From: Acidobacteriota bacterium
GTDB taxonomy: Bacteria; Acidobacteriota; Terriglobia; Acidiferrales; UBA7541
Length of the DNA stretch: 64,000 nt
Assembly: GCA_003225295.1 (NCBI GenBank)
Contig: QHYZ01000050.1
Location: 1-64,000, forward strand
Direction of reading: 5' to 3'
The translations under genes and the position numbers were made by a program. Shown here piece after piece: positions 1-64,000 of the stretch. Numbering within the stretch: the stretch's first letter is position 1; each line of letters starts with the position of its first letter. Under the pieces are notes generated by a model, which saw only the letters and a list, made by a program, of their open reading frames with translations, made no database searches and was not told the origin of the DNA.

Positions 1-236
1 TCGAAGGCTTCGGTCTCCAAAGCCTCCACGTAACTGTCGTATACCGAAGTCGCTTCCGCGAAAATCTCTTCCTTGGTCATCGCCGTAAGCAGCCGCGTCT
101 CCGTGATGCGCACCACCCATTCCTCGCGCAACAGCGTACGGTTCTGCCGGAGGTGCGCCACCAACTCACGCAGAAGCTCTGAGGGCGCTTCACTCCGCAC
201 CAATTCCCCTCCCGGATTGCTCACTTGTCTGGACAT
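1..236 (-). CDS. RsbR-like regulator, N-terminal part (truncated by window edge)
   Basis: Reading the minus strand from an ATG at 236 gives about 78 residues open to the window edge. An AAGGAG Shine-Dalgarno sits 8-9 bases upstream of the start. The visible part is charged and helical, with the segment MTKEEIFAEATSVYDSYVEA. That is the style of the globin-like N-terminal domain of RsbRD-type proteins, which in Acidobacteriota usually precede a STAS domain. RsbR proteins act in stressosome or anti-sigma antagonist signalling. The STAS domain itself would lie outside the window, so the assignment rests on the N-terminus only. It could also be another protein carrying an RsbRD N-domain. Confidence 0.6.
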   Translation of the reverse strand, partial: MSRQVSNPGGELVRSEAPSELLRELVAHLRQNRTLLREEWVVRITETRLLTAMTKEEIFAEATSVYDSYVEALETEAF

Positions 237-805
237 GAATCGATTCTCCTTGCGCTGGACGGCCTCCAGTTGTACCAGGCAAATGGCCTGGGTACCCCGC
301 GCATTCCCAACAAATACCATGACTTACCTGCCCCCTCAAGCAAGTCAACCCCTGCTTCTCCTCTCCGGTAAACACCCGAGTCCCGAGTTATCTTCCGAGC
401 GGAGTACCGCGCTGGAGAGTCGTTCGAAGGACCGTACCGACGGGTAAAAAAAAGGCCATCTCGATGTCCTGGCTCTCCCGGAGTTCTTCGCCACCAAGGC
501 GGGTTGCGCCTCCGAGAAGCCGGCTAGACCATCGGCGGCCTGGCAGCCACGCAGCGCCAAATCAGGGATGGCTCGAGCGCTCGGATGCACAAGCGGCACT
601 CCACGCGCTCCTCTAGAAACAATCGTGGCCGAACTCCGTCCGGCGCGAAATTCAGTTCTCGCCATCCGCGTGCCACCGCTTCCCTGGCGCTAATTCAGGG
701 TCGCCAGGTTAAGCGCTTTACAACGCCCCGCTCAAAACGTACATTGGCGCGGCGTGCCCGCTGGGCAAGCGAATCGCAGTACTTTATCGAGAGGAAACTG
801 ACCTG
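237..805. other. Intergenic region between divergent genes, no gene recognised
   Basis: This 569-base gap separates the minus-strand RsbR-like gene from the plus-strand GH97 gene, so it should hold both promoters. Open frames here have coding-unlike composition and no convincing start or homology. On the minus strand a run of eight T (complement of 447-454) follows a weak GCCA/TGGC stem, which could be a terminator or chance. I found no tRNA and could not match any riboswitch family. Confidence 0.5.
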
Positions 806-2776
806 ATGAACGCTCTAAAACAAATGTCTCCGCCCCTGCTAGCTGTACTTGCTGCATTGCTGGCGGCGGCCGCTAGCGCTACTGCCCAATCGAGCTACGA
901 CCTGCGCTCTCCTGACAACCGGATCGAAATCAGAATCCGCACCGTTCCCGCGGTGCGCTACGACGTGCTCCTAAGAGGCCGGGCCTTGCTTCAGGATTGC
1001 ACTCTGGCTCTCGACATTGACCACCAGACGCTGGGGTTGGACGCCAAAGTGCACGCCGCAAGAAAACGCAGCTACGACCAGACCGTTGAACCTGCGGTTC
1101 GTCAGAAGTTTGCCAGGATTCGCGAGAACTACAATGAATTGCGCCTCGAAATGGAAGGCGGCTACGCCGTTGTCTTTCGGGCTTACAACGAAGGTGCCGC
1201 CTACCGATTCGAAACGTCGCTTCCTCAGCAGCAGGTAAAGGTCTACGGCGAAGAAACAAAGTTCAATTTCCCTGGAGATTCCATCGTCTACTATCCGCAG
1301 GAAGACAGCATGTTTTCGCACAACGAGCGAAAATATGTTCCGCAGCATTTGCGGGAAATCGATCCGGCGTTCATTGCCACCATGCCGGCAATTGCGGATG
1401 CCGGAGAAGGCGCCAAGCTCGCGATCGCGGAATCCGACGTCGAAGATTATCCTGGAATGTGGCTGCGCGGCACCGGCGGACGCGGACTGGCCGGCACGTT
1501 TCCTCCTTATCCGCTAAAAGAAAAACTAGAAAGAGACCGCGATTTCAGAGTCGTTGAAGCCGCAGACTACATCGCGGTTACTTCCGGCACGCGCACTTTT
1601 CCCTGGCGGCTCATGGGTATCGTCGAGAAGGACCGAGACCTGCTGACGAACCAGCTTGTCTGGCTGTTGGCCAAGCCATCGCAATTCGAAGACACTTCCT
1701 GGATCAAGCCAGGCAAGGTCGCGTGGGACTGGTGGAACTTCAACAACGTTTACGATGTGAATTTTAAGGCCGGAATCAACACCCAGACCTACAAGTATTA
1801 CATCGACTTCGCCGCCAAATATGGCATCCAGTACATCATTTTGGACGAAGGCTGGTACAAGCTTGGGAATGTGCTCGACGTCGTTCCCGAAATCAATATG
1901 GAGGAGCTGACTGCTTACGCCAAAGAAAAAAACGTGGGCATCATTCTTTGGGTAGTCTGGAAGTCGCTCGACGATCAATTGATCCCCGCTCTCGAGCAAT
2001 ACGCCAAGTGGGGCGTCAAGGGTATCAAAGTCGATTTCATGCAGCGCGACGATCAGCTGCTGATCAACTTCTACCATAAAGTCAGCCGCGAAACTGCGAA
2101 ACGCAAGATGCTGGTTGATTTTCACGGCGGGCAGAAACAAGTCACCATGACCCGCACGTGGCCCAACATGATCAGTGGCGAAGGTGTTCGCGGGATGGAG
2201 TGGAGCAAATGGAGCGCGGAATCCGAACCAACCCACAACGTCACGCTTCCTTTTACAAGAATGTTCCTCGGCCCAATGGACTACACGCCCGGCGCCATGC
2301 GGAACGCTACCAAAACGACCTTTGCACCCATCTTTCAGCAGCCCATGGCACTGGGCACGCGCTGCCACCAACTCGCTATGTATGTGGTCTTCGAAAGTCC
2401 TTTGCAGATGCTCTCTGACAGCCCGTCGAATTACTTGCGCGAACCGGAGGTCATGGAGTTTCTTGCTCCCGTTCCATCGGTCTGGGATGACACTCGCGTC
2501 CTCGACGGCCGCATCGCCGAATACGTTGCGGTGGCAAGAAGAAGCGGCAACGACTGGTATGTGGGCGCGATGACCAACTGGACAGGGCGCGAACTGGAAG
2601 TCGATTTCTCCTTCTTGCCGGAAGGAAATTTTTCGATGGAAGCCTATCAGGACGGTATAAACGCCGACCGCATGGCCAGCGACTATAAGAGAGTAGCAAT
2701 GCCGCTCAACAAATCCGCGAAACTAAAAATCAAATTGGCGCCGGGCGGCGGATGGGCAGCGCGCATCCATCCTTAA
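806..2776 (+). CDS. Secreted glycoside hydrolase family 97 (alpha-glucosidase/alpha-galactosidase type)
   Basis: The protein has 656 residues. A signal peptide (about residues 1-28, ending in ASATAQ) implies export to the periplasm. The GH97 layout is visible: an N-terminal beta-sandwich to about residue 285, a catalytic barrel with WDWWNF and LDEGWYK signatures near 300-370, and a C-terminal beta domain. The barrel carries GIKVDFMQRDDQ near residue 405. In GH97 an aspartate at this strand end is typical of the retaining (alpha-galactosidase, BtGal97b-like) branch, whereas inverting SusB-type enzymes use glutamates. This favours a retaining enzyme, by inference. GAGAGGAAAC lies upstream of the ATG. 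The neighbouring symporter may import the released sugar. Confidence 0.9.
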   Translation: MNALKQMSPPLLAVLAALLAAAASATAQSSYDLRSPDNRIEIRIRTVPAVRYDVLLRGRALLQDCTLALDIDHQTLGLDAKVHAARKRSYDQTVEPAVRQKFARIRENYNELRLEMEGGYAVVFRAYNEGAAYRFETSLPQQQVKVYGEETKFNFPGDSIVYYPQEDSMFSHNERKYVPQHLREIDPAFIATMPAIADAGEGAKLAIAESDVEDYPGMWLRGTGGRGLAGTFPPYPLKEKLERDRDFRVVEAADYIAVTSGTRTFPWRLMGIVEKDRDLLTNQLVWLLAKPSQFEDTSWIKPGKVAWDWWNFNNVYDVNFKAGINTQTYKYYIDFAAKYGIQYIILDEGWYKLGNVLDVVPEINMEELTAYAKEKNVGIILWVVWKSLDDQLIPALEQYAKWGVKGIKVDFMQRDDQLLINFYHKVSRETAKRKMLVDFHGGQKQVTMTRTWPNMISGEGVRGMEWSKWSAESEPTHNVTLPFTRMFLGPMDYTPGAMRNATKTTFAPIFQQPMALGTRCHQLAMYVVFESPLQMLSDSPSNYLREPEVMEFLAPVPSVWDDTRVLDGRIAEYVAVARRSGNDWYVGAMTNWTGRELEVDFSFLPEGNFSMEAYQDGINADRMASDYKRVAMPLNKSAKLKIKLAPGGGWAARIHP

Positions 2777-2828
2777 TTCACGAGTCACCCATCAGCCGCA
2801 GAACGCGAGAAAAGACAGGAAGCGGCCC

Positions 2829-3065
2829 TTAATGTCGGGGTTCCCCGCCCTGCGGATTGGCCGGGCGCGGACCAAACATCGACCGCGCTCCCAGAAAGAG
2901 CATGACCGCGCCGAACACCAGCAGAACGGAACCCCAGACCAGGTTGATATTGATCCCCAGCGATTGTGCGTACAGCGCAGGGTTGCTGAACACGCCGAAA
3001 ACGATCAGCATGATTCCGAAGATGGCAAAGATCATTCCGATGGGTAAACGAATATCCAGGCCCAT
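2829..3065 (-). CDS. Small two-TM membrane protein, unknown function
   Basis: This 78-residue protein has two hydrophobic segments (about residues 8-27 and 41-62) and a polar Pro/Gly-rich tail. It starts 12 bases after the stop of the symporter gene, with GAGAAAGG as ribosome binding site, so the two are almost certainly cotranscribed and translationally linked. No family is recognised. It could be a small accessory subunit of the symporter, but that is inferred from position only. Confidence 0.65.
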   Translation of the reverse strand: MGLDIRLPIGMIFAIFGIMLIVFGVFSNPALYAQSLGININLVWGSVLLVFGAVMLFLGARSMFGPRPANPQGGEPRH

Positions 3066-3077
3066 GAGCGCCTTTCT

Positions 3078-4871
3078 CTAGCGGAAGATGAAATTCAACA
3101 GCACGGTGACTCCCAGAATCGCTACGCCCAGGTAGGCCGGCCGCTTGTACCAACGCAGATTTCCCTCCTGCGGGCGTTCCGTCAGGGAATAAACAAGGCC
3201 GACGAGGCGTGATTCGTCCGGAGCCTTGGTGACGAGACTTACGAGAATCGTAACCACAAAGCAGGTGGTCCACGCCAAGATCGCGGTCCAGAAGTTTTGC
3301 GCCATCTCGCTAGGATAAGTGTGCAGCACGCTCAGCCAGCCGCCTTTCACCCCGGGAATCGCCTCCGCAGGAATTGTCAGCGCATGATGAGCGGCGGCCG
3401 CGAGTGTTCCCGAGAGCAGCCCAATGAAGGCTCCGTGCCCGGTTGCTCGTTTCCAAAACATGCCCAGGAGAAATGTCGCGAATAACGGAGCGTTCACGAA
3501 CGCAAAGACCAGCTGCAGCATATCCATGATGTTGTTGAAGCGGGTAGCCAAATACGCGCCGGCAATGGACAGGGCTATCCCGAAAATGGTGGCCAGGCGG
3601 CCCATCATTAAGTAGTGTGCATCGCCAGCGTTCGGCTTGATATACGGCTCATAGATGTCGTGTGTCCACACGGTGTTGAAGGCGGTCACGTTGCCGGCCA
3701 TGCCGGACATGAAGCTGGCGAGGAGTGCCGTGAGACCGAGACCAAGGATCCCGGTTGGGAAATAATGGAGAAGAAGATTGGGGACGGCGAGATCATAGTC
3801 CAGTTGCGGACGGCCGCTGTTATCCAGCACGGGCTGCCCCGTCGTGGCGTCAAGCTTGGCTGGGATGAGACCTTGGCCGGTGGGAGTTCGAACCGCCGAA
3901 CCTTGCGGACCATTGAGGATAGCAGGCGGTTCGGTGGGAAGCGCAATGGCGATCAATCCGGGAAGAATGACGAGGAAGGGAAAGAGCATCTTAGGAACAG
4001 CCGCAATGAGGGGAGTGCGCCGCGCGGAAGCCATGGAGTCAGCAGCCATAGCGCGCTGCACGACGAGGAAGTCCGTGCACCAATATCCAAACGAGAGCAC
4101 GAACCCAAGACCCATGGTCAGGCCGAACCACTCCACGCCCAGGCGGTTCGTGTGCGGGCTGCCCAGACCAATCCACGAATGCATGTAAGAAGGGCCGAGC
4201 GCGAGCTTCAAACCAGACCAGCCACCCACGTTCTTTAAGCCCAGCCACACGAGAGGTATGAGCCCGGCGACGATGAGAAAAAACTGCAGCACCTCGTTGT
4301 AGATCGCGCTGGTCAACCCGCCGAGATAGATATAGGTGAGCACTACCAGCGCCGACACGATGATGCCGGTGTGAAAAATCCACGCCTGCGGAATGCCGAA
4401 ACGCCGAAATGGCGCGTCCAGAAAGTGCAGTGTCTGGATCAGTTTGGCCATGGCATACATCGAAATGCCCGAAGAAAAAATCGTCATGGTGGCGAAAGAG
4501 ATGGCGTTCAGCCCACGGGTTTTTTCATCGAAGCGCAGCCGCAAATACTCCGGCACGGATCGCGCGCGCGAGCCGTAATAGAAGGGCATCATAAAGACGC
4601 CCACGAACACCATGGCCGGGATGGCGCCGATCCAGTAAAAATGACTCGTGAGGATGCCGTACTTTGCGCCGGATGCGCCCATGCCGATGACTTCCTGCGC
4701 GCCCAGGTTAGCGGAGATAAACGCCAGGCCGCAGACCCACGCGGGAATCGACCGTCCGGCGAGGAAAAAATCCGCGCTGGTCTTCATGTAGCGCTGCAGG
4801 GCCGCGCCGATGCCAAGGACGAACGCGAAGTACACGGCCATGATGACCCAGTCGATGGTGGTTAATCCCAT
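3078..4871 (-). CDS. Sodium:solute symporter (SSS family)
   Basis: This is a polytopic membrane protein of about 597 residues with many hydrophobic helices. Features of the SSS/SGLT family are visible: an N-terminal DWVIMAVYF helix, the DFFLAGRSIPAW motif, and a GAQEVIGMGASGAKYG stretch in the first sodium-binding helix. Proteins of this family import sugars, amino acids or other organics with sodium. The start is placed at the ATG at 4871 because GAGGAG precedes it by about 10 bases; a start 27 bases upstream lacks a good site. The small membrane protein follows directly. Proximity to the GH97 glycosidase suggests a sugar substrate, which is inference. Confidence 0.9.
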   Translation of the reverse strand: MGLTTIDWVIMAVYFAFVLGIGAALQRYMKTSADFFLAGRSIPAWVCGLAFISANLGAQEVIGMGASGAKYGILTSHFYWIGAIPAMVFVGVFMMPFYYGSRARSVPEYLRLRFDEKTRGLNAISFATMTIFSSGISMYAMAKLIQTLHFLDAPFRRFGIPQAWIFHTGIIVSALVVLTYIYLGGLTSAIYNEVLQFFLIVAGLIPLVWLGLKNVGGWSGLKLALGPSYMHSWIGLGSPHTNRLGVEWFGLTMGLGFVLSFGYWCTDFLVVQRAMAADSMASARRTPLIAAVPKMLFPFLVILPGLIAIALPTEPPAILNGPQGSAVRTPTGQGLIPAKLDATTGQPVLDNSGRPQLDYDLAVPNLLLHYFPTGILGLGLTALLASFMSGMAGNVTAFNTVWTHDIYEPYIKPNAGDAHYLMMGRLATIFGIALSIAGAYLATRFNNIMDMLQLVFAFVNAPLFATFLLGMFWKRATGHGAFIGLLSGTLAAAAHHALTIPAEAIPGVKGGWLSVLHTYPSEMAQNFWTAILAWTTCFVVTILVSLVTKAPDESRLVGLVYSLTERPQEGNLRWYKRPAYLGVAILGVTVLLNFIFR

Positions 4872-4958
4872 TCGTTCGCATCTCCTCAACCTTAACATCC
4901 CAAAACTAATGTACGCGCCGCGGTCTGGCCAAACGCACTCTCACCACAAGGTTGCTTC

Positions 4959-5633
4959 TTATTCGAATTGCCTTTTGAACTCTGCGAATTGTTGCCTTAG
5001 GTCGGCGATCTCCTTTTGAAGGTCTCGGACGTCGCTGCGAAGTGCGGCGACCTCCTTTTCCAGATGCAGGTGTTCCCCGTCGGCGGACGCGGGAGTGAGG
5101 GGCGGTTCCGGTACTGGCTTGGCATCCCACTCTTCCACGTCGCCGGACAAGAGATGTGCATAGCGGGACTCCTTGGTGCCGGGCTGGCGGGGAAGAACTT
5201 TGACGAGCGCGGGCTCGCGCTTCATCAGATGCTGCAGGCTGGATTGCACGGCACCCAAGTCGTCGAACTGGTGCATGCGTTCAGTACGGCCACGGAGCTC
5301 GCCGGGCGTTTGCGGGCCGCGCAGCAACAAGACACAAAGGATGGCGATCTCATGACGATAGAAGTTGAAGGCTTCCTGGAGTCGGTGCTCGTACTTGGTC
5401 ACCCGGCTGTCGGCGGCGCTGACATAGCGAACCAGGGATTGTCCGTCCAGAGAATACAGGGCCTGGCGAACGGCCGCTTCGTCGAGATTCATGAGGGGAT
5501 CGCGATTCGATTTCTGATTGCAGGCGTTGACCAGGGCGTTCAAAGAAAGGGGATAGTATTCGGGGGTGGTGATTTCTTTTTCAATCAGGGAACCCAGGAC
5601 CCGGCATTCGACTTCGTTCAGGAGGATGTTCAC
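4959..5633 (-). CDS. YceH/DUF480 family protein
   Basis: The protein has 224 residues. The family hallmarks are clear near the N-terminus: an NEVECRVLGSLIEKE opening, TTPEYYPLSLNAL, then NACNQKSNRDP. These belong to tandem winged-helix domains of the UPF0502/YceH family. A C-terminal coiled coil (about 185-222) follows a linker rich in Pro and Glu. The biochemical role of the family is not established; a DNA-binding or regulatory role is inferred from the fold. It ends 87 bases before the symporter start on the same strand and is divergent from the SDR gene. Confidence 0.88.
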   Translation of the reverse strand: MNILLNEVECRVLGSLIEKEITTPEYYPLSLNALVNACNQKSNRDPLMNLDEAAVRQALYSLDGQSLVRYVSAADSRVTKYEHRLQEAFNFYRHEIAILCVLLLRGPQTPGELRGRTERMHQFDDLGAVQSSLQHLMKREPALVKVLPRQPGTKESRYAHLLSGDVEEWDAKPVPEPPLTPASADGEHLHLEKEVAALRSDVRDLQKEIADLRQQFAEFKRQFE

Positions 5634-5798
5634 GGAGTGAGATGATACAACGGATTGCCAACGTTCAATCGTGACGAGTGACTGGCGAGGACGTAGAGCG
5701 CATCGGGGACGGGGCCGGACGGGGCCGCTAGAGATTTCCTTTGAGACAGAAAATGAGTAGAGTAGCGTCTCGCGCCGAGATCATGGCGGCTGAGGCAT

Positions 5799-6488
5799 AT
5801 GGATACAGGCAGACCGTCGAGGTATGCGGGGCTCGCTGACAAAACGGTCTTCATCACCGGTGGAGGAAGCGGTATTGGTGCGGCCGTCACGCGCGCCTTC
5901 GCCGGGCAGGGGGCGCGCGTGAGTTTCGTGGTCCACGACATCGCCGCCCTGCGGGCGGCCATCGAGAAAATCCGTGCCGAGTTGGGTGACATTGGAGTGC
6001 TCATCAACAATGCCGGCAACGACGACCGCCACACGCTAGACCAAGTCGCACCGGACTACTGGGATGAGCGGATCGCGGTAAACCTGCGGCACATGTTCTT
6101 TGCGGCGCAAGCCGCCGCGCCACAAATGAAGCGGCTTGGCGGAGGCGCCATCATCAATCTGGGGTCCATTATTTGGAGGCTGAAGCTAACGGGGGCTCCG
6201 GTTTATAACATCACCAAGGCTGCGATCACGGGGTTGACACGAGTATTGGCCCGCGAATTGGGGCCCTTCGGCATACGGGTCAACACGATTTCGCCCGGAG
6301 CTATCTGGACTGAGCGGCAAATCAAATTGTGGTATACGCCGGAGTTCGAGAAGGAAGTTATGGCCGGTCAATGCTTGAAGACGCGTGTGCTTCCAAGCGA
6401 CGTCGCGAACATGGCGCTGTTCCTGTCTTCCGACGCGGCGGAAAAATGCACGGCGCAGGACTTCATCGTAGACGGAGGGTGGAGTTGA
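5799..6488 (+). CDS. Short-chain dehydrogenase/reductase with an internal shortening
   Basis: At 229 residues this SDR is shorter than the usual 250-260. The nucleotide-binding TGGGSGIG motif (about 20-27), NNAGN, a serine in NLGSI and the YNITK active-site Tyr-Lys pair are all present. After the second strand (GARVSFV) the sequence jumps directly to HDIAALRAAIEKI. The segment of about 20-25 residues that normally carries the cofactor-selectivity loop and the following acidic DxxD-type strand is missing, with the frame kept. It begins a three-gene set with the isomerase (8-base gap) and the Gfo/Idh/MocA gene, pointing to oxidation of a sugar or polyol. Activity of the shortened fold is uncertain. 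Confidence 0.88.
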   Translation: MDTGRPSRYAGLADKTVFITGGGSGIGAAVTRAFAGQGARVSFVVHDIAALRAAIEKIRAELGDIGVLINNAGNDDRHTLDQVAPDYWDERIAVNLRHMFFAAQAAAPQMKRLGGGAIINLGSIIWRLKLTGAPVYNITKAAITGLTRVLARELGPFGIRVNTISPGAIWTERQIKLWYTPEFEKEVMAGQCLKTRVLPSDVANMALFLSSDAAEKCTAQDFIVDGGWS

Positions 6489-6495
6489 GGGAACG

Positions 6496-7551
6496 ATGAG
6501 AACCATCAAAGGACCAGCGATTTTTTTGGCGCAGTTCGCGGGTGATCGAGCACCGTTCAATAGCTTAGAGAGCATTGCTCTGTGGGCCGCCAAGCTCGGC
6601 TACCGGGGCGTGCAAATTCCATCCTGGGATGCCCGGCTATTTGATTTGAAGCTAGGGGCGGAGAGCAAGACCTACTGCGACGAGGTCCGTGGCACGGTGG
6701 CGGGTCACGGCCTGGAGGTCACCGAACTCTCGACGCATCTGCAAGGCCAGTTGGTGGCGGTGCACCCCGCGTATGACCTGGCCTTCGATGGATTCGCGCC
6801 GGAGAAGATGAGAAGCAACCCAAAAGCGAGGCAAGCCTGGGCGGTTGAACAGTTATTGCTCGCGGCGAAAGCGTCCGCGAATCTGGGACTCAGCGCCCAT
6901 GTTACATTTTCCGGGGCACTTGCTTGGCCGTACTTGTATCCGTGGCCGCAGAGACCTGCCGGGCTGATTGAAACGGCCTTTGATGAACTGGCAGCGCGCT
7001 GGCGTCCCATCTTGGATGCCTTCGACAGCGCGGGGGTAGATCTGTGTTACGAAATCCATCCCGGCGAAGATTTGCACGATGGAGTCACGTTTGAAATGTT
7101 TTTGGAGCGCACCGCCCATCATCCGCGATGCAATGTACTTTTTGATCCGAGTCATTTCGTGCTGCAGCAGCTCGATTATCTGGAATTCATCGATCTGTAT
7201 CACGCGCGCATCAAGATGTTTCACGTGAAGGATGCGGAGTTTCGTCCGACCGGCCGGCAGGGGGTTTACGGGGGCTATCAACCATGGGCAAATCGAGCGG
7301 GGAGGTTTCGTTCGCCGGGAGATGGCCAAGTTAATTTCAGCGCGATATTTTCCAAGCTGACACAGTATGACTTTCCGGGATGGGCGGTGCTGGAATGGGA
7401 GTGCTGCATCAAGAGCAGCGAGCAGGGCGCTCGGGAAGGGGCGCCGTTTATTCAGCGGCATATCATCCAGTCTGCGAGCACCACTTTTGATGACTTCGCC
7501 GGTTCGGGCGCGGATCAACGCGCCAATCGGCGCATGTTGGGACTAGGGTAG
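6496..7551 (+). CDS. Sugar phosphate isomerase/epimerase family (xylose isomerase-like TIM barrel)
   Basis: The 351-residue protein has barrel features of the AP-endonuclease-2 family, which includes sugar isomerases and epimerases. ALWAAKLGYRGVQIP lies near the N-terminus, CYEIHPGEDLHDG carries a likely metal-ligand glutamate, NVLFDPSHFVLQQLDYLEFI follows, and MFHVKDAEF and VLEWECC lie towards the end. It starts 8 bases after the SDR stop with a GAGGGAACG site and so is cotranscribed with it. The exact substrate cannot be read from sequence. With an SDR and a Gfo/Idh/MocA enzyme it probably acts in catabolism of an oxidised sugar or inositol-like compound. Confidence 0.87.
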   Translation: MRTIKGPAIFLAQFAGDRAPFNSLESIALWAAKLGYRGVQIPSWDARLFDLKLGAESKTYCDEVRGTVAGHGLEVTELSTHLQGQLVAVHPAYDLAFDGFAPEKMRSNPKARQAWAVEQLLLAAKASANLGLSAHVTFSGALAWPYLYPWPQRPAGLIETAFDELAARWRPILDAFDSAGVDLCYEIHPGEDLHDGVTFEMFLERTAHHPRCNVLFDPSHFVLQQLDYLEFIDLYHARIKMFHVKDAEFRPTGRQGVYGGYQPWANRAGRFRSPGDGQVNFSAIFSKLTQYDFPGWAVLEWECCIKSSEQGAREGAPFIQRHIIQSASTTFDDFAGSGADQRANRRMLGLG

Positions 7552-7682
7552 TCTCCAGCAAACAGGCTGCATACCTGTTGACGCGGACGGGCGGGCGGGC
7601 TCGGCTCCTACAATTGACTGCGAGTCGCGAATCTTAGAAATCATCCTGGGGCGCGATACGGGATGGAAACGGGACGAGAACG

Positions 7683-8870
7683 ATGACAGAAAATCCACAA
7701 GCGAGTGATGCAACAGAGCGGCGGCTCCGCCTAGGCATGGTCGGAGGCGGACCGGGCGCTTTCATTGGAGCGGTGCACCGCATGGCGGCTCGGCTCGATG
7801 ATCGCTTTGAGCTGGTTGCGGCGGCTTTGTCTTCCGATCCTGCGCGCAGCCGAGCCGCTGCATTTGATCTGCATGTCGCGCCGGAACGTGCTTACGGGAG
7901 TTTCGCCGAAATGGCCTCGGCCGAAGCCAAGCGGCCTGACCGCATTGATGCCGTCTCGATCGTCACACCCAATCATGTTCATTTCCAGCCGGCGAAAGCG
8001 TTTTTGGAGGCCGGCATTCATGTGATCTGCGACAAGCCATTGACCACCGCGGTGGAGGATGCCCTGGCGCTGGCGGAGATCGTTCGGCGCAGCGGGCTGA
8101 TTTTTGGCTTGACTCATAATTACACTGGCTACCCGTTGGTGAGGCAAGCGCGAGAGATGGTCCTGGCCGGAGAGCTGGGGCGCATTCGCGTCGTGCAAGT
8201 GGAGTACGCGCAGGACTGGCTGACCACGCCGGTTGAGGCTACTGGGCACAAACAAGCGGTTTGGCGCACCGATCCGGCGCAGAGCGGACCTGCCGGTTCC
8301 CTTGGGGATATTGGAACGCACGCATACAACATCGCGTGCTTTGTGACTGGACTTCGCTGCGATCAGGTGGCGGCGGAAGTTTCCATATTCGTGCCGGGGC
8401 GGCGCCTTGATGACAACGTGCAAGTGCTCTTGCGATTTGAGGGCGGTGCGCGAGGAATGTTGTGGGCGAGCCAGGTGGCTACAGGAAACGAGAACAACCT
8501 TCGGCTGCGGGTTTATGGAGAAAAGGCGGGACTCGAGTGGGGGCAGGAGAATCCGAACTATCTGCGTTTTGCACCGTATGGCAAGCCGCCGGTTACGATC
8601 AGTCGCGCCGGGGCCGCGGCCACGGCGTCGGCGAAGCATGCGAGCCGCATCCCGTCCGGGCATCCGGAGGGATACCTAGAGGCCTTCGCGCAACTGTATG
8701 CTGACTTGGCTGAGCAGATCGCCGCACGGAACGCCGGGCGCGCTCCATTGCCCGCATCGCTGCTGGTACCGAATGTGCGGGACGGAGTAGCGGGTGTTCG
8801 TTTCATCTCCGGAGTCCTGGAATCATCTCGTCAAAACTCGGCTTGGGTGAATCTGCCGCCGTCCCGCTAA
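7683..8870 (+). CDS. Gfo/Idh/MocA family oxidoreductase
   Basis: The protein has 395 residues. A Rossmann nucleotide-binding motif [12 protein letters not shown] sits near residues 18-29. The family hallmark [15 protein letters not shown], with its catalytic lysine, lies near 115-130. The C-terminal beta-sheet domain includes [16 protein letters not shown]. Family members oxidise or reduce sugars and cyclitols with NAD(P). It follows the isomerase after 131 bases that show no terminator, so it likely belongs to the same catabolic set. It has no signal sequence and should be cytoplasmic. Confidence 0.9.
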
Positions 8871-9094
8871 GAAGAGAATGCCAGGCCGGACTGATTCCGG
8901 CACGGCACAGTCGGCGAGTAACAACCAGACACCGGACATCGGCCCGCTTGTCCGAAGGTGGGACGGTTAATCCCATTTCCGGTCGATTTGAGGAGATTCT
9001 GGAGAAAGAATTCCGGCTAATTCATTGAAACTAGATAGACTTAGCGAAGGGAACCTGGGGCCGGAGAGTTGCGTTCTAGAAGGTGACGACATAT

Positions 9095-10348
9095 ATGGAC
9101 ATCCAACGACCATCGAACGCTCGGGCCAAGAAGATCAGAAGGATCGCTTACGGCACCGTCGCACTCATCATCATCGGAGGGGTAACCTATGGGCTGTCGA
9201 AGCTCCGGCCGGCCGCGCCCAGTGTGGACCGGGCCACGATCTGGCCGGATGAAGTGAAGCGCGGCCCCATGCTGCGGGAAGTGCGTGGGTTGGGGACCCT
9301 TGTTCCCGAAGACATTCGCTGGATCCCTGCGCAGACGGACTCGCGAGTGGAGCGCTGGGTATTGCGTCCCGGGGCTGTCGTTAAGCCAGATTCCATCATT
9401 ATGGAACTGAGTGACCCAACGTTGCAGCGAGACGCGCTTGACGCGGAATTCCAGCTCAAGGGCGCGGAAGCAGAGTACGCAAATCTCAAGGTGCAGGTTG
9501 ACAGCGATCTGATGAACCAGAAGGCGAACGAAGCCGCCGTACGCAGTGATTTCGAGCAGGCCCACCTGCAACATGAAGTAGACGAAAAGCTATTCAAGGA
9601 GGGCATCGGGTCTGATCACGTCAGGAATCTCTCCAGAGTGAAGGAAGAACAGCTGGCCATTCGCCTAAAACTGGAGACTGAAAGGACTGCGGTGGCTGCC
9701 GATTCTGCGAAAGCCCGACTCGCCGCGCAGCAGGCGAAAATCGATGAACAGAAGGCCCTCTATCAACTGAAGAGGAGCCAAGTGGATGCGCTACATGTTC
9801 GCGCGGGCATCAATGGCGTATTGCAGCTTGTGCCAGTGGACGTCGGCCAGCACGTGACTCCCGGCACAAACCTGGCACGGGTAGCTGATCCAAAGAAACT
9901 CAAAGCGGAAATCAAGATTCCGGAGACGCAAGCCAAGGATGTGACGCCGGGACAAAAAGCTTCGATCGATACGCGGAATGGGGTGGTAAACGGGCACGTT
10001 TCGCGGATCGATCCATCGGTGGTTAACGGCACGGTTACGGTGGACGTGACTATCGACGACCCCCTTCCCTTGGGTGCGCGGCCGGATTTGAGCGTGGACG
10101 GCACGGTCACTCTCGAGAATCTGAAGGACGTGCTTTTTGTGGGCCGGCCGGTACATGGGCAGCCGGACAGCACGATCGGAATTTTCAAGATTATTGATGA
10201 CGGATCGGAAGCCGTGCGCGTCAATGTTAAGTTGGGGCGGAGTTCGGTGAACACCATCGAAATCGTGCAGGGACTAAAGGTCGGAGACAAAGTGATTCTC
10301 TCCGATATGTCCGCCTGGGACGCCTTCGACCGGATCCGCTTGAAGTAA
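9095..10348 (+). CDS. Membrane-fusion (HlyD/RND-type) periplasmic adaptor of an export system
   Basis: About 417 residues from an ATG at 9095, which AGAAGG precedes by about 11 bases; a GTG at 9083 is the alternative. One N-terminal membrane anchor (ALIIIGGVTYGL) is followed by a lipoyl/barrel-sandwich region split by a long coiled coil (about 120-240), then a beta-barrel with VARVADPKKLKAEIKI-like character and a C-terminal VGDKVILSD segment. In MacA-type systems such adaptors bridge the inner-membrane transporter to an outer-membrane channel. It is the first gene of a locus with four permeases and two ATPases. No TolC-like channel is visible in the window. Confidence 0.9.
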   Translation: MDIQRPSNARAKKIRRIAYGTVALIIIGGVTYGLSKLRPAAPSVDRATIWPDEVKRGPMLREVRGLGTLVPEDIRWIPAQTDSRVERWVLRPGAVVKPDSIIMELSDPTLQRDALDAEFQLKGAEAEYANLKVQVDSDLMNQKANEAAVRSDFEQAHLQHEVDEKLFKEGIGSDHVRNLSRVKEEQLAIRLKLETERTAVAADSAKARLAAQQAKIDEQKALYQLKRSQVDALHVRAGINGVLQLVPVDVGQHVTPGTNLARVADPKKLKAEIKIPETQAKDVTPGQKASIDTRNGVVNGHVSRIDPSVVNGTVTVDVTIDDPLPLGARPDLSVDGTVTLENLKDVLFVGRPVHGQPDSTIGIFKIIDDGSEAVRVNVKLGRSSVNTIEIVQGLKVGDKVILSDMSAWDAFDRIRLK

Positions 10349-10445
10349 TAAGGTGTGTTGAACTTAGCCGGGGCTTGCGAATCAGTGATTCCCGATCTCT
10401 GCGCCCACCAAGCAACCGCAACGGGCGCTCGCAGGGGGAGTGAAG

Positions 10446-12938
10446 GTGCACACGCTCTTCGAAGATGTGCGTTACGGCCTGCGGATGCTAGCGAGAAGTC
10501 CGGGCTTCACGGCTGTAGTGATTTTGACGCTCGCGCTTGGAATTGGCGCCAACACGGCGATCTTCTCGATGGTGAATGCCGTGCTGCTGAAGAGTCTGCC
10601 GGTCGAGAAACCGGGAGAGCTGGTGGTCCTGAAATACTCCGACCCGCAATCAGGACAACTGAATGAAGATTTCTCCTACCCGATGTATCAGGCTATTCGC
10701 GACAAGAACGCTTCTTTTTCCGGAGTGCTGGCGCGAAGCGGGGTCGAACTGAACGTCGGCTATGGTGGGCAGAGCGAGCAGCTCTACGGTGAACTGGTAT
10801 CGGGAAATTACTTCACCACTCTTGGCGTGCAGCCCTGGCTGGGGAAGCTCTTTACAGATGACGACGATCGCCTGCCCGGCGGGCATCCCGTGGCCGTGCT
10901 GAGCTACGGCTACTGGCAGCGGCGGTTCGCCGGCGATCCGTTGATTGTTGGAAAGCAGATCATTCTCAACGCCAGACCGATGACCGTCTTGGGGGTCACG
11001 CCACCGGGTTTTTACGGCACGGAATTGGCGCGTAATCCGGGTGTTCGCGTTCCCATGATGATGGCCACCGTTTTCAGGCCAGTTCCCGCCAACCGGCTCG
11101 AGAACCCCCGCCATCGATGGATGACCATCCTGGCGCGCCGGAGGCCAAGGGTCTCTGCTCTGGAAGCGCAAGCGGCGGTCGATGTGCTCTATCGTCAGAC
11201 GCTCGCTGAGGAGCTCGCAGAGAATTCACCTAACCTGACCGAGCATGATAGGAAGCGCGCGCTGGGCGGAAGAATTGAACTGGTCGCCGGTGAACAAGGG
11301 TTTGCCCATCTCCGCGCAGAGATGGAACGTCCGCTGCTTTTGCTTCTTATTGTTACCGGCATCGTGCTGCTCGTGGCGTGCGCGAATCTTGCCAACCTGC
11401 TGCTTGCGCGCACGGAAAGGCGCAAACAAGAGATCGCCGTGCGCTTGGCGATCGGAGCCGGAAAAGGAAGGCTGATACGGCAGTGGCTCACTGAAAGTTT
11501 TATGCTCTCCGCCATGGGCGGTTTTGCTGGAATCCTGCTTGCAGCTTGGACGAAAAGTGCGCTCGTCGGGTTTTTGCCCGCCAGCTATTCAGCAAACCTG
11601 GATGTGCCGTTGGACTTGCGCGTCCTTGGATTTACGCTGCTGGCTTCGTTCCTGACGGGTCTCCTGTTCGGTCTCGCCCCAGTCTGGCAGCTTTTGAACT
11701 CCTCGGTCTCTGGCGCTCTGAGGGATGAAGCTCCCTCGGTAGCTTCCGGCGGGCGACTTTTTAGTCTGCGAAGCGGCCTGGTATTCCTCCAGGTGGCCCT
11801 TTCTCTGCCGCTGCTGATCGCCGCCGGACTGTTCTGGCATAGCCTCGAAAACCTGCACGGAATCAACCCCGGTTTTGTAAAAGAAAATGTGTTCCTCGCG
11901 CAGCTCAATCCGTCTCTGAACGGCTATCCACAGGAAAGAATCAAAGGCCTGTACCATGATTTGCTTATGCGTGTTGGCAGCTTGCCGGGAGTGCAGGCCG
12001 TAAGCTTGGCCTCTGATTCTCCGCTTTCCGGTGGCTGGGACCAGGAGGGCATCCGCGTGGAGGGCTATCAGCCGCGGCCGGACGAGGAGATGAGCATTAA
12101 CGCAACCATAGTCTCGCCGAGATATTTCGCGAGCCTGGGCATTCCCCTGACCGCCGGAAGGGATTTCCGGGATCAAGATGACGCCGCGCATCCCATGGTA
12201 GCCATCATCAACGAGACGATGGCCAGTTATTTCTTTGGGGCCAGGAATCCCATGGGAAGAAAAATCGGTACGAACGACGATCCAAAAGCTCAGCCGGATA
12301 TTGAAATCATCGGAGTGGTCAAGGATGCGAAGTATGTTCATCTTCAGGAAGCGGCCCGCCGCCACTTTTACACTCCGATGGCGCAACAACCACGCCTCTT
12401 TGACATGACGCTGCACGCGCGCACGGCGGGCGATCCTGGAAAGCTTACAGAACTGGTGCGCACCGAAGTCAAAGACCTGGACGCCAACCTACCCCTCTAC
12501 GGAACAACCACCTTGGAAATCCAAACGGAAGAATCGCTGACCGAGGAAAGGGTAGTTACTTGGCTCTCGAGCGCGTTTGGCTTGCTCGCGACTCTGCTTG
12601 CTTCCGTAGGACTCTATGGAGTAGTGGCTTTTGCCGTCGCCCGACGCACGCGGGAAATCGGAATTCGCATGGCCATGGGGGCGCAACGGGGAGACATTCT
12701 TGGCACCGTCTTGCAACACATGTTCATCGTCGTTAGCGCGGGAATTGTTGCGGGTGTCGCGGCCGCCTATGCTGGTAGCCGCCTGCTGGGCACCATGCTC
12801 TTTGAAGTCAAGCCCACGGACTTATTGTCGTACGCGGGAGCGTGCTTGCTCCTGATTTGTGTCGCGGGCACGGCGGCGTATGTCCCGGCGCGGCGCGCGA
12901 CGCTCGTCGATCCGATCGAGGCGCTGCGCTACGAATGA
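10446..12938 (+). CDS. ADOP-type ABC permease (MacB/FtsX-like), paralogue 1
   Basis: About 830 residues. The N-terminus (LFEDVRYGLRMLARSPGFT) leads into a first membrane helix with [13 protein letters not shown], the signature of the acidobacterial duplicated orphan permeases. A periplasmic MacB-core domain follows (QLYGELVSGNYFTTLGV), then a first FtsX block ([25 protein letters not shown]), a second periplasmic domain and a second FtsX block (REIGIRMAMGAQRGD). It ends with the family signature PARRATLVDPIEALRYE. The GTG at 10446 is preferred over 10440 because of spacing to GGGGGAG. There is no fused ATPase, so it needs a separate subunit, probably one of the two in this locus. Confidence 0.92.
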   Translation: MHTLFEDVRYGLRMLARSPGFTAVVILTLALGIGANTAIFSMVNAVLLKSLPVEKPGELVVLKYSDPQSGQLNEDFSYPMYQAIRDKNASFSGVLARSGVELNVGYGGQSEQLYGELVSGNYFTTLGVQPWLGKLFTDDDDRLPGGHPVAVLSYGYWQRRFAGDPLIVGKQIILNARPMTVLGVTPPGFYGTELARNPGVRVPMMMATVFRPVPANRLENPRHRWMTILARRRPRVSALEAQAAVDVLYRQTLAEELAENSPNLTEHDRKRALGGRIELVAGEQGFAHLRAEMERPLLLLLIVTGIVLLVACANLANLLLARTERRKQEIAVRLAIGAGKGRLIRQWLTESFMLSAMGGFAGILLAAWTKSALVGFLPASYSANLDVPLDLRVLGFTLLASFLTGLLFGLAPVWQLLNSSVSGALRDEAPSVASGGRLFSLRSGLVFLQVALSLPLLIAAGLFWHSLENLHGINPGFVKENVFLAQLNPSLNGYPQERIKGLYHDLLMRVGSLPGVQAVSLASDSPLSGGWDQEGIRVEGYQPRPDEEMSINATIVSPRYFASLGIPLTAGRDFRDQDDAAHPMVAIINETMASYFFGARNPMGRKIGTNDDPKAQPDIEIIGVVKDAKYVHLQEAARRHFYTPMAQQPRLFDMTLHARTAGDPGKLTELVRTEVKDLDANLPLYGTTTLEIQTEESLTEERVVTWLSSAFGLLATLLASVGLYGVVAFAVARRTREIGIRMAMGAQRGDILGTVLQHMFIVVSAGIVAGVAAAYAGSRLLGTMLFEVKPTDLLSYAGACLLLICVAGTAAYVPARRATLVDPIEALRYE

Positions 12939-12976
12939 TGGCCGTTTGGGGATCAAGGATTTTAAGGATCTAGAGG

Positions 12977-15490
12977 ATGCCCGAGCTTTATCAAGACGTG
13001 CGGTACGGCCTACGGATGCTGGCTAAGAATCCGGGATTTACGGCCATTGCGATCCTCACGCTGGCGCTCGGCATCGGCGCGAACACGGCAATTTTCTCGC
13101 TGCTCAATCAAATCCTGTTGCGGCGCTTGCCGGTCGAGAATCCCCAAGAGTTGGTGGTGCTGACGTCGCCCGGACCCAAACATGGACATGTGTGGAGTGA
13201 CGGCGATGATTCGGAGATTTTTTCCTACCCGCTGTACAAGGGGCTGGCAAAAAACACCACGGTTTTTGACGGGGTGCTCGCGCGATATGAATTTTCGGCA
13301 AGCATCGCGAGTCAAGGACAGACGGACCGTGGTTCGGGCGAACTCGTAACGGGGAACTATTTCGAGGTGCTTGGTGTGCGGCCGGCCCTCGGCCGAGTGC
13401 TGTCGGCTGCCGATGACGATGTCCAGGGGGCCCATCCGGTACTCGTGTTGAGCCATGCTTATTGGACGCAGCATTTCGGCGGAGATGCGGGAGTTTTGAA
13501 TCACACCATCCTGGTGAACAACACGGAAATGACCATCGTCGGCGTTGCGCAGGCAGGATTCAGGGGCATCCAGGTGGGACACACGCCGGACATTTTTGTG
13601 CCCATGACCATGAAGGGGCAGATGACGCCGATCCGGAATGGGCTGGACGACTGGAATGATTCGTTTTTGGCAGTGTTGGCGCGGCGGAAGTCGGGCGTGT
13701 CCATGGAGCAGGCGCAGGCGGGAATCAACGTGGACTACCCGGGCCTGCTCGAACAGCAGCTGGCGGCCATCCCCAACCCCAATATGGGAGCCAAAGACCG
13801 TCAGAAGTTTCTCGCCAAGAGGATTGAGCTGTTTCCTGGAGCACAGGGAAGAACCGTCGTACAGCGCGATTCCGGGCCGGGTCTGATGGCGCTGTTTGCC
13901 ATGGTGGCACTGGTGCTGCTGATCGCGTGCACCAACGTGGCGAATCTGCTGCTGGCAAAGGCAGCTGCACGACAGCGCGAGTTTGCCATCCGTTCCGCCC
14001 TGGGAGCCTCGCCAGGGCGGATGATGCGGCAATTGCTGGTGGAAAGCTTTCTCTGCGCACTGGGTGGAGGCGTTCTAGGACTCATTTTGGGCGGCTGGAT
14101 AATGAACATTTTGACGGAAGCCGTCGTTTCTGAAGCAATGGTACAGGGGATCACCGCGCGGGTCGATGGAAGCGTATTGGCGTTTGCGACGGCAGCGACG
14201 GCGGTCTCGGCGCTGCTGTTCGGGCTGATCCCTGCTTGGCGGGCGACGCGAACCGGGGTTTCGCAGACGCTGAAAGACCAGGGATCAACAACATCGGCGG
14301 GGCCGGCCCACGTGCGATTCCGCAAGTACCTGGTTGCAGGTCAGGTGGCATTCACGCTGCTGTTGCTGACAGGCGGGGCGCTGTTTTCCCGGACGCTGTG
14401 GAACCTGCGGACACAAAACCTGGGATTGAGCACGGAGAAGCTGATGACGTTTTCGATTTCGCCGCAATTGAGCGGCTATGACGCGTCGAGAACGGTGGCC
14501 CTGGTCGACCGGCTGAGGGAGAGGCTGGGTGCGCTTCCCGGAGTGCTCGGTGTGGGATCGTCGCAGATTCCGGTGCTGACGGGGACCGATATGAGCGGGA
14601 ACATTACCGTGGAAGGCCGTCAAAACCTAGATACCGATGACCAGCACGTGAATTATGACGCGGTGAGCCCGAACTATTTCTCGACCATGAGAATTCCGCT
14701 GCTTTCCGGTCGCGAATTCAACGCCGGAGACACCGCGGCAAACACGAAGGTGGCGATCGTGAATGAAGCCATGGCAAAAGAGTTCTTTCCGAACAGAAAT
14801 CCGATTGGCATGCACTTTGCGCTGGGCGGGGGAAATAACGTCAAGCCAAATATAGAGATCGTTGGTGTTGTGAAAGCGGTAAGAGAGGGTCACGTCCGGG
14901 ATGCCGAGCGGCCGTTTTTCTATCAGCCCTATTCGCAATTCGGAAAACTCTTCGGCATGAGTTTTTACGTTCGCACCCAACAAGATCCCCTGTTAATCGC
15001 CAACACGCTGCGGGAGACGGTCCGGGGAGCGGATGCTAATTTGCCGGTGTACGAACTAAAGACAGTCGAGCGCGTAGTGGACGAAGATCTATTTGCTGAG
15101 CGCGTGATCGCGGGGCTGTCCGCGGCGTTTGGCGGTTTGGCGGCGTTGCTGGCGGCACTGGGAATTTACGGGGTGCTAGCCTACCTGGTCGTGCAGCGGA
15201 CGCGGGAAATTGGAATTCGAGTGGCGCTGGGGGCCCCGGCTGGACACGTAAGAGGGCTAGTGTTCAAGGAAGTTGGATGGATGCTTTTGGTGGGCGCAGC
15301 GGTGGGATTGCCACTGGCATACGGGCTAGCTCGGCTAAGCGAGTCTCTGCTGTACGGGGTGCACGCGGGCGACGTTCTGGTGTATGCGGCATCGTTGGGG
15401 ATTATCTGCCTGGTGGCTTTCGCAGCGTGCTACCTCCCATCGCGGCGAGCAACGCGGATCGATCCCATCGTGGCGCTGCGCTACGAATAA
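12977..15490 (+). CDS. ADOP-type ABC permease, paralogue 2
   Basis: 837 residues, 38 bases after paralogue 1 and clearly related to it. It opens with LYQDVRYGLRMLAKNPGFT and the [13 protein letters not shown] helix, has a MacB-type periplasmic domain with GSGELVTGNYFEVLGVRP, then two FtsX blocks (CTNVANLLLAKAAARQREF and REIGIRVALGAPAGHVRG). It ends with PSRRATRIDPIVALRYE. The repetition suggests tandem duplication followed by divergence. The transported substrate is unknown; related MacB systems export macrolides, peptides or lipids. Confidence 0.92.
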   Translation: MPELYQDVRYGLRMLAKNPGFTAIAILTLALGIGANTAIFSLLNQILLRRLPVENPQELVVLTSPGPKHGHVWSDGDDSEIFSYPLYKGLAKNTTVFDGVLARYEFSASIASQGQTDRGSGELVTGNYFEVLGVRPALGRVLSAADDDVQGAHPVLVLSHAYWTQHFGGDAGVLNHTILVNNTEMTIVGVAQAGFRGIQVGHTPDIFVPMTMKGQMTPIRNGLDDWNDSFLAVLARRKSGVSMEQAQAGINVDYPGLLEQQLAAIPNPNMGAKDRQKFLAKRIELFPGAQGRTVVQRDSGPGLMALFAMVALVLLIACTNVANLLLAKAAARQREFAIRSALGASPGRMMRQLLVESFLCALGGGVLGLILGGWIMNILTEAVVSEAMVQGITARVDGSVLAFATAATAVSALLFGLIPAWRATRTGVSQTLKDQGSTTSAGPAHVRFRKYLVAGQVAFTLLLLTGGALFSRTLWNLRTQNLGLSTEKLMTFSISPQLSGYDASRTVALVDRLRERLGALPGVLGVGSSQIPVLTGTDMSGNITVEGRQNLDTDDQHVNYDAVSPNYFSTMRIPLLSGREFNAGDTAANTKVAIVNEAMAKEFFPNRNPIGMHFALGGGNNVKPNIEIVGVVKAVREGHVRDAERPFFYQPYSQFGKLFGMSFYVRTQQDPLLIANTLRETVRGADANLPVYELKTVERVVDEDLFAERVIAGLSAAFGGLAALLAALGIYGVLAYLVVQRTREIGIRVALGAPAGHVRGLVFKEVGWMLLVGAAVGLPLAYGLARLSESLLYGVHAGDVLVYAASLGIICLVAFAACYLPSRRATRIDPIVALRYE

Positions 15491-15492
15491 AT

Positions 15493-15521
15493 CCTGGTTC
15501 TTCGAAACACGACGAACCAGG
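15493..15521 (+). terminator. Perfect 8-bp inverted repeat just after permease 2 (weak terminator or operator)
   Basis: CCTGGTTC (15493-15500) is exactly complementary to GAACCAGG (15514-15521), with a 13-base loop. It begins 3 bases after the stop codon of paralogue 2, in the 175-base gap before the ATPase gene. No T tract follows, so intrinsic termination would be inefficient. It may instead stabilise the upstream mRNA or bind a regulator. Confidence 0.35.
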
Positions 15522-15665
15522 AAAGAAGCGAGGAGCGTGCGCTGGAAATAAAGGGGTTACGGTTTCTTTCTAAGGAATAGCCGCAAGCTAGATTTTGTCT
15601 GGTGAGCACCAGGACCAAGTGCAGGTGAAAAGAGCTTTCAAGATCGGATACGAGAAGGAGAGCAA

Positions 15666-16376
15666 ATGACGGACCCAAACGCAACACTCATCAAGATGGA
15701 AGGCGTGAAGAAAGTGTTCTATACGGATGAGGTCGAGACGCACGCTTTGTCCGAGATCCACCTGGAGATCAAGAAGGGGCAATACATCTCGATCGCCGGG
15801 CCTTCGGGCTGCGGCAAATCGACCTTGCTCTCCATTCTCGGGCTTCTCGATTCACCGACGGGCGGGGAGTATACGCTCAACGGGTCGCCGGTCGCGAATC
15901 TCTCGATCAGCGAGCGCACGCGGATCCGCAACCGCGAGATTGGATTTATTTTCCAGGCCTTCAACCTGATTGGCGACCTGACAGTGTATGAAAACGTTGA
16001 ACTGCCATTGACGTATCGGGGCACGAGCGGTGCGGAGCGGAAGCAGAAGGTGCAGCACGCGCTGGAACGTGTGGGCATGGCGCACCGGCTACGCCACTAT
16101 CCCTCGCAACTCTCCGGCGGTCAGCAGCAGCGTGTGGCGGTGGCCCGCGCGCTTGTCGGTGATCCGCTCATTCTGATGGCTGACGAGCCGACCGGAAACC
16201 TCGATTCAAAGAACGGCGAGGCCGTGATGGAGCTCCTTCGCGACCTGCACCGCAACGGCGCGACCGTTTGCATGGTCACGCACGACCAGCGTTACGCCAA
16301 TTTCGCCGAACGCACCATTCATCTGTTCGACGGGCGCATCGTCGAGGAGACCCAGGAAGCGCCGGTAGGCGCCTGA
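15666..16376 (+). CDS. ABC transporter ATP-binding protein (MacB/LolD type), first of two
   Basis: 236 residues. Walker A GPSGCGKST (about residues 43-51), a Q-loop in FIFQAFNLI, signature LSGGQQQRVAVARAL and Walker B LILMADEPTGNLDS are all intact, followed by the H-loop MVTHDQRYA. LolD/MacB-type ATPases power MacB/FtsX-like permeases. It lies between permeases 2 and 3 and is separated from the next permease by only 14 bases, so it probably energises that one and perhaps others in the locus. GAAGGAGAG gives a strong ribosome site. Confidence 0.93.
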   Translation: MTDPNATLIKMEGVKKVFYTDEVETHALSEIHLEIKKGQYISIAGPSGCGKSTLLSILGLLDSPTGGEYTLNGSPVANLSISERTRIRNREIGFIFQAFNLIGDLTVYENVELPLTYRGTSGAERKQKVQHALERVGMAHRLRHYPSQLSGGQQQRVAVARALVGDPLILMADEPTGNLDSKNGEAVMELLRDLHRNGATVCMVTHDQRYANFAERTIHLFDGRIVEETQEAPVGA

Positions 16377-16390
16377 CGCCGAGGCGGCTC

Positions 16391-18826
16391 ATGGATACGT
16401 TCTGGCAGGACTTACGATTCGCAGCGCGGATGCTGGCGAAGAGTCCCGGGTTTACCGCCGTGGCCGTTTTGACCCTTGCGCTGGGTATCGGCGCCAACAC
16501 TGCAATTTTTACGGTTGTATACGGAGTGCTGCTCCGCCCGCTGCCCTTCCCTGAGCCCGACCATATCGTCCAGCTTGCCGAGAGCTATCAAACACTATCC
16601 GATGAGATGAGTTTAACGGCGGAGCAGTTGGAGCTTCTGCGGGAGTACGGCAAACTCTTCGAACATATCGCGGGTTACACCGACGTTGGCTTCAATTTTG
16701 CTACCGGGAATGAAGCGGAACATGTTCGTGGTGTGCCTGTCTCAGCCGAGTATTTCCAAGTACTTGGTATTCGCCCCGCGCTCGGCCGTGACTTTCTTCC
16801 CGAAGAAGATCGAGCCGACGGGCAGCGCGTTGCCATACTGAGTCATTCCCTATGGAAGCGCCGCCTGGGCGGGGCTGAGGGAGCGATGGGCCAAAAGGTT
16901 TTGCTCAATGGGGATGCTTACACGGTGATCGGAGTGATGCCCGCTGGCTTTGATCCGCGCGCCAATTCTGATCTGAGTCCGGGTGTCCGGGCGGAGGTGT
17001 GGATTCCGCTGGCGCTGGTGGCGAAGACCGCAGGGAGCGGCGAAAACATCAGTGTTATCGGCAGGCTGAGGCCGGGGGTGACGCGCGATCAACTGCAGTC
17101 GCAGATGGACATCGTCACCCGGGATTTCCGAGTCCGCTATCCCAACGTTGTGGGGCAACAGCTCATCATGAGTTTCAGGCCGTATCAAGCCATGATCGGC
17201 GCGGGGATGCGCCCGTTCCTGCTGGTTCTGCTGGGTGCGATCGGCTTTGTACTTCTGATTGCTTGCGCCAACGTGGCCAATTTGTTCCTCGCGCGCGGAA
17301 GCTCACGGGGGCGAGAAATTGCGGTGCGCGTCGCCATGGGAGCCTCGAGGGTTCGACTCATCCGCCAACTGCTCACAGAAAGCATGTTGATTGCTTTGGC
17401 GGGGGGAGCACTCGGTTTGGCTGTGGCCGGCTCGGGATTGGGTTCACTCCTGGCGATGGCGCCCAGCAATTTGCCCCGCTTGAGCGATATCCGCCTCGAT
17501 GCCTGGACATTCGCATTCACGCTTCTAATTTCCATTCTGACGGGCGCGGTGTTTGGGATTGCCCCTGCGCTCTATGCCACCAAGACTAATCTCAGCGAGA
17601 CGCTTAAGGAAGGCGAGGGAAGGGCCAGTGCGGGAGTCGGCCGCGCGAGGCTGCGGCAGGGATTGGTGATCGGAGAATTAGCTCTATCGCTCGTGCTGCT
17701 GGCCGGAGCGGGTCTGATGATCGCCACCTTCGCAAAATTGATGAATGCAAATCCCGGGTTTGATTCCCACCACGTTCTTACCATGCAATTCTGGATGACC
17801 GGGTCGAAATACAACTCCACTCGGGAAATTACTCGATTCTACAGGGACATCGAGCAGCGCATTGCAGCTTTGCCTGGCGTGACCGCTGCGGGCGTCGTTG
17901 CGGCGGGATTGCCCCTCGAAAGAGGGGGAAATAATGGCGTGAGGATTGCCGGGCCCAAGGAATCGGAATGGATCTCCATGGATTACAGGGAGATTACACC
18001 GGGGTACTTCCAGGCCATCGGAACACCCTGGAAGCAAGGGCGTGGATTCACGGAATCCGATTCCGAATTCTCGAGTCCCGTGGTCATTATCAACGAAGCG
18101 GTCGCCCGCAAATATTTTCAGGGGCAAGGCTCCCTCGGAAAGTACCTCTACGTCAGTGGCGTCCTTTGTGAAGTGGTAGGCGTGGTGGGCGACGTGAAGA
18201 GCTACGTGGATCAGCCCGCCGAACCGACCACATTTATTCCAGCAGCGCAAGCTAAATTGGGAACCTCCAGCCTCTTCGAGGCCTGGTTTCCGCGAAGCAT
18301 CGTGGCACGAACGACGGGGAACCCTCTCATGCTTAACCAAGCCCTGCGGGAAGCGCTGGCCGCGGCAGATCCGCTTGTGCCGACTGGCGCGGTTCGGTCC
18401 ATGGACCAAGTGCTCGCAGGTTCGCTGGCCCTGCGAAGCTTCATGATGCTGCTGTTGAGCATCTTCGGCGGCCTCGCGCTGGTGCTTGCGAGTGTGGGCA
18501 TTTACGGAGTCATCTCCTACGTGGTATCCGAGCGAACGCGTGAAATCGGGGTGCGCATGGCGCTCGGGGCAAGGCCCACGGATGTGCTAAAGATGATTCT
18601 GACGGAAGGGTTGAAGCTGGTCGCCAGCGGCGTAGTGTTCGGCGTCGCAGCGGCGCTGATGCTGACGAGACTACTCGAAGGCATGATCTACGGGGTGAGT
18701 ATGAGGGACCCCCTTATTTTCGTAGCAGTGAATTTGCTCCTGGTGACGGTCTCGCTGGCAGCATGCTACGTCCCGGCGCGGCGGGCGATGCGCGTAGATC
18801 CGCTGATCGCGTTGCGATACGAATAA
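16391..18826 (+). CDS. ADOP-type ABC permease, paralogue 3
   Basis: 811 residues from the ATG at 16391. The frame is open upstream, but the earlier part overlaps the ATPase gene and has no family similarity. It opens with FWQDLRFAARMLAKSPGFT and [13 protein letters not shown], has the MacB-type periplasmic core with RGVPVSAEYFQVLGIRP, then two FtsX blocks (CANVANLFLARGSSRGREI and REIGVRMALGARPTDVLK). It ends PARRAMRVDPLIALRYE. The close spacing to the ATPase argues for translational coupling and for a working ATPase-permease pair. Confidence 0.92.
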   Translation: MDTFWQDLRFAARMLAKSPGFTAVAVLTLALGIGANTAIFTVVYGVLLRPLPFPEPDHIVQLAESYQTLSDEMSLTAEQLELLREYGKLFEHIAGYTDVGFNFATGNEAEHVRGVPVSAEYFQVLGIRPALGRDFLPEEDRADGQRVAILSHSLWKRRLGGAEGAMGQKVLLNGDAYTVIGVMPAGFDPRANSDLSPGVRAEVWIPLALVAKTAGSGENISVIGRLRPGVTRDQLQSQMDIVTRDFRVRYPNVVGQQLIMSFRPYQAMIGAGMRPFLLVLLGAIGFVLLIACANVANLFLARGSSRGREIAVRVAMGASRVRLIRQLLTESMLIALAGGALGLAVAGSGLGSLLAMAPSNLPRLSDIRLDAWTFAFTLLISILTGAVFGIAPALYATKTNLSETLKEGEGRASAGVGRARLRQGLVIGELALSLVLLAGAGLMIATFAKLMNANPGFDSHHVLTMQFWMTGSKYNSTREITRFYRDIEQRIAALPGVTAAGVVAAGLPLERGGNNGVRIAGPKESEWISMDYREITPGYFQAIGTPWKQGRGFTESDSEFSSPVVIINEAVARKYFQGQGSLGKYLYVSGVLCEVVGVVGDVKSYVDQPAEPTTFIPAAQAKLGTSSLFEAWFPRSIVARTTGNPLMLNQALREALAAADPLVPTGAVRSMDQVLAGSLALRSFMMLLLSIFGGLALVLASVGIYGVISYVVSERTREIGVRMALGARPTDVLKMILTEGLKLVASGVVFGVAAALMLTRLLEGMIYGVSMRDPLIFVAVNLLLVTVSLAACYVPARRAMRVDPLIALRYE

Positions 18827-18921
18827 GTCATGGTCCCCGCAGGATGAAAGTAGCGGTGCGCAGCAGAGCCGTTATTTTCAGTGAGATAGGGGGCTTCTTT
18901 CCGAGGAGTAGGAGCTACTAA

Positions 18922-21360
18922 GTGCACACCATCTTCGAGGACATCCGGTACGGCACACGGATGCTGTGGAAGCATCGCCTGGCAACGCTTGTCTGCGCGA
19001 CGGCGCTGGCGCTGGGCATAGGCGCGAATACGGCGATGTTCAGCGTAGCGGAGGCGTTCCTATTGCATTCGGTGCCATTCGAAAACCCTGACCGCATCGT
19101 GGCCATCGTGAATGTGCGCCCGCAGCAGAACATCGAGACGAATCCCGTGTCTCCGGCAACGTATCGGGATTGGCAGACCCAGGCAAAGTCGTTCGAACAA
19201 TTGGGCGCCTACAACTGGGATGAGGTGAACTTGACCGGCAATCGCGAGCCGGAAAGAACCCAAGGATTTTGCGTAACGGCAAATTTCTTCGGCCTTTTGG
19301 GCGTTCAACCGAAAATGGGCCGTACGTTTCTGCCGGAAGAAGAACAGCCAGGAAAAGATCAGGAGATCATTCTGAGCTATGGACTCTGGGAGCGGCGGTA
19401 TGCGGCCGATCCGAATATCCTCAACAAGAACGTGAAGGTGGATGGCAAGAGCTTCACGGTCGTAGGAGTAATGAACAAAGGGTTTGATTTCCCGATGCCA
19501 GCGGAATTGTGGATGCCCATGGCTCTTACCGTGAAGCAGCGAGCCGAGCGGACTTCGCGCTGGCTGTGGGTTCTGGGCCGGCTGAGACCGGATACCTCGG
19601 TCAATCAGGCGACCGCAGAAATGACCGCAATTGCGCAACGAGAAAGCGAGGCGTATCCGGATTCTTACAAAGGGTGGCGGCTGCGCGTGATGCCGGTGCG
19701 CGAATTTGCGACCACTGATATCACGCGGCAGTTCACCTTGCTGCTCATGGGTGCCGTGGGGTTCGTGCTGCTCATCGCCTGTGCGGACGTGTCCAACGTG
19801 CAATTTGCGCGTGTTTCCGGTCGTCAAAAGGAGCTGGCCGTACGAGCGGCCATGGGAGCGAGCCGCGCCCGTCTCGTCAGCCAACTGCTGACAGAAAGTA
19901 TCCTTTTATCCCTGCTTGGCTGCGCGGTAGGATTGCTGTTCGCGAAATGGGACATCACTCTCATACTCGCGCACATGCCGACAGACGTGGCCAAGTTCGT
20001 TGCCGGATGGAAGACGATCAGCCTCGATGCAAACGCGTTCGTTTTTACGCTGGCCATCGCGTTATTCAGCGGTATCCTTTCTGGAATTGCGCCGGCGCTG
20101 CTGACGTCGCGCACAAACCTAAGCGAAACACTGAAAGAAAGCGGCCGTGGATCTTCGGCCGGCCGCGCGCGTCATCGTTTGCGCAACGCATTCGTGGTGG
20201 CCGAGATTTCCCTTTCCCTCGTCCTTCTGGTGGGTGCCGGTTTGCTGGTGAAAAACTTTACGGCGCTGCTCAACGTGAATGAAAAGTATCACCCGGAATC
20301 CATTCTCGCGATGAACTTCATCCTGCCGGAACTGCGCTATCAGGCGCAGCCGAGCCGGGTGTCTTTCGACGAGCAAGTGCTACAGAGGCTCTCGGCGCTT
20401 CCAACTGTTCAATCTGCGGCGATGGTCACCCAAGTACCCTACGCAAACGGGGGAGGAGCCGACATCAGAGCCTTCTCCGCTGAAGGGCACACGACAAGGG
20501 ATCGCGGCGAAGCAAACAGCGCGATCGTCCAGACTGTCAGCCCGAACTATTTTCTGTTGATGCACATTGCTCTCTACGAGGGACGCCAACTGGCTAACAC
20601 GGACGGCGATGGCACCCTACCTGTCGCAGTTATCAGTAAGAGCCTGGCCAGGCGGTATTTTCCAGAAGAAAAGCCCCTGGGAAAAAGGCTGAAAGTCGGG
20701 CAAGCCGCAGAGCAGTCACCGTGGCTGACAATCGTCGGGATCGTGGATGACGTGCACTACAGTTGGATCAACAAAGATGACATCCCAACAATCTATCGGA
20801 CCTATCGGCAAGCGCCGTCTTTGTATGCCTCGCTGGTCTTGCGCACCGCCGGAGATCCGCGCTCACTCGTCCATAATGTTCGCAGCGAAGTAGTCGCGGT
20901 AGATCCTGAGCTGTCTCTGTACAGCATCAAACCCTTGGACGAGGTCATCAGCGACTCCATTGTCGGTATCGCCTATGTGGCGGTCATGATGGGCATCCTG
21001 GGGATCATCGCGCTGGTGCTCGCGTCGGTCGGCGTATACGGCGTAATGTCTTATGCAGTTAGCGAGCGCACCAACGAAATCGGCATTCGCATGGCCATGG
21101 GCGCCACGGCCAACGACATTCAGCGAATGGTCCTCAAAAAAGGTGCATTGCTCACGCTGATCGGTATGGGCATCGGACTTCCAGTTGCGTTCGCTCTGGC
21201 GAGCGCGCTATCCAGTTTGCTTTTCGGAGTGAAGGTCGCTGATCCCGTCGCATTCATCGTGCTTCCGCTGGTGTTGGCGGCTGTTGCCACCTTGGCCTCT
21301 TATCTTCCATCGCGGCGTGCCGTACGCGTGGATCCGCTAGTTGCGTTGCGGTATGAGTAA
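18922..21360 (+). CDS. ADOP-type ABC permease, paralogue 4
   Basis: 812 residues starting with GTG, preceded by GAGGAGTAGGAG. It starts with TIFEDIRYGTRMLWKHRLATL rather than the MLAKSPGFT form of its neighbours, and the first helix is [13 protein letters not shown]. FtsX blocks CADVSNVQFARVSGRQKEL and NEIGIRMAMGATANDIQ and the ending PSRRAVRVDPLVALRYE are present. The changed N-terminus shows it is the most divergent of the four in this locus. It precedes the second ATPase by 91 bases. Confidence 0.92.
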   Translation: MHTIFEDIRYGTRMLWKHRLATLVCATALALGIGANTAMFSVAEAFLLHSVPFENPDRIVAIVNVRPQQNIETNPVSPATYRDWQTQAKSFEQLGAYNWDEVNLTGNREPERTQGFCVTANFFGLLGVQPKMGRTFLPEEEQPGKDQEIILSYGLWERRYAADPNILNKNVKVDGKSFTVVGVMNKGFDFPMPAELWMPMALTVKQRAERTSRWLWVLGRLRPDTSVNQATAEMTAIAQRESEAYPDSYKGWRLRVMPVREFATTDITRQFTLLLMGAVGFVLLIACADVSNVQFARVSGRQKELAVRAAMGASRARLVSQLLTESILLSLLGCAVGLLFAKWDITLILAHMPTDVAKFVAGWKTISLDANAFVFTLAIALFSGILSGIAPALLTSRTNLSETLKESGRGSSAGRARHRLRNAFVVAEISLSLVLLVGAGLLVKNFTALLNVNEKYHPESILAMNFILPELRYQAQPSRVSFDEQVLQRLSALPTVQSAAMVTQVPYANGGGADIRAFSAEGHTTRDRGEANSAIVQTVSPNYFLLMHIALYEGRQLANTDGDGTLPVAVISKSLARRYFPEEKPLGKRLKVGQAAEQSPWLTIVGIVDDVHYSWINKDDIPTIYRTYRQAPSLYASLVLRTAGDPRSLVHNVRSEVVAVDPELSLYSIKPLDEVISDSIVGIAYVAVMMGILGIIALVLASVGVYGVMSYAVSERTNEIGIRMAMGATANDIQRMVLKKGALLTLIGMGIGLPVAFALASALSSLLFGVKVADPVAFIVLPLVLAAVATLASYLPSRRAVRVDPLVALRYE

Positions 21361-21389
21361 GTCATGGCTCTGGAGTAGGGTAGAAGTCT

Positions 21390-21402
21390 TGTCGTAACGA
21401 CA
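21390..21402. promoter_or_regulatory. Palindrome TGTCGTAACGACA, candidate operator
   Basis: TGTCGT-A-ACGACA is a perfect 6+1+6 inverted repeat in the 91-base gap before the second ATPase. A -10-like TAAGAT follows at 21408-21413. The symmetry and position suit binding of a dimeric repressor near a promoter. No cognate regulator is identified, and a 13-base palindrome could arise by chance. Confidence 0.35.
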
Positions 21403-21451
21403 TGCGCTAAGATAGAGGCGCGATGCGCTGTGCGAACCGCAAGGAGCCGAT

Positions 21452-22168
21452 GTGGAACCATTGATTCAGCTACGAAACCTGGAAAAAGTTGTCGAGGCCG
21501 GTCCGAATAAATTCTATTTGTTGCGCCGAATCAATCTTGATATTCAGCCCAGCGAATTTGTCACCATCATGGGCCCTTCTGGCGCTGGAAAATCTACTCT
21601 GCTGAGCATCATTGGGATGCTCGATGGCGCTTGGACCGGGGACTACTACTTCCTCGGTGAAGCTGTCCACAAGCTCAACGTCAAGAAGCGGAACGAACTG
21701 CATAAAGCCAACATTGGCTTTGTGTTTCAGAGTTATCACCTCATCGACAATCTGACCGTTTTCGAAAATCTGGAGGTCCCGCTGTCCTACAAGAACGTGC
21801 CGCACAAGGAACGCATTAGCCTGGTTTGCGACGCGCTCGACCGATTTCACATCGTGGGCAAGAAAGATCTTTTCCCGAACCAGCTCTCCGGCGGCCAACA
21901 ACAGCTTGTGGGAGTCGCCCGCGCGGTGATCCTTAGTCCGAAGTTGATCCTCGCCGATGAGCCGACTGGGAATCTCCATTCCGCACAAGGCGACGAGATC
22001 ATGCAGCTTTTCAAGAGACTCAACGACGCCGGCACAACAATCATCCAGGTCACACACTCAGAGAGAAACGCAGCCTATGGGAGTCGCATTATCCAGCTGA
22101 AGGACGGGTGGGTTGTGGGTGACAGCGCTACGGCCGGCGCACACGTCGGCGCGGCACAACCCGCTTGA
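21452..22168 (+). CDS. ABC transporter ATP-binding protein (MacB/LolD type), second of two
   Basis: 238 residues from a GTG with AAGGAG five bases upstream. Walker A GPSGAGKST, Q-loop FVFQSYHLID, signature LSGGQQQLVGVARAV and Walker B LILADEPTGNL are intact, with the H-loop TQVTHSE-like ending (QVTHSERNA). The signature reads QQQL where the first ATPase has QQQR, and the overall sequence is clearly different, so the two ATPases are not recent duplicates. It probably serves permease 4. It is followed by the two-component regulator genes. Confidence 0.92.
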   Translation: MEPLIQLRNLEKVVEAGPNKFYLLRRINLDIQPSEFVTIMGPSGAGKSTLLSIIGMLDGAWTGDYYFLGEAVHKLNVKKRNELHKANIGFVFQSYHLIDNLTVFENLEVPLSYKNVPHKERISLVCDALDRFHIVGKKDLFPNQLSGGQQQLVGVARAVILSPKLILADEPTGNLHSAQGDEIMQLFKRLNDAGTTIIQVTHSERNAAYGSRIIQLKDGWVVGDSATAGAHVGAAQPA

Positions 22169-22257
22169 GCAGAGGCCTGCTGGCCGAAGGCGTCGCTTCC
22201 ATGGTTTTCCACCGTGCTGGAAAACGGCAGTAGGATGAACTTCACAAACACATTCGA

Positions 22258-23634
22258 ATGAAGACGACTAACCCGCACTCTTATCGAGTTCTTTTGGCTG
22301 ACGATCAGGCGGACATTCGCGACGCTCTGCGCCTGCTCTTAAAGCGTGAGGGTTATGAAACGCAGGGCGTGGCTTCTCCGGCCGAGGCTCTGAGCGCCAT
22401 AGAATCCCGTGAATTTGACGCTGTCCTGATGGACCTCAATTACGCACGAGACACCACTTCGGGCCAGGAGGGGCTCGACCTGCTTACTCGCATCCAAATG
22501 CTCGACAGTACGTTGCCGGTCATCGTCATGACCGCGTGGAGCAGCATCGAAGTGGCGGTGGAGGCGATGCGCCGCGGCGCGCGCGACTTCGTCCAGAAGC
22601 CTTGGGAAAATACCCGCCTGCTCGCCATTTTGCGCACGCAAATCGATTTGCGGCAGGCACTGAGGCAGGCATCGCGTCTCGAAGCCGAAAACCGCATCCT
22701 GCGCGCCGAATCGCGGCCGACATTTCTGGCGAAATCCCCTGCCATGGCGCCCGTCCTGGAACTAGTTGGGCAGATCGGCCCTTCGGAGGCCAACGTGTTG
22801 ATCACCGGAGAACATGGCACTGGCAAAGAAGTTGTCGCTCGAACCCTTCATGCCTTGTCGGCGCGGGCGACGAAGCCAATGGTAACCGTGAATGCGGGTG
22901 GGCTATCGGAAGGTGTCTTTGAAAGCGAGCTCTTCGGTCACGTAAAGGGTGCCTTTACCGATGCGCGCGCCGATCGCGTCGGGCGATTCGAACTCGCCGA
23001 TAGCAGTACCTTGTTCCTGGACGAAATTGCCAACGTTCCACTCAACCTGCAGGCCAAACTCTTGCGCGTTCTGGAAACGGGAGATCTCGAGCGCGTCGGC
23101 TCGTCCACGACGCGGCGTGTCAACGTTAGGGTACTCGCGGCTACCAACGCCGACGTGAATGCCGAGGCCGCCGCCGGTCGGTTCCGTCAAGACCTCCTCT
23201 TTCGCTTGAATACCATTGAGATCCACATCCCTCCGCTGCGAGACCGCCGTGAGGACGTCGATCTCCTGGCACACCATTTTCTCCACGGTTACGCGCAGCG
23301 CTATCGCAAGAACATTTCCGGCTTCGACACCGCCGCCATCAAGGCTCTTCATGAGCATGCCTGGCCGGGCAATGTTCGCGAACTCGATCATGCGGTGGAA
23401 CGCGGCGTGCTCCTCTCGCCTGGCCCTTCGGTCCGCGCGGCAGACCTCGGTTTGCGCGCGCAGGCCTCTGGCGGCGCGGCCAAGCTGGAGGAAATGAGCC
23501 TCGATGAAGTTGAGCGGTATCTCATCCAGCGCACACTCTCTCGCCACGAAGGAAATGTGAGCCAGGCGGCGAAGGCTCTGGGATTGAGCCGCAGCGCCAT
23601 GTATCGCCGGCTGCAAAAACATGGACTCGAATGA
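22258..23634 (+). CDS. Sigma-54-dependent response regulator (NtrC family)
   Basis: 458 residues with three domains. The receiver domain has phospho-acceptor Asp near residue 59 and K114 in QKPWE. The AAA+ domain has Walker A GEHGTGKE (184-191) and Walker B FLDEI (253-257). A C-terminal Fis-type helix-turn-helix has QAAKALGLSRSAMYRRL. The sigma-54 contact loop reads GAFTDA (231-236) instead of the canonical GAFTGA; the key Thr is kept. It overlaps its kinase by ATGA. Lying directly after the export genes, it probably controls them, though I found no convincing -24/-12 promoter upstream of them by eye. Confidence 0.92.
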   Translation: MKTTNPHSYRVLLADDQADIRDALRLLLKREGYETQGVASPAEALSAIESREFDAVLMDLNYARDTTSGQEGLDLLTRIQMLDSTLPVIVMTAWSSIEVAVEAMRRGARDFVQKPWENTRLLAILRTQIDLRQALRQASRLEAENRILRAESRPTFLAKSPAMAPVLELVGQIGPSEANVLITGEHGTGKEVVARTLHALSARATKPMVTVNAGGLSEGVFESELFGHVKGAFTDARADRVGRFELADSSTLFLDEIANVPLNLQAKLLRVLETGDLERVGSSTTRRVNVRVLAATNADVNAEAAAGRFRQDLLFRLNTIEIHIPPLRDRREDVDLLAHHFLHGYAQRYRKNISGFDTAAIKALHEHAWPGNVRELDHAVERGVLLSPGPSVRAADLGLRAQASGGAAKLEEMSLDEVERYLIQRTLSRHEGNVSQAAKALGLSRSAMYRRLQKHGLE

Positions 23635-24968
23635 CGCGACTGACCTATGAGCGCCGCATCCAGCTCCTCGCGCTAGCGGCGGGTTTCCCAGGTTCGCTGA
23701 TCGCCATGATTCTCTTGTGGCATGGAAGTTATTCTTCCGGCGCCGTCTGGACACTTGCCTTTCTCATCTTTTCTCTCTGGCTGGGATTTGCTTTCTCGCT
23801 GCGGCATCGAGTTGTATTCTCGCTGCAAACACTTTCGAATCTCTTGGCCGCCTTGCGCGAAGAAGACTTTTCGATGCGCGCCCGCGGGGCACGAAGCGAC
23901 GATGCCATGGGCGAAGTGATGATTGAAGTCAATGCGCTCAGTGAAGTCCTTCGGCAACAACGCCTCGGAGCGCTGGAAGCCACCGCCCTCTTGCGGACCG
24001 TGATGGAGGAGATTGATCTCGCCATCTTCACCTTCGACAACAGCACGAAGCTGCGGCTGGTCAATCGCGCAGGCGAACGCTTATTGGGCCGTCCTGAAGG
24101 TCGCCTGCTGGGATTTACGGCGGAAGAACTGGGACTCGGAGCTTGCCTGGAAGGCGAAGCCGCGCACACCATGGAGCTGGCCTTTCCCGGGGGCTCCGGG
24201 CGCTGGGGGCTGCGTCGCGGGAAGTTCCGCCAGGGCGGCTTGCCTCATCACCTCGTAGTTCTGAGCGATCTGAGCCGCACGCTCCGTGACGAAGAACGCA
24301 AAGCCTGGCAGCGGCTCATTCGCGTTCTTGGGCATGAGTTGAACAACTCGCTCGCTCCCATTCAGTCTGTGGCTCAAGGCCTGGAGAGCGGGCTCCTGAG
24401 CGCCTCCAGGTCTTCTGAATTGCAGAGCGAGGGGTCTGCTGCGATTCTGGATGATCTCCGGCAGGGCCTGGGCATCATTCGCTCTCGCACCGAGGCGCTT
24501 GGGCGTTTTATGGCCGCGTATGCCCAACTTGCGCGGCTGCCACAGCCGAAGCTACTACCAGTAAACGTCTCGGAATGGGTAAGCCGGAGCATAAAACTGG
24601 AGACCCGGGTAAGAGTCAGCCTATTGAAGGGTCCTGACGTTGTCATTGCGGCCGACGCCGACCAATTGGAACAGTTGCTGATCAACTTGGTTCGCAATGC
24701 GGCGGACGCGACGCTGGAAACTGGCGGGTCCGTTCAGGTGGGCTGGTCCCGGCAAAGCGCACAACTCGACGTCTGGGTTCTTGACGAAGGCCCTGGCCTT
24801 CCCAATACCTCGAACCTATTCGTTCCCTTCTTTACTACCAAACCGGGCGGCTCCGGGATTGGTCTGGTTCTTAGCCGGCAGATCGCCGAAGCGCACGGCG
24901 GTGAGCTAACCTTGAAGAACCGCTCCGATGCGCGCGGCTGCAGGGCCCTACTTCGTCTCCCAGTCTAG
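23631..24968 (+). CDS. Sensor histidine kinase (NtrY/NtrB-like) paired with the NtrC-type regulator
   Basis: 445 residues. Two N-terminal membrane helices (about 10-30 and 38-58) have almost no periplasmic loop, so sensing is probably intramembrane or cytoplasmic. A HAMP-like and a PAS-like region follow (TVMEEIDLAIFTFDNSTKLRLVN). The phospho-accepting His is near residue 235 in VLGHELNNSLAPI, and the HATPase N, G1 and G2 boxes are seen in NLVRNAADA, DEGPGL and GSGIGLVLS. The start ATG overlaps the regulator stop, giving tight coupling of the pair. Together with the transporter genes this resembles an envelope- or drug-responsive system. Confidence 0.92.
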   Translation: MTRLTYERRIQLLALAAGFPGSLIAMILLWHGSYSSGAVWTLAFLIFSLWLGFAFSLRHRVVFSLQTLSNLLAALREEDFSMRARGARSDDAMGEVMIEVNALSEVLRQQRLGALEATALLRTVMEEIDLAIFTFDNSTKLRLVNRAGERLLGRPEGRLLGFTAEELGLGACLEGEAAHTMELAFPGGSGRWGLRRGKFRQGGLPHHLVVLSDLSRTLRDEERKAWQRLIRVLGHELNNSLAPIQSVAQGLESGLLSASRSSELQSEGSAAILDDLRQGLGIIRSRTEALGRFMAAYAQLARLPQPKLLPVNVSEWVSRSIKLETRVRVSLLKGPDVVIAADADQLEQLLINLVRNAADATLETGGSVQVGWSRQSAQLDVWVLDEGPGLPNTSNLFVPFFTTKPGGSGIGLVLSRQIAEAHGGELTLKNRSDARGCRALLRLPV

Positions 24969-25064
24969 GCCACGCTCTCGCTTCTTCTCCGTGCCGAGTA
25001 TCCGCTCTTCGAATGACGGGTCGTCTCTCCCGCGATCTCGTTAACCACCGCAAGCCACTGGACG

Positions 25065-25784
25065 TTATTGTTTTCGCGGAGGGCACTTAGAGAGGCTCAT
25101 GCGCGGCGGCTGGAAACGATATCCCACCCACGGTTCCGTCCGGATGTACTGCGGCTGCGCCGGGTGGCTTTCGATCTTTTTGCGCAACTGATTGATGACC
25201 ACGCGCAGATTTTCCGTTTCTTCTCCATATTCCGGCCCCCAAACGGACTGCAGCAGCCTTCGATGGGTCAGCGGCTTGCCCTGATTGGCGACTAGGTGCT
25301 TGAGGACCTCGAATTCCTTCGGGGTCAGGTGCACTTCCTGGCCGCGCACGGTCAACTGCCGGCTTTCGAAATCCAGCGTAAAGTCCTTCGAAACAAAAGG
25401 AGGCAGCGTGTCACCGGGAGCGTACCGCCTCAACGCGGCACGAATACGCGCCAGCAATTCTTCGATACCAAAGGGCTTGACCACATAGTCGTCCGCTCCG
25501 GCGTCGAGTGCGAGCACTTTGTCTCGTTCGGCGTTTCGAACGGTGAGCATGATGATGGGAGCATCCGAAGATTTCCGAATCTCGCGGCACGCGGCGATCC
25601 CGCCGATACCCGGCATGTTCACATCGAGAAGTACCAGCTCGGGCTTCTGCTTACGAACGGCTTCCACCGCTTCTTCACCCGTCTTGGCCTCGATGATCAC
25701 ATACCCCTGGCTGGAGAGTGTGGAGCGCAGCACTCGCCGAATTTGCGGCTCATCGTCTGCAACCAGGATTGATGCGTCCGTCAT
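25065..25784 (-). CDS. OmpR/KdpE-type response regulator
   Basis: 239 residues: a receiver domain with DDE near 10-12, phospho-Asp at about 54 (LLDVNMPG) and K in VVKPFG, then a winged-helix OmpR/PhoB DNA-binding domain (LTPKEFEVLKHLVANQGKPLTH, with VRVV-like RVVINQLRKKIE). It overlaps its kinase gene by ATGA and is transcribed after it. KdpE normally activates the kdpFABC potassium pump; no such genes lie in this window, so targets are elsewhere. It is convergent with the NtrY-like kinase gene. Confidence 0.9.
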   Translation of the reverse strand: MTDASILVADDEPQIRRVLRSTLSSQGYVIIEAKTGEEAVEAVRKQKPELVLLDVNMPGIGGIAACREIRKSSDAPIIMLTVRNAERDKVLALDAGADDYVVKPFGIEELLARIRAALRRYAPGDTLPPFVSKDFTLDFESRQLTVRGQEVHLTPKEFEVLKHLVANQGKPLTHRRLLQSVWGPEYGEETENLRVVINQLRKKIESHPAQPQYIRTEPWVGYRFQPPRMSLSKCPPRKQ

Positions 25785-27241
25785 ATGGCTCGCTCTGCTC
25801 TGCGCGCAACAGGAAGGGAAAACGAGAAGACCGAGCCATGACCGAGCTGGCTGGTAACTCCAATGGTTCCCTTGTGAGCCGTCACAATCGCCTTGGCGAT
25901 CGGCAACCCCATTCCGGTACCGCGCACGAGATAACGCTGATCTTTCCCACGATAGAACTTGTCGAAAATCATGCCCTGTTCGAGATCGTCGATGCCCGGG
26001 CCGCGGTCAGCCACACTCGTCGCCACAAAATCGCCTGCGCGTTCTGCAGTGATAATGATGGGCTGCTCCTTTGACGAATACAGATTGGCATTGTCGATGA
26101 GTTTCACCAAAATGTCCTGGGCGCGGTCAAGATCTGCCTCCACGGGCGGAAGATCCGGGGCTACTTTCACCTGAATCTCCCGCGCTCCGAGGGTAGATTT
26201 GGAAAGTCCCAGCGCTCCCTGAATGATCTCTTCAATCGATGTCGGGGCAAAATGCAGCTCGATTTCACCGGCTTCCAGCCGCGCCATCTCCGCGGCCTCT
26301 TCGACAAGATGGTTCAGCCGGTCGCACTCTTCATTGATGATGCTCAGCAATTCGTGACGTTGCGGAACGGCCACCTCCCTGCTGGCAAGGAGGCTGGTCA
26401 CCGCCGCTTTCATGGAGGTCAACGGTGTGCGGAAATCATGCGTGACGGAATCCAGCAATGCGGACTTCAACCGCTCTCCTTGCCTCTCAGCTTCCGTCAG
26501 GCTGAGCTGTTCTACAGCTCGCGCCCGTTCGATGGCGATGGCCACCAGGCTGCCCACCGCGTCGAGCGTCTGCCGCGAGAGTCTTGCTCCGGAAATACCG
26601 AGGCTCCCGATGGCCCTCACACCAAGACGCACTGGAACAAAGTAAAGACTCTGCTGCGATTCAATGGTCATTTCATCGCGGAGGAACGCCGTCTTCATTT
26701 TCTCTGCATCGAGATGAGCAGCGCCATACCCCGATCGATAGAACTTTTCTTTCTGCGGAAGGAATAGCTCAGCAGCGCCCGCCTCGAAGCTCTCCACGAT
26801 GTAATTTGGTATGGCATTCATCAGCTGGATGACATTGCCTTCCCCAAGCAGTTTTTGGCTGAATTTGTAGAGTCGTTCGATCTCACGGCGGCGGCTGTGC
26901 GCTTCGTCTGCTTCTCTCCGGATCCGCGCCGAGAGTTGGCTGCCCATGATGGAGGTAACTAGGAACGCGGCAAGAGCCACCCAATTCTGGGGGTCGGAGA
27001 TGGTCAAATTCCCGACCGGGGGCAAGAACTCATAGTTGAAGACCAGCATCGCCGCCAGGGACATAAAAACGGACACCACCATTCCCCAGACCGCCGAAAC
27101 TGCTAGAATTGCGAGGAGCAGCGTCAGCGCAACGGTGGTCTGATTCACAAGAAGTACATGGCGGTACAGAAACGCGATACCGGCGACGATGGCGATGGAT
27201 AGTGCAAAGCCAAACGTCCGACCGGCGAGAAATCCCTGCAT
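25781..27241 (-). CDS. KdpD C-terminal half: DUF4118-GAF sensor histidine kinase
   Basis: 486 residues. Four membrane helices in the first 105 residues form a DUF4118 domain, followed by a GAF-like domain (about 130-240) and HisKA with the phospho-accepting His near 268 (SVTHDFRTPLTSM). An HATPase domain with DRGPGI and GTGMGLPIAKAI ends the protein. This order equals the second half of standard KdpD. The cytoplasmic KdpD input domain and USP domain are absent here and are encoded by the divergent neighbour, separated by 49 bases. The kinase may work alone or in a complex with that protein. Confidence 0.9.
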   Translation of the reverse strand: MQGFLAGRTFGFALSIAIVAGIAFLYRHVLLVNQTTVALTLLLAILAVSAVWGMVVSVFMSLAAMLVFNYEFLPPVGNLTISDPQNWVALAAFLVTSIMGSQLSARIRREADEAHSRRREIERLYKFSQKLLGEGNVIQLMNAIPNYIVESFEAGAAELFLPQKEKFYRSGYGAAHLDAEKMKTAFLRDEMTIESQQSLYFVPVRLGVRAIGSLGISGARLSRQTLDAVGSLVAIAIERARAVEQLSLTEAERQGERLKSALLDSVTHDFRTPLTSMKAAVTSLLASREVAVPQRHELLSIINEECDRLNHLVEEAAEMARLEAGEIELHFAPTSIEEIIQGALGLSKSTLGAREIQVKVAPDLPPVEADLDRAQDILVKLIDNANLYSSKEQPIIITAERAGDFVATSVADRGPGIDDLEQGMIFDKFYRGKDQRYLVRGTGMGLPIAKAIVTAHKGTIGVTSQLGHGSVFSFSLPVARRAERAI

Positions 27242-27290
27242 TGGTCTATTCTAACGCCGGCCTTCGATCTGTCGCGGAGAAGATAGTCCT

Positions 27291-28415
27291 TTGCCAAAAA
27301 AGCCCGAAGACTGGTTGGAGATTGCCTCTCCTCAAAAGTCGCGCGGCATTTTCAAGCTTTTCCTTGGCTATGCCCCGGGTGTCGGCAAGACCTTTAGCAT
27401 GCTGAGCGAGGCGCTCCGTCGCAGAAGCCGTGGTGAGGATGTGGTGATCGGAGTCGTGGAGACCCACGGCCGCAAAGGCATCGAAGAACTCCTCGCCCAG
27501 ATTGAGTCTGTTCCAAGGCAAAAAATCGAATACAAAGGCACGATCTTCGAAGAAATGGACGTCGACGCCATCCTAGCGCGCCGCCCGCAAGTGGTTCTGG
27601 TCGACGAACTGGCCCATACGAATATCCCCGGGAGCAAACACCGCAAGCGTTACGAGGATGTGCAAGAGCTTCTGGCCGCAAAAATCGACGTGGTGTCCAC
27701 GCTCAACATTCAGCACATCGAAAGCATTGCGCCGGTCGTCCGCTCCATCACCGGCATCACCGTGCGCGAGACGGTTCCGGACTGGGTTCCGCTTACTGCC
27801 GCCGAAACGGTAATGGTGGACCTCACCCCGGAAGCCCTGCAGAACCGCATGAAGCGGGGCGACGTTTATAGCTCCGAGAAAGTGGCACGCTCTCTCAAGA
27901 ATTTCTTCCGCCGCGGCAATCTTATTGCCCTCCGCGAGCTCGCTTTGCGGCAGGTCGCCGAACAGGTTGACCGCAGCCTCGAATCCTACATGGAAGCCGA
28001 GGAGATCCGCAAAAACTGGGCGGTGCGGGAGCGCATGGCCGTGTGCATCTCATCGAATCCCTCGGGACAGTACCTCATAGCTCGAGGGGCCCGCATGGCG
28101 CGCCGCATGGATGCCGAACTCTACGTGGTGCACGTGGACCGCGAGTTTGGCGTCAAAGAAGCAAAACAGGACGCCCTCAATGCCAATTTGCGTTTCGCGG
28201 AAAGTCTCGGCGCTCAGGTGGTCCGTCTGAAAGGCCGAAGCGTGGCCGACAGCGTGGCCGAATTTGTCCGCTCAAAACATATCACCCAGGTGATCTTCGG
28301 TCGCGCTGCGATTCACGATTGGCGCAAGTATCTATACCTATCGGCAGTTCACCGCTTCCTGCGCGAATCGCCCGCGGTGGACGTTCATATCGTCACGCAA
28401 GAATCTGAAGAGTGA
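27291..28415 (+). CDS. KdpD N-terminal sensor domain plus universal stress domain, separate protein
   Basis: 374 residues from a TTG start with GGAG 11 bases upstream. The KdpD input domain has Walker A GYAPGVGKT (26-34) and VLVDELAHTN (102-111), followed by NIQHIESI and the conserved RETVPDW. A USP-like domain begins near residue 245 (ERMAVCISSNPSGQ). There are no membrane segments or kinase motifs. The ending coincides with the USP/DUF4118 border of full KdpD, so the kinase and input halves are two divergent genes. In E. coli this N-domain modulates KdpD output; here it would act in trans, by inference. Confidence 0.9.
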   Translation: MPKKPEDWLEIASPQKSRGIFKLFLGYAPGVGKTFSMLSEALRRRSRGEDVVIGVVETHGRKGIEELLAQIESVPRQKIEYKGTIFEEMDVDAILARRPQVVLVDELAHTNIPGSKHRKRYEDVQELLAAKIDVVSTLNIQHIESIAPVVRSITGITVRETVPDWVPLTAAETVMVDLTPEALQNRMKRGDVYSSEKVARSLKNFFRRGNLIALRELALRQVAEQVDRSLESYMEAEEIRKNWAVRERMAVCISSNPSGQYLIARGARMARRMDAELYVVHVDREFGVKEAKQDALNANLRFAESLGAQVVRLKGRSVADSVAEFVRSKHITQVIFGRAAIHDWRKYLYLSAVHRFLRESPAVDVHIVTQESEE

Positions 28416-28421
28416 CCTGGA

Positions 28422-29054
28422 TTACGGCGAGGCAGGGTTTTGCACACTGCCTTGCATTTCAAGTTCGATCTCTACCGCGTGGTTCACCTTCAGGAAGAAG
28501 TTGCCCGGATTCTTGAGGCCCCAATCGATGAAAGGCACGTTGAACTTCGCGCTGGCTGTCCAATGATCTCCGGCGAACTGCGCTTGGACGGGTATGGTCA
28601 GTTCGTGTTCGCCGCCATGCAAAGCAAAAAGTCCGTGCACCTGAACGGTAAATGCTCCCCTCGGCGTAATTTCCCCTTCTACGCGGTCCGGTCGAAAAAC
28701 AATGTCCGCGTATTGCCCACTCTCGAGAACCTCTTTGTGCATTTTCTTGTCGCGTGAATCGTTGCCGCTATTCCCGCTGGTCGCGTCCACGACGATTTCG
28801 CCGCGGGCCTTGCCCGTCGAAGTATCCAGATGCAGATTTCCCTTCTTGAATGCGAATGATCCGTGAACCGTGTGCACGGTACTCCCCAGTGCCCAGTGAA
28901 CCTTGCTCTGAGCAGGATCAAGCCCGAGAACAATTTCACCTGCCGGTGGTTGCGGCGCAGCATGCTGAGGCAGAGCGCTCAGCACCAACAGCATCACGGG
29001 CGCCGCTACCAGGAAATAGAAGACCGCTGCCAGGCGGCTTCGAAACACATTCAT
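28422..29054 (-). CDS. YceI family secreted lipid-binding-like protein
   Basis: 210 residues. The signal sequence (about 1-32) is followed by the YceI barrel with LDPAQSKVHWALGSTVHTVHGSF, DSRDKKMHKEVLES and INDWGLKNP-like FIDWGLKNPG near the end. YceI proteins form a lipocalin-like beta-barrel that binds isoprenoids such as polyprenyl or quinone-like lipids. AGGGTGA precedes the ATG. The start lies inside the 3' part of the flavoprotein gene, an overlap of 119 bases in another frame. An isoprenoid role would fit the neighbouring geranylgeranyl-reductase-family gene. Confidence 0.88.
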   Translation of the reverse strand: MNVFRSRLAAVFYFLVAAPVMLLVLSALPQHAAPQPPAGEIVLGLDPAQSKVHWALGSTVHTVHGSFAFKKGNLHLDTSTGKARGEIVVDATSGNSGNDSRDKKMHKEVLESGQYADIVFRPDRVEGEITPRGAFTVQVHGLFALHGGEHELTIPVQAQFAGDHWTASAKFNVPFIDWGLKNPGNFFLKVNHAVEIELEMQGSVQNPASP

Positions 29055-30177
29055 CTTTCACCCTTTCAATTCGCGCGGTGAGAAATTGCCAGCCGAGGCG
29101 CAAACTCGTAGCCGCCAGAAATCTCGGGGAAGCCTCTCCGAGGTGCGCTGCCAAGAGTCGCGCGAATAGCTCTGGATCCTCGGCCAAGCCTCGCAGCGCG
29201 CGCTTCCTTAACGGCGGGTAGCGATCGAGCAAAAGCAAAAGCCGGCCTGTGGTATGCGGCCGCCTCGCGAGTCGGCGGTGCGCTCGCTGGTAACTCTCAA
29301 GCTCTCCATTTCCTAATGCGTCGGCAAGCGCCATCGCCTGGCGGAAGCTCAAGCAAAGTCCTTCTCCGGTGATAGCGTCAACACTCCCGGACGCGTCTCC
29401 TGTCAATGCAATATTCCCCCGGTAGACCTGCCCCAATCTACGGGTCACCGTCACGGCCCCTCGTTCCGCACTGTGTGGTTCCGCATGGCATAAACGGCCG
29501 GCTAACTTGGGAAACTCCCGCCAGGCGTCCTCAAGACGCATTCGCGGATCGCGCGAAATCAGCGCGACGCAGGTCTCCTCGTTGCTGAGTGGCGTAACGT
29601 ACGCCTGTGCCTTTTGGCCCCAATGAATTTCCATGCAATCGGTCCAAGCCTTCACTCCATAGTGTCGTCTCTGCGCGAACCGCATTTCTTGCCGCACATT
29701 CCCGTCCAAGCCCATCCAACGCCGCACGCGCGAGTGGATTCCATCGGCTCCGATGATCCACCTCGACTTCACTACCGTACCACCGAGGATGGCGCCATCA
29801 CCGCACAAGCCGGCAACCGGAGTGTTCCACAGCAGAGTGATTCCGCAACCTTCGGCTCGTTCCACCATTTTCTGGTGGAGCACGGTGCGACGTACGCCAA
29901 CACCGCTGACACCGGAAAAGCTCGCTTCCGCCGAGGTCCCCGCATCTAGGAAGCGGATTCCTCGAAAAGCCTGGCCATCGCCTGGACCAATCGCTACGCC
30001 CAGTTCGCGGAGTGCGGTCACCGTGCCGGGCATTAGGCCTTCGCCACAAGCCTTGTCTATGGGAGGCTTCGCGCCGTCCGCGACGGTTACGTCAAACCCC
30101 TTTTTTCGCGCGGCGAGGGCCGCCGCCAACCCTGCCGGGCCCCCACCAATGACCAGCACACCAGTCGCTTCTCCCAC
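28936..30177 (-). CDS. Geranylgeranyl-reductase-family FAD-dependent oxidoreductase with read-through tail
   Basis: 413 residues from a GTG at 30177, chosen because AAGGAG sits five bases upstream and the FAD motif begins eight residues in (VIGGGPAGLAAALAARKKG). Other FAD/reductase signatures are the second FAD motif GNIALTGDASGSVDAITGEG and the aspartate in IIGADGIHS. The family reduces isoprenoid double bonds or acts as a flavin monooxygenase. The last 40 or so residues (from about 374) are low-complexity and encoded over the yceI ribosome site and signal peptide, so they look like a stop-loss extension rather than a domain. Confidence 0.85.
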   Translation of the reverse strand: MGEATGVLVIGGGPAGLAAALAARKKGFDVTVADGAKPPIDKACGEGLMPGTVTALRELGVAIGPGDGQAFRGIRFLDAGTSAEASFSGVSGVGVRRTVLHQKMVERAEGCGITLLWNTPVAGLCGDGAILGGTVVKSRWIIGADGIHSRVRRWMGLDGNVRQEMRFAQRRHYGVKAWTDCMEIHWGQKAQAYVTPLSNEETCVALISRDPRMRLEDAWREFPKLAGRLCHAEPHSAERGAVTVTRRLGQVYRGNIALTGDASGSVDAITGEGLCLSFRQAMALADALGNGELESYQRAHRRLARRPHTTGRLLLLLDRYPPLRKRALRGLAEDPELFARLLAAHLGEASPRFLAATSLRLGWQFLTARIERVKDECVSKPPGSGLLFPGSGARDAVGAERSASACCAATTGR

Positions 30178-30350
30178 GTCGTCTCCTTGGATCGCCCCTG
30201 CTCTGGGCCAGCGAAACGTATAGCTGTTAGATGTTGAGACGCTGGGGAAGATGCCCGCCACTTCCGCTCTTTAGCCACGTGTCGGCTCGCTTTCCGCCTT
30301 CCAGAACAACTGTATAAGCTGAATTTATCGGATTTAGCATAACTATTAAT

Positions 30351-30387
30351 TTGACTCATTGACTTTCGCGCCCCATGCTGGTAATTT
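30351..30387 (+). promoter_or_regulatory. Candidate ilv operon promoter
   Basis: The stretch 30310-30400 is unusually AT-rich for this genome. TTGACT at 30359-30364 lies 17 bases from TAATTT at 30382-30387, a poor to moderate -10. A second TTGACT is at 30351-30356. Transcription from the first pair would begin near 30394 and leave only a few bases before the leader ATG at 30402. Other AT-rich hexamers upstream (for example TATTAA near 30345) could serve instead. Confidence 0.35.
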
Positions 30388-30401
30388 GATGGCTAAGACT
30401 T

Positions 30402-30521
30402 ATGTTTAGCCTCGCCATCGTGAACGATCGGCTTTTCGCGCAGGATAAAACTGTCCGGATCGTATACCGACTTGTGGTACGAAATATTCCTGTTCCCGAA
30501 AGTGTAGCAACAGGCGGATGA
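30402..30521 (+). CDS. Putative ilv leader peptide (39 codons), attenuator control ORF
   Basis: ATG to TGA gives 39 codons. Branched-chain amino-acid codons make up 13 of 39, and 9 of the 18 from codon 18 to 35: Val18, Ile20, Val21, Leu24, Val25, Val26, Ile29, Val31 and Val35. The residues run RIVYRLVVRNIPV in this part. The stop TGA (30519-30521) falls inside the 5' arm of the antiterminator, as expected for a regulatory leader ORF. No strong Shine-Dalgarno is visible, which would fit near-leaderless initiation. The product is probably not functional as a protein. Confidence 0.7.
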   Translation: MFSLAIVNDRLFAQDKTVRIVYRLVVRNIPVPESVATGG

Positions 30522-30568
30522 TGGCGGCCTAGTTCAGCATCACCGGAAACTTTCGGGGCCATCATCCG
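30515..30568 (+). promoter_or_regulatory. Antiterminator stem of the ilv attenuator
   Basis: CGGATGATGGC (30515-30525) is a perfect 11-bp complement of GCCATCATCCG (30558-30568). The 3' arm overlaps the 5' arm of the terminator at 30557-30567, so the two structures exclude each other. A ribosome finishing the leader peptide would cover the 5' arm; one stalled on the Val/Ile/Leu codons would leave it free. A further 9-bp complement, CCCGAAAGT (30495-30503) with ACTTTCGGG (30549-30557), crosses this stem and could form a pseudoknot. Confidence 0.72.
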
Positions 30569-30593
30569 AATCTGGATGGTGGCCTTGTTTTTT
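30557..30593 (+). terminator. Intrinsic terminator of the ilv attenuator
   Basis: GGCCATCATCC (30557-30567) pairs with GGATGGTGGCC (30574-30584) through 11 bp with one G-U pair and a six-base loop, then TTGTTTTTT (30585-30593). It lies 56 bases before the ilvD start with no gene ending upstream on this strand other than the leader ORF. A strong terminator there makes sense only as a regulatory one. Confidence 0.8.
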
Positions 30594-30649
30594 CAGAACT
30601 TGTTATTTTCAGGGTGGAAGAAGTTGACCACCATCGAAGGGACTCTGCC

Positions 30650-32380
30650 GTGAGCGACTCGTTACTCAAGCCGCGCAGTCGGACTCTAACCGACGGCGCG
30701 CACCGCGCGGGTGCACGCGCCATGCTTCGCGCCGCCGGCCTCCAAGATGATGACTTCACGAGACCGCTCATCGGAGTGGCCAATACCTGGATCGAAATCG
30801 GTCCCTGCAACTATCACCTCCGTGAACTCGCGCAGCATGTGAAGGAAGGCATTCGTGCCGCCGGTGGAACTCCTCTGGAGTTCAACACGGTCTCCATTTC
30901 CGATGGCATCACCATGGGCACGGAAGGCATGCGAACGTCCTTGGTAAGCCGCGAGGTCATCGCCGATTCGATCGAGCTGGTCACACGAGGAAATCTCTTC
31001 GACGCACTGATTGTCCTCGTGGGCTGCGATAAAACGATTCCCGGCGCCGTGATGGCCTTGGCGCGTCTCAATATTCCCGGACTTGTTTTGTATGGCGGCT
31101 CGATCGCGCCAGGCCAGTTCGAGGGTCACTCCGTGACGATTCAGGATGTTTACGAAGCGATCGGCAAGCACGCGCGCGGTGGAATGACGGACGCTCAGCT
31201 CAGGTCGCTTGAAGGCGCTGCCTGTCCCGGGGCCGGTGCCTGCGGCGGGCAATTCACTGCCAACACCATGGCACTGGTGTGCGAATTTCTTGGGATTGCC
31301 CCGATGGGACTTTCCAGCGTTCCCGCCACCAATGCGGGCAAAGCAAACGCCGCTCATCGCGCGGGCGAATTAGTTCTTGATCTTCTACGCCGCGATGTCA
31401 CCCCCTTGAAAATCATCACCAAGGCGGCGATCGAGAATGCCATCGCCGGTGTCGCCACAACTGGCGGTTCGACGAATGCCGTACTGCACTTGCTGGCCAT
31501 CGCCAACGAAGCGAAGATCTCGCTCTCCATCGAGGATTTTGATCGCATCAGCTCACTGGTTCCCATTCTCGCAGATCTCAAACCCGGAGGACGTTTTGTC
31601 GCCACCGATCTTTACGCAGCAGGAGGCACCGCGCTTGTCGCCAAGCGCCTCCTTGAAGCTAAATTGCTTCGCGGCGATTCCATCACCGTTACCGGACGCA
31701 CTCTCGCCGAAGAGGCGGCCGCTGCCAAGGAAGCGCCTGGGCAGCAAGTTGTCCGCAGGCTCGAGGAGCCACTCAAGCCGACCGGCGGACTCGTCATCCT
31801 GAAAGGAAATCTCGCTCCGGAAGGCTGCGTCGTAAAAGTTGCCGGTCACGGTGTGCAGAATTTTCGCGGCCCTGCTCGCGTGTTTGACAACGAAGAAGCA
31901 GCCTTTGCCGCCGTCGATAAAAACATCATCAAGACTGGGGATGCCATCGTCATTCGTTACGAGGGTCCGAAAGGTGGGCCGGGCATGCGTGAAATGCTCG
32001 CCGTTACCGCCGCACTGGTGGGCGCCGGTCTCGGCGATTCCGTTGCTCTCCTGACCGACGGCCGCTTTTCCGGCGCCACCCACGGGCTCATGGTTGGACA
32101 CGTCGCGCCGGAAGCCGCCAGCGGTGGCCCGATAGCGGCAGTCGTGGACGGGGACATCATCGTGTTCGACATTCCCAACAGACAATTGCGTGTCGAACTC
32201 AGCGCTGCGGACATCCAAAAGCGACTCGCTACGTGGAAGCCGCCCGCGCCGCGCTTCCGAAGCGGGGTCATGGCCAAGTACGCCTTGCTAGTTTCTTCTG
32301 CTTCTCTCGGAGCCGTCACCGTCGTGCCTGCCTCCTTTTCGGAAACGGGTCAACCTGGCTTGAACGCGAGGACTCTATGA
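30650..32380 (+). CDS. ilvD: Dihydroxy-acid dehydratase
   Basis: 576 residues from a GTG with AAGGGA eight bases upstream; a GTG at 30614 is in frame but has no well-placed site. It catalyses dehydration of 2,3-dihydroxy acids to 2-oxo acids in valine and isoleucine synthesis. The iron-sulfur ligands are visible as Cys53 (IGPCNYH), Cys126 (VGCDKT) and Cys198 ([11 protein letters not shown]). Other family motifs are [13 protein letters not shown] and [15 protein letters not shown]. It is the first gene of ilvDBNC, and its TGA overlaps the ilvB ATG. It is expected to be regulated by the attenuator just upstream. Confidence 0.95.
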
Positions 32381-34089
32381 AGCTCACCGGTGCGGAAATT
32401 CTTTGCGAATCGCTCACGCGTCTCGGGGTTCGCGAGATCTTCGGCTATCCCGGCGGCGCCATTCTTCCGGTCTATGACGCGCTCGGTAAATCGAAGCTGC
32501 ACCACGTCCTGGTGCGGCACGAACAAGGCGCCACACATATGGCCGATGGTTACGCCCGCGCCAGCGGTGGGATCGGCGTCGCCATGGCCACATCCGGTCC
32601 GGGCGCCACCAACATGGTTACCGGTATCGCCACGGCCATGCTGGACTCTTCTCCGGTCGTTTGCATAACCGGGCAGGTCAGCAGCAAAGTCCTGGGCACC
32701 GACGCATTTCAGGAAATCGACATCACCGGAATCACCATGCCCATCACCAAGCACAACGTGGTGGTCACCAAAGTGGAGGATGTTGCGCGCACTCTCCGTG
32801 AAGCCTTCCTGATCGCCAAGAGTGGACGTCCCGGCCCTGTCCTTGTCGACATTACCAAGGACGCGCAACAAGCTTCCGCTGAATTCAACTGGGAAGCGTC
32901 GGTGCCAAAACTCCCCCCCAAGCGCCGGCGCAACAATCATGACCAGGCAGAATTCGACCGCGCCGTGGAGATGCTGAACACCGCCAAACGCCCCGTCATT
33001 CTCGCCGGCCATGGCATCATGGTTTCCGGCGCGATGCGCGCCTTTGAGCAGTTCGTCCACGCCGGCAATTATCCTGTGGCCATGACACTCCTCGGCATCG
33101 GCTGCTTTCCTGCCAATAATCCCCTCAACCTCGGCATGATGGGTATGCACGGCGAAGCTTGGGTCAACAACGCCATTCAGGAAGCCGACCTGCTCATTGC
33201 CGTGGGCATGCGTTTTGATGATCGCGTCACTGGCGACCTGCGCACCTACGCCAAGAGCGCCCGCAAAATCCACATTGAGATTGACCGTGCCGAAATCAAC
33301 AAAAACGTAAAGGTTGATGCCGCGCTGGTCGGCGATGCGCGTGAGGTGCTCGAACGGCTCACACCACACATCGAAACCCGCGAGCATACTTCATGGGTTC
33401 GCCATATCACGGAATTAAAGGGCGACTCAGCCGTCCGCGACATTCAAAGCCTGCCGGATAGTGGGCACCTCTATGCTGCTCATGTCATCAACGACCTTTG
33501 GAAAGAAACCCGAGGTGAGGCTATCATCGTCACCGACGTCGGCCAGCACCAGATGTGGGAAGCGCAGTATTACCACCACAATCGCGCCCGCACGCTGATC
33601 ACCTCCGGTGGACTCGGTACGATGGGTTTCGCTCTTCCCGCCGCTATCGGCGCCAAATTCGCGAAGCTCGATTCCGAAGTCTGGGTTGTTGTGGGCGATG
33701 GCGGATTCCAGATGACCATGAGCGAGCTGGCTACCATCGTCCAGGAAAAAATCAACATCAAGATCGCCATCATCAATAACGGCTTTCTGGGCATGGTCCG
33801 ACAATGGCAGGAGTTCTTTTACGACAAGCGCTATGTCGCGACGCCGCTCGTGGCGCCGGATTTTGCCGCGCTCGCCAATGCCTTCGGCATTCGCGGTGAG
33901 CGCATCACCAAGCGCGCTGAAGTGGTTCCCACCATCCGCTCCGCGCGTGAATCAGCCGAAACCGTGTTGCTTGACTTCCGCGTCGAGCAGGAGGATTCCG
34001 TCTATCCCATGGTTGCTGCTGGCGCTTCCTTGAGCGACATGATCCGCCGCCCCAACAATCCGCTGGTCGAAACGGCGACCGAACCGTAG
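32377..34089 (+). CDS. ilvB: Acetolactate synthase large (catalytic) subunit
   Basis: 570 residues. It condenses two pyruvates, or pyruvate with 2-oxobutyrate, using thiamine diphosphate. The catalytic glutamate is in [18 protein letters not shown]. The ThDP motif runs from [17 protein letters not shown] to NNGFLGM, and [14 protein letters not shown] is the FAD/pyruvate-site segment. The start ATG at 32377 overlaps the ilvD stop as ATGA; the open frame upstream lies within ilvD and is ignored. The regulatory subunit gene follows after 17 bases. Confidence 0.96.
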
Positions 34090-34106
34090 GAGAAACCCAG
34101 CAAACC

Positions 34107-34643
34107 ATGCAAACACTTGTCGCTTATGTCGAAAACAAACCCGGTGTCCTCAACCGCGTCTCTTCTCTGGCGCGGCGGCTGGCTATCAACATCGATTCAC
34201 TCACCGTCGGTCCAACCGAGAATGAAGAAATCGCCCGTATGACCATCGTGGCGCATACCGATGAAAGAGGTGCACATCGCCTCGAAGCCAGCCTCGAAAA
34301 GCTCGTCGATGTACTCCTTGCAGAAAATGTCTCCACTCGTGCGCTTCTCGAGCGAGACCTGGCCTTGATCAAAGTCTCCGCGGATCAGCAGAATCGCCCT
34401 CACCTCATGGAATTGATCAAGGTTTTTCGCGCGCGTGTCGTTGACGTTGCTCCGGAATCGCTCATCATAGAAGTCTCGGGCACTGTCGATAAGATCGATG
34501 GATTGCTCGAAGTACTTCGGCCCTTCGGTGTGCTTGAAATGGCTCGCAGCGGACGGATTTCCATGACCCGCGGCGGCGATTTACTGCAACCGCCGGTTTC
34601 TGAACCTCCGGCTCCGAATTCGAGTCCACTGGCTCAAACGTAA
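34107..34643 (+). CDS. ilvN: Acetolactate synthase small (regulatory) subunit
   Basis: 178 residues. An N-terminal ACT domain begins LVAYVENKPGVLNRVSSLARR and contains NIDSLTVGPTE; a C-terminal regulatory domain ends near VLEMARSGRISMTRG. This subunit binds valine and activates and inhibits the catalytic subunit. It could equally be named ilvH, since the family name differs between operons. The last 15 or so residues are Pro/Ser-rich and outside the conserved domain. Confidence 0.94.
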   Translation: MQTLVAYVENKPGVLNRVSSLARRLAINIDSLTVGPTENEEIARMTIVAHTDERGAHRLEASLEKLVDVLLAENVSTRALLERDLALIKVSADQQNRPHLMELIKVFRARVVDVAPESLIIEVSGTVDKIDGLLEVLRPFGVLEMARSGRISMTRGGDLLQPPVSEPPAPNSSPLAQT

Positions 34644-34769
34644 CTTGATTGCGCTGGTAGAGAAACGAAAGTTACCCATGATCCGGACGCCCAGCGCGGG
34701 CGTCCTCAAAATAATCCCGCGCCATGGAAGCGAATGTTCGACCGCATGGCGGCCGGCGAGAGGAAAAGA

Positions 34770-35807
34770 ATGGCCAATCTCTATTACGACAATTCCGCGG
34801 ACCTTTCACTGATCCAAGCAAAGAAAGTCGCCATCATTGGTTACGGCTCGCAGGGTCACGCGCACGCCCTCAATCTGCGTGATAGCGGCGTCTCCGTCCG
34901 CGTCGGCCTCCCGGAAGGGAGCGCCTCACGCGCCAAAGCGGAAAAGGCAGGCTTGACTGTCCACCGGCCGGCAGAAGCCGCTGCCTGGGCTGAGGTCATC
35001 ATGATCCTTGTTCCGGACACCAAGCAGCCCAAGTTATATCGCGAGGCCATTGAGCCAAATCTCAAGCCCGGCAAGACTCTGATGTTCGCACACGGCTTCA
35101 ACATCCGCTTCGGTACGATCAAGCCTCCAGCCGCCGTCGACGTCTCCATGATCGCTCCAAAAGCTCCTGGTCACCGCGTCCGTGAAGTCTTCATCGAGGG
35201 CGGCGGAACACCCGCGCTCCTGGCCGTCGAACAGGATCCCAGTGGCACCGCGAAAGCGCTTGCCCTGGCTTACGCCAAAGGACTCGGCTGCACGCGCGCC
35301 GGCGTTCTGGAGACCACTTTTACCGAAGAGACCGAAACCGACCTCTTTGGAGAGCAGGCCGTACTCTGCGGCGGTGTCAGTGAATTGATCAAGGCAGGAT
35401 TCGAGACGCTCACGGAAGCAGGCTATCAGCCCGAGGTCGCCTACTTCGAGTGCCTCCACGAGCTTAAGCTCATCGTCGACCTGATTTACCGCGGCGGCCT
35501 CAGCTACATGCGCTATTCCGTCAGCGATACCGCCGAGCAAGGCGATTATTGCGCCGGACCGCGCATCATCACCAAGCAGACGCGAGAAGAGATGCGCAAC
35601 ATCCTCACGGAGATCCGCAACGGCCGTTTCGCAAAGGCTTGGATCGAAGAAAATGAAAAAGGCTGCCCCAATTTCCTGGCCACTCGGCAGCGCGAACAAC
35701 AACACTCCATCGAGCAACTGGGCCCCAAACTGCGCGCCATGATGCCATTCCTGCAACCGGTGATCGCGCCCGGACTCGAAAACAAAGCGGCCGCGTCGAA
35801 AAAATAA
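34770..35807 (+). CDS. ilvC: Ketol-acid reductoisomerase, class I
   Basis: 345 residues from the ATG at 34770, which GAGAGGAAAAG precedes; an upstream in-frame ATG at 34734 lacks family similarity. It isomerises and reduces acetolactate with NADPH and magnesium. The nucleotide motif [13 protein letters not shown] is at about 24-36. The metal-ligand region [20 protein letters not shown] and the ligand [17 protein letters not shown] are intact. It is the last gene of ilvDBNC, 126 bases after ilvN. Its length is that of a class I enzyme. Confidence 0.96.
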
Positions 35808-35863
35808 AGTTCGAACGCTCTACTTGCCCATCGTTCCTAGGTCGCACCGGACGCGGTTGACAC

Positions 35864-36754
35864 GTGGCTGGAATTGAGCAATCCTCTCGCGTGATGAAAC
35901 GCAAAGAGGCCCCTTCCAACCCTCATCTCGCCGAACGCATCGACCAGCTCAGCATCAAGAGGCAGGAAATCATCCGGCCGATCCTTGAGCACCCGCGCGA
36001 ATTCGTGCTCCTCAGCGTGCGCGCCATGGCCACGCGCCTTCAAACGGATCCCGCAACGATCGTCCGCATCGTCCGCGGGCTCGGCTTCGGCAGCTACCGC
36101 GAGTTCCAGCGTCATTTGCACGAGCTCTCGCTCGCCTACGCTACCTCCCTGGACACCATGCAATCCGGCGGCCGCGAGGGGAGCAGGCCGTCGCACGTAC
36201 GCGACTCTCTCGAGCAGGACTTAAAAAACCTGCAGGGCCTCAAAAACAGTCTCGACGCACAGCGCCTCGTCGCGTTGGCAAAGCGCTTCTACGCGGCCCG
36301 TCGGATCGTTCTGCTCGCCGGCGACCTGGCAGTGCATCTCGCGCACTACCTCGAATATCAAACCAGTCTTCTAGGCCTCCCGGTTTTTGCCGCCACCTCG
36401 GCGGGGAGGATCGTGCATCTCGTCCGATCCGTCAATAAGCAGGACTTGGTCATTGCCATCAGCTTCCGCCGCGGGCTTCGGCAAACCATCGAGGGGGCCC
36501 AGCAAGCACGCGTTCGCGGCGCTTATTGCGTCGGTATCTCTGACACCTATGTTTCCCCCTTGGCACGTGAATGTGACGAAGTATTCCTGGCTTCGATCCA
36601 GTCAACTTCCTTCGGCGCCTCCTATGCCGCCCCCATTGCTCTGTTGAATGCCATCCTTGCGGCCGTCGGTCAGTATCGTCGGGCGCAAACACTCGCCTTG
36701 GCCAAGGAACTCGCCGAAGAACAGCGCAAAGGATTCCGCTGGTACATGTCCTGA
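35864..36754 (+). CDS. RpiR/MurR-family transcriptional regulator
   Basis: 296 residues from a GTG. An N-terminal HTH_6 domain (about 30-105) has LLSVRAMATRLQTDPATIVRIVRGLGF, and a C-terminal SIS domain (about 130-270) has VLLAGDLAVHLAHYLEYQ and AISFRRGLRQTIEGAQ. The SIS domain of such regulators usually binds a sugar phosphate. It begins 56 bases after ilvC and precedes the enolase-superfamily and dipeptidase genes, which are therefore the best candidate targets. MurR of E. coli controls MurNAc-6-P metabolism, which would fit a cell-wall theme, by inference. Confidence 0.88.
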   Translation: MAGIEQSSRVMKRKEAPSNPHLAERIDQLSIKRQEIIRPILEHPREFVLLSVRAMATRLQTDPATIVRIVRGLGFGSYREFQRHLHELSLAYATSLDTMQSGGREGSRPSHVRDSLEQDLKNLQGLKNSLDAQRLVALAKRFYAARRIVLLAGDLAVHLAHYLEYQTSLLGLPVFAATSAGRIVHLVRSVNKQDLVIAISFRRGLRQTIEGAQQARVRGAYCVGISDTYVSPLARECDEVFLASIQSTSFGASYAAPIALLNAILAAVGQYRRAQTLALAKELAEEQRKGFRWYMS

Positions 36755-36913
36755 CTCCCTATCATTCGTTCCGGTAACGAATATTTCACTGCGCGCGTCC
36801 GGCAATCGACTTTTATTTAGAGACATCTTTAATTTGGAGACAAAAGATCGAAGAACCAGAACAGAAAAAAGGGGACATTTCTAAAAGAGCTTTGACACTT
36901 TAATTTACAGACC

Positions 36914-36942
36914 TTGACAAGTCTTTTGGGGCTACTTACTGT
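36914..36942 (+). promoter_or_regulatory. Sigma-70-like promoter for the enolase-superfamily gene
   Basis: TTGACA (36914-36919), a 17-base spacer and TACTGT (36937-36942) form a recognisable -35/-10 pair in the AT-rich gap 36755-37015. It lies about 75 bases before the ATG. A second TTGACA at 36892-36897 has no good -10 at the right spacing. The promoter suggests the enzyme genes have their own transcription start, apart from the RpiR gene. Confidence 0.5.
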
Positions 36943-37015
36943 TGAGCATTGGCGAATTCACTTCGGTCTGCAACGTTTGTTACAGAAGAACTCTTGATTC
37001 ATTTCTTGGAGCCCC

Positions 37016-38128
37016 ATGCGGATCGAATCGATCACCCTGCGCAAACTCAAGATGCGCCTGAAGTCTCCCTTTGAAACTAGCTTTGGCACCTCCCATGACC
37101 GCACCGTCGTTCTCGTTGAAGTCCTCGCTGACGGCCTCACCGGCTGGTCCGAAGTGACTGCCTTGGAAGATCCTTTCTTCAATTCCGAGACCGTAGACAC
37201 GGCATGGCTTATCATTCGAAGATTTCTCGTTCCCTTGCTTCTTGGGAAGGAGATCGGCTGCGCCGCGGAAATTCCGCGTATTTTGTCGGCCATTCGGGGT
37301 CACGAGATGGCCCGCGCGGGGATCGAAAACGCTCTCTGGGATGTCGAGGCGCAGCAAAAGAATCTCTCACTCGCTCACCTGCTCGGCGGCACGCAATCAG
37401 ACATCAAATGCGGTGTCTCTTTAGGCCTGCAAGTCACTCCTGAAGTGCTTCTCGAAAAAGTCGCCGTTGAGCTTCGCGCCGGCTATCAGCGCGTCAAGCT
37501 GAAGATCAAACCGGGCAAAGATCTGGAAGTTGTGCGCGCCGTCCGCAATGTTCACCCCGGCATTCTTCTGTCCGTAGATGCCAATTCGGCTTACACCCTC
37601 GCAGAACTGGAACATCTGAAGCGTTTCGACGAATTTAACCTCTTGATGATGGAGCAGCCTCTCTGGTGGGATGACATCGCCAATCATGCAAAACTTCAAC
37701 GGCATCTGAAGACCTCCCTGTGCCTCGACGAGTCGATCCGCCACGTCCGCGATGCTGAAACTGCTCTGGACCTCGGCGCCGCGCGCATCATCAACATCAA
37801 GGTGGGCCGCGTCGGCGGCCACTCCAGCGCCCGAGAAATCCAGGCTCTCTGCCTCGCCCGCAATATCCCGGTCTGGTGCGGCGGCATGCTGGAGTGCGGT
37901 ATCGGCCGGGCTCACAACGTCGCGGCCTCTTCCCTGCCCGGCTACACTCTGCCTGGCGATGTTTCCGCCAGCAAACGGTACTGGGAAGAGGACGTCATCG
38001 ACCCGCCCGTCGAAGTCTCACCCCGCGGCACAATTCAGGTCCCCACCTCACCCGGACTCGGCTATCATGTTCGCCGCGACCTGATTGAACGCTGGACCAC
38101 CGAAAAGGAAACCTGGCGTGCCCGATGA
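37016..38128 (+). CDS. Enolase-superfamily enzyme: N-acylamino-acid racemase / o-succinylbenzoate synthase type
   Basis: 370 residues. The muconate-lactonizing subgroup catalytic pattern is complete: KLKIK motif (about 162-166), metal ligands in SVDANSAY, LMMEQPLWW and CLDESI, and the second lysine in INIKVGRVGG. Its C-terminal MLECGIGRAHNVAASSLPG and TLPGDVSASKRYW match the NSAR/OSBS branch rather than Ala-Glu epimerase. Such enzymes racemise N-succinylamino acids and/or make o-succinylbenzoate for menaquinone. No men genes are near, whereas a D,D-dipeptidase gene overlaps its end, which favours D-amino-acid conversion. This choice is inference. Confidence 0.87.
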   Translation: MRIESITLRKLKMRLKSPFETSFGTSHDRTVVLVEVLADGLTGWSEVTALEDPFFNSETVDTAWLIIRRFLVPLLLGKEIGCAAEIPRILSAIRGHEMARAGIENALWDVEAQQKNLSLAHLLGGTQSDIKCGVSLGLQVTPEVLLEKVAVELRAGYQRVKLKIKPGKDLEVVRAVRNVHPGILLSVDANSAYTLAELEHLKRFDEFNLLMMEQPLWWDDIANHAKLQRHLKTSLCLDESIRHVRDAETALDLGAARIINIKVGRVGGHSSAREIQALCLARNIPVWCGGMLECGIGRAHNVAASSLPGYTLPGDVSASKRYWEEDVIDPPVEVSPRGTIQVPTSPGLGYHVRRDLIERWTTEKETWRAR

Positions 38129-39233
38129 TCCCCATCAACACTGGTCTTGTTCATCTCCAGCTTCACATTTTCATGTCCGCAATTGGGCCGCAGCTCTCCT
38201 GGTTCTCGGGTTTCTCTATCCGGGCTTAAGCAGTCCCCACCCAGGGGCTCAGTCTTCGCTCCTGCCGGGCCCCCAGCCCGCGGATGTACCCGCGCAATGG
38301 AAACAGTGGATTGGCGAATACGGCGCGGATGGAGATCTTCATTCAGTCTTCGAGCGCGAAGGCAAGCTCTGGCTCTCCATCAAGGACAAGGGTCTTTGGC
38401 AGATCGAACAAAAAAGTCCCGGCCAATTTTCGGTCGTTCATCCTGCATCTTCAGGCTTAGATGACCTCAGTATCGGCCGCGGCAGCACTGGGATTCTCTA
38501 TCTTGGAATTTCAGATGTCCGCTTTCGCTTCAGAACTTTCGACACCGACGATCCGCTCTCACCCAAGATCGCCACGCAAAGCCGTATAGATGAGTTACGT
38601 AGAGCAGCCCTCGCTCTTCGGCCCCCAAACGAAAAAGGCAGTTTTCGCACCCCTGATCTTGTCGAACTCGCTCCTCTTGCCCCCTCCATCCATCTCGACA
38701 TTCGCTATGCTACGGCGCACGATTTTCTCGGAACAGCGGTTTACACCGAGGCCCGGGCCTTTCTGCAACGCCCAGCTGCCCAAGCGCTGCTTCGCGTTCA
38801 ACAAAAACTCAAGCCGCTTGGCTACGGCTTGCTTATCTTCGACGCTTATCGCCCCTGGTACGTCACGAAAATATTCTGGGACGCCACACCTCCTGAGGGC
38901 AAGATCTTCGTCGCCGATCCCGCGCAAGGTTCTCGCCACAACCGCGGCTGCGCTGTTGATCTCACGCTGTACGATCTGGCCACCGGGAAACCCATCGATA
39001 TGCCCGGCACCTATGACGAGATGTCGCCGCGCTCCTTCCCCGACTATACCGGCGGCACGTCGCTACAGCGATGGCACCGTGATCTGCTCCGGGGCGCCAT
39101 GGAATCCGATGGCTTTGCGGTATACGACTCCGAGTGGTGGCATTTTGACTACCAGGATTGGAGAGAATATCCGATCTTGAATGCACCCTTCGAAATGCTC
39201 GACTCTGGCCACGGGCTAACGCCGGTTCATTAG
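38118..39233 (+). CDS. VanX/DdpX-like D-alanyl-D-alanine dipeptidase with N-terminal extension
   Basis: About 371 residues from a GTG at 38118 (AAGGAA upstream), overlapping the previous gene by 11 bases; a TTG at 38085 is less likely. A membrane or signal segment (NWAAALLVLGFLYPGLSS) points to the envelope. Residues about 50-130 form a beta-rich extension not found in VanX. The C-terminal peptidase M15D domain has SRHNRGCAVDL (zinc ligands His and Asp) and the EWWHFDY motif with the catalytic Glu and third ligand. It would split D-Ala-D-Ala in the envelope; the released D-amino acid could feed the racemase next door. Confidence 0.85.
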   Translation: MPDDPHQHWSCSSPASHFHVRNWAAALLVLGFLYPGLSSPHPGAQSSLLPGPQPADVPAQWKQWIGEYGADGDLHSVFEREGKLWLSIKDKGLWQIEQKSPGQFSVVHPASSGLDDLSIGRGSTGILYLGISDVRFRFRTFDTDDPLSPKIATQSRIDELRRAALALRPPNEKGSFRTPDLVELAPLAPSIHLDIRYATAHDFLGTAVYTEARAFLQRPAAQALLRVQQKLKPLGYGLLIFDAYRPWYVTKIFWDATPPEGKIFVADPAQGSRHNRGCAVDLTLYDLATGKPIDMPGTYDEMSPRSFPDYTGGTSLQRWHRDLLRGAMESDGFAVYDSEWWHFDYQDWREYPILNAPFEMLDSGHGLTPVH

Positions 39234-39481
39234 TTTAGTGGCGCGGTTGAATCAGTGATGGGAGGCATGTGCACTGCTGATTTTCCTCTATGCGCAGGCC
39301 CAAAAGCAGGAATACCCGGCCAAAGCTCGGAAGGCACTCAAGCAGGGTGCCCTACATCTTGCTCAAAAAGGTGAAGGCTAGGTCTAGTTCAAAAACGAGG
39401 AAACCCCAGGGAGGCGCTGTGCATGTCCGAAAAGTTCTGCAGGTGATCAATTCTTAGTGCTGACCGACAAGTGTAAACCTC

Positions 39482-39868
39482 TCAGCTCAGTGAGGTTTTC
39501 CCCATCTCCGCCACTCGTCGCTCATAAGTCATTTCCACTAGGCCGTGCTTTCCGTAGTAGCGCAACACGATTTTGTGTCCTGGTGCAATCTTCGCGCGTG
39601 TCTTGATCAGGGAATCCGAAAGCTCCACCCACTCCCCGTTCACCAGATAACTTCCTTCCCATCCGCGCAGTTCGAAACGCCCGTCGTTCTTTAAGATTAG
39701 CGGCGCCGCCTTGCAGGGGATTACTTTCCCGCGAACTTTCGCCTGTAGGCACTGGTAGCGTCCCGAAAGATCCACGGTTTGCGCTTGGCTTTGAGGCGTG
39801 AGGAAAACGACAAGGGCAGCAGTCGCGATGCAACGCGCCAAAGTCAAACCTACCCGGGCATACCCCAT
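39482..39868 (-). CDS. Small secreted protein, unknown function
   Basis: 128 residues. A signal peptide (about 1-29, ending SQAQ) precedes a compact beta-rich domain with GRYQCLQAKVRGKVIPCKAAP, which has two Cys likely to form a disulfide. The middle reads FELRGWEGSYLVNGEWVELSD. GGAGATCCC provides the ribosome site. No family is recognised. It is a single gene between convergent and divergent neighbours, so context says little. Confidence 0.7.
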   Translation of the reverse strand: MGYARVGLTLARCIATAALVVFLTPQSQAQTVDLSGRYQCLQAKVRGKVIPCKAAPLILKNDGRFELRGWEGSYLVNGEWVELSDSLIKTRAKIAPGHKIVLRYYGKHGLVEMTYERRVAEMGKTSLS

Positions 39869-40103
39869 GGGATCTCCACATCCAGGTCGCTTGGCTGCGG
39901 GCGGCGGTCCCTGGCCATTGGTACAGGTGCAATTCCCGAGCCAACGGGACCTGCAGTAACGTGTTTATTTACAACAATTTACAAACAGGCCGAGCGGCCA
40001 TGATGATCGCGTGGACAGAATACTTCCCCTCCTAGCGCTTCCGAGGGAACTCTTTTGCACCGTCCGCACCAGCGCTTTTGCCTTTCTGATCCGCTCGAGA
40101 GCC

Positions 40104-41804
40104 TCACTCCAGAGGCAATTCCGCCACCGCTTGGCCATCCTTTCTGGGGTCGGACGCCCCATAATTCACTCCCGCCGAGAAGTCCCGCATGACCGCCTGT
40201 CCACCGCCCATACCGCTCGAATAGGTGCCTTTTAGCTCAATCCTGTGACCTTTGCTGGTCAGTTCATTCCGCACGTTCTGTCCGAAGCGGTTTTCCATCA
40301 TCACGTCACAGCCGCTGAAGGTGTGCTTGCTGAACCGCGGGGCTTCCAGCGCCGCCTGAATATTCATTTTGAAGTCCACCAGGTTCGCAACGAACTGCGC
40401 GTGCGCCTGCGACTGATTCCAGCCGCCCATGATCCCAAAAGCCACGCGCACATCTCCCTTTTGGGCAAACGCTGGAATGATGGTATGCAGCGGCCTCTTT
40501 CTACCCGCCAACGCATTTGGCGAATTTGGATCCATGCTGAAAAGCCCGCCGCGATCGTGCAAAGCAAACCCGGTGCCCGCTGCAACGATGCCCGATCCAA
40601 AAGCCTCATAATTGCTCTGGATGAGCGACACCATGTTTCCCTCACTATCGACGACACTCAGATACGTGGTGTCGTTCCCAACCGGGATTTCACCCGCCGT
40701 CGCGTCGCAGTTCGCCTTGTCAGCATCGATCAATTTGGCCCTCTCGGCCGCCCACTCTTTCGAAACCAGCGTCGCAACCGGCAGTTTCTGTTTCCGCGGG
40801 TCACCGATGTATTTCGCAAGATCCGCATACGCCAGCTTCTTTGCCTCGATCATGGCGTGCAGGGTTTTCGTCGAGCCGAAGCCCCAATCCTTCTGCCCCA
40901 GCGGAAACGTCTCCAAAATGTTCAGCATTTCCAGTGCCGCCATGCCCTGCACGTTGGGCGGCAGCTCGTAGACAGTCCAATCGCGATAGCTAGTGGAAAT
41001 CGGCTCGACAAATTCGCTCGAGTATTCGGCTAGATCCTGCGCCATCATCGGTCCGTTGTGCCGCTTCGTGGAGTCCAGAATCTTCGCGGAAATTTCGCCT
41101 TTGTAAAACGCCTCCCGGCCGTGCTGCGCGATCTGCTCGAGCGACCATGCCAACTCCGGATTGCGAAACACCTCACCCATTTTCGGCGCGCGATCTCCCG
41201 GCAGATAGGTCTTTGCTGTCGTCTCATCGGTCCGCAGGTAATCTAGTTCCGCCGCCCAGTATGCCGCCGTCCATTCGGGAACCGGGAACCCGTCTTGTGC
41301 CGTTCGAATCGCTGCCGCCAGATCCTCGGCCAGTTTCTTTCTCCCGAATTTATCCGCAAGCTTTTGCCACCCATCTACCGCGCCCGGCACGGTAATCGCA
41401 TTTACTCCTTGTTGCGGCATGCTCCGAATGCCCTGCCTCTGCAAATACTCGATCGTCAATCCCTTCGGCGCCCATCCGCTGGCATTCAAACCATACAGCT
41501 TGTTCGCTTTCGCGTCGTACACGATCGCAAACAGATCGCCGCCGATGCCATTCATCATCGGCTCCACGACACCCATCATCGCGTTCGTCGCAATCGCGGC
41601 ATCCACCGCATTCCCGCCGCGCTCCAGTATTCTCGCTCCTGCCTGCGCCGCCAGTGGCGATTCCGCCGCAACAATCCCATTGCGCGAGATCACCATCGAC
41701 CGCCCCTGCGAACGGTCCTGTGCCTCGCTCACTTGGCCACTCATCAGCATTGCCGCTCCGTTAAGTACAAACAGGAAAACGCATAGTCTGCGGGAAATCC
41801 CCAT
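40104..41804 (-). CDS. ggt: Gamma-glutamyltransferase
   Basis: 566 residues from the ATG at 41804, preceded at 3 bases by GGAGGAAG; the frame stays open 270 bases upstream without coding character. A signal peptide (MGISRRLCVFLFV to about residue 28) directs it to the periplasm. N-terminal large-subunit motifs are GNAVDAAIATNAMMGVVEPMMNGIGG. The autoprocessing and catalytic Thr is in GNDTTYLSVVD. It cleaves gamma-glutamyl bonds of glutathione and related peptides. The usual GGT lid and the GxxGG loop (IMGGWNQSQAHAQF) are visible. Confidence 0.92.
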   Translation of the reverse strand: MGISRRLCVFLFVLNGAAMLMSGQVSEAQDRSQGRSMVISRNGIVAAESPLAAQAGARILERGGNAVDAAIATNAMMGVVEPMMNGIGGDLFAIVYDAKANKLYGLNASGWAPKGLTIEYLQRQGIRSMPQQGVNAITVPGAVDGWQKLADKFGRKKLAEDLAAAIRTAQDGFPVPEWTAAYWAAELDYLRTDETTAKTYLPGDRAPKMGEVFRNPELAWSLEQIAQHGREAFYKGEISAKILDSTKRHNGPMMAQDLAEYSSEFVEPISTSYRDWTVYELPPNVQGMAALEMLNILETFPLGQKDWGFGSTKTLHAMIEAKKLAYADLAKYIGDPRKQKLPVATLVSKEWAAERAKLIDADKANCDATAGEIPVGNDTTYLSVVDSEGNMVSLIQSNYEAFGSGIVAAGTGFALHDRGGLFSMDPNSPNALAGRKRPLHTIIPAFAQKGDVRVAFGIMGGWNQSQAHAQFVANLVDFKMNIQAALEAPRFSKHTFSGCDVMMENRFGQNVRNELTSKGHRIELKGTYSSGMGGGQAVMRDFSAGVNYGASDPRKDGQAVAELPLE

Positions 41805-42091
41805 CGTCTTCCTCCGCTCCGTCGTCAATTCCTTTGAACTCCGCGTCCGCAGGAGAAGTTGCGCGATCTCCGGCACTCTAACCCGTGCGATGAGCATCTG
41901 CAAGCATCTGCCATTGCTTGGCCTTCGGGAGAATAGAGCACCGTTCGGTCTTGCCATTCTCGCATGGACGCCCCCATCACAGATCGTTTGGCATTTTCCG
42001 GCGAACGCCCTAGAATTCAGAGGACGCGGGTCAGCACCCGGGCTAAGCTTATCTCGGGATCCCTCGTTTCCCACGTCGCGGAGACCAACGC

Positions 42092-44377
42092 TTGTCTGAG
42101 CAGCGCCCAGCTATGCACGATGGGGCATCGATTGCTCCCGGCGATGCGCGCCTCAACGCGCAGATCGATGCCCTCCTTGCGGCCCGCCACTCCGATCCAT
42201 TTGCCCTCCTCGGTCCGCATCCCGTCCACGGCCGCTGGACGGTGCGCTTCTTCCTCCCGTGGGTCGCGGAAGCTTCGATCTCCTTGAAGCCTCCCGCCGT
42301 TGAAGGAACCACGCTTCCCCACGCAAAAGTCAGCGACGCCGTCAAACTTCGTCCCGAAGGCTTCTTCGAAGCCACCTGGCCTGCGAGCCAATCCGTTCCC
42401 CCCGCCCCGGCGAATTACAAGATTCAAGGACGCACGCCCTTCGGCGAGTCCTTCGAAATCTTCGATCCCTATGCCTTTCCCGTGGTGCTCAGCGAGTTCG
42501 ATCTGTATCTGATGGGCGAGGGCCGCCATTACGATACTTACGAGAAACTCGGCGCCCACTTGATCACACTCGAAGGCGTCCGCGGCGTGCACTTCGCCGT
42601 CTGGGCCCCCAGCGCGCGGCGCGTCAGTGTTGTGGGCGACTTCAATCGCTGGGACGGCCGCGTCCATCCCATGCGCGCCCGCGGTTCTTCCGGGCTATGG
42701 GAAATCTTCGTCCCCGAGCTCGACGAAGGCGCCATCTACAAATATGAAATCGTCGGCCCGAGCGGCAACATTCTCCCGCTCAAAGCCGATCCCTACTCTT
42801 TTCGCTCCGAACTGCGCCCCAATACCGGCTCCGTCGTTGCCCGCCTCGATCACTACAAATGGACCGACGCTGGCTGGATCTCCTACCGCGCGCAGAAAAA
42901 CTGGTTTGAATCACCAATCTCCATCTACGAAGTCCATCTGGGCTCCTGGCGCCGCGCGCCGGAAGACCACGATCGCTGGTTGAGCTACGGCGAGCTGGGC
43001 GAGCAACTCATACCTTACGTCAAAGACCTCGGCTATTCGCACATCGAACTGCTCCCCATCATGGAACATCCCTTCGACGGTTCCTGGGGCTACCAGACTC
43101 TCGGCTATTTTGCTGCCACCAGCCGCTACGGTACTCCCGCAGAATTCATGGAGTTCGTGGATCGCTGTCACCAGGCCGGCATCGGCGTCTTTCTCGATTG
43201 GACGCCCGCGCATTTCCCGCGCGACACTCACGGCCTCGCCCAATTCGACGGCACGCATCTCTACGAGCACTCCGACCCGCGCCAGGGCGCGCATCCCGAC
43301 TGGGGCACGCTGGTCTACAATTACGGACGCAACGAAGTTCAAAACTATCTAATTTCCAACGCACTCTTCTGGCTCGACAAATACCACATCGACGGCCTTC
43401 GCGTGGACGCCGTCGCCTCCATGCTCTATCTCGACTACTCCCGCAAGCCCGGCGAATGGGTTCCCAATCAATTCGGCGGCCGCGAAAACCTTCACGCCAT
43501 CGATTTCCTCAAGCGCATGAACGAAGTCGCGCATGGCAAATTTCCCGGCGTTCTCACCATCGCCGAGGAATCTACTTCCTGGCCCGCCGTGTCCCGCCCC
43601 ACCTATCTCGGCGGCCTGGGCTTCAGCTTCAAATGGAACATGGGCTGGATGAATGACACGCTAAAGTATTTTTCCCACGACCCCGTCCACCGCAAATACG
43701 AACACAACAAACTTACCTTCTCGCTCCTGTACGCCTTCACCGAAAATTTCCTGCTGCCCTTCTCGCACGACGAAGTGGTCCACGGCAAGAACTCGCTCCT
43801 GCACAAAATGCCCGGAGACATGTGGCAGCAATTTGCCAATCTCCGCCTCCTGTACGCCTATCAATACGCGCACCCGGGAAAGAAACTCCTCTTCATGGGT
43901 CAGGAGCTGGCCCAGCGCAGCGAATGGAGCGAAGCCCACAGCCTGGATTGGCACTTGCTACAATATGATTCCCATCGTGGCATCCAGCATCTCATCCGCG
44001 ACCTCAATGGTCTTTATGCCGCCGAGCCAGCCCTTCATCAAGTCGATTTCGACTGGCACGGTTTCGAATGGATTGACGCCAACGACGCCGACAACAGCGT
44101 CCTTACGTTTATCCGCCGCGGCAAAAACCCCGAAGACCTCATCGTCGCCATCATCAACGCCACTCCGGTAGTCCGCGAAGGCTATCGTCTGGGTGTCCCC
44201 AACTCGGGCTTTTATCGCGAAATCCTCAACACTGACGTGCCCCACTACGGCGGCTCAAACGTCGGCAACATGGGCGGCCAGCAAGCCGCCGACCACCCCG
44301 CCCAGGGCCGCCCGTATTCTCTGGTCCTCACCCTCCCACCGCTTGCCGCCATTTTTCTGAAGTGGCTTCCCGCTTAA
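42092..44377 (+). CDS. glgB: 1,4-alpha-glucan (glycogen) branching enzyme, GH13
   Basis: 761 residues from a TTG with GGAG nine bases upstream; an ATG at 42113 is the alternative. N-terminal CBM48-type domains (about 25-220, with FAVWAPSARRVSVVGDFNRW) precede the GH13_9 barrel. The nucleophile Asp439 is in DGLRVDAVASM, the acid/base Glu is in IAEESTSWP (near 491), and the FSHDEVVHGK stabiliser is near 556-565. It adds alpha-1,6 branches during glycogen synthesis. It is transcribed alone; the partial GH13 enzyme at the window end may be related metabolically. Confidence 0.95.
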   Translation: MSEQRPAMHDGASIAPGDARLNAQIDALLAARHSDPFALLGPHPVHGRWTVRFFLPWVAEASISLKPPAVEGTTLPHAKVSDAVKLRPEGFFEATWPASQSVPPAPANYKIQGRTPFGESFEIFDPYAFPVVLSEFDLYLMGEGRHYDTYEKLGAHLITLEGVRGVHFAVWAPSARRVSVVGDFNRWDGRVHPMRARGSSGLWEIFVPELDEGAIYKYEIVGPSGNILPLKADPYSFRSELRPNTGSVVARLDHYKWTDAGWISYRAQKNWFESPISIYEVHLGSWRRAPEDHDRWLSYGELGEQLIPYVKDLGYSHIELLPIMEHPFDGSWGYQTLGYFAATSRYGTPAEFMEFVDRCHQAGIGVFLDWTPAHFPRDTHGLAQFDGTHLYEHSDPRQGAHPDWGTLVYNYGRNEVQNYLISNALFWLDKYHIDGLRVDAVASMLYLDYSRKPGEWVPNQFGGRENLHAIDFLKRMNEVAHGKFPGVLTIAEESTSWPAVSRPTYLGGLGFSFKWNMGWMNDTLKYFSHDPVHRKYEHNKLTFSLLYAFTENFLLPFSHDEVVHGKNSLLHKMPGDMWQQFANLRLLYAYQYAHPGKKLLFMGQELAQRSEWSEAHSLDWHLLQYDSHRGIQHLIRDLNGLYAAEPALHQVDFDWHGFEWIDANDADNSVLTFIRRGKNPEDLIVAIINATPVVREGYRLGVPNSGFYREILNTDVPHYGGSNVGNMGGQQAADHPAQGRPYSLVLTLPPLAAIFLKWLPA

Positions 44378-44506
44378 CAGCAATTTCTCATGTCACGAGA
44401 CATCCGGTAGTTGCATCCAAAGCGCACAGAGCCGTTTGCTGGCCGGTGACCCTGCCTTCGGCTTATCTTTCGCGTTGGATGGAACGGCAATTTTTTGGAG
44501 GGGACG

Positions 44507-44977
44507 GTGACTTCCTTTTTCTTGAATGGAAAATCCGTGACTGTCGATGATGATCCTTCGACGCCTTTGCTCTGGGTTATCCGTGACTCATTGGGATTGA
44601 CGGGGACAAAATTCGGCTGCGGTATGGCCCTGTGCGGAGCGTGCACCGTCCATCTGGACGGCAACGCCATGCGTTCTTGTGTGGCGCCACTCTCTCGCGT
44701 CGCAGGCAAGCAGGTCACCACCATTGAAGGTCTTTCGAGCGATCTGTCCCATCCGCTGCAGCGCGCGTGGATTGAAATTGACGTGCCGCAATGCGGTTAT
44801 TGCCAGTCCGGACAAATAATGAGCGCGGCCGTACTTCTGAAGGAAAATTCCAAGCCAACCAACAAAGACATTGATGAGGCCATGTCCGGCAACATCTGCC
44901 GCTGCGGAACCTATTCGCGCATCCGCCGCGCGATCCACCGCGCAGCCGAAATCGCCGCTGAAAAGAGGTCGTCATGA
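44507..44977 (+). CDS. Molybdenum hydroxylase small subunit, two [2Fe-2S] clusters (IorA/CoxS type)
   Basis: 156 residues from a GTG at 44507 with GGAGGGGAC just upstream. The plant-type cluster ligands are Cys38, Cys43, Cys46 and Cys58 ([16 protein letters not shown]). The second cluster is at Cys96, Cys99, Cys131 and Cys133 (CGYCQSGQ and NICRCG). These subunits carry electrons from the molybdopterin site in xanthine-dehydrogenase-family enzymes. The gene overlaps the large subunit by ATGA. It has no FAD subunit neighbour, which fits the two-subunit isoquinoline-1-oxidoreductase type with a cytochrome acceptor. Confidence 0.93.
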
Positions 44978-47232
44978 GCCGTCTCCATGAGCGATTGGAA
45001 GCCAAACGGAAACTCCCGACGGCTGACACCTCCCATGTAGTTTCCCCAAAAACCACGCGGATTGCTCGCCGTGATTTTTTGAAGACCAGCGCTGCTGCGG
45101 GCGGCGGACTGTGCATCGCCGCCTTTGTCCCTGAGCTCGCCGCGCGTCCGGTTTCGAACCCGGCTGCCAACGCAACGGTCTTCGCGCCGAATGCCTTCGT
45201 GCGAATTGCCGCAGACGAATCCGTAACCGTCATCGCCAACCACTCCGAAATGGGGCAAGGCATCTACACCAGTCTGCCGATGTTACTTAACGAGGAACTG
45301 CAAGCAGACTGGTCAAGAATAAAAGTCGAGGCCGCGCCCGTGGATGCGGCTTACAACCACACCGTTTTCGGCATGCAGATGACCGGCGGCAGCACGACCA
45401 CGCCCTCGGAATGGGAACGCTTTCGCAAAATGGGAGCGATGGCGCGGGTAATGCTCATTGACGCCGCTGCACATAAGTGGGGCGTCTCGGCCTCCGAATG
45501 CCACGCCGAGAAGGGCGTGGTCATCCACGCTGCCTCCAGCAAGAAAGCTAGCTACGGTTCATTGGCGGACGCTGCCTCGCAGCTGAAACCACCCGCAAAC
45601 GTAGTACTGAAAGATCCAAAGCAGTTCACGCTGATCGGAAAACCAACGCGCCGCTTGGACACGCCTTCCAAGGTGAACGGCACCGCACAGTTCGGCCTGG
45701 ATGTCCGTCTGCCCGGAATGCTTTTCGCTCTTGTCGCAAGGCCACCAGTGTTTGGCGGCAAAGTGCTGAGTTTCGACGCCAGCGAAGCTCTTAAGATTCC
45801 CGGAGTGCGCGCCGTGCAGCAGATCCCCTCGGGCGTCGCGATTGTCGCCGAGCGCTTCTGGGCTGCGAAGCTCGGCCGCGAGAAGGTGAAAATCTCCTGG
45901 GACCATGGTCCCAACGCAAAGCTTTCAACGTCGCAAATGCTCGATGATTTTTCCAGGTTGTCTGCCTCTCCAGGGACCGTTGCGAAGAGAACCGGGGACC
46001 CGGCGGCTGCGCTGGCAAACGCTGCGAAAACCATCACCGCGGAATACCACGTGCCTTACCTCGCCCACGCCATGATGGAACCGCTGAACTGCGTCGTTGA
46101 TCTCCGCGCGGACAGTTGCGAAATTTGGACCGGCACGCAATTCGAAACCGTCGACCGCGCCAACGCGGCTCAGGTTGCCGGGCTTCCCCCGGAAAAAGTC
46201 CAGATTCACACCACCCTCCTGGGCGGCGGTTTCGGCAGACGCGCCAATCCCGCCTCGGATTTTGTCGTCGAAGCCATGCACGTCGCCAAGGTCGCGGGAG
46301 CTCCTGTGAAGGTCGCGTGGACGCGTGAAGACGATCTCGCAGGCGGCTGGTATCGTCCGATGTGGCACGACCGCTTCGCGGCAGGACTCGACGCCCAGGG
46401 CTATCCCATCGCTTGGACCCACACGATTGTCGGCCAGTCCATCACCGAGGGTACCCCCTTCGCCGCCTACACCATCAACAGGGACGGCGTCGACAGCACT
46501 TCCGTAGAAGGCGCCGCTGACCTTCTCTACGGCATTCCCAACCTGCAGGTCGACTTGCACAGCCCGAAAATCGGCGTGCCCGTACAGTGGTGGCGCTCTG
46601 TTGGTCATTCGCACACGGGATTTTCCGTCGAAGGATTTTTCGACGAAGTGGCGCACGCCGGAGGAAAAGATCCCTACGAACTCCGGCGCAAGCTCCTCGC
46701 CAACCAGCCCCGCATGAGCGCCGTTCTGCAGTTGGTCGGCCAAAAGGCTGGCTGGGGAAAACCCCTCCCGCCGGGACGTGGCCGTGGCATTGCCACCCAC
46801 TTTTCTTTCGACAGTTACGTAGCTCAAGTCATCGAAGCAGCAGTGGACAAAGACGGCACCGTGCGCGTTCATCGCGTGGTTTGCGCCGTCGATTGCGGCC
46901 GCACCGTCAACCCCGATATCGTGAAAGCTCAAATGGAAGGCGGAATCATTTTTGGATTAACCGCCGCGCTCAAAACGGAAATTACTCTGGAAGATGGACG
47001 CGTGCAGCAGCGCAATTTCCACGAATATCCCATGCTGCGAATGTTCGAATCCCCGGAGATTGAAGTTCACATCGTCTCCAGCGAACAGAATCCCACCGGC
47101 GTCGGCGAACCCAGTGTTCCGCCCGTCGCTCCTGGCCTAGCGAACGCGATTTTTGCGGCCACCGGCAAGCGTGTACGACGTCTCCCGATACGAGCGAGCG
47201 ATCTGCTTGGTGGAAACGAGGCGAAATCATGA
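44974..47232 (+). CDS. Molybdopterin-binding large subunit, Tat-exported (IorB type)
   Basis: 752 residues. A Tat motif RRDFLK (about 32-37) plus a hydrophobic segment predict export folded with cofactor. Two aldehyde-oxidase/xanthine-dehydrogenase molybdopterin domains follow, with [46 protein letters not shown] and the late [18 protein letters not shown], whose Glu sits at the catalytic position. Substrates of this branch are N-heteroaromatics or aldehydes; the actual one cannot be read. It overlaps the small subunit and the cytochrome gene by ATGA-type junctions, so the three are one translationally coupled operon. Confidence 0.93.
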
Positions 47233-47840
47233 GCACGGCGATCAGAAAAATGGGCTCTCGGTCGCTGACTGCGCTGGCCGCGGCGCCGTGCGCGTTGGTC
47301 CTGGGTGTGTTTGTGGCCTCACTTCGCGGTGCACCTCGAAGTCCCAAACCAGATGCCAACGCCTCGCGCGAAGCATTCTTCGAGATCTACAAGGTGTTCA
47401 CCTCGCCCCGCTGCCAGAACTGTCATCCCGCGGGTGACGCGCCTCTGCAGGGCGATGACAGCCACGTGCACACGCAAAACGTGAAGCGTGGCAGAGATGG
47501 TCACGGCGTTTACGGTATGCGCTGCGACACCTGCCACCAAACCACCAATCTTCCCGGGGAGCACATGCCTCCCGGTAACACCAAGTGGTCTCTCCCATCC
47601 CCCGAGCACAAAATGGTTTTCGTCGGCCGTTCCCCCGCTGAGCTTTGCCGTCAGCTCAAGGATTCAAAACAAACCGGAGGCCGCTCGCTCCAGCAGCTGC
47701 TCAAGCATCTTTCCTCCGATGACCTTGTGGGCTGGGCCTGGGACCCGGGCCCGGGGCGTACGTTGCCGCCGCTTTCACGCTTGGACACTGTCATGCAGAC
47801 GAAGATTTGGATCGAAGGCGGCGCGGCCTGCCCTCAATAA
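47229..47840 (+). CDS. Dihaem cytochrome c, partner of the molybdenum hydroxylase
   Basis: 203 residues with an N-terminal membrane or signal segment (about 11-33). Two haem-binding motifs are CQNCH (62-66) and CDTCH (99-103). The gene overlaps the end of the large-subunit gene by four bases. It probably takes electrons from the hydroxylase's iron-sulfur clusters in the periplasm and passes them to the respiratory chain, as in related alcohol/aldehyde dehydrogenases. This role is inferred from position and motifs. Confidence 0.87.
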   Translation: MSTAIRKMGSRSLTALAAAPCALVLGVFVASLRGAPRSPKPDANASREAFFEIYKVFTSPRCQNCHPAGDAPLQGDDSHVHTQNVKRGRDGHGVYGMRCDTCHQTTNLPGEHMPPGNTKWSLPSPEHKMVFVGRSPAELCRQLKDSKQTGGRSLQQLLKHLSSDDLVGWAWDPGPGRTLPPLSRLDTVMQTKIWIEGGAACPQ

Positions 47841-47895
47841 TGGCCGTGGCTTGCGTCTCGTGCCGGAATCTGGCTAGGATGGATTGGGTTCGCCG

Positions 47896-48363
47896 ATGGC
47901 CGGACAGGCTCAAATCCCCGCAGATATGTCTCAGACCAGCTCGGAGGGCTCATGGCCGAAGAAGCTGCTTGTCAACAGTAGGCTCATCAATTTGTCCAGC
48001 ATCATCTTCGCCATCATGCAGAGCGCCTGTACCGCCGTCATTGCCGTCAGCGGCGTGCGCGTCGCCATCGGCTTCAGCGCTCTCGCCGCCGCGGCAGGCA
48101 TTCACACACCTGCTCACGGCTTCCATCAGGATGCCATTCGCATCCCCATGATGGTCTTGGCCTTTCTGGGCGCCTTCCTCAACTTATTTATAATTTGGAA
48201 AGTACGCAGTTTGCGCGGCAAACCCGCCGCACAATGGCGCCAACAGCCCGTGACGAAGAAAAAACTCAGCTCCGAGCGCTTTCAGATCGCCCTCTCCGTC
48301 TTGACGCTGTTTCTTCTGGCCGCCGAATGGATCATTCATCCCCTGATCCACCGCGTCCCCTGA
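47896..48363 (+). CDS. Membrane protein of unknown function
   Basis: 155 residues from an ATG at 47896; an in-frame TTG at 47884 and an ATG at 47926 are alternatives. Three hydrophobic segments (about 35-65, 78-100 and 130-148) span the membrane, and a basic loop (KVRSLRGKPAAQWRQQP) probably faces the cytoplasm. I recognise no family. It follows the cytochrome gene by 55 bases and could belong to the same operon. It converges on the anti-sigma gene. Confidence 0.6.
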   Translation: MAGQAQIPADMSQTSSEGSWPKKLLVNSRLINLSSIIFAIMQSACTAVIAVSGVRVAIGFSALAAAAGIHTPAHGFHQDAIRIPMMVLAFLGAFLNLFIIWKVRSLRGKPAAQWRQQPVTKKKLSSERFQIALSVLTLFLLAAEWIIHPLIHRVP

Positions 48364-48385
48364 CAACGATATCCACGGCGCTCCT

Positions 48386-48646
48386 TTATTCCTTCGTCGA
48401 ATCCTTCTCCGAATTCTCCATTTCTTTCGCCAGCCGCTCGTGCAGCCGCTCGCTGTACCCCACCGGCAGTTCAAATGTCCGGTCGTCCGCGGTCAAAACC
48501 AGAATATTTCGAGTCGAATCCAGTATCGCCGAGCAGATTTCGCAGTGTTCCAGATGCCGCTCGATGTCCTCGCGCAGTTTGGCATCGACGGTATCGTCGA
48601 TGTACTCCGAAATGTGCTCCCACACATGTTTGCAATTCAGTTTCAT
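48386..48646 (-). CDS. Zinc-finger anti-sigma factor (ZAS type)
   Basis: 86 residues, all cytoplasmic in appearance. The zinc-binding pattern is C5, then His in ERHLEHCEICSAIL, consistent with a putative zinc-finger anti-sigma (zf-HC2) domain. There is no membrane helix, so it is a soluble regulator. Its ATG overlaps the stop of the ECF sigma gene (ATGA), the usual arrangement for a sigma and its inhibitor. The C-terminal tail is acidic. Confidence 0.87.
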   Translation of the reverse strand: MKLNCKHVWEHISEYIDDTVDAKLREDIERHLEHCEICSAILDSTRNILVLTADDRTFELPVGYSERLHERLAKEMENSEKDSTKE

Positions 48647-49269
48647 GGCGCTCTCCTGAAGAACCCCCTACGCGCCGGGGCTGTCGTTTTCAGAAATGGA
48701 ACCAGGCGCTTTTGCAGCATTATCCGCGCGCGGTGCAGCCGCACTTTTACGGCACCAGGATTTATTCCCAATGCCTGGGCCGTTTCCTCCACGCTCAGTT
48801 CTTCCAGGTCTCGCAATGCGAAAACTTGCCGGTAAATGCCGGGCAGCTCCGCGACGGCAACTCGCAGCGCTTCTCGCAGTTCCTTCCGCTCCAGGGCTTC
48901 CAGCGGAATCTCCCGCCAATCTGTGAGCGGTGCTGGCGTGAAGTCCCCTTCGTGACTCGCTGCCTGCTCCTTAAGCGATTCCTCCGCGGCCCCTTTCGCC
49001 TTTCTCAGTCGTTTCCGCCCTTCATTGATCGCAATGGTCGCCAGCCAGGTGCTGAACTTGGCGTCCCCTCGAAAGGATGCCAAATGCCGGTACGCACTAA
49101 TCACCGTCTGCTGCGCCCCATCCCCGGCTTCCGCCTCGTTCTTCACGATCGAAAACAACGTCAGGTACACCATCCGCTCGTACGGCCGGATCAACTCATG
49201 AAACAATTCTTTCTCGCCCGCCAGCACACGCGCGATCAGCCCCGCCTCATGTGTCTCCGTCGTCCGCAT
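48643..49269 (-). CDS. ECF sigma factor
   Basis: 208 residues. Region 2 has LFHELIRPYERMVYLTLFSIVKN and RGDAKFSTWLATIAIN. Region 4 has the helix-turn-helix LSVEETAQALGINPGAVKVRLHRAR. A linker of about 35 residues joins them and a basic tail follows. GAGGAAAG precedes the ATG. The four-base overlap with the anti-sigma gene implies linked translation. The upstream same-strand DM13 gene ends 57 bases before, so the DM13 gene may share its transcript and may be a target. Confidence 0.92.
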   Translation of the reverse strand: MRTTETHEAGLIARVLAGEKELFHELIRPYERMVYLTLFSIVKNEAEAGDGAQQTVISAYRHLASFRGDAKFSTWLATIAINEGRKRLRKAKGAAEESLKEQAASHEGDFTPAPLTDWREIPLEALERKELREALRVAVAELPGIYRQVFALRDLEELSVEETAQALGINPGAVKVRLHRARIMLQKRLVPFLKTTAPARRGFFRRAP

Positions 49270-49326
49270 AAGAATCTTTCCTCGGCATCCTGCGAAAGGC
49301 TCCGGGGCTACGTCTCGTTTCTTCCC

Positions 49327-49836
49327 CTAGAACTTCTCCAGCCTCGCCACTCCAAAAATCGCGTGGAACCTTTCGCAGTAGACGGCCACTGCGTGATACT
49401 TGTTCAAATCCGCGCGCTCCGGCAAAGCATAATTCTGGTCACCTTGATTTCCTTTCAACGATCCCAGTTCCACGCTATCAATCTCGCCCTTCACAATTTC
49501 CCCGTCAAGCGCCTGGTCCTCCGCCCGCACCAGAAGCACATGCACATCCGGCCCAATCGATGTCGTGAAATCGGAAAGCCGTAAATACTCCTGCCCCTCC
49601 GCGGTCTTGTAAACCGTCGCCCGTCCGCTCGTGTGGTGAACCTTCCCTTCCAGTTTTCCTGTGTACAACGCCTCGGGCTCCAAGCTCAACGCGGCTGGCG
49701 CTGCCTCATTCACCTTCTGATTGATGAACAGCTTCTCCGGCCGGAACGCCCACCAGGCAGCCACACTAACCGCAATCCCCATCAGGATCGGAATCCACTT
49801 GTTGCGTGACAACCATGAACCTGTATGCGTATTCAT
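49327..49836 (-). CDS. Membrane-anchored DM13 domain protein
   Basis: 169 residues from the ATG at 49836; a TTG 15 bases upstream is possible, and neither has a strong ribosome site. One membrane anchor lies near residues 15-35. The DM13 domain has HHTSGRATVYKT, LRLSDFTTSIGPDVHVLLV, LGSLKGNQGDQNY and the conserved Cys in AVYCERFHAIFGVA. DM13 domains have been proposed to act in redox or electron-transfer reactions. It is a paralogue of the next gene upstream and precedes the ECF sigma gene. Confidence 0.85.
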   Translation of the reverse strand: MNTHTGSWLSRNKWIPILMGIAVSVAAWWAFRPEKLFINQKVNEAAPAALSLEPEALYTGKLEGKVHHTSGRATVYKTAEGQEYLRLSDFTTSIGPDVHVLLVRAEDQALDGEIVKGEIDSVELGSLKGNQGDQNYALPERADLNKYHAVAVYCERFHAIFGVARLEKF

Positions 49837-49852
49837 CGTTTTTTGTCTCAAG

Positions 49853-49880
49853 AAAAAAGCGGGCAGGGTGACCTGCCCGC
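49853..49880 (-). terminator. Intrinsic terminator between the two DM13 genes
   Basis: GCGGGCAGG (49859-49867) is perfectly complementary to CCTGCCCGC (49872-49880), with a four-base loop. On the minus strand the stem is followed by six T (complement of 49853-49858). It follows the upstream DM13 gene and precedes the second by about 17 bases. It should end or attenuate transcription of the first gene, so the second DM13 gene and the sigma operon need another promoter or read-through. Confidence 0.8.
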
Positions 49881-49904
49881 TTTCTCCTCCCTCTCTAGGG
49901 AATC

Positions 49905-50420
49905 CTAGAACTTCTCCAGCGGCGCCGCGCCAAAGTTCGCGTTGAACCGCTCGCAGTAGATTGAAACTGTCCGAAACCTGGTCAGGTCCGTTCCCGCTGG
50001 AATTTCGTAATTCTGGTTACCTGCATTCCCCTTCAGCTTCCCTAGCTCCACTTTTTCCATGTTGTCTTTCAGGAAGTTCGCGTCATCCATCGCATCCTTC
50101 GCCGCCACCAGGATCACGTGCACATCCGGCCCGTTCGAAGTCTTGAAATTGGTCAGCCGCAGCACCAGCTTCCCATCCACCTCTTGATACACCGTCGCGC
50201 GGCCCGAAGTCGCGTGGACCTTGCCGTGGAACTTCCCCGTTTCCAGCGTCTGGGCCCCGCCCTCATGGATCATTTTGTCGTCTTGCATCTTGTCGTGTTT
50301 CATGGCGTCTTGTTTCATGCGGTCTTGCCCCATATTGTCTTGCGCGTGCACTGATGGCTGGAGCAGAAACGCCCCGGCCAGCGCCGCAAATGCCAAACCT
50401 GCCTTGATCGTAGGAACCAT
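49905..50420 (-). CDS. Secreted DM13 domain protein with Met/Asp/Lys-rich linker
   Basis: 171 residues. A signal peptide (about 1-26, ending VHAQ) precedes a low-complexity segment of degenerate repeats of the kind KQDAMKHDKMQDDKM (about residues 33-50), rich in Met, His and Asp and possibly metal-binding. The DM13 domain follows: HATSGRATVYQEV, LRLTNFKTSNGPDVHVILV, LGKLKGNAGNQNY and Cys in SIYCERFNANFGAA. AGGAGAG precedes the ATG. It is strongly similar to the membrane-anchored DM13 gene downstream, so the pair arose by duplication. Confidence 0.87.
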   Translation of the reverse strand: MVPTIKAGLAFAALAGAFLLQPSVHAQDNMGQDRMKQDAMKHDKMQDDKMIHEGGAQTLETGKFHGKVHATSGRATVYQEVDGKLVLRLTNFKTSNGPDVHVILVAAKDAMDDANFLKDNMEKVELGKLKGNAGNQNYEIPAGTDLTRFRTVSIYCERFNANFGAAPLEKF

Positions 50421-50625
50421 GCGAAGCTCTCCTGTAGGTTGAGTTTAGAGGGCCAATCCTTCCGCCCTGTCATCCCCTTCGCCCCATAGGAGTCCGCAAC
50501 CCGGCAAAGGTTACCGCCCGCAGGACCAAGGCGATCAGCCCCGTTTACCTTTCGAGGAACGCCCCCGGTGGCCCGCAGCCGGACTCCCGGCAAACGGGTA
50601 TCATCAAAATGCGTAGGGAACTCTT

Positions 50626-51489
50626 ATGCCTAGCAACTTCGCTATCCGGCTCAGGTGTCCGCGCGGGGACAGTGACTCCTGGGTCACCCTTTCGAACCGC
50701 GAGGAATCCCTTGAACAAATTCTTCAGCAGACTTGGGACTTCAAGTGCCGCGAGCACGGCCAACAAAAAGGAATTCCCCAAGAAGTCATGGAGGTAGCTC
50801 CCCTCGAGGATCCGGATCCCCCGCAAAAAGCCCAGCCAACCCCGGCCGTCCCTTTCACCGCGGTCTCCAAAAAAAAAGTACCCCGCTCCAGCGAGCGCGT
50901 CTCGCTACGCGTACCCGTCGTGATTTACGGTTATGCGGGCAAAGACGGCGCCTTCCACGAAGATACGGAGACGGTCATCGTCAATTACAGTGGCGCCCTG
51001 GTCACCCTGAAGACCAAACTGGCGTTGGACGACATCGTTTTTCTGATGCACAAGGGCAGCCGCCAGGAGCAGGAAGTCCGTGTGGTCTTTATGGACTGCT
51101 CTTACCTCGAAACTCGCGTCGGTCTAGCCTTCAAAAAAACCATCTCCGACTTTTGGAAAAAAAACCGCAAAAAGCCTCGCGTTCCCAAAACTCTTCGCGT
51201 CCTCGTCAAAGGTACGGACCACAACGGTCATCCTTTTACCCAGAGCGCCTACACCGTCGATCTCAGCCAGGATGGCGCGCGTTTGGACGGCGTCGGCTTC
51301 TTGACTTCCCCGGGACAGACCATCGAAGTCCGCCGCCGCTGGCGCCAAGCCCGCTTCCGGGTCGTCTGGATCGGCCAAGTTGGCACCACCGAGACCAATC
51401 AGATCGGCGTCTTCCGCCTCCAGGCCGAAAAAGACATCTGGCGCATCGAACTTCCCAAGACCGGCGCGGTCCCACCCCCGAAAAAATAA
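50626..51489 (+). CDS. PilZ domain protein with two PilZ-like modules
   Basis: 287 residues. A short N-terminal region with CPRGDSDSWVTL and CREHGQ (possible metal ligands, two Cys) is followed by a Pro-rich linker. The first PilZ-like module (about 87-170) has RSSERVSLRVPV with NYSGALV. The second (about 180-275) has PKTLRVLVKG with DLSQDGARL. PilZ domains bind cyclic-di-GMP through an RxxxR and a (D/N)xSxxG motif. The first module keeps R/N-type residues and the second lacks the clear arginine pair, so only the first may bind. The role may be in motility or polysaccharide control. Confidence 0.8.
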   Translation: MPSNFAIRLRCPRGDSDSWVTLSNREESLEQILQQTWDFKCREHGQQKGIPQEVMEVAPLEDPDPPQKAQPTPAVPFTAVSKKKVPRSSERVSLRVPVVIYGYAGKDGAFHEDTETVIVNYSGALVTLKTKLALDDIVFLMHKGSRQEQEVRVVFMDCSYLETRVGLAFKKTISDFWKKNRKKPRVPKTLRVLVKGTDHNGHPFTQSAYTVDLSQDGARLDGVGFLTSPGQTIEVRRRWRQARFRVVWIGQVGTTETNQIGVFRLQAEKDIWRIELPKTGAVPPPKK

Positions 51490-51537
51490 TTTCTCATCGC
51501 TCATCTTGCTTTTCTCCGGTACACTCGGGTGTCCACC

Positions 51538-52404
51538 ATGTCCAAACTATCGCGCCGCAACGTGCTCAAGAAGGTGGTATCAGGAGCCACCTTGGCTTCT
51601 CTACCATCCGTCTCCTGGTCACAGGAAACTGCTCCGATAAAACGCAAAGGCAATATCCGCCAGTCCGTTTCCCGCTGGTGTTACCAGAGGATTCCGCTCG
51701 ACAAGCTTTGCGCCTACGCCGCCGAGATTGGTTTGAAGGGCGTCGACCTGCTCAATCCCGACGAGTTCGAAGTGCCCGCGCGTTATGGTCTGGTCTGCAG
51801 CATGGGTTACGGTGGCGGTGGCGAAATTGGCAGCGCCATGAACCGCCTCGAAAATCACGCCAAGCTTGAGGAAGGATTCCGCAAATACATTCCGCTCGCC
51901 GCCAAAGCCCGCCTGCCCAATGTGATCACGTTCTCCGGTAACCGCAATGGAATGTCCGACGAAGAGGGCGCCAAAAATACTATCGCCGGTCTCAACCGCG
52001 TCAAGAAAATCGCCGAGGAGCACGGCGTGACCATCTGCATCGAGCTACTCAACAGCAAGGTCGACCACCACGACTATATGTGCGACCACACCGCCTGGGG
52101 TTTACAGGTCGTCCAGGCCGTCAACTCACCTCGCGTCAAGCTGCTCTTCGACATCTATCACATGCAGATCATGGAAGGAGACTTGGTCCGCACCATTCAG
52201 AAAAACATCGATTGGATCGGCCACTTCCACACTGGCGGCGTTCCCGGCCGACACGAACTTGACGGCACCCAGGAAGTCCAATGGGACGGCGTGATGCGCG
52301 GCATCGCGGCCACGAACTTCCGGGGCTACGTGGCCCACGAGTTCGTCCCCACCCGCGACCCCCTCACTTCCCTCCGCCAAGCCGCCGACCTTTGCGACGT
52401 TTAA
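51538..52404 (+). CDS. Hydroxypyruvate-isomerase-like TIM barrel, Tat-type signal
   Basis: 288 residues from the ATG at 51538 (a GTG at 51529 is possible). The N-terminus SRRNVLKKVVSGATLASLP has an RR and a hydrophobic stretch that suggest Tat export. The barrel follows with LCAYAAEIGLKGVDLL, a glutamate in CIELLN, the DIYHMQIMEGD segment, HFHTGG and the final AHEFVPTRDPLTSLR. These match the Hyi/sugar-isomerase family. An exported form is seen in some acidobacterial and planctomycete paralogues. The substrate is unknown. Confidence 0.85.
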   Translation: MSKLSRRNVLKKVVSGATLASLPSVSWSQETAPIKRKGNIRQSVSRWCYQRIPLDKLCAYAAEIGLKGVDLLNPDEFEVPARYGLVCSMGYGGGGEIGSAMNRLENHAKLEEGFRKYIPLAAKARLPNVITFSGNRNGMSDEEGAKNTIAGLNRVKKIAEEHGVTICIELLNSKVDHHDYMCDHTAWGLQVVQAVNSPRVKLLFDIYHMQIMEGDLVRTIQKNIDWIGHFHTGGVPGRHELDGTQEVQWDGVMRGIAATNFRGYVAHEFVPTRDPLTSLRQAADLCDV

Positions 52405-52438
52405 CCCGCTCCGCCCTCCAATGGCGGCCCAAAATATT

Positions 52439-52815
52439 GAGGGCGCAACCAGCTGTTAAGCGGGTTGCGCCCTCTAACTGAGCCGTAAAGTTTCTAACCT
52501 TCCCGATTCCATCTGGCGTCGTAAAAGCCGTGAGGCTGTTACGCTCTCCAAACCGATCCCTAAAGGCTTCACGCTTCGCGGTTCAATCTCGCGGCGCAAC
52601 CGCCGTTAAGTGGTTGCGTCCTCTAAATGGAACCGTAAAGTTTCTAACCTTCCTGAACCAACCTGGCGGCGCAACCGCCGTTAGGCTTGCCGCGCCTTCC
52701 AAACAGAACCCTGAAGGCTTCGAGCTCAACGATTCAATCTCGCGGCGCAGCCGCGGTTAAGCTTGCTGCGCCCTCTAAATTGATCCGTAAAGTTCCAAAG
52801 CTTCCCGGTTCAATC
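52439..52815. repeat. Five-copy tandem repeat, 75-76 bp units, alternating two types, hairpin-forming
   Basis: Units lie at 52439-52513, 52514-52588, 52589-52663, 52664-52739 and 52740-52815. Units 1, 3 and 5 share a CCTCTAA core followed by CGTAAAGTT; units 2 and 4 share TCCAAAC and CCCT.AAGGCTTC. The array is thus a degenerate 150-bp higher-order repeat. Unit 1 has a perfect 12-bp stem, GAGGGCGCAACC with GGTTGCGCCCTC (52439-52450 and 52463-52474). Unit 5 has GGCGCAGC with GCTGCGCC, where a changed base pair keeps the pairing. The array follows the isomerase gene by 34 bases. Function is unknown. Confidence 0.85.
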
Positions 52816-53328
52816 TGACGCGCAAGATAGAGGGTCCCGTTCGCGCCGTCAATCAAATTCTGATCGAACCTTTGTGCAAATCTGTGGAAGAGTGTGCAAA
52901 AATGCCGGCGCGTGGCAGGCAGACAGTCCCTTGCTTGGAGCAGTCTGTAGGATCTGTAGGAAGCGCGCGAATTCGATGCAAGCCAGGCCAAATGTTTGCC
53001 GGTTCCATTCCGCGGCGCGTAACGATTAGCTTCGCCCCACAACAACCCATGGGTTCTAAGCGACGCGTCGAGTCGTGCAATAATGTAGCAGGCGCCCACG
53101 AGAATCAGAAAGCCCACGAGAACAAGTACGATTTTTCTTCGTGCCGGGACGAACGGCACACCTGGCCACCACCGGCGGTAGAGACAAAGTAAAAACAAGG
53201 CCGAGACAGAACCCAACAGCACCAAGAATCTGCGCGTCACGAGAGCTCCCGATACAGGCCAAGGTTCCGGTACAAAGCGCAAGCGTAATCGGGACCACCA
53301 GGCGTGGCGGCTTAGCTTCTTCCGACAT
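52734..53328 (-). pseudogene. Possible frameshifted small membrane protein
   Basis: Two minus-strand frames share this stretch. One starts at an ATG at 53328 (MSEEAKPPRLVVPITLALC). The other picks up near 53240 with a hydrophobic helix, a basic WWPGVPFVPARRK loop and a second helix. Joining them with one indel near 53240 would give a plausible protein with two or three membrane segments. The part before the stop at 52734 runs into the tandem repeat and has no coding character. Either one frame is real or this is a decayed gene. The rest of the gap to 53708 shows nothing I can support. Confidence 0.3.
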
Positions 53329-53708
53329 TGTGCGGCAAGCTAACGGTTTACTGGCGCTTTCAAGTTGTTGGCGCACACCGCCAGACTGGCCTCGAGCGGA
53401 CACCTACATTTCGAAAGATAGATGTTTGTTCGTTCCATTTACGTTCTTTCCTTTCAATCATTTACAAATGGCCCGGAGCACAACTCCTTTCCTCCGGATA
53501 CCATCAATTTTCATGGGAATGTGCGGCCGATTCTTTCTTCTCTACCCACTGCCCACCCCTCACCCATCAGGGTTACCGCATCTGGTTACACACTTTTCTC
53601 ATTATTGCGTTGCTTGGCCTCGACCTCATATTTCAGGAAACTTTCTTTCCCACACTCTCGTACCTATCTCCAAGCGCCGGCCCGCCGCCGGCCGGGAGGC
53701 AACGTTTC

Positions 53709-54377
53709 ATGTCCAACCTCAGCCGAAAGATGTCTAGCCGCAAAGACATGATGTCCAACTGTTCCCGGAGTCTCTTGGCCAAGTCTGCTCTCGCCGCCAC
53801 CGCCCTTTTGTTGCTCACACCCTTTGGGGTGGTTGCGCAGTCATCCTCTGGCTCATCTAAGTCCTCATCTACTTCGTCGTCTTCGGACCGCTGGCTGCAT
53901 GTTCGCGTCATCAGCTCGGACGCCAAGGGTGAGACCGTTCGCGTCAACGTTCCCCTGGAACTAGCGGAAAGGGTTCTCCCCACGATCAACAAAGACCGCC
54001 TCCACGACGGCAAGGTCAAGATCGACAATGCCCATGTTAATGATGTCGACCTCCGCGCCCTGGTCGAAGCTATCCGCACCGCCAAGGACGGCGAGTTCGT
54101 CACCGTGCAGAGCAATGATTCGGACGTTCGTGTCGCCAAACAGAACAATCACCTGATCGTTCATGTGCTCGACAAGCAGAACTCCAAGAAGTCTGAGGTA
54201 GAAGTCAAGGTTCCCATGAAGGTTATCGATGCCCTCTTTTCCGCCGGCAAGGATGAATTGGACCTCGTGGCCGCGCTTCACGCCCTCTCCGGGCAGGGCG
54301 ATACGGAGCTTGTCTCGGTGAAGGATCATGAGAATACCGTCCGCGTCTGGCTCGATTCCAAAAACGTCACCGACTAG
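53709..54377 (+). CDS. Secreted hypothetical protein with internally repeated beta-alpha units
   Basis: 222 residues from an ATG preceded by GGGAGG at nine bases; the open frame 380 bases upstream is not coding-like. A signal sequence with cleavage near residue 40 (VVAQ) is followed by a Ser-rich linker. The remainder has two similar halves: an HVRV strand, a VPLELAERVLP helix start, a helix LRALVEAIRTAKDGEF and a VRVAKQNNHLIVHV strand pair; then VKVPMKVIDALF, LVAALHALSGQGDTELV and TVRVWLD. No named family is recognised. The next gene encodes a protein of the same organisation. Confidence 0.7.
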   Translation: MSNLSRKMSSRKDMMSNCSRSLLAKSALAATALLLLTPFGVVAQSSSGSSKSSSTSSSSDRWLHVRVISSDAKGETVRVNVPLELAERVLPTINKDRLHDGKVKIDNAHVNDVDLRALVEAIRTAKDGEFVTVQSNDSDVRVAKQNNHLIVHVLDKQNSKKSEVEVKVPMKVIDALFSAGKDELDLVAALHALSGQGDTELVSVKDHENTVRVWLDSKNVTD

Positions 54378-54395
54378 GACCGTCAGGAGGCCGAC

Positions 54396-54833
54396 ATGAT
54401 GCTACTGGCGAAAGCAGCTCTCGGACTTGGCGGAACACTGGTACTCGCGGGCGCCTATACCATGCGGGAAGGCGTGATCCGGGTCGACGTCGACGAATAC
54501 CGCTCTGGCGGCTCCCACGTTCATATGTGGGTTCCCGCCGCGGCCGTCTCCATGGCCATGCATTTCGTTCCTAGCAAGCACATGCGCCATGCCTCCGAGC
54601 AGGCGCGCGCAGCTCTGCCCGTTTTTCATGCCATCATCAAGGAGCTAAAAAAATATCCGGATGCCGACCTCGTTGAAGTTGTAGATGATGATCAGCATGT
54701 GCACGTGCGCACGCACGGAGGGAAATTGCAGATTGACGTCGACGCGCCGGACGAGAAAGTTCACCTTCTCTGCCCGTTGTCGGCCCTCGAAGACGTCACC
54801 AGCCAGCTCGAAGAGCGCAGCCCGGCAGCCTAG
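54396..54833 (+). CDS. Hypothetical protein related to its neighbour
   Basis: 145 residues, 18 bases after the previous gene with AGGAGG upstream, so it is in the same operon. A short hydrophobic N-terminus (LLAKAALGLGGTLVLAGAY) may be a membrane anchor or signal. The rest repeats the neighbour's pattern: strand VIRVDVDEY, HVHMWVP helix start, helix VFHAIIKELKKYPDADLVEVVDD and strands HVHVRTHGGKLQIDV ending VHLLCPLSALEDV. One unit is present instead of two. Function is unknown; the pair may act together. Confidence 0.7.
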   Translation: MMLLAKAALGLGGTLVLAGAYTMREGVIRVDVDEYRSGGSHVHMWVPAAAVSMAMHFVPSKHMRHASEQARAALPVFHAIIKELKKYPDADLVEVVDDDQHVHVRTHGGKLQIDVDAPDEKVHLLCPLSALEDVTSQLEERSPAA

Positions 54834-54908
54834 AATTCATTTCGCGAAGGCCCATGGCGGATGACTGAAGGAGCCCGTGAGACATTATCTTTTGATTCTT
54901 GCCGCGGC

Positions 54909-55712
54909 TCAGGCCGATTCTGTGGTTCTGTGGGCTCCGTCTGTCTTGGCCTGCTGAAAATAAATCTCTTCAAGCAAGGCATCCTTCTTCCAACCGGCTC
55001 TCTCAAGAATGCCGCGCCCGTTCTCCACCATTACCGGATGACCGCATAAGTATCCCGTCGTATCTTCCGCCCGCAACCCCCACTCATCGGCATACTTCCG
55101 TAAGAGATCATCCACGCGCCCCGTCTCCCCCTTCCAGGCCAGGTCCTCCCACGGCCGGCTCACCGTAGTCACATACTTGAACCAAGGCACCTCCCCCGCG
55201 TACCGCTCCAACTCTTCCCTGTACCCAAACTCCCACGACCGACTCGCGCCCTGCAGGCAGTACAGCTTATGGTCCCCGGGTAGAGGGGAATCGCCCTTCT
55301 TCCAGTCTCGATAAAGTGTTCTAACGTAACTGACAAACGGGGCGATCCCCGTCACCGTGGAGAGCAGCAGGTGGTGCGTCCTCCCGCTCCGCAGATCCAG
55401 CGTGAACCGCCCCTTGGCGATTTTTCTGCACAACAGCGTGTCGCTTTTTTTTAGCTTGAACAGGTCCGGAGTCAGACCCCCTTGCGGGACCAACTCCACG
55501 AAGAATTCGAGCGCCTCTTCATAAGGCGAGGAAACGATGGAGTACGCTCTTTCGATGCGCTTTCCGTCATGCTCGACACCCAGGGTGGCGTACTGTCCAG
55601 CGCGGAATTCGAACGGTCCGCCGGGGTCGATTCGAACGATCCACAGATCGTTCGAAAGGTCCCGTCGCTCAAGAATCCGGGCTTGATAGTGCTTGTCTGG
55701 GGAGGCGACCAT
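54909..55712 (-). CDS. Ferredoxin-NADP reductase-like flavoprotein
   Basis: 267 residues without signal sequence. The FAD-binding domain has RAYSIVSSPYEEALEFFVELV, where RxYS is the flavin motif. The NAD(P)-binding domain begins STVTGIAPFVSYVRTL, with GYLCGHPVMVENG near the end (C-x-hydrophobic family pattern). Such enzymes move electrons between NADPH and ferredoxin or flavodoxin. GGGAG precedes the ATG. It is transcribed alone, downstream of a terminator for the permease gene. Confidence 0.88.
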   Translation of the reverse strand: MVASPDKHYQARILERRDLSNDLWIVRIDPGGPFEFRAGQYATLGVEHDGKRIERAYSIVSSPYEEALEFFVELVPQGGLTPDLFKLKKSDTLLCRKIAKGRFTLDLRSGRTHHLLLSTVTGIAPFVSYVRTLYRDWKKGDSPLPGDHKLYCLQGASRSWEFGYREELERYAGEVPWFKYVTTVSRPWEDLAWKGETGRVDDLLRKYADEWGLRAEDTTGYLCGHPVMVENGRGILERAGWKKDALLEEIYFQQAKTDGAHRTTESA

Positions 55713-55758
55713 CTATTTTTCTCCCTGGGGATTCAAATTCATCTCACCAAAACGATAA

Positions 55759-55786
55759 CGGGCGGGGCCCATTCCAGCTCCGCCCG
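55759..55786 (-). terminator. Intrinsic terminator downstream of the orphan permease
   Basis: On the plus strand CGGGCGGGGC (55759-55768) pairs with GCTCCGCCCG (55777-55786) as a 10-bp stem with one G-T pair and an eight-base loop. On the minus strand it is followed by TTATCGTTTT. It lies about 200 bases after the permease stop and 47 bases before the reductase start, so it separates the two transcripts. A minus-strand frame through 55739-56035 ends inside this hairpin and is not counted as a gene. Confidence 0.55.
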
Positions 55787-55991
55787 GAACTTCATTTTCC
55801 CGTACAGCCCATCCCCAATTCCTGAGAAGTGAACATCTCGAACCACGACCGAGACGGCGGAGTCGCTCGCCTGGGCGCGGCCAGGTGAATTAGAAATTAT
55901 CAATTTCCTGCCCGCAGAGCAATCCTTTGTCAGATGAGTTTTGGAGGAAGCAACTAAAAAGATAAGCCCGCAAGCGTTTTGGACTGCCGGT

Positions 55992-57110
55992 CTATTCGTA
56001 GGCGAGAGCGACGACTGGGTCGTAGCTGGCGGCACGGAGCGCGGGGTAGACGGCCCCGGTTGCGGCTCCCACGAGTGCGAGCGCGATCGCGGAAAAAATC
56101 CAGGCCGGGGAAATCAGAATCGTCAAGCCTGGGTTGGTTTGCTTCAAAATCGCCTGCGTCAGAAAACTAAGCGCTATTCCTAGACCGGTTCCCATCAGTG
56201 TAAGGATAAGGGTCTCACCCAACAACATGCGCACGACGTCGAGCCGGGAGAAACCCAGTGCTTTGAGAATCCCGATCTCGCGCGTACGCTCCATCACCAT
56301 GGTGTGCATATTCAAAAGCACCACCAGGAAGCTCACCACAATTCCCAGGGCCACCATGGTGCGCGTGAAGGGACGCAACTGCGGCAAGTTCGACGAAGTC
56401 ATCAGGGTCACGTATTCCGACAAGGAGCGGATACTATTCTCCGGCATCAACTTGAGAATCTGGGCGCGCGTGCCTTCGGTATCCCCTTTGCTTCTCACAT
56501 AAAACATTGAAACGCGCTTCTCCGCCCCGGCGATCTCCTGGGCCGTGCGAATGGGAATGAAGTATCGCGCGCCTTTCCCGTGCCCTACGATCCCACAGAC
56601 TGTAAACGCATGATTTAACAGCGTGATCTGGCTGCCCACCTTCAGGTGGCGCGTTTGCGCAATGATGTCGTCAGCGATCACCTCGTCCGGCCCTTCGAAG
56701 GGACGCCCATCGCGGAACAGGAAACCCTTGCTCAGCGCGTTGAAGCGCTGGTAATCGATTCCATAGATCATCACTAAGTTCTTTGGTTCTGTAAGGATGA
56801 CCGTGGGCGCCACCTCATCCACGCCGCTCAACGCCGCGATTTGTCCACCGAGCGACTCTTGCATCCCCACACTTAAGAACGCGAAAAAAATCGAGGAGTT
56901 TGGCGGTTGAACCAGGATATCCGCGCCAACACCCTCAACGCGCTTTCCCCATTCGGAAATGACACCAGATGTGAGACCTACAATCATCAGAACGAGAATC
57001 ACCTGGATGGCAATGGCAATCACACTCAAAAAACTGCGCAGCGGCCGGGCGGTGATGCTGCCCCAAAACATTTGCAAGAGGGAAAATGGTCCGTCGTAGG
57101 TTTCCGTCAT
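55992..57110 (-). CDS. ABC permease, single-unit MacB/FtsX type, without adjacent ATPase
   Basis: 372 residues from the ATG at 57110; a TTG nine bases upstream is possible. One N-terminal membrane helix (RSFLSVIAIAIQVILVLMIVG), a periplasmic MacB-core domain and three C-terminal FtsX helices (VVSFLVVLLNMHTMVMERTREIGILKALGFSR and onward) make the classic four-helix form. It ends PALRAASYDPVVALAYE. Unlike the five duplicated permeases in this window it is half-sized. No ATPase or adaptor gene adjoins, so it relies on subunits encoded elsewhere. Confidence 0.9.
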   Translation of the reverse strand: MTETYDGPFSLLQMFWGSITARPLRSFLSVIAIAIQVILVLMIVGLTSGVISEWGKRVEGVGADILVQPPNSSIFFAFLSVGMQESLGGQIAALSGVDEVAPTVILTEPKNLVMIYGIDYQRFNALSKGFLFRDGRPFEGPDEVIADDIIAQTRHLKVGSQITLLNHAFTVCGIVGHGKGARYFIPIRTAQEIAGAEKRVSMFYVRSKGDTEGTRAQILKLMPENSIRSLSEYVTLMTSSNLPQLRPFTRTMVALGIVVSFLVVLLNMHTMVMERTREIGILKALGFSRLDVVRMLLGETLILTLMGTGLGIALSFLTQAILKQTNPGLTILISPAWIFSAIALALVGAATGAVYPALRAASYDPVVALAYE

Positions 57111-57482
57111 CGAACGCAACCAATTTTGTACTCTATCATCTCAATTTCGCGCCGGTCAAAACTACCTTGCAGGTCCAAAGGCAATACACGTGCCGAAGTC
57201 CGGGAAAAATGTTTATGCTAGGTTAAGTTTTCAACACAAATGTTGATAAGTATGTGGAAATCCCCCGCCCGCGCGCGCTAACTTCTCACCCGTCAACACT
57301 CTTATCCTCTTTGCACCATTTGTGTGCAACAGAGCTTTTTTCACGGGCATATCTGTCCGGCTGAAAGTTGTTCCACAGTAGAAAAAATTCCGCGAAAGAT
57401 TTCGGAGCGAAGAAGCAAGGGTAATTATCCTCTCTTGTTTTCTTAAACTGTTGATTCTCAACGAGCGGCGGCGGATTTTCCT
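57111..57482. other. Intergenic region, nothing recognised
   Basis: 372 bases between two minus-strand genes. It should carry the permease promoter. The stretch is less GC-rich than its neighbours from about 57220 to 57450. I see no open frame with coding character, no tRNA and no clear terminator hairpin with a T tract. Confidence 0.5.
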
Positions 57483-57905
57483 TCAGTACCACTTGGGGGG
57501 CTTCTCGAGATGCACCTTGATGGTCTGCTTGGGATCGGTGATGTCGAGCCAGCGTCCGTACGTCTTCCATCCTTCGGCAACAACTTGTACCAAAACTCTA
57601 CCCATTGGCGCGTTCGGAACGTGGGCGATGCCCTCGCGGCTGGTCTTTACATTCATTTCCAGTTTCTTGTCCTTCTTCAGCGAGTGCTCTTCGATAAATT
57701 TCACGTACACGCTGGCGTTCTCGACGGGAACACTCTTGTCGCCGCCGGTCACTTCAATGGTGATCCGAGTCTGTACGTTGCTCGTGGGAGGCGGCGTCTG
57801 CGGTTTAGATGCCGATGCCGGTGAATTCTGGGCGGCCATCTGTTGTGCGACCAGCGCCGAAGCGGCGAGGCACAGGCATGCAAAAGAATTTGTCGAGAAT
57901 CGCAT
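57483..57905 (-). CDS. Secreted carboxypeptidase-regulatory-like domain protein
   Basis: 140 residues. A signal peptide (1-26, ending AAQ) and a Pro-rich linker lead to a small beta-sandwich with VPVENASVYVKFIEE, TSREGIAHVPNAPMGRVLVQVVAEGWKTYGRWLDI and the ending KPPKWY. The pattern of a prealbumin-like/CarboxypepD_reg domain is clear but enzymatic residues are absent. It is likely a cell-surface or periplasmic structural protein. GGAG lies 11 bases from the ATG. Confidence 0.8.
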   Translation of the reverse strand: MRFSTNSFACLCLAASALVAQQMAAQNSPASASKPQTPPPTSNVQTRITIEVTGGDKSVPVENASVYVKFIEEHSLKKDKKLEMNVKTSREGIAHVPNAPMGRVLVQVVAEGWKTYGRWLDITDPKQTIKVHLEKPPKWY

Positions 57906-58190
57906 AAATGGCTAAACTCCATGGTCCACGGAACGGCAGCCTGGGTCAAGGTCTCGCCGTGCTAAGATTGGATGCTGCTTACGTTCGGGATGCTGCCCCG
58001 GCCGATGCTCTGCCGTGGAAATCGCGGCCGACCGCCATTTGACTCATCAATTTAGCTCCGGTAAGTTCAGAAGAAACTGCCCGACTGGCAAGTTGGGGTT
58101 GCCTCAAGAATGCAGTTCACCCCGAACGGTCAGCGCAGGACGTCAAACTGACTGCCATACAATCAGAACAGGAATCGCAAGGAGAGCATC

Positions 58191-59330
58191 ATGGGTTTTG
58201 CCACCAACGCCATTCATGTGGGTCAGGAACCCGATCCCGCCACCGGGGCCATCGTCGCGCCCATCTATCAAACCTCCACGTACATAAACGAAGAACTGGG
58301 CAAAAACAAAGGCTACGATTACGCGCGCACGAATCACCCCAACCGCAAAGCGCTCGAACGGACCGTTGCCAAGCTTGAGGGCGGACATAGCGCGTATGTT
58401 TTTTCATCCGGCATGGCAGGAATCGACGCTGTGTTCCGGCTTCTCCGTCCGGGCGATCACATAGTCCTCTCAGAAGCGGTTTACGGTGGCGTATTCCGCC
58501 TTTCAACACAGCTCCTCGTGCACTTCGGCCTGGAATTCAGCTTCGTGGACACTTCCACGCCGGATTTCGTGCGCGCGGCGTTACGTCCAAATACGAAAAT
58601 GATCTACATCGAAACGCCGGCCAACCCCACGCTCAGCGTCACCGATATCGCAGCGATTTCTAAGTTGGCCAGCGAGCGCCACCTCTCCGTGACGGTCGAT
58701 AACACATTTCTGAGTCCTTATTTGCAGCGCCCCATCGAACTGGGCGCGCACATCGTAGTTCATTCCATGACGAAATATTTGAACGGCCACAGCGATTCCA
58801 CGGGAGGGGCAGTTGTGCTCACGCGTCCCGAGGACGCCGAAAAGATCTATTTCATACAGCGCTCCGCCGGCACGGGCCTCTCTCCCATGGATTGCTTCCT
58901 GGTGTCGCGCGGCATCAAGACACTGGCCGTTCGCATGCTCCAGCACAACGCCAACGGCATCACCGTGGCACGCCATCTCGACGCGCATCCCAAAGTCCGC
59001 AAGGTCTTCTACCCCGGCCTGCCGTCTCACCCGCAACACGAAGTGGCCCGCCGCCAGCAGAAGGGCCCAGGCGCCATGCTCTCCTTTGATGTAGGTTCCC
59101 TGGAGGCCGCGCGGCGCTTCCTAAATCACGTCAAGCTCTGCTCGCTCGCCGAAAGCCTCGGGGGCGTCGAGACTTTGATTTCGCTTCCCGCGATGATGAC
59201 CCACGCATCCATGCCTAAGGAGGTTCAGGATCGCGTGGGCATCACCGAGGGCCTGGTACGTTTGTCCGTGGGCATCGAAGACGTCGAAGACATCATCGCC
59301 GACCTCGACCAGGCGCTGCTCTACGTCTGA
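58191..59330 (+). CDS. Cys/Met metabolism PLP-dependent enzyme (cystathionine gamma-synthase/lyase type)
   Basis: 379 residues. The N-terminus FATNAIHVGQEPDPATGAIVAPIYQTSTY is typical. Other motifs are YARTNHPNRKALE, SSGMAGIDAVFRLL, ETPANPTL, and the PLP-lysine in SMTKYLNGHSDS. The late GGVETLISLPAMMTHASM helps define the family, and RLSVGIEDVEDII ends it. Synthase and lyase cannot be separated reliably from sequence. AAGGAG lies upstream of the ATG. It stands alone; the 285-base gap before it shows no SAM riboswitch that I can recognise. Confidence 0.9.
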   Translation: MGFATNAIHVGQEPDPATGAIVAPIYQTSTYINEELGKNKGYDYARTNHPNRKALERTVAKLEGGHSAYVFSSGMAGIDAVFRLLRPGDHIVLSEAVYGGVFRLSTQLLVHFGLEFSFVDTSTPDFVRAALRPNTKMIYIETPANPTLSVTDIAAISKLASERHLSVTVDNTFLSPYLQRPIELGAHIVVHSMTKYLNGHSDSTGGAVVLTRPEDAEKIYFIQRSAGTGLSPMDCFLVSRGIKTLAVRMLQHNANGITVARHLDAHPKVRKVFYPGLPSHPQHEVARRQQKGPGAMLSFDVGSLEAARRFLNHVKLCSLAESLGGVETLISLPAMMTHASMPKEVQDRVGITEGLVRLSVGIEDVEDIIADLDQALLYV

Positions 59331-59565
59331 ACATTCCACAAGATCGGCCGCCTTTCACCCTCGTTTCTTTGTGCGTGGGAAGTCCGGCTGCCGACAAATT
59401 TGACACGCTAAGAATTCTGCCCGAGCGTACCGGGGCTTTCTATAATTCTGTCGGGATTGCGCCGCATCATGACGCGGAGGTGATGCACTTGTCCGTAGAA
59501 CGCGCGTAGTGGAACCTGATGCGCCGCCTCGCGAATCCTTCCCCTTGCTTATTGACAGGAGCGGC

Positions 59566-59587
59566 GTTACTCTCTCCCCTCAGTAAC
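59566..59587. promoter_or_regulatory. Candidate PadR operator, inverted repeat GTTACT-N10-AGTAAC
   Basis: GTTACT (59566-59571) and AGTAAC (59582-59587) are exact inverted halves with a 10-base spacer. They sit 14-35 bases upstream of the padR ATG, and a TTGACA lies at 59552-59557. A PadR-type dimer bound here could autoregulate the padR-permease transcript. No experimental site is known for this family member. Confidence 0.4.
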
Positions 59588-59600
59588 TGATAGGAAGGTC

Positions 59601-59930
59601 ATGAGCAAACCCACCGATCTCGTCCAGGGCACACTCGATCTGTTGATCCTCAAGACTGTCGCTGTCGAGCCCATGCACGGCTGGGCCATCGCTCAGCGCA
59701 TCCGCCAGGTCTCGAAAGAGGTGCTGCAGGTCAATCAAGGGGCGCTTTACCCCGCGCTCCACCGCTTGGAACAACAGAGCTGGATCACCGCCGAGTGGGG
59801 CGAGTCCGAGAATAACCGCCGTGCCAAATATTATTCCCTTACGAAGTCCGGAAAAAAGTACCTGCAGAGCGAGCAAGCAAACTGGGAGCGACTCTCGGCG
59901 GCGATCGGATTGGTCCTGAACACCGCGTGA
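59601..59930 (+). CDS. PadR family transcriptional regulator
   Basis: 109 residues. A winged helix-turn-helix begins [28 protein letters not shown] and includes [18 protein letters not shown], the PadR signature, with a short helical C-terminus. Such proteins repress nearby efflux or stress genes. In Acidobacteriota they often precede ADOP permeases, exactly as here (17 bases from the next start). AGGAAGG precedes the ATG. Confidence 0.93.
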
Positions 59931-59946
59931 AGTAAGGAGGTTGACC

Positions 59947-62604
59947 ATGCGCAGGCTGCAAAGCATCTCTCATCGGCTCCGCAACTTGTTTCACAAAGAC
60001 GCGGTTGAACGGGAAACCGACCAGGAATTGCACTTTCATCTGGAGCGCCAGATTGCGGAGCACGCCGCGGCCGGGATGTCTCCGGAAGAAGCGCGCCGCG
60101 AGGCCTTGCTCGAATTCGGCGGTGTGGAACAATTCAAGGAAGAGTGCCGCGAAGCTCGCGGCGCGAAGCGTATCGAGTCACTCCTCGCCGATCTGCGCTA
60201 TGGTTTCTGCACGCTTCGAAGGAGTCCCGGCTTCACAATTGTGAGCGTACTGACGCTGGCCCTGGGCATCGGCGCGAACTCCGCCATCTTCAGCATGGTG
60301 AATGCCCTGCTTCTCCATCCCTACAACTTTCGCAATCTCGACGCTCTTGTCCGCGTGTGGGAAGATCGCGGCATCGACGAGGGCTACGACGCGAGATATA
60401 TGGCACCAGCGGATGCCCAGGATCTCCGCTCGACGAATGATGTCTTTGAAGGCCTGGCCACTTACGCCTTCCAATCCTTTGGTTTGGGAAAGGAAGGAGA
60501 CCTCCGGCCCATCCTCGGGTGCAGAGTGTCCGCAAATTTCTTTGATGTTCTCGCCATCACTCCGGCGGCCGGCAGACTTTTCGGCGCTGCGGAAGAACAG
60601 CCGGGAGCTGATCAGGTTGCCATCCTGAGCTACAGATCATGGCAGGGGCGCTTTGGCCGTGATTCGCAGCTGTTGGGCAAGACAATTTCATTGAACAGCC
60701 GCGCTTACACCATCATTGGAATCATGCCGAAGAATTTTGATTACCCGGTGCCTGTGGAATTGTGGGTCCCGCTCGCCCTCACCCCCGCGGAGAAAGGGGA
60801 TCGCACACAACTCTCACTTAGTGCCCTTGCCCGGCTCAAACCCGGAGTCACCGTTTCTCGGGCCGGCACTGTACTGGCCGGTTTTTCTCACCGGCTCGAA
60901 CAGCAATATCCAAGGACGAATGCCGGCAGAGCAACGACTCTTCTCCAAATGCGGAAAGAACTCTACATGTTTACGCTTCCCCTCTTTCTCCTGCTTCAGG
61001 CGGCGGCCGGGTGCGTTCTGCTCCTCGCCTGCGCCAACCTGGCGAATCTGGTTTTCGCGCGGATGATCGGCCGGCACAGAGAAATTGCTTTGCGCGCGGC
61101 CCTCGGTGCGGGGCGCGGGCGCCTGGGGCAACTCTTTCTCTCTGAAACGCTTTTGTATTCGTCCGCCGCGGGAATTCTAGCCGTGGCGACATCCTTCGCC
61201 ATCGTGCGCGCACTGCGCACCAGTATTCCGGCGGGATGGACCAAATGGGTTCCCGGTTGGGATGGCATTCGCGTCGACGGCAACGTTCTGGCCTTCACCA
61301 TACTGGTCGCACTAAGTGTCGGATTTTTTCTGGGCCTGGCTACCGTGCTGCACACCAGCCGGGTGGAGCCGAACAAGACTCTCAAAGAAACCGGCTCGGG
61401 CACTGCTACGCCTGCCAAGCGCAGAGTTCGCAGCGCCTTAGTGGTTGCGCAAGTCATGCTTGCATTGATCTTGCTTGTGTGCGCGGGCCTGACGATTCAG
61501 GGATTTGTGCGGCTCGCTACCGTCTATCGTGGATTCGAACCGGCCAGCGTTTTGAGGATGGAGATTTCCCTGCCTGAAAAGCTCTATTCGGACAACGTAA
61601 AGATCACCAATTTCTATCACCGGCTTCTTCGCGCCACGGCGTCGCTCTCCGGGGTTCAGCACGCATCTCTGGTCACCAATCCTCCGGCCAGCAACGTCGA
61701 CAGCGAAACGACCTTTTTCACCATGGAAGGCCAAGCGGCGCTCAAAATCAGTGAAATACCCTCCGCCGATCTGCAAATCGCCAGTTCTGACTTTTTTGAT
61801 ACATTGAAAATCTCCTTGATTGCGGGGCGCATATTCTCCGACACGGACGGCGCGAATTCAGCGCCGGCAGCGGTGATCAGCCGCGGGATGGCCTCGCGTT
61901 TCTGGCCGAAGGGAGACGCGGTTGGACACCGCATCAAACTCGGCCCGCAGGACTCGGCGGAACCATGGCTCACCATTGTGGGAGTGGTCGGCGATGTTCG
62001 CCAGAACTGGTGGAATTCTTTGACGCGCCCAGTTATTTACCAGCCGTTCGGACAGTCGCCGCAACGCTCCATAACCGTTCTCGTGCGCACGACTGCAAAT
62101 CCGACTAACTCCGTCTCCGCCGTGCGGGATGTGGTCCGCCAAATGGATCCGGGAATCGCTCTGCGAGGAATCAACACCTTGGAAGAAGAGATCGCGGATT
62201 CCATCGCCATCATCCGCATTATGGGCATTTTGATGGGGATTTTCGGACTGCTCGCGCTGGCGCTTTCTTCGATCGGAGTTTACGGCGTGCTGTCGGAAAG
62301 CGTCGCGCAACGAAGGCATGAAATCGGCATCCGCCTGGCGTTGGGCGCCGACCCGCGCGACTTGATGAAACTGATCCTTGGGCAAGCGTTGAAGCTCACC
62401 GGTATCGGCCTGGTGATTGCACTGCCTTGTGCCGTGGCCATCAGCCGGGCCATGGCACACTTGATTTTCGGCGTGGTCAGCGTGGATTTCACGATTCTGG
62501 GTGGCTTCACAGCCCTTCTGGTGCTCGTGGCGCTCGGTGCGGGCTATTTCCCCGCGCGGCGAGCGATGAGCGTCGATCCGATGGTTTCTCTGCGCTACGA
62601 ATAG
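59947..62604 (+). CDS. ADOP-type ABC permease with N-terminal cap, paralogue 5
   Basis: 885 residues from the ATG at 59947, preceded by GGAGG. It differs from the four upstream paralogues by an N-terminal cytoplasmic cap of about 75 residues ([22 protein letters not shown]), which helps define this sub-branch. The body has [58 protein letters not shown] and [18 protein letters not shown], and ends [17 protein letters not shown]. It is cotranscribed with padR. No ATPase follows; it is divergent in family terms from the locus at 10-21 kb. Confidence 0.92.
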
Positions 62605-62610
62605 CCGAAC

Positions 62611-62961
62611 CTATTTGCGCCTTTGGCGCGCTTTGGTGACGCTTTCCTCCAGCCATGAAAGATATTTTTTCGAACCCTCGGTGATCGGAAGGGCGATAAA
62701 CTCTGGCACCTCATAACTGTGGAGACGCTGCACTTCGTTCTCCAATTCGGCGAGATGCTTCGCCGCCGTCTTCATCACCAGCAGATACTCCCTGGCTTTC
62801 TCAAGCTTGCCCTTCCACGTGTAAAATGACTCGGCCGGGCTCAAAACAACATTGACGCACGCCGCGAGCCTGTTCGAAACCACTCGACGCGCGATCCACC
62901 GGCCTTCCGTCAGCGTTCGGCACATCACCAGCACGACTCGATTTCGTCCACTGGCCCTCAT
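62611..62961 (-). CDS. cutA: CutA1 divalent-ion tolerance protein
   Basis: 116 residues from the ATG at 62961, preceded by GGAGG at six bases; an in-frame ATG 45 bases upstream has no good site. CutA signatures are RVVSNRLAACVNVV, SFYTWKGKLEKAREYLLVMKT and HSYEVPEFIALPI. The family forms small stable trimers and has been linked to copper tolerance in E. coli, though its role is unclear. It converges with the ADOP gene, whose stop is seven bases away. Confidence 0.93.
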   Translation of the reverse strand: MRASGRNRVVLVMCRTLTEGRWIARRVVSNRLAACVNVVLSPAESFYTWKGKLEKAREYLLVMKTAAKHLAELENEVQRLHSYEVPEFIALPITEGSKKYLSWLEESVTKARQRRK

Positions 62962-63051
62962 GGGTGTCCTCCTACTTGCATCAGCAATAGAATTTATCGT
63001 TAACAAAACTTTAATGCGCCGAGGAGCGGGGAAAAGTTATCATAATTGCTG

Positions 63052-64000
63052 TGATCAACGTTTCCGAAGTTGGAGCGTTTCCCACCGCGATCCCCGGTGG
63101 ATTCCAGATCACTTTCGGGGTCTACCTTCCCGGAATTCGCGCCACGGACGGTTTCGATGTCGTGGTGCGCGTCATTCACCGTGAGGACCGCTTCGATCCC
63201 GCCATTCAACCGCAAGATTCGCACCTTGTTTGGAAAAACGACCACCCGCTGGACCTTTGGGGCGCCACGGTGCCGGTGCAGCCGGTTTCAGCGACACATT
63301 TCGGTACCGAAGGACTTTATCTGTACCGCTTTCAGCTCTGGTGGACGCCGTCGGGGGGCCAGCGGCAGCTCGTTACGCGCTGGTTCACGGACCCATTTGC
63401 GCGGCAAACCGATATTGGACTTCTCTCGGCGGTCATGCTTTCGCGAAACCCCACGCCCATTGCCTGGACCGATGACGCGTATAAAACGCCGGAGCTTGAT
63501 GACCTGATCGTTTATGAAGTGCAGGTCGAGGAATTCAACGACAACTTTGACGGCGTCATTGATCGGCTCTCCTATCTCCAAAGTCTCGGCGTCAACTGCC
63601 TGGAATTGATGCCCGTCGCCAGTGCGAAGTTGGACTTCGATTGGGGGTATGGGCCGCTCCACTACTTTTCGCCCAGCGCTCATCTTGGTGGGCCGGACGG
63701 CCTGCGGGGCCTCGTCGATGCTTGCCATGGCGTGAACATGGCGGTCATTTTGGACGTCGTCTATCAGCATGTCGATCCGGGATTTGCCTACAAACTGGTC
63801 TACGATGACGTGAACGGCACTCCGGGGGCGCCCAGAGTGAGCAGTCCGATGATCGGCGCCGGCGGATTATTCGGGCCGCAAGCCGATTTCAGTCAGGTGT
63901 TCACGCAGGAATATTTTGCCGCAGCGAACCGCCACTGGCTCGAGCAATATCACGTCGATGGCTTTCGCTATGACCAAGTGACCGATCTCTACGCCAGCCC
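63052..64000 (+). CDS. GH13-type alpha-amylase-family glycosidase, N-terminal part (truncated by window end)
   Basis: The frame from a GTG at 63052 stays open to the edge, giving about 316 residues. An N-terminal beta domain (about 10-150, with GFQITFGVYLPGIRATDGFDVVV) is followed by the start of a (beta/alpha)8 barrel: VYEVQVEEFNDNFDGV, LQSLGVNCLELMPV, ILDVVYQHVDPG and YHVDGFRYDQVTDLY. The aspartate after GFRY is the expected nucleophile position of GH13. No strong ribosome site is close to the GTG, so the start may be a few codons off. The substrate cannot be assigned from this part. Confidence 0.82.

Follow-up and report, generated by a model that had tools for sequence, protein, structure and literature searches.

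A predicted small-RNA gene built of paired 75-nt modules behind three phased DnaA-box-like repeats in Acidobacteria

Protein-sequestering RNAs of the CsrB/RsmY type carry many repeated hairpins in each transcript and end at an intrinsic terminator. The locus described here lies in a window of 64,000 nucleotides, the whole stretch of Acidobacteriota DNA that was analysed, and is likewise predicted to place repeated hairpins in one RNA that finishes at an intrinsic terminator. However, in the predicted folds none of the 10 GGA of the window RNA lies in a hairpin loop, and only 4 of 56 terminal units have one there; a sponge for CsrA/RsmA, which would carry GGA in its repeated hairpin loops, was rejected. 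A second comparison is offered by NsiR1 of Nostoc, which, in the outline given in PMC9045159, is an sRNA encoded in tandem intergenic copies, with ~60-nt RNAs made from individual promoters. The encoding of a small RNA as tandem intergenic copies is the point of likeness; as far as that outline goes, the two differ in that a single promoter precedes all the units here and the terminator hairpin sits in the last of them. Inside the array, a simple pattern (TTG[AC]-N-TAnnnT) matched no internal promoter, and thus not the one promoter per repeat that an NsiR1-like array would have. The trans-encoded EcpR1 of Sinorhizobium, as summarised in PMC4414408, is tied to replication control and targets the dnaA and gcrA mRNAs. 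On that summary, the present RNA would share the connection with replication control, but with the logic reversed, as DnaA would control the RNA; no sequence relation between the two is claimed.

Within the phylum itself, Acido-1 and Acido-Lenti-1 (RF01686, RF01687) have been described, in outline, as structured RNAs of Acidobacteria (PMC2864571). Our element resembles them to that extent, but no Rfam model reached its gathering threshold in the window; at low score the sole hit was ctRNA_pGA1, which was rejected for its 20.5 bits, the gathering score being 45. Rfam searches of five other loci gave a single hit, an Acido-Lenti-1 RNA (RF01687, 45.3 bits) at positions 1333-1378 of L166 (minus strand), which lies ~120 bp past one RNA copy, on the opposite strand and beside that copy rather than within it. 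Hits that fell short of a threshold were weak. The element was not named in the open literature searched by topic (mostly narrow topics, titles and openings of abstracts). We have placed it among the intergenic sRNAs, a known kind of RNA, as a family that is unusual in its growth by module pairs and in its promoter. Few RNA families are listed for the phylum; to these is added a well-supported one that is common within a single family of soil Acidobacteria.

The array had been described in a first-pass annotation of the window as five units of 75 or 76 bp at 52439-52815 with a higher-order period of 150 bp. This description holds: Tandem Repeats Finder reports 5.0 copies of 75 bp with 67% matches (52442-52816) and 2.5 copies of 151 bp with 77% matches (52442-52825), and the distances between unit starts are 75, 75, 75 and 76. 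Odd units are 79-82% alike and the even pair (units 2 and 4) 74%, against 61-71% between odd and even units, a difference that makes the alternation of two unit types, A and B, real. The gap of 34 bases between the stop of the adjoining gene (52404) and the array (52439), the unit-1 stem (52439-52454 with 52459-52474, 94% complementary) and the exchange of an A-T for a G-C pair in the unit-5 stem were found as reported. Hairpins had been assigned to units 1, 3 and 5, which do fold, but units 2 and 4 fold as well in the predicted minus-strand structure, where a hairpin termed H2 is present in each of the five units. Folding energies lie far under those of shuffled sequence (z -6.4 for the plus and z -7.7 for the minus strand; reached by none of 100 shuffles in either case). 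A coding array, already thought unlikely, was rejected, since stops (7, 3 and 6) interrupt each of the three frames read from the RNA strand and the longest open stretch is 57 codons. A reading of the units as tRNA-like (75 nt, with a GGTTCAATC motif) was also rejected, with no ARAGORN prediction in the window.

Comparison with relatives moved the limits of the feature. The conserved block runs from 52431 to ~52902 and takes in the array together with a tail beyond it, and the feature is to be read on the minus strand; strand, promoter, terminator and upstream boxes had been absent from the earlier reading. In two syntenic relatives (L090 and L091) the block is 85-87% identical, about like the neighbouring genes (85-88%), and the intergenic DNA upstream of it, ~700-1000 bp long (~52903-52911 to 53630-53885), does not align, save for 66 window bases in L090. 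In other relatives the block sits in unrelated flanks. One relative (L009/L092, genome G015) is ~94-95% identical to the window locus. We consider it very probable that positions 52901-52431 of the minus strand form a stand-alone small-RNA gene. Comparison of sequences establishes its predicted anatomy (Table 1), its conservation and its covariation, and from these we infer that the gene is transcribed.

Table 1. Predicted parts of the small-RNA gene, in window positions and in the order of the RNA.
Feature	Positions	Strand	Basis
Three tandem ~9-bp boxes (TTTTGCACA, TCTTCCACA, ATTTGCACA), 10 bp apart; probable DnaA boxes	52873..52901	(-)	sequence comparison
Promoter: -35 TTGACG, 17-bp spacer, -10 TATCTT	52824..52852	(-)	pattern scan and conserved geometry
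Predicted transcript start	~52817	(-)	inferred as 7 nt past the -10
Unit 5, type A, first in the RNA; 5' hairpin H1 and hairpin H2	52742..52818	(-)	91-99% identity to six orthologues
Unit 4, type B; H1 arms predicted to pair with unit 1; H2 a local hairpin	52666..52741	(-)	
Unit 3, type A; pairing partner of unit 2; without same-position counterpart in 3-unit relatives	52591..52665	(-)	
Unit 2, type B; pairing partner of unit 3; least identical to orthologues outside L092	52516..52590	(-)	
Unit 1, type A, last in the RNA; holds terminator hairpin 52474-52439	52439..52515	(-)	88-96% identity to six orthologues
U-rich tract AATATTTT after the terminator hairpin	52431..52438	(-)	

The computational evidence for a promoter of its own, as is expected of an intergenic sRNA gene, lies in both pattern and geometry. 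Two promoter-like sites were found in the region, TTGACG-17-TATCTT among them, with 0.2 expected from shuffles. Among the 46 tails that could be measured out of 59 (13 could not), box 3 lies 20 bp from the -35 in 45 and 21 bp in one. A TAnnnT -10, searched for at spacers of 16-18 bp, follows at 17 bp in 43 of the 46 and at 18 bp in two, and is absent in a relic (L075, described below). At the other end, every copy lined up finishes in a U tract preceded by a G+C-rich hairpin, which in most of them reads GAGGGCGC...GCGCCCTC. Hairpin and tract are present in all 56 aligned terminal units, with two-sided changes in 6 of the 11 predicted pairs, and the last 10 bases contain at least five U in 53 units and at least four in all 56. 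This alignment (A5) covers 56 of 62 units, leaving out L077:5619, L081:4155, L087:4065, L059, L069:3632 and L176, of which the last is divergent and the other five resemble rows that were kept. An intrinsic 3' terminator is thus supported by the comparison of these 56 units. A simple terminator scan of the region returned no sites, with 1.2 expected, in our opinion because the interior mismatches of the window hairpin exceed the loop limit of the scan. The loop of the terminator is variable in sequence, with CGCAAG-type loops in some copies. With the promoter in the tail and the terminator in unit 1, the array becomes the body of a predicted RNA of ~385 nt.

Conserved RNA secondary structure, a further mark of an intergenic sRNA gene, was found in the single-unit form, which accounts for 22 elements among the loci first retrieved and whose RNA of ~85 nt consists of two hairpins. 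In 21 of these RNAs (alignment A1, from which L088 was excluded for an 8-nt insert), 97.5% of cells are paired and 5 of 25 pairs have changed on both sides, with none of 500 shuffles as high; sliding the partner by one column cuts the paired cells from 97.5% to about 40%. Covariation modelling, suggested with the first-pass annotation as a check, revealed two-sided changes in the single-unit RNAs, in the terminator hairpin and in the pairing of unit 3 with unit 2. Together with the conservation of the block beside intergenic DNA that does not align, it supports selection on RNA structure, one of the two explanations then advanced. The pairing of units 3 and 2 comprises 28 pairs, of which 95.4% of cells are paired in seven orthologues and five pairs have changed on both sides; its covariation score and percentage paired were reached by none of 500 shuffles, and its count of two-sided pairs by 70 of 500. 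This holds although identity in these two units falls to 64-75% when the window is compared with L057-L059. The local hairpin of unit 3 showed no two-sided change. The pairing of units 4 and 1 (33 pairs, 98.3% paired) is weaker than that of units 3 and 2, with 19 of 500 shuffles as high; its counterpart in the 3-unit RNAs is their predicted B:A pairing. In five 3-unit RNAs the covariation term is small (0.48 for local folds, 0.96 at a span of 110 and 0.20 with unlimited span). On these predicted pairings, the A/B alternation reads as the two strands of one duplex, and both the alternation and the 150-bp period would follow from B being the pairing partner of A. The H1 arms of the middle A/B modules would pair together, giving a rod of ~385 nt with protruding H2 hairpins.

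Relatives carry 1, 2, 3, 5 or 6 units, and since 2- and 6-unit forms exist, an odd number is common but not a rule. The order in the window RNA is A(u5)-B(u4)-A(u3)-B(u2)-A(u1), and five relatives have an A-B-A form. Positions 1, 2 and 3 of the 3-unit form match positions 1, 2 and 5 of the 5-unit form at 87, 82 and 85% mean identity. Judged by this correspondence, the two forms differ by one A/B pair in the middle, whichever of them is the older. Units are on average 72-93% identical to the unit at the same position in other species, against 61-79% to units of their own array; conservation is highest at the two ends of the array (88-99% for the first and the last unit), and the units between them diverge. 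Growth by whole units agrees with the second explanation of the first-pass annotation, that a once functional element had expanded through recombination, but only in part, as the same identities place that growth long ago and the array has been retained rather than left to decay. Decayed sequence without conserved pairing, named at the time as the finding that would count against the structural reading, is not what the relatives carry: the array persists in them and its pairing is conserved. The series from a single unit through A-B-A to A-B-A-B-A, in which the added pair forms an arm of its own, offers a clean case of an RNA gene enlarging by whole modules with its fold kept.

Of 101 related genomes searched with the array DNA, 29 gave a match at E <= 0.01, among them the window genome. 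The latter (8.1 Mb in 385 contigs, 96% complete) has a single locus, and its other DNA matches span only 16-38 bases at E 2.8 or worse; a search for further copies of the unit, also proposed earlier, has thus given one locus in the genome itself and many in its relatives. A covariance model built on the single-unit form found matches in 29 of the 36 genus genomes; of the seven without one, five are at least 94% complete. In the order, 41 of 95 genomes were matched, all from one family and from 6 of 17 genera. Across the class, 33 of 299 genomes were matched at E <= 1e-3, 32 of them within the same family, and the lone match outside it (G290, 4.5e-4) may be due to chance. With regard to records bearing the triple-box pattern, 32 of 40 stretches are titled Acidobacteria (many gp2), Terriglobia, Candidatus Acidoferrales or Acidiferrum, and the remaining 8 carry other names.

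Copies at differing places, with 1-9 matches per relative genome (units and copies counted alike) and copies 1.1-1.8 kb apart in several genomes, could suggest a dispersed mobile palindromic repeat of the REP/BIME or MITE type that has expanded in tandem. Nevertheless, the window genome holds one locus rather than many dispersed copies, the units are inherited by position with promoter, boxes and terminator kept, and plasmids and phages gave no match at E 1e-3, all of which leaves a mobile repeat very improbable. Several relatives (L077, L079, L081, L085, L087, L069 and L177) hold the RNA gene twice or three times, with copies that face the same way at distances of ~1.1-4 kb.

The consensus of the E. 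coli DnaA box is TTWTNCACA, with its free position just before CACA. In the conserved tail, three TTTNCACA-like boxes spaced by 10 bp lie upstream of the promoter. At least one box is found in all 59 tails and at least two in 53, with none on the opposite strand, compared with 0.96% of control segments (n=2501) that have any box and 0.12% that have at least two, although the box-bearing tails are not independent, having been gathered by homology to a profile that includes the box region. The strict box is present in only 46 of the 59 tails and three loose boxes in only 16. Box columns were tabulated for 49 of the 59 tails, picked by their CACA spacing, which partly builds in the constancy of CACA; the boxes read mostly TTTT[GC]CACA, nnnT[CG]CACA and nTTT[CGT]CACA, with a varying base before CACA. 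This variable base coincides with the free position of TTWTNCACA (the consensus of E. coli), from which boxes 2 and 3 usually depart at the first positions.

Similar words (TTTTCCACA, CTTTCCACA, TTTTGCACA, TCATCCACA) are found around dnaA in the 12 family members in which that gene was located, out of 13 genomes searched. Same-strand pairs of boxes lie 11 bp apart in 8 of these 12 regions, versus 10 bp in the sRNA promoter, and the dnaA region of the window genome (L188) has no tandem pair by the pattern used. In most of these loci (L182-L193), DnaA-box-like words cluster at two places ~200 bp apart near the start of dnaA, which makes that region a candidate replication origin. A placement of the sRNA gene beside dnaA was rejected, the two being on different contigs, by contig numbers compared by eye, in all 11 of the genomes with a located dnaA that carry the sRNA; in such fragmented assemblies, nearness in one or another is possible. 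From the free position, these similar words and the fixed place of the boxes before the promoter, we take the triple boxes, with moderate confidence, to be DnaA boxes, and the balance tips slightly towards control of this sRNA promoter by DnaA. If they are DnaA sites, the gene would provide a concrete and testable RNA output of replication control.

OmpR-type response regulators bind direct repeats ~10 bp apart. The same sRNA gene could therefore answer to another regulator, for example of the OmpR family, and serve a stress or nutrient response instead of replication control. The 10-bp phasing and the fixed 20-bp distance to the -35 are compatible with this, and a binder of TTNCACA repeats besides DnaA is possible. 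A dedicated regulator would also suit the near confinement of the exact 10-bp triple-box pattern to the sRNA gene: among 36 places in 23 of 299 genomes of the class, 34 lie directly upstream of an RNA copy by comparison of coordinates (the backward control gave none in the genomes listed), the two exceptions being a relic at G000:C14 and G006:C99:55968. Set against the variable base at the free DnaA-box position and the similar words near dnaA in the same genomes, another regulator seems to us a serious but less than even prospect. The second exception, G006:C99:55968-55996, is a perfect triple box (TTTTCCACA type) without a detected RNA copy adjoining it, and may be another target of the same regulator.

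Clustered DnaA-like boxes might also be the functional part by themselves, as a site that titrates or reactivates DnaA (like datA or DARS), with the RNA incidental. Tail-only copies would fit such a site. One of them, in the window genome (L075; G000 contig 14, 3298-3369), has the triple box and the -35 and no detected unit, and the other (L076, in G011) continues by eye into a seemingly decayed unit. However, L075 lacks a -10 at the usual place and is probably the relic of a lost single-unit copy, L076 runs into what seems to be decay, and elsewhere the promoter, two helices and the terminator hairpin are conserved with compensatory changes, so that boxes acting without the RNA appear improbable.

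Taken as a whole, an sRNA gene with a three-box promoter and 75-nt modules, controlled by DnaA and acting in trans, is the explanation that we hold likely. One promoter with three phased boxes would drive an RNA of 75-nt H1 and H2 modules up to a terminator in the last module, and DnaA activity, which varies with replication initiation, would set its transcription. The RNA would then act in trans, either with the conserved H1 loop and linker base-paired to a target or with the repeated hairpins presented to an RNA-binding protein, and the number of modules would fix the sites carried per transcript. As the terminator loop is not conserved, the likelier working surface is H1 with its A-rich loop and the linker, of which RNAs with several units hold repeated copies. 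A regulatory function in trans that is tied to the replication cycle is conceivable but falls somewhat short of probable. A promoter wired to DnaA by a dedicated triple box, combined with a dose per transcript that evolves via complementary pairs of modules, is a more tentative suggestion still; if true, it would represent a direct RNA output of the state of replication initiation, in a phylum known mainly through members that have not been cultivated. With regard to possible targets, the dnaA leader is unsupported: only in G059, one of 9 genomes, does its complementarity to the RNA go beyond mononucleotide shuffles by more than 2 s.d., a weak negative from a crude test of duplex energies in which several dnaA starts are uncertain.

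The array is neither decaying sequence nor a cis element of an adjoining gene. A leader or attenuator of a downstream gene might be considered for the 13 of 40 elements in which the first downstream ORF (called mechanically, >=100 aa) is on the same strand, but this ORF is convergent in the other 27, so that most copies are not leaders. In a Pfam scan that covered six neighbouring ORFs, the supported gene beside the array in the window is convergent with the sRNA gene, and neighbouring genes vary from locus to locus; a leader is in our view very improbable. Two adjacent ORFs of the window (53709-54374 and 54396-54833) have no Pfam match at E 0.001, and their relatives adjoin the element in 7 and 6 other compared loci, respectively. 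Between the RNA copies of L079 and L087 lies a gene of one family, putatively racemase/aldolase-like by our reading.
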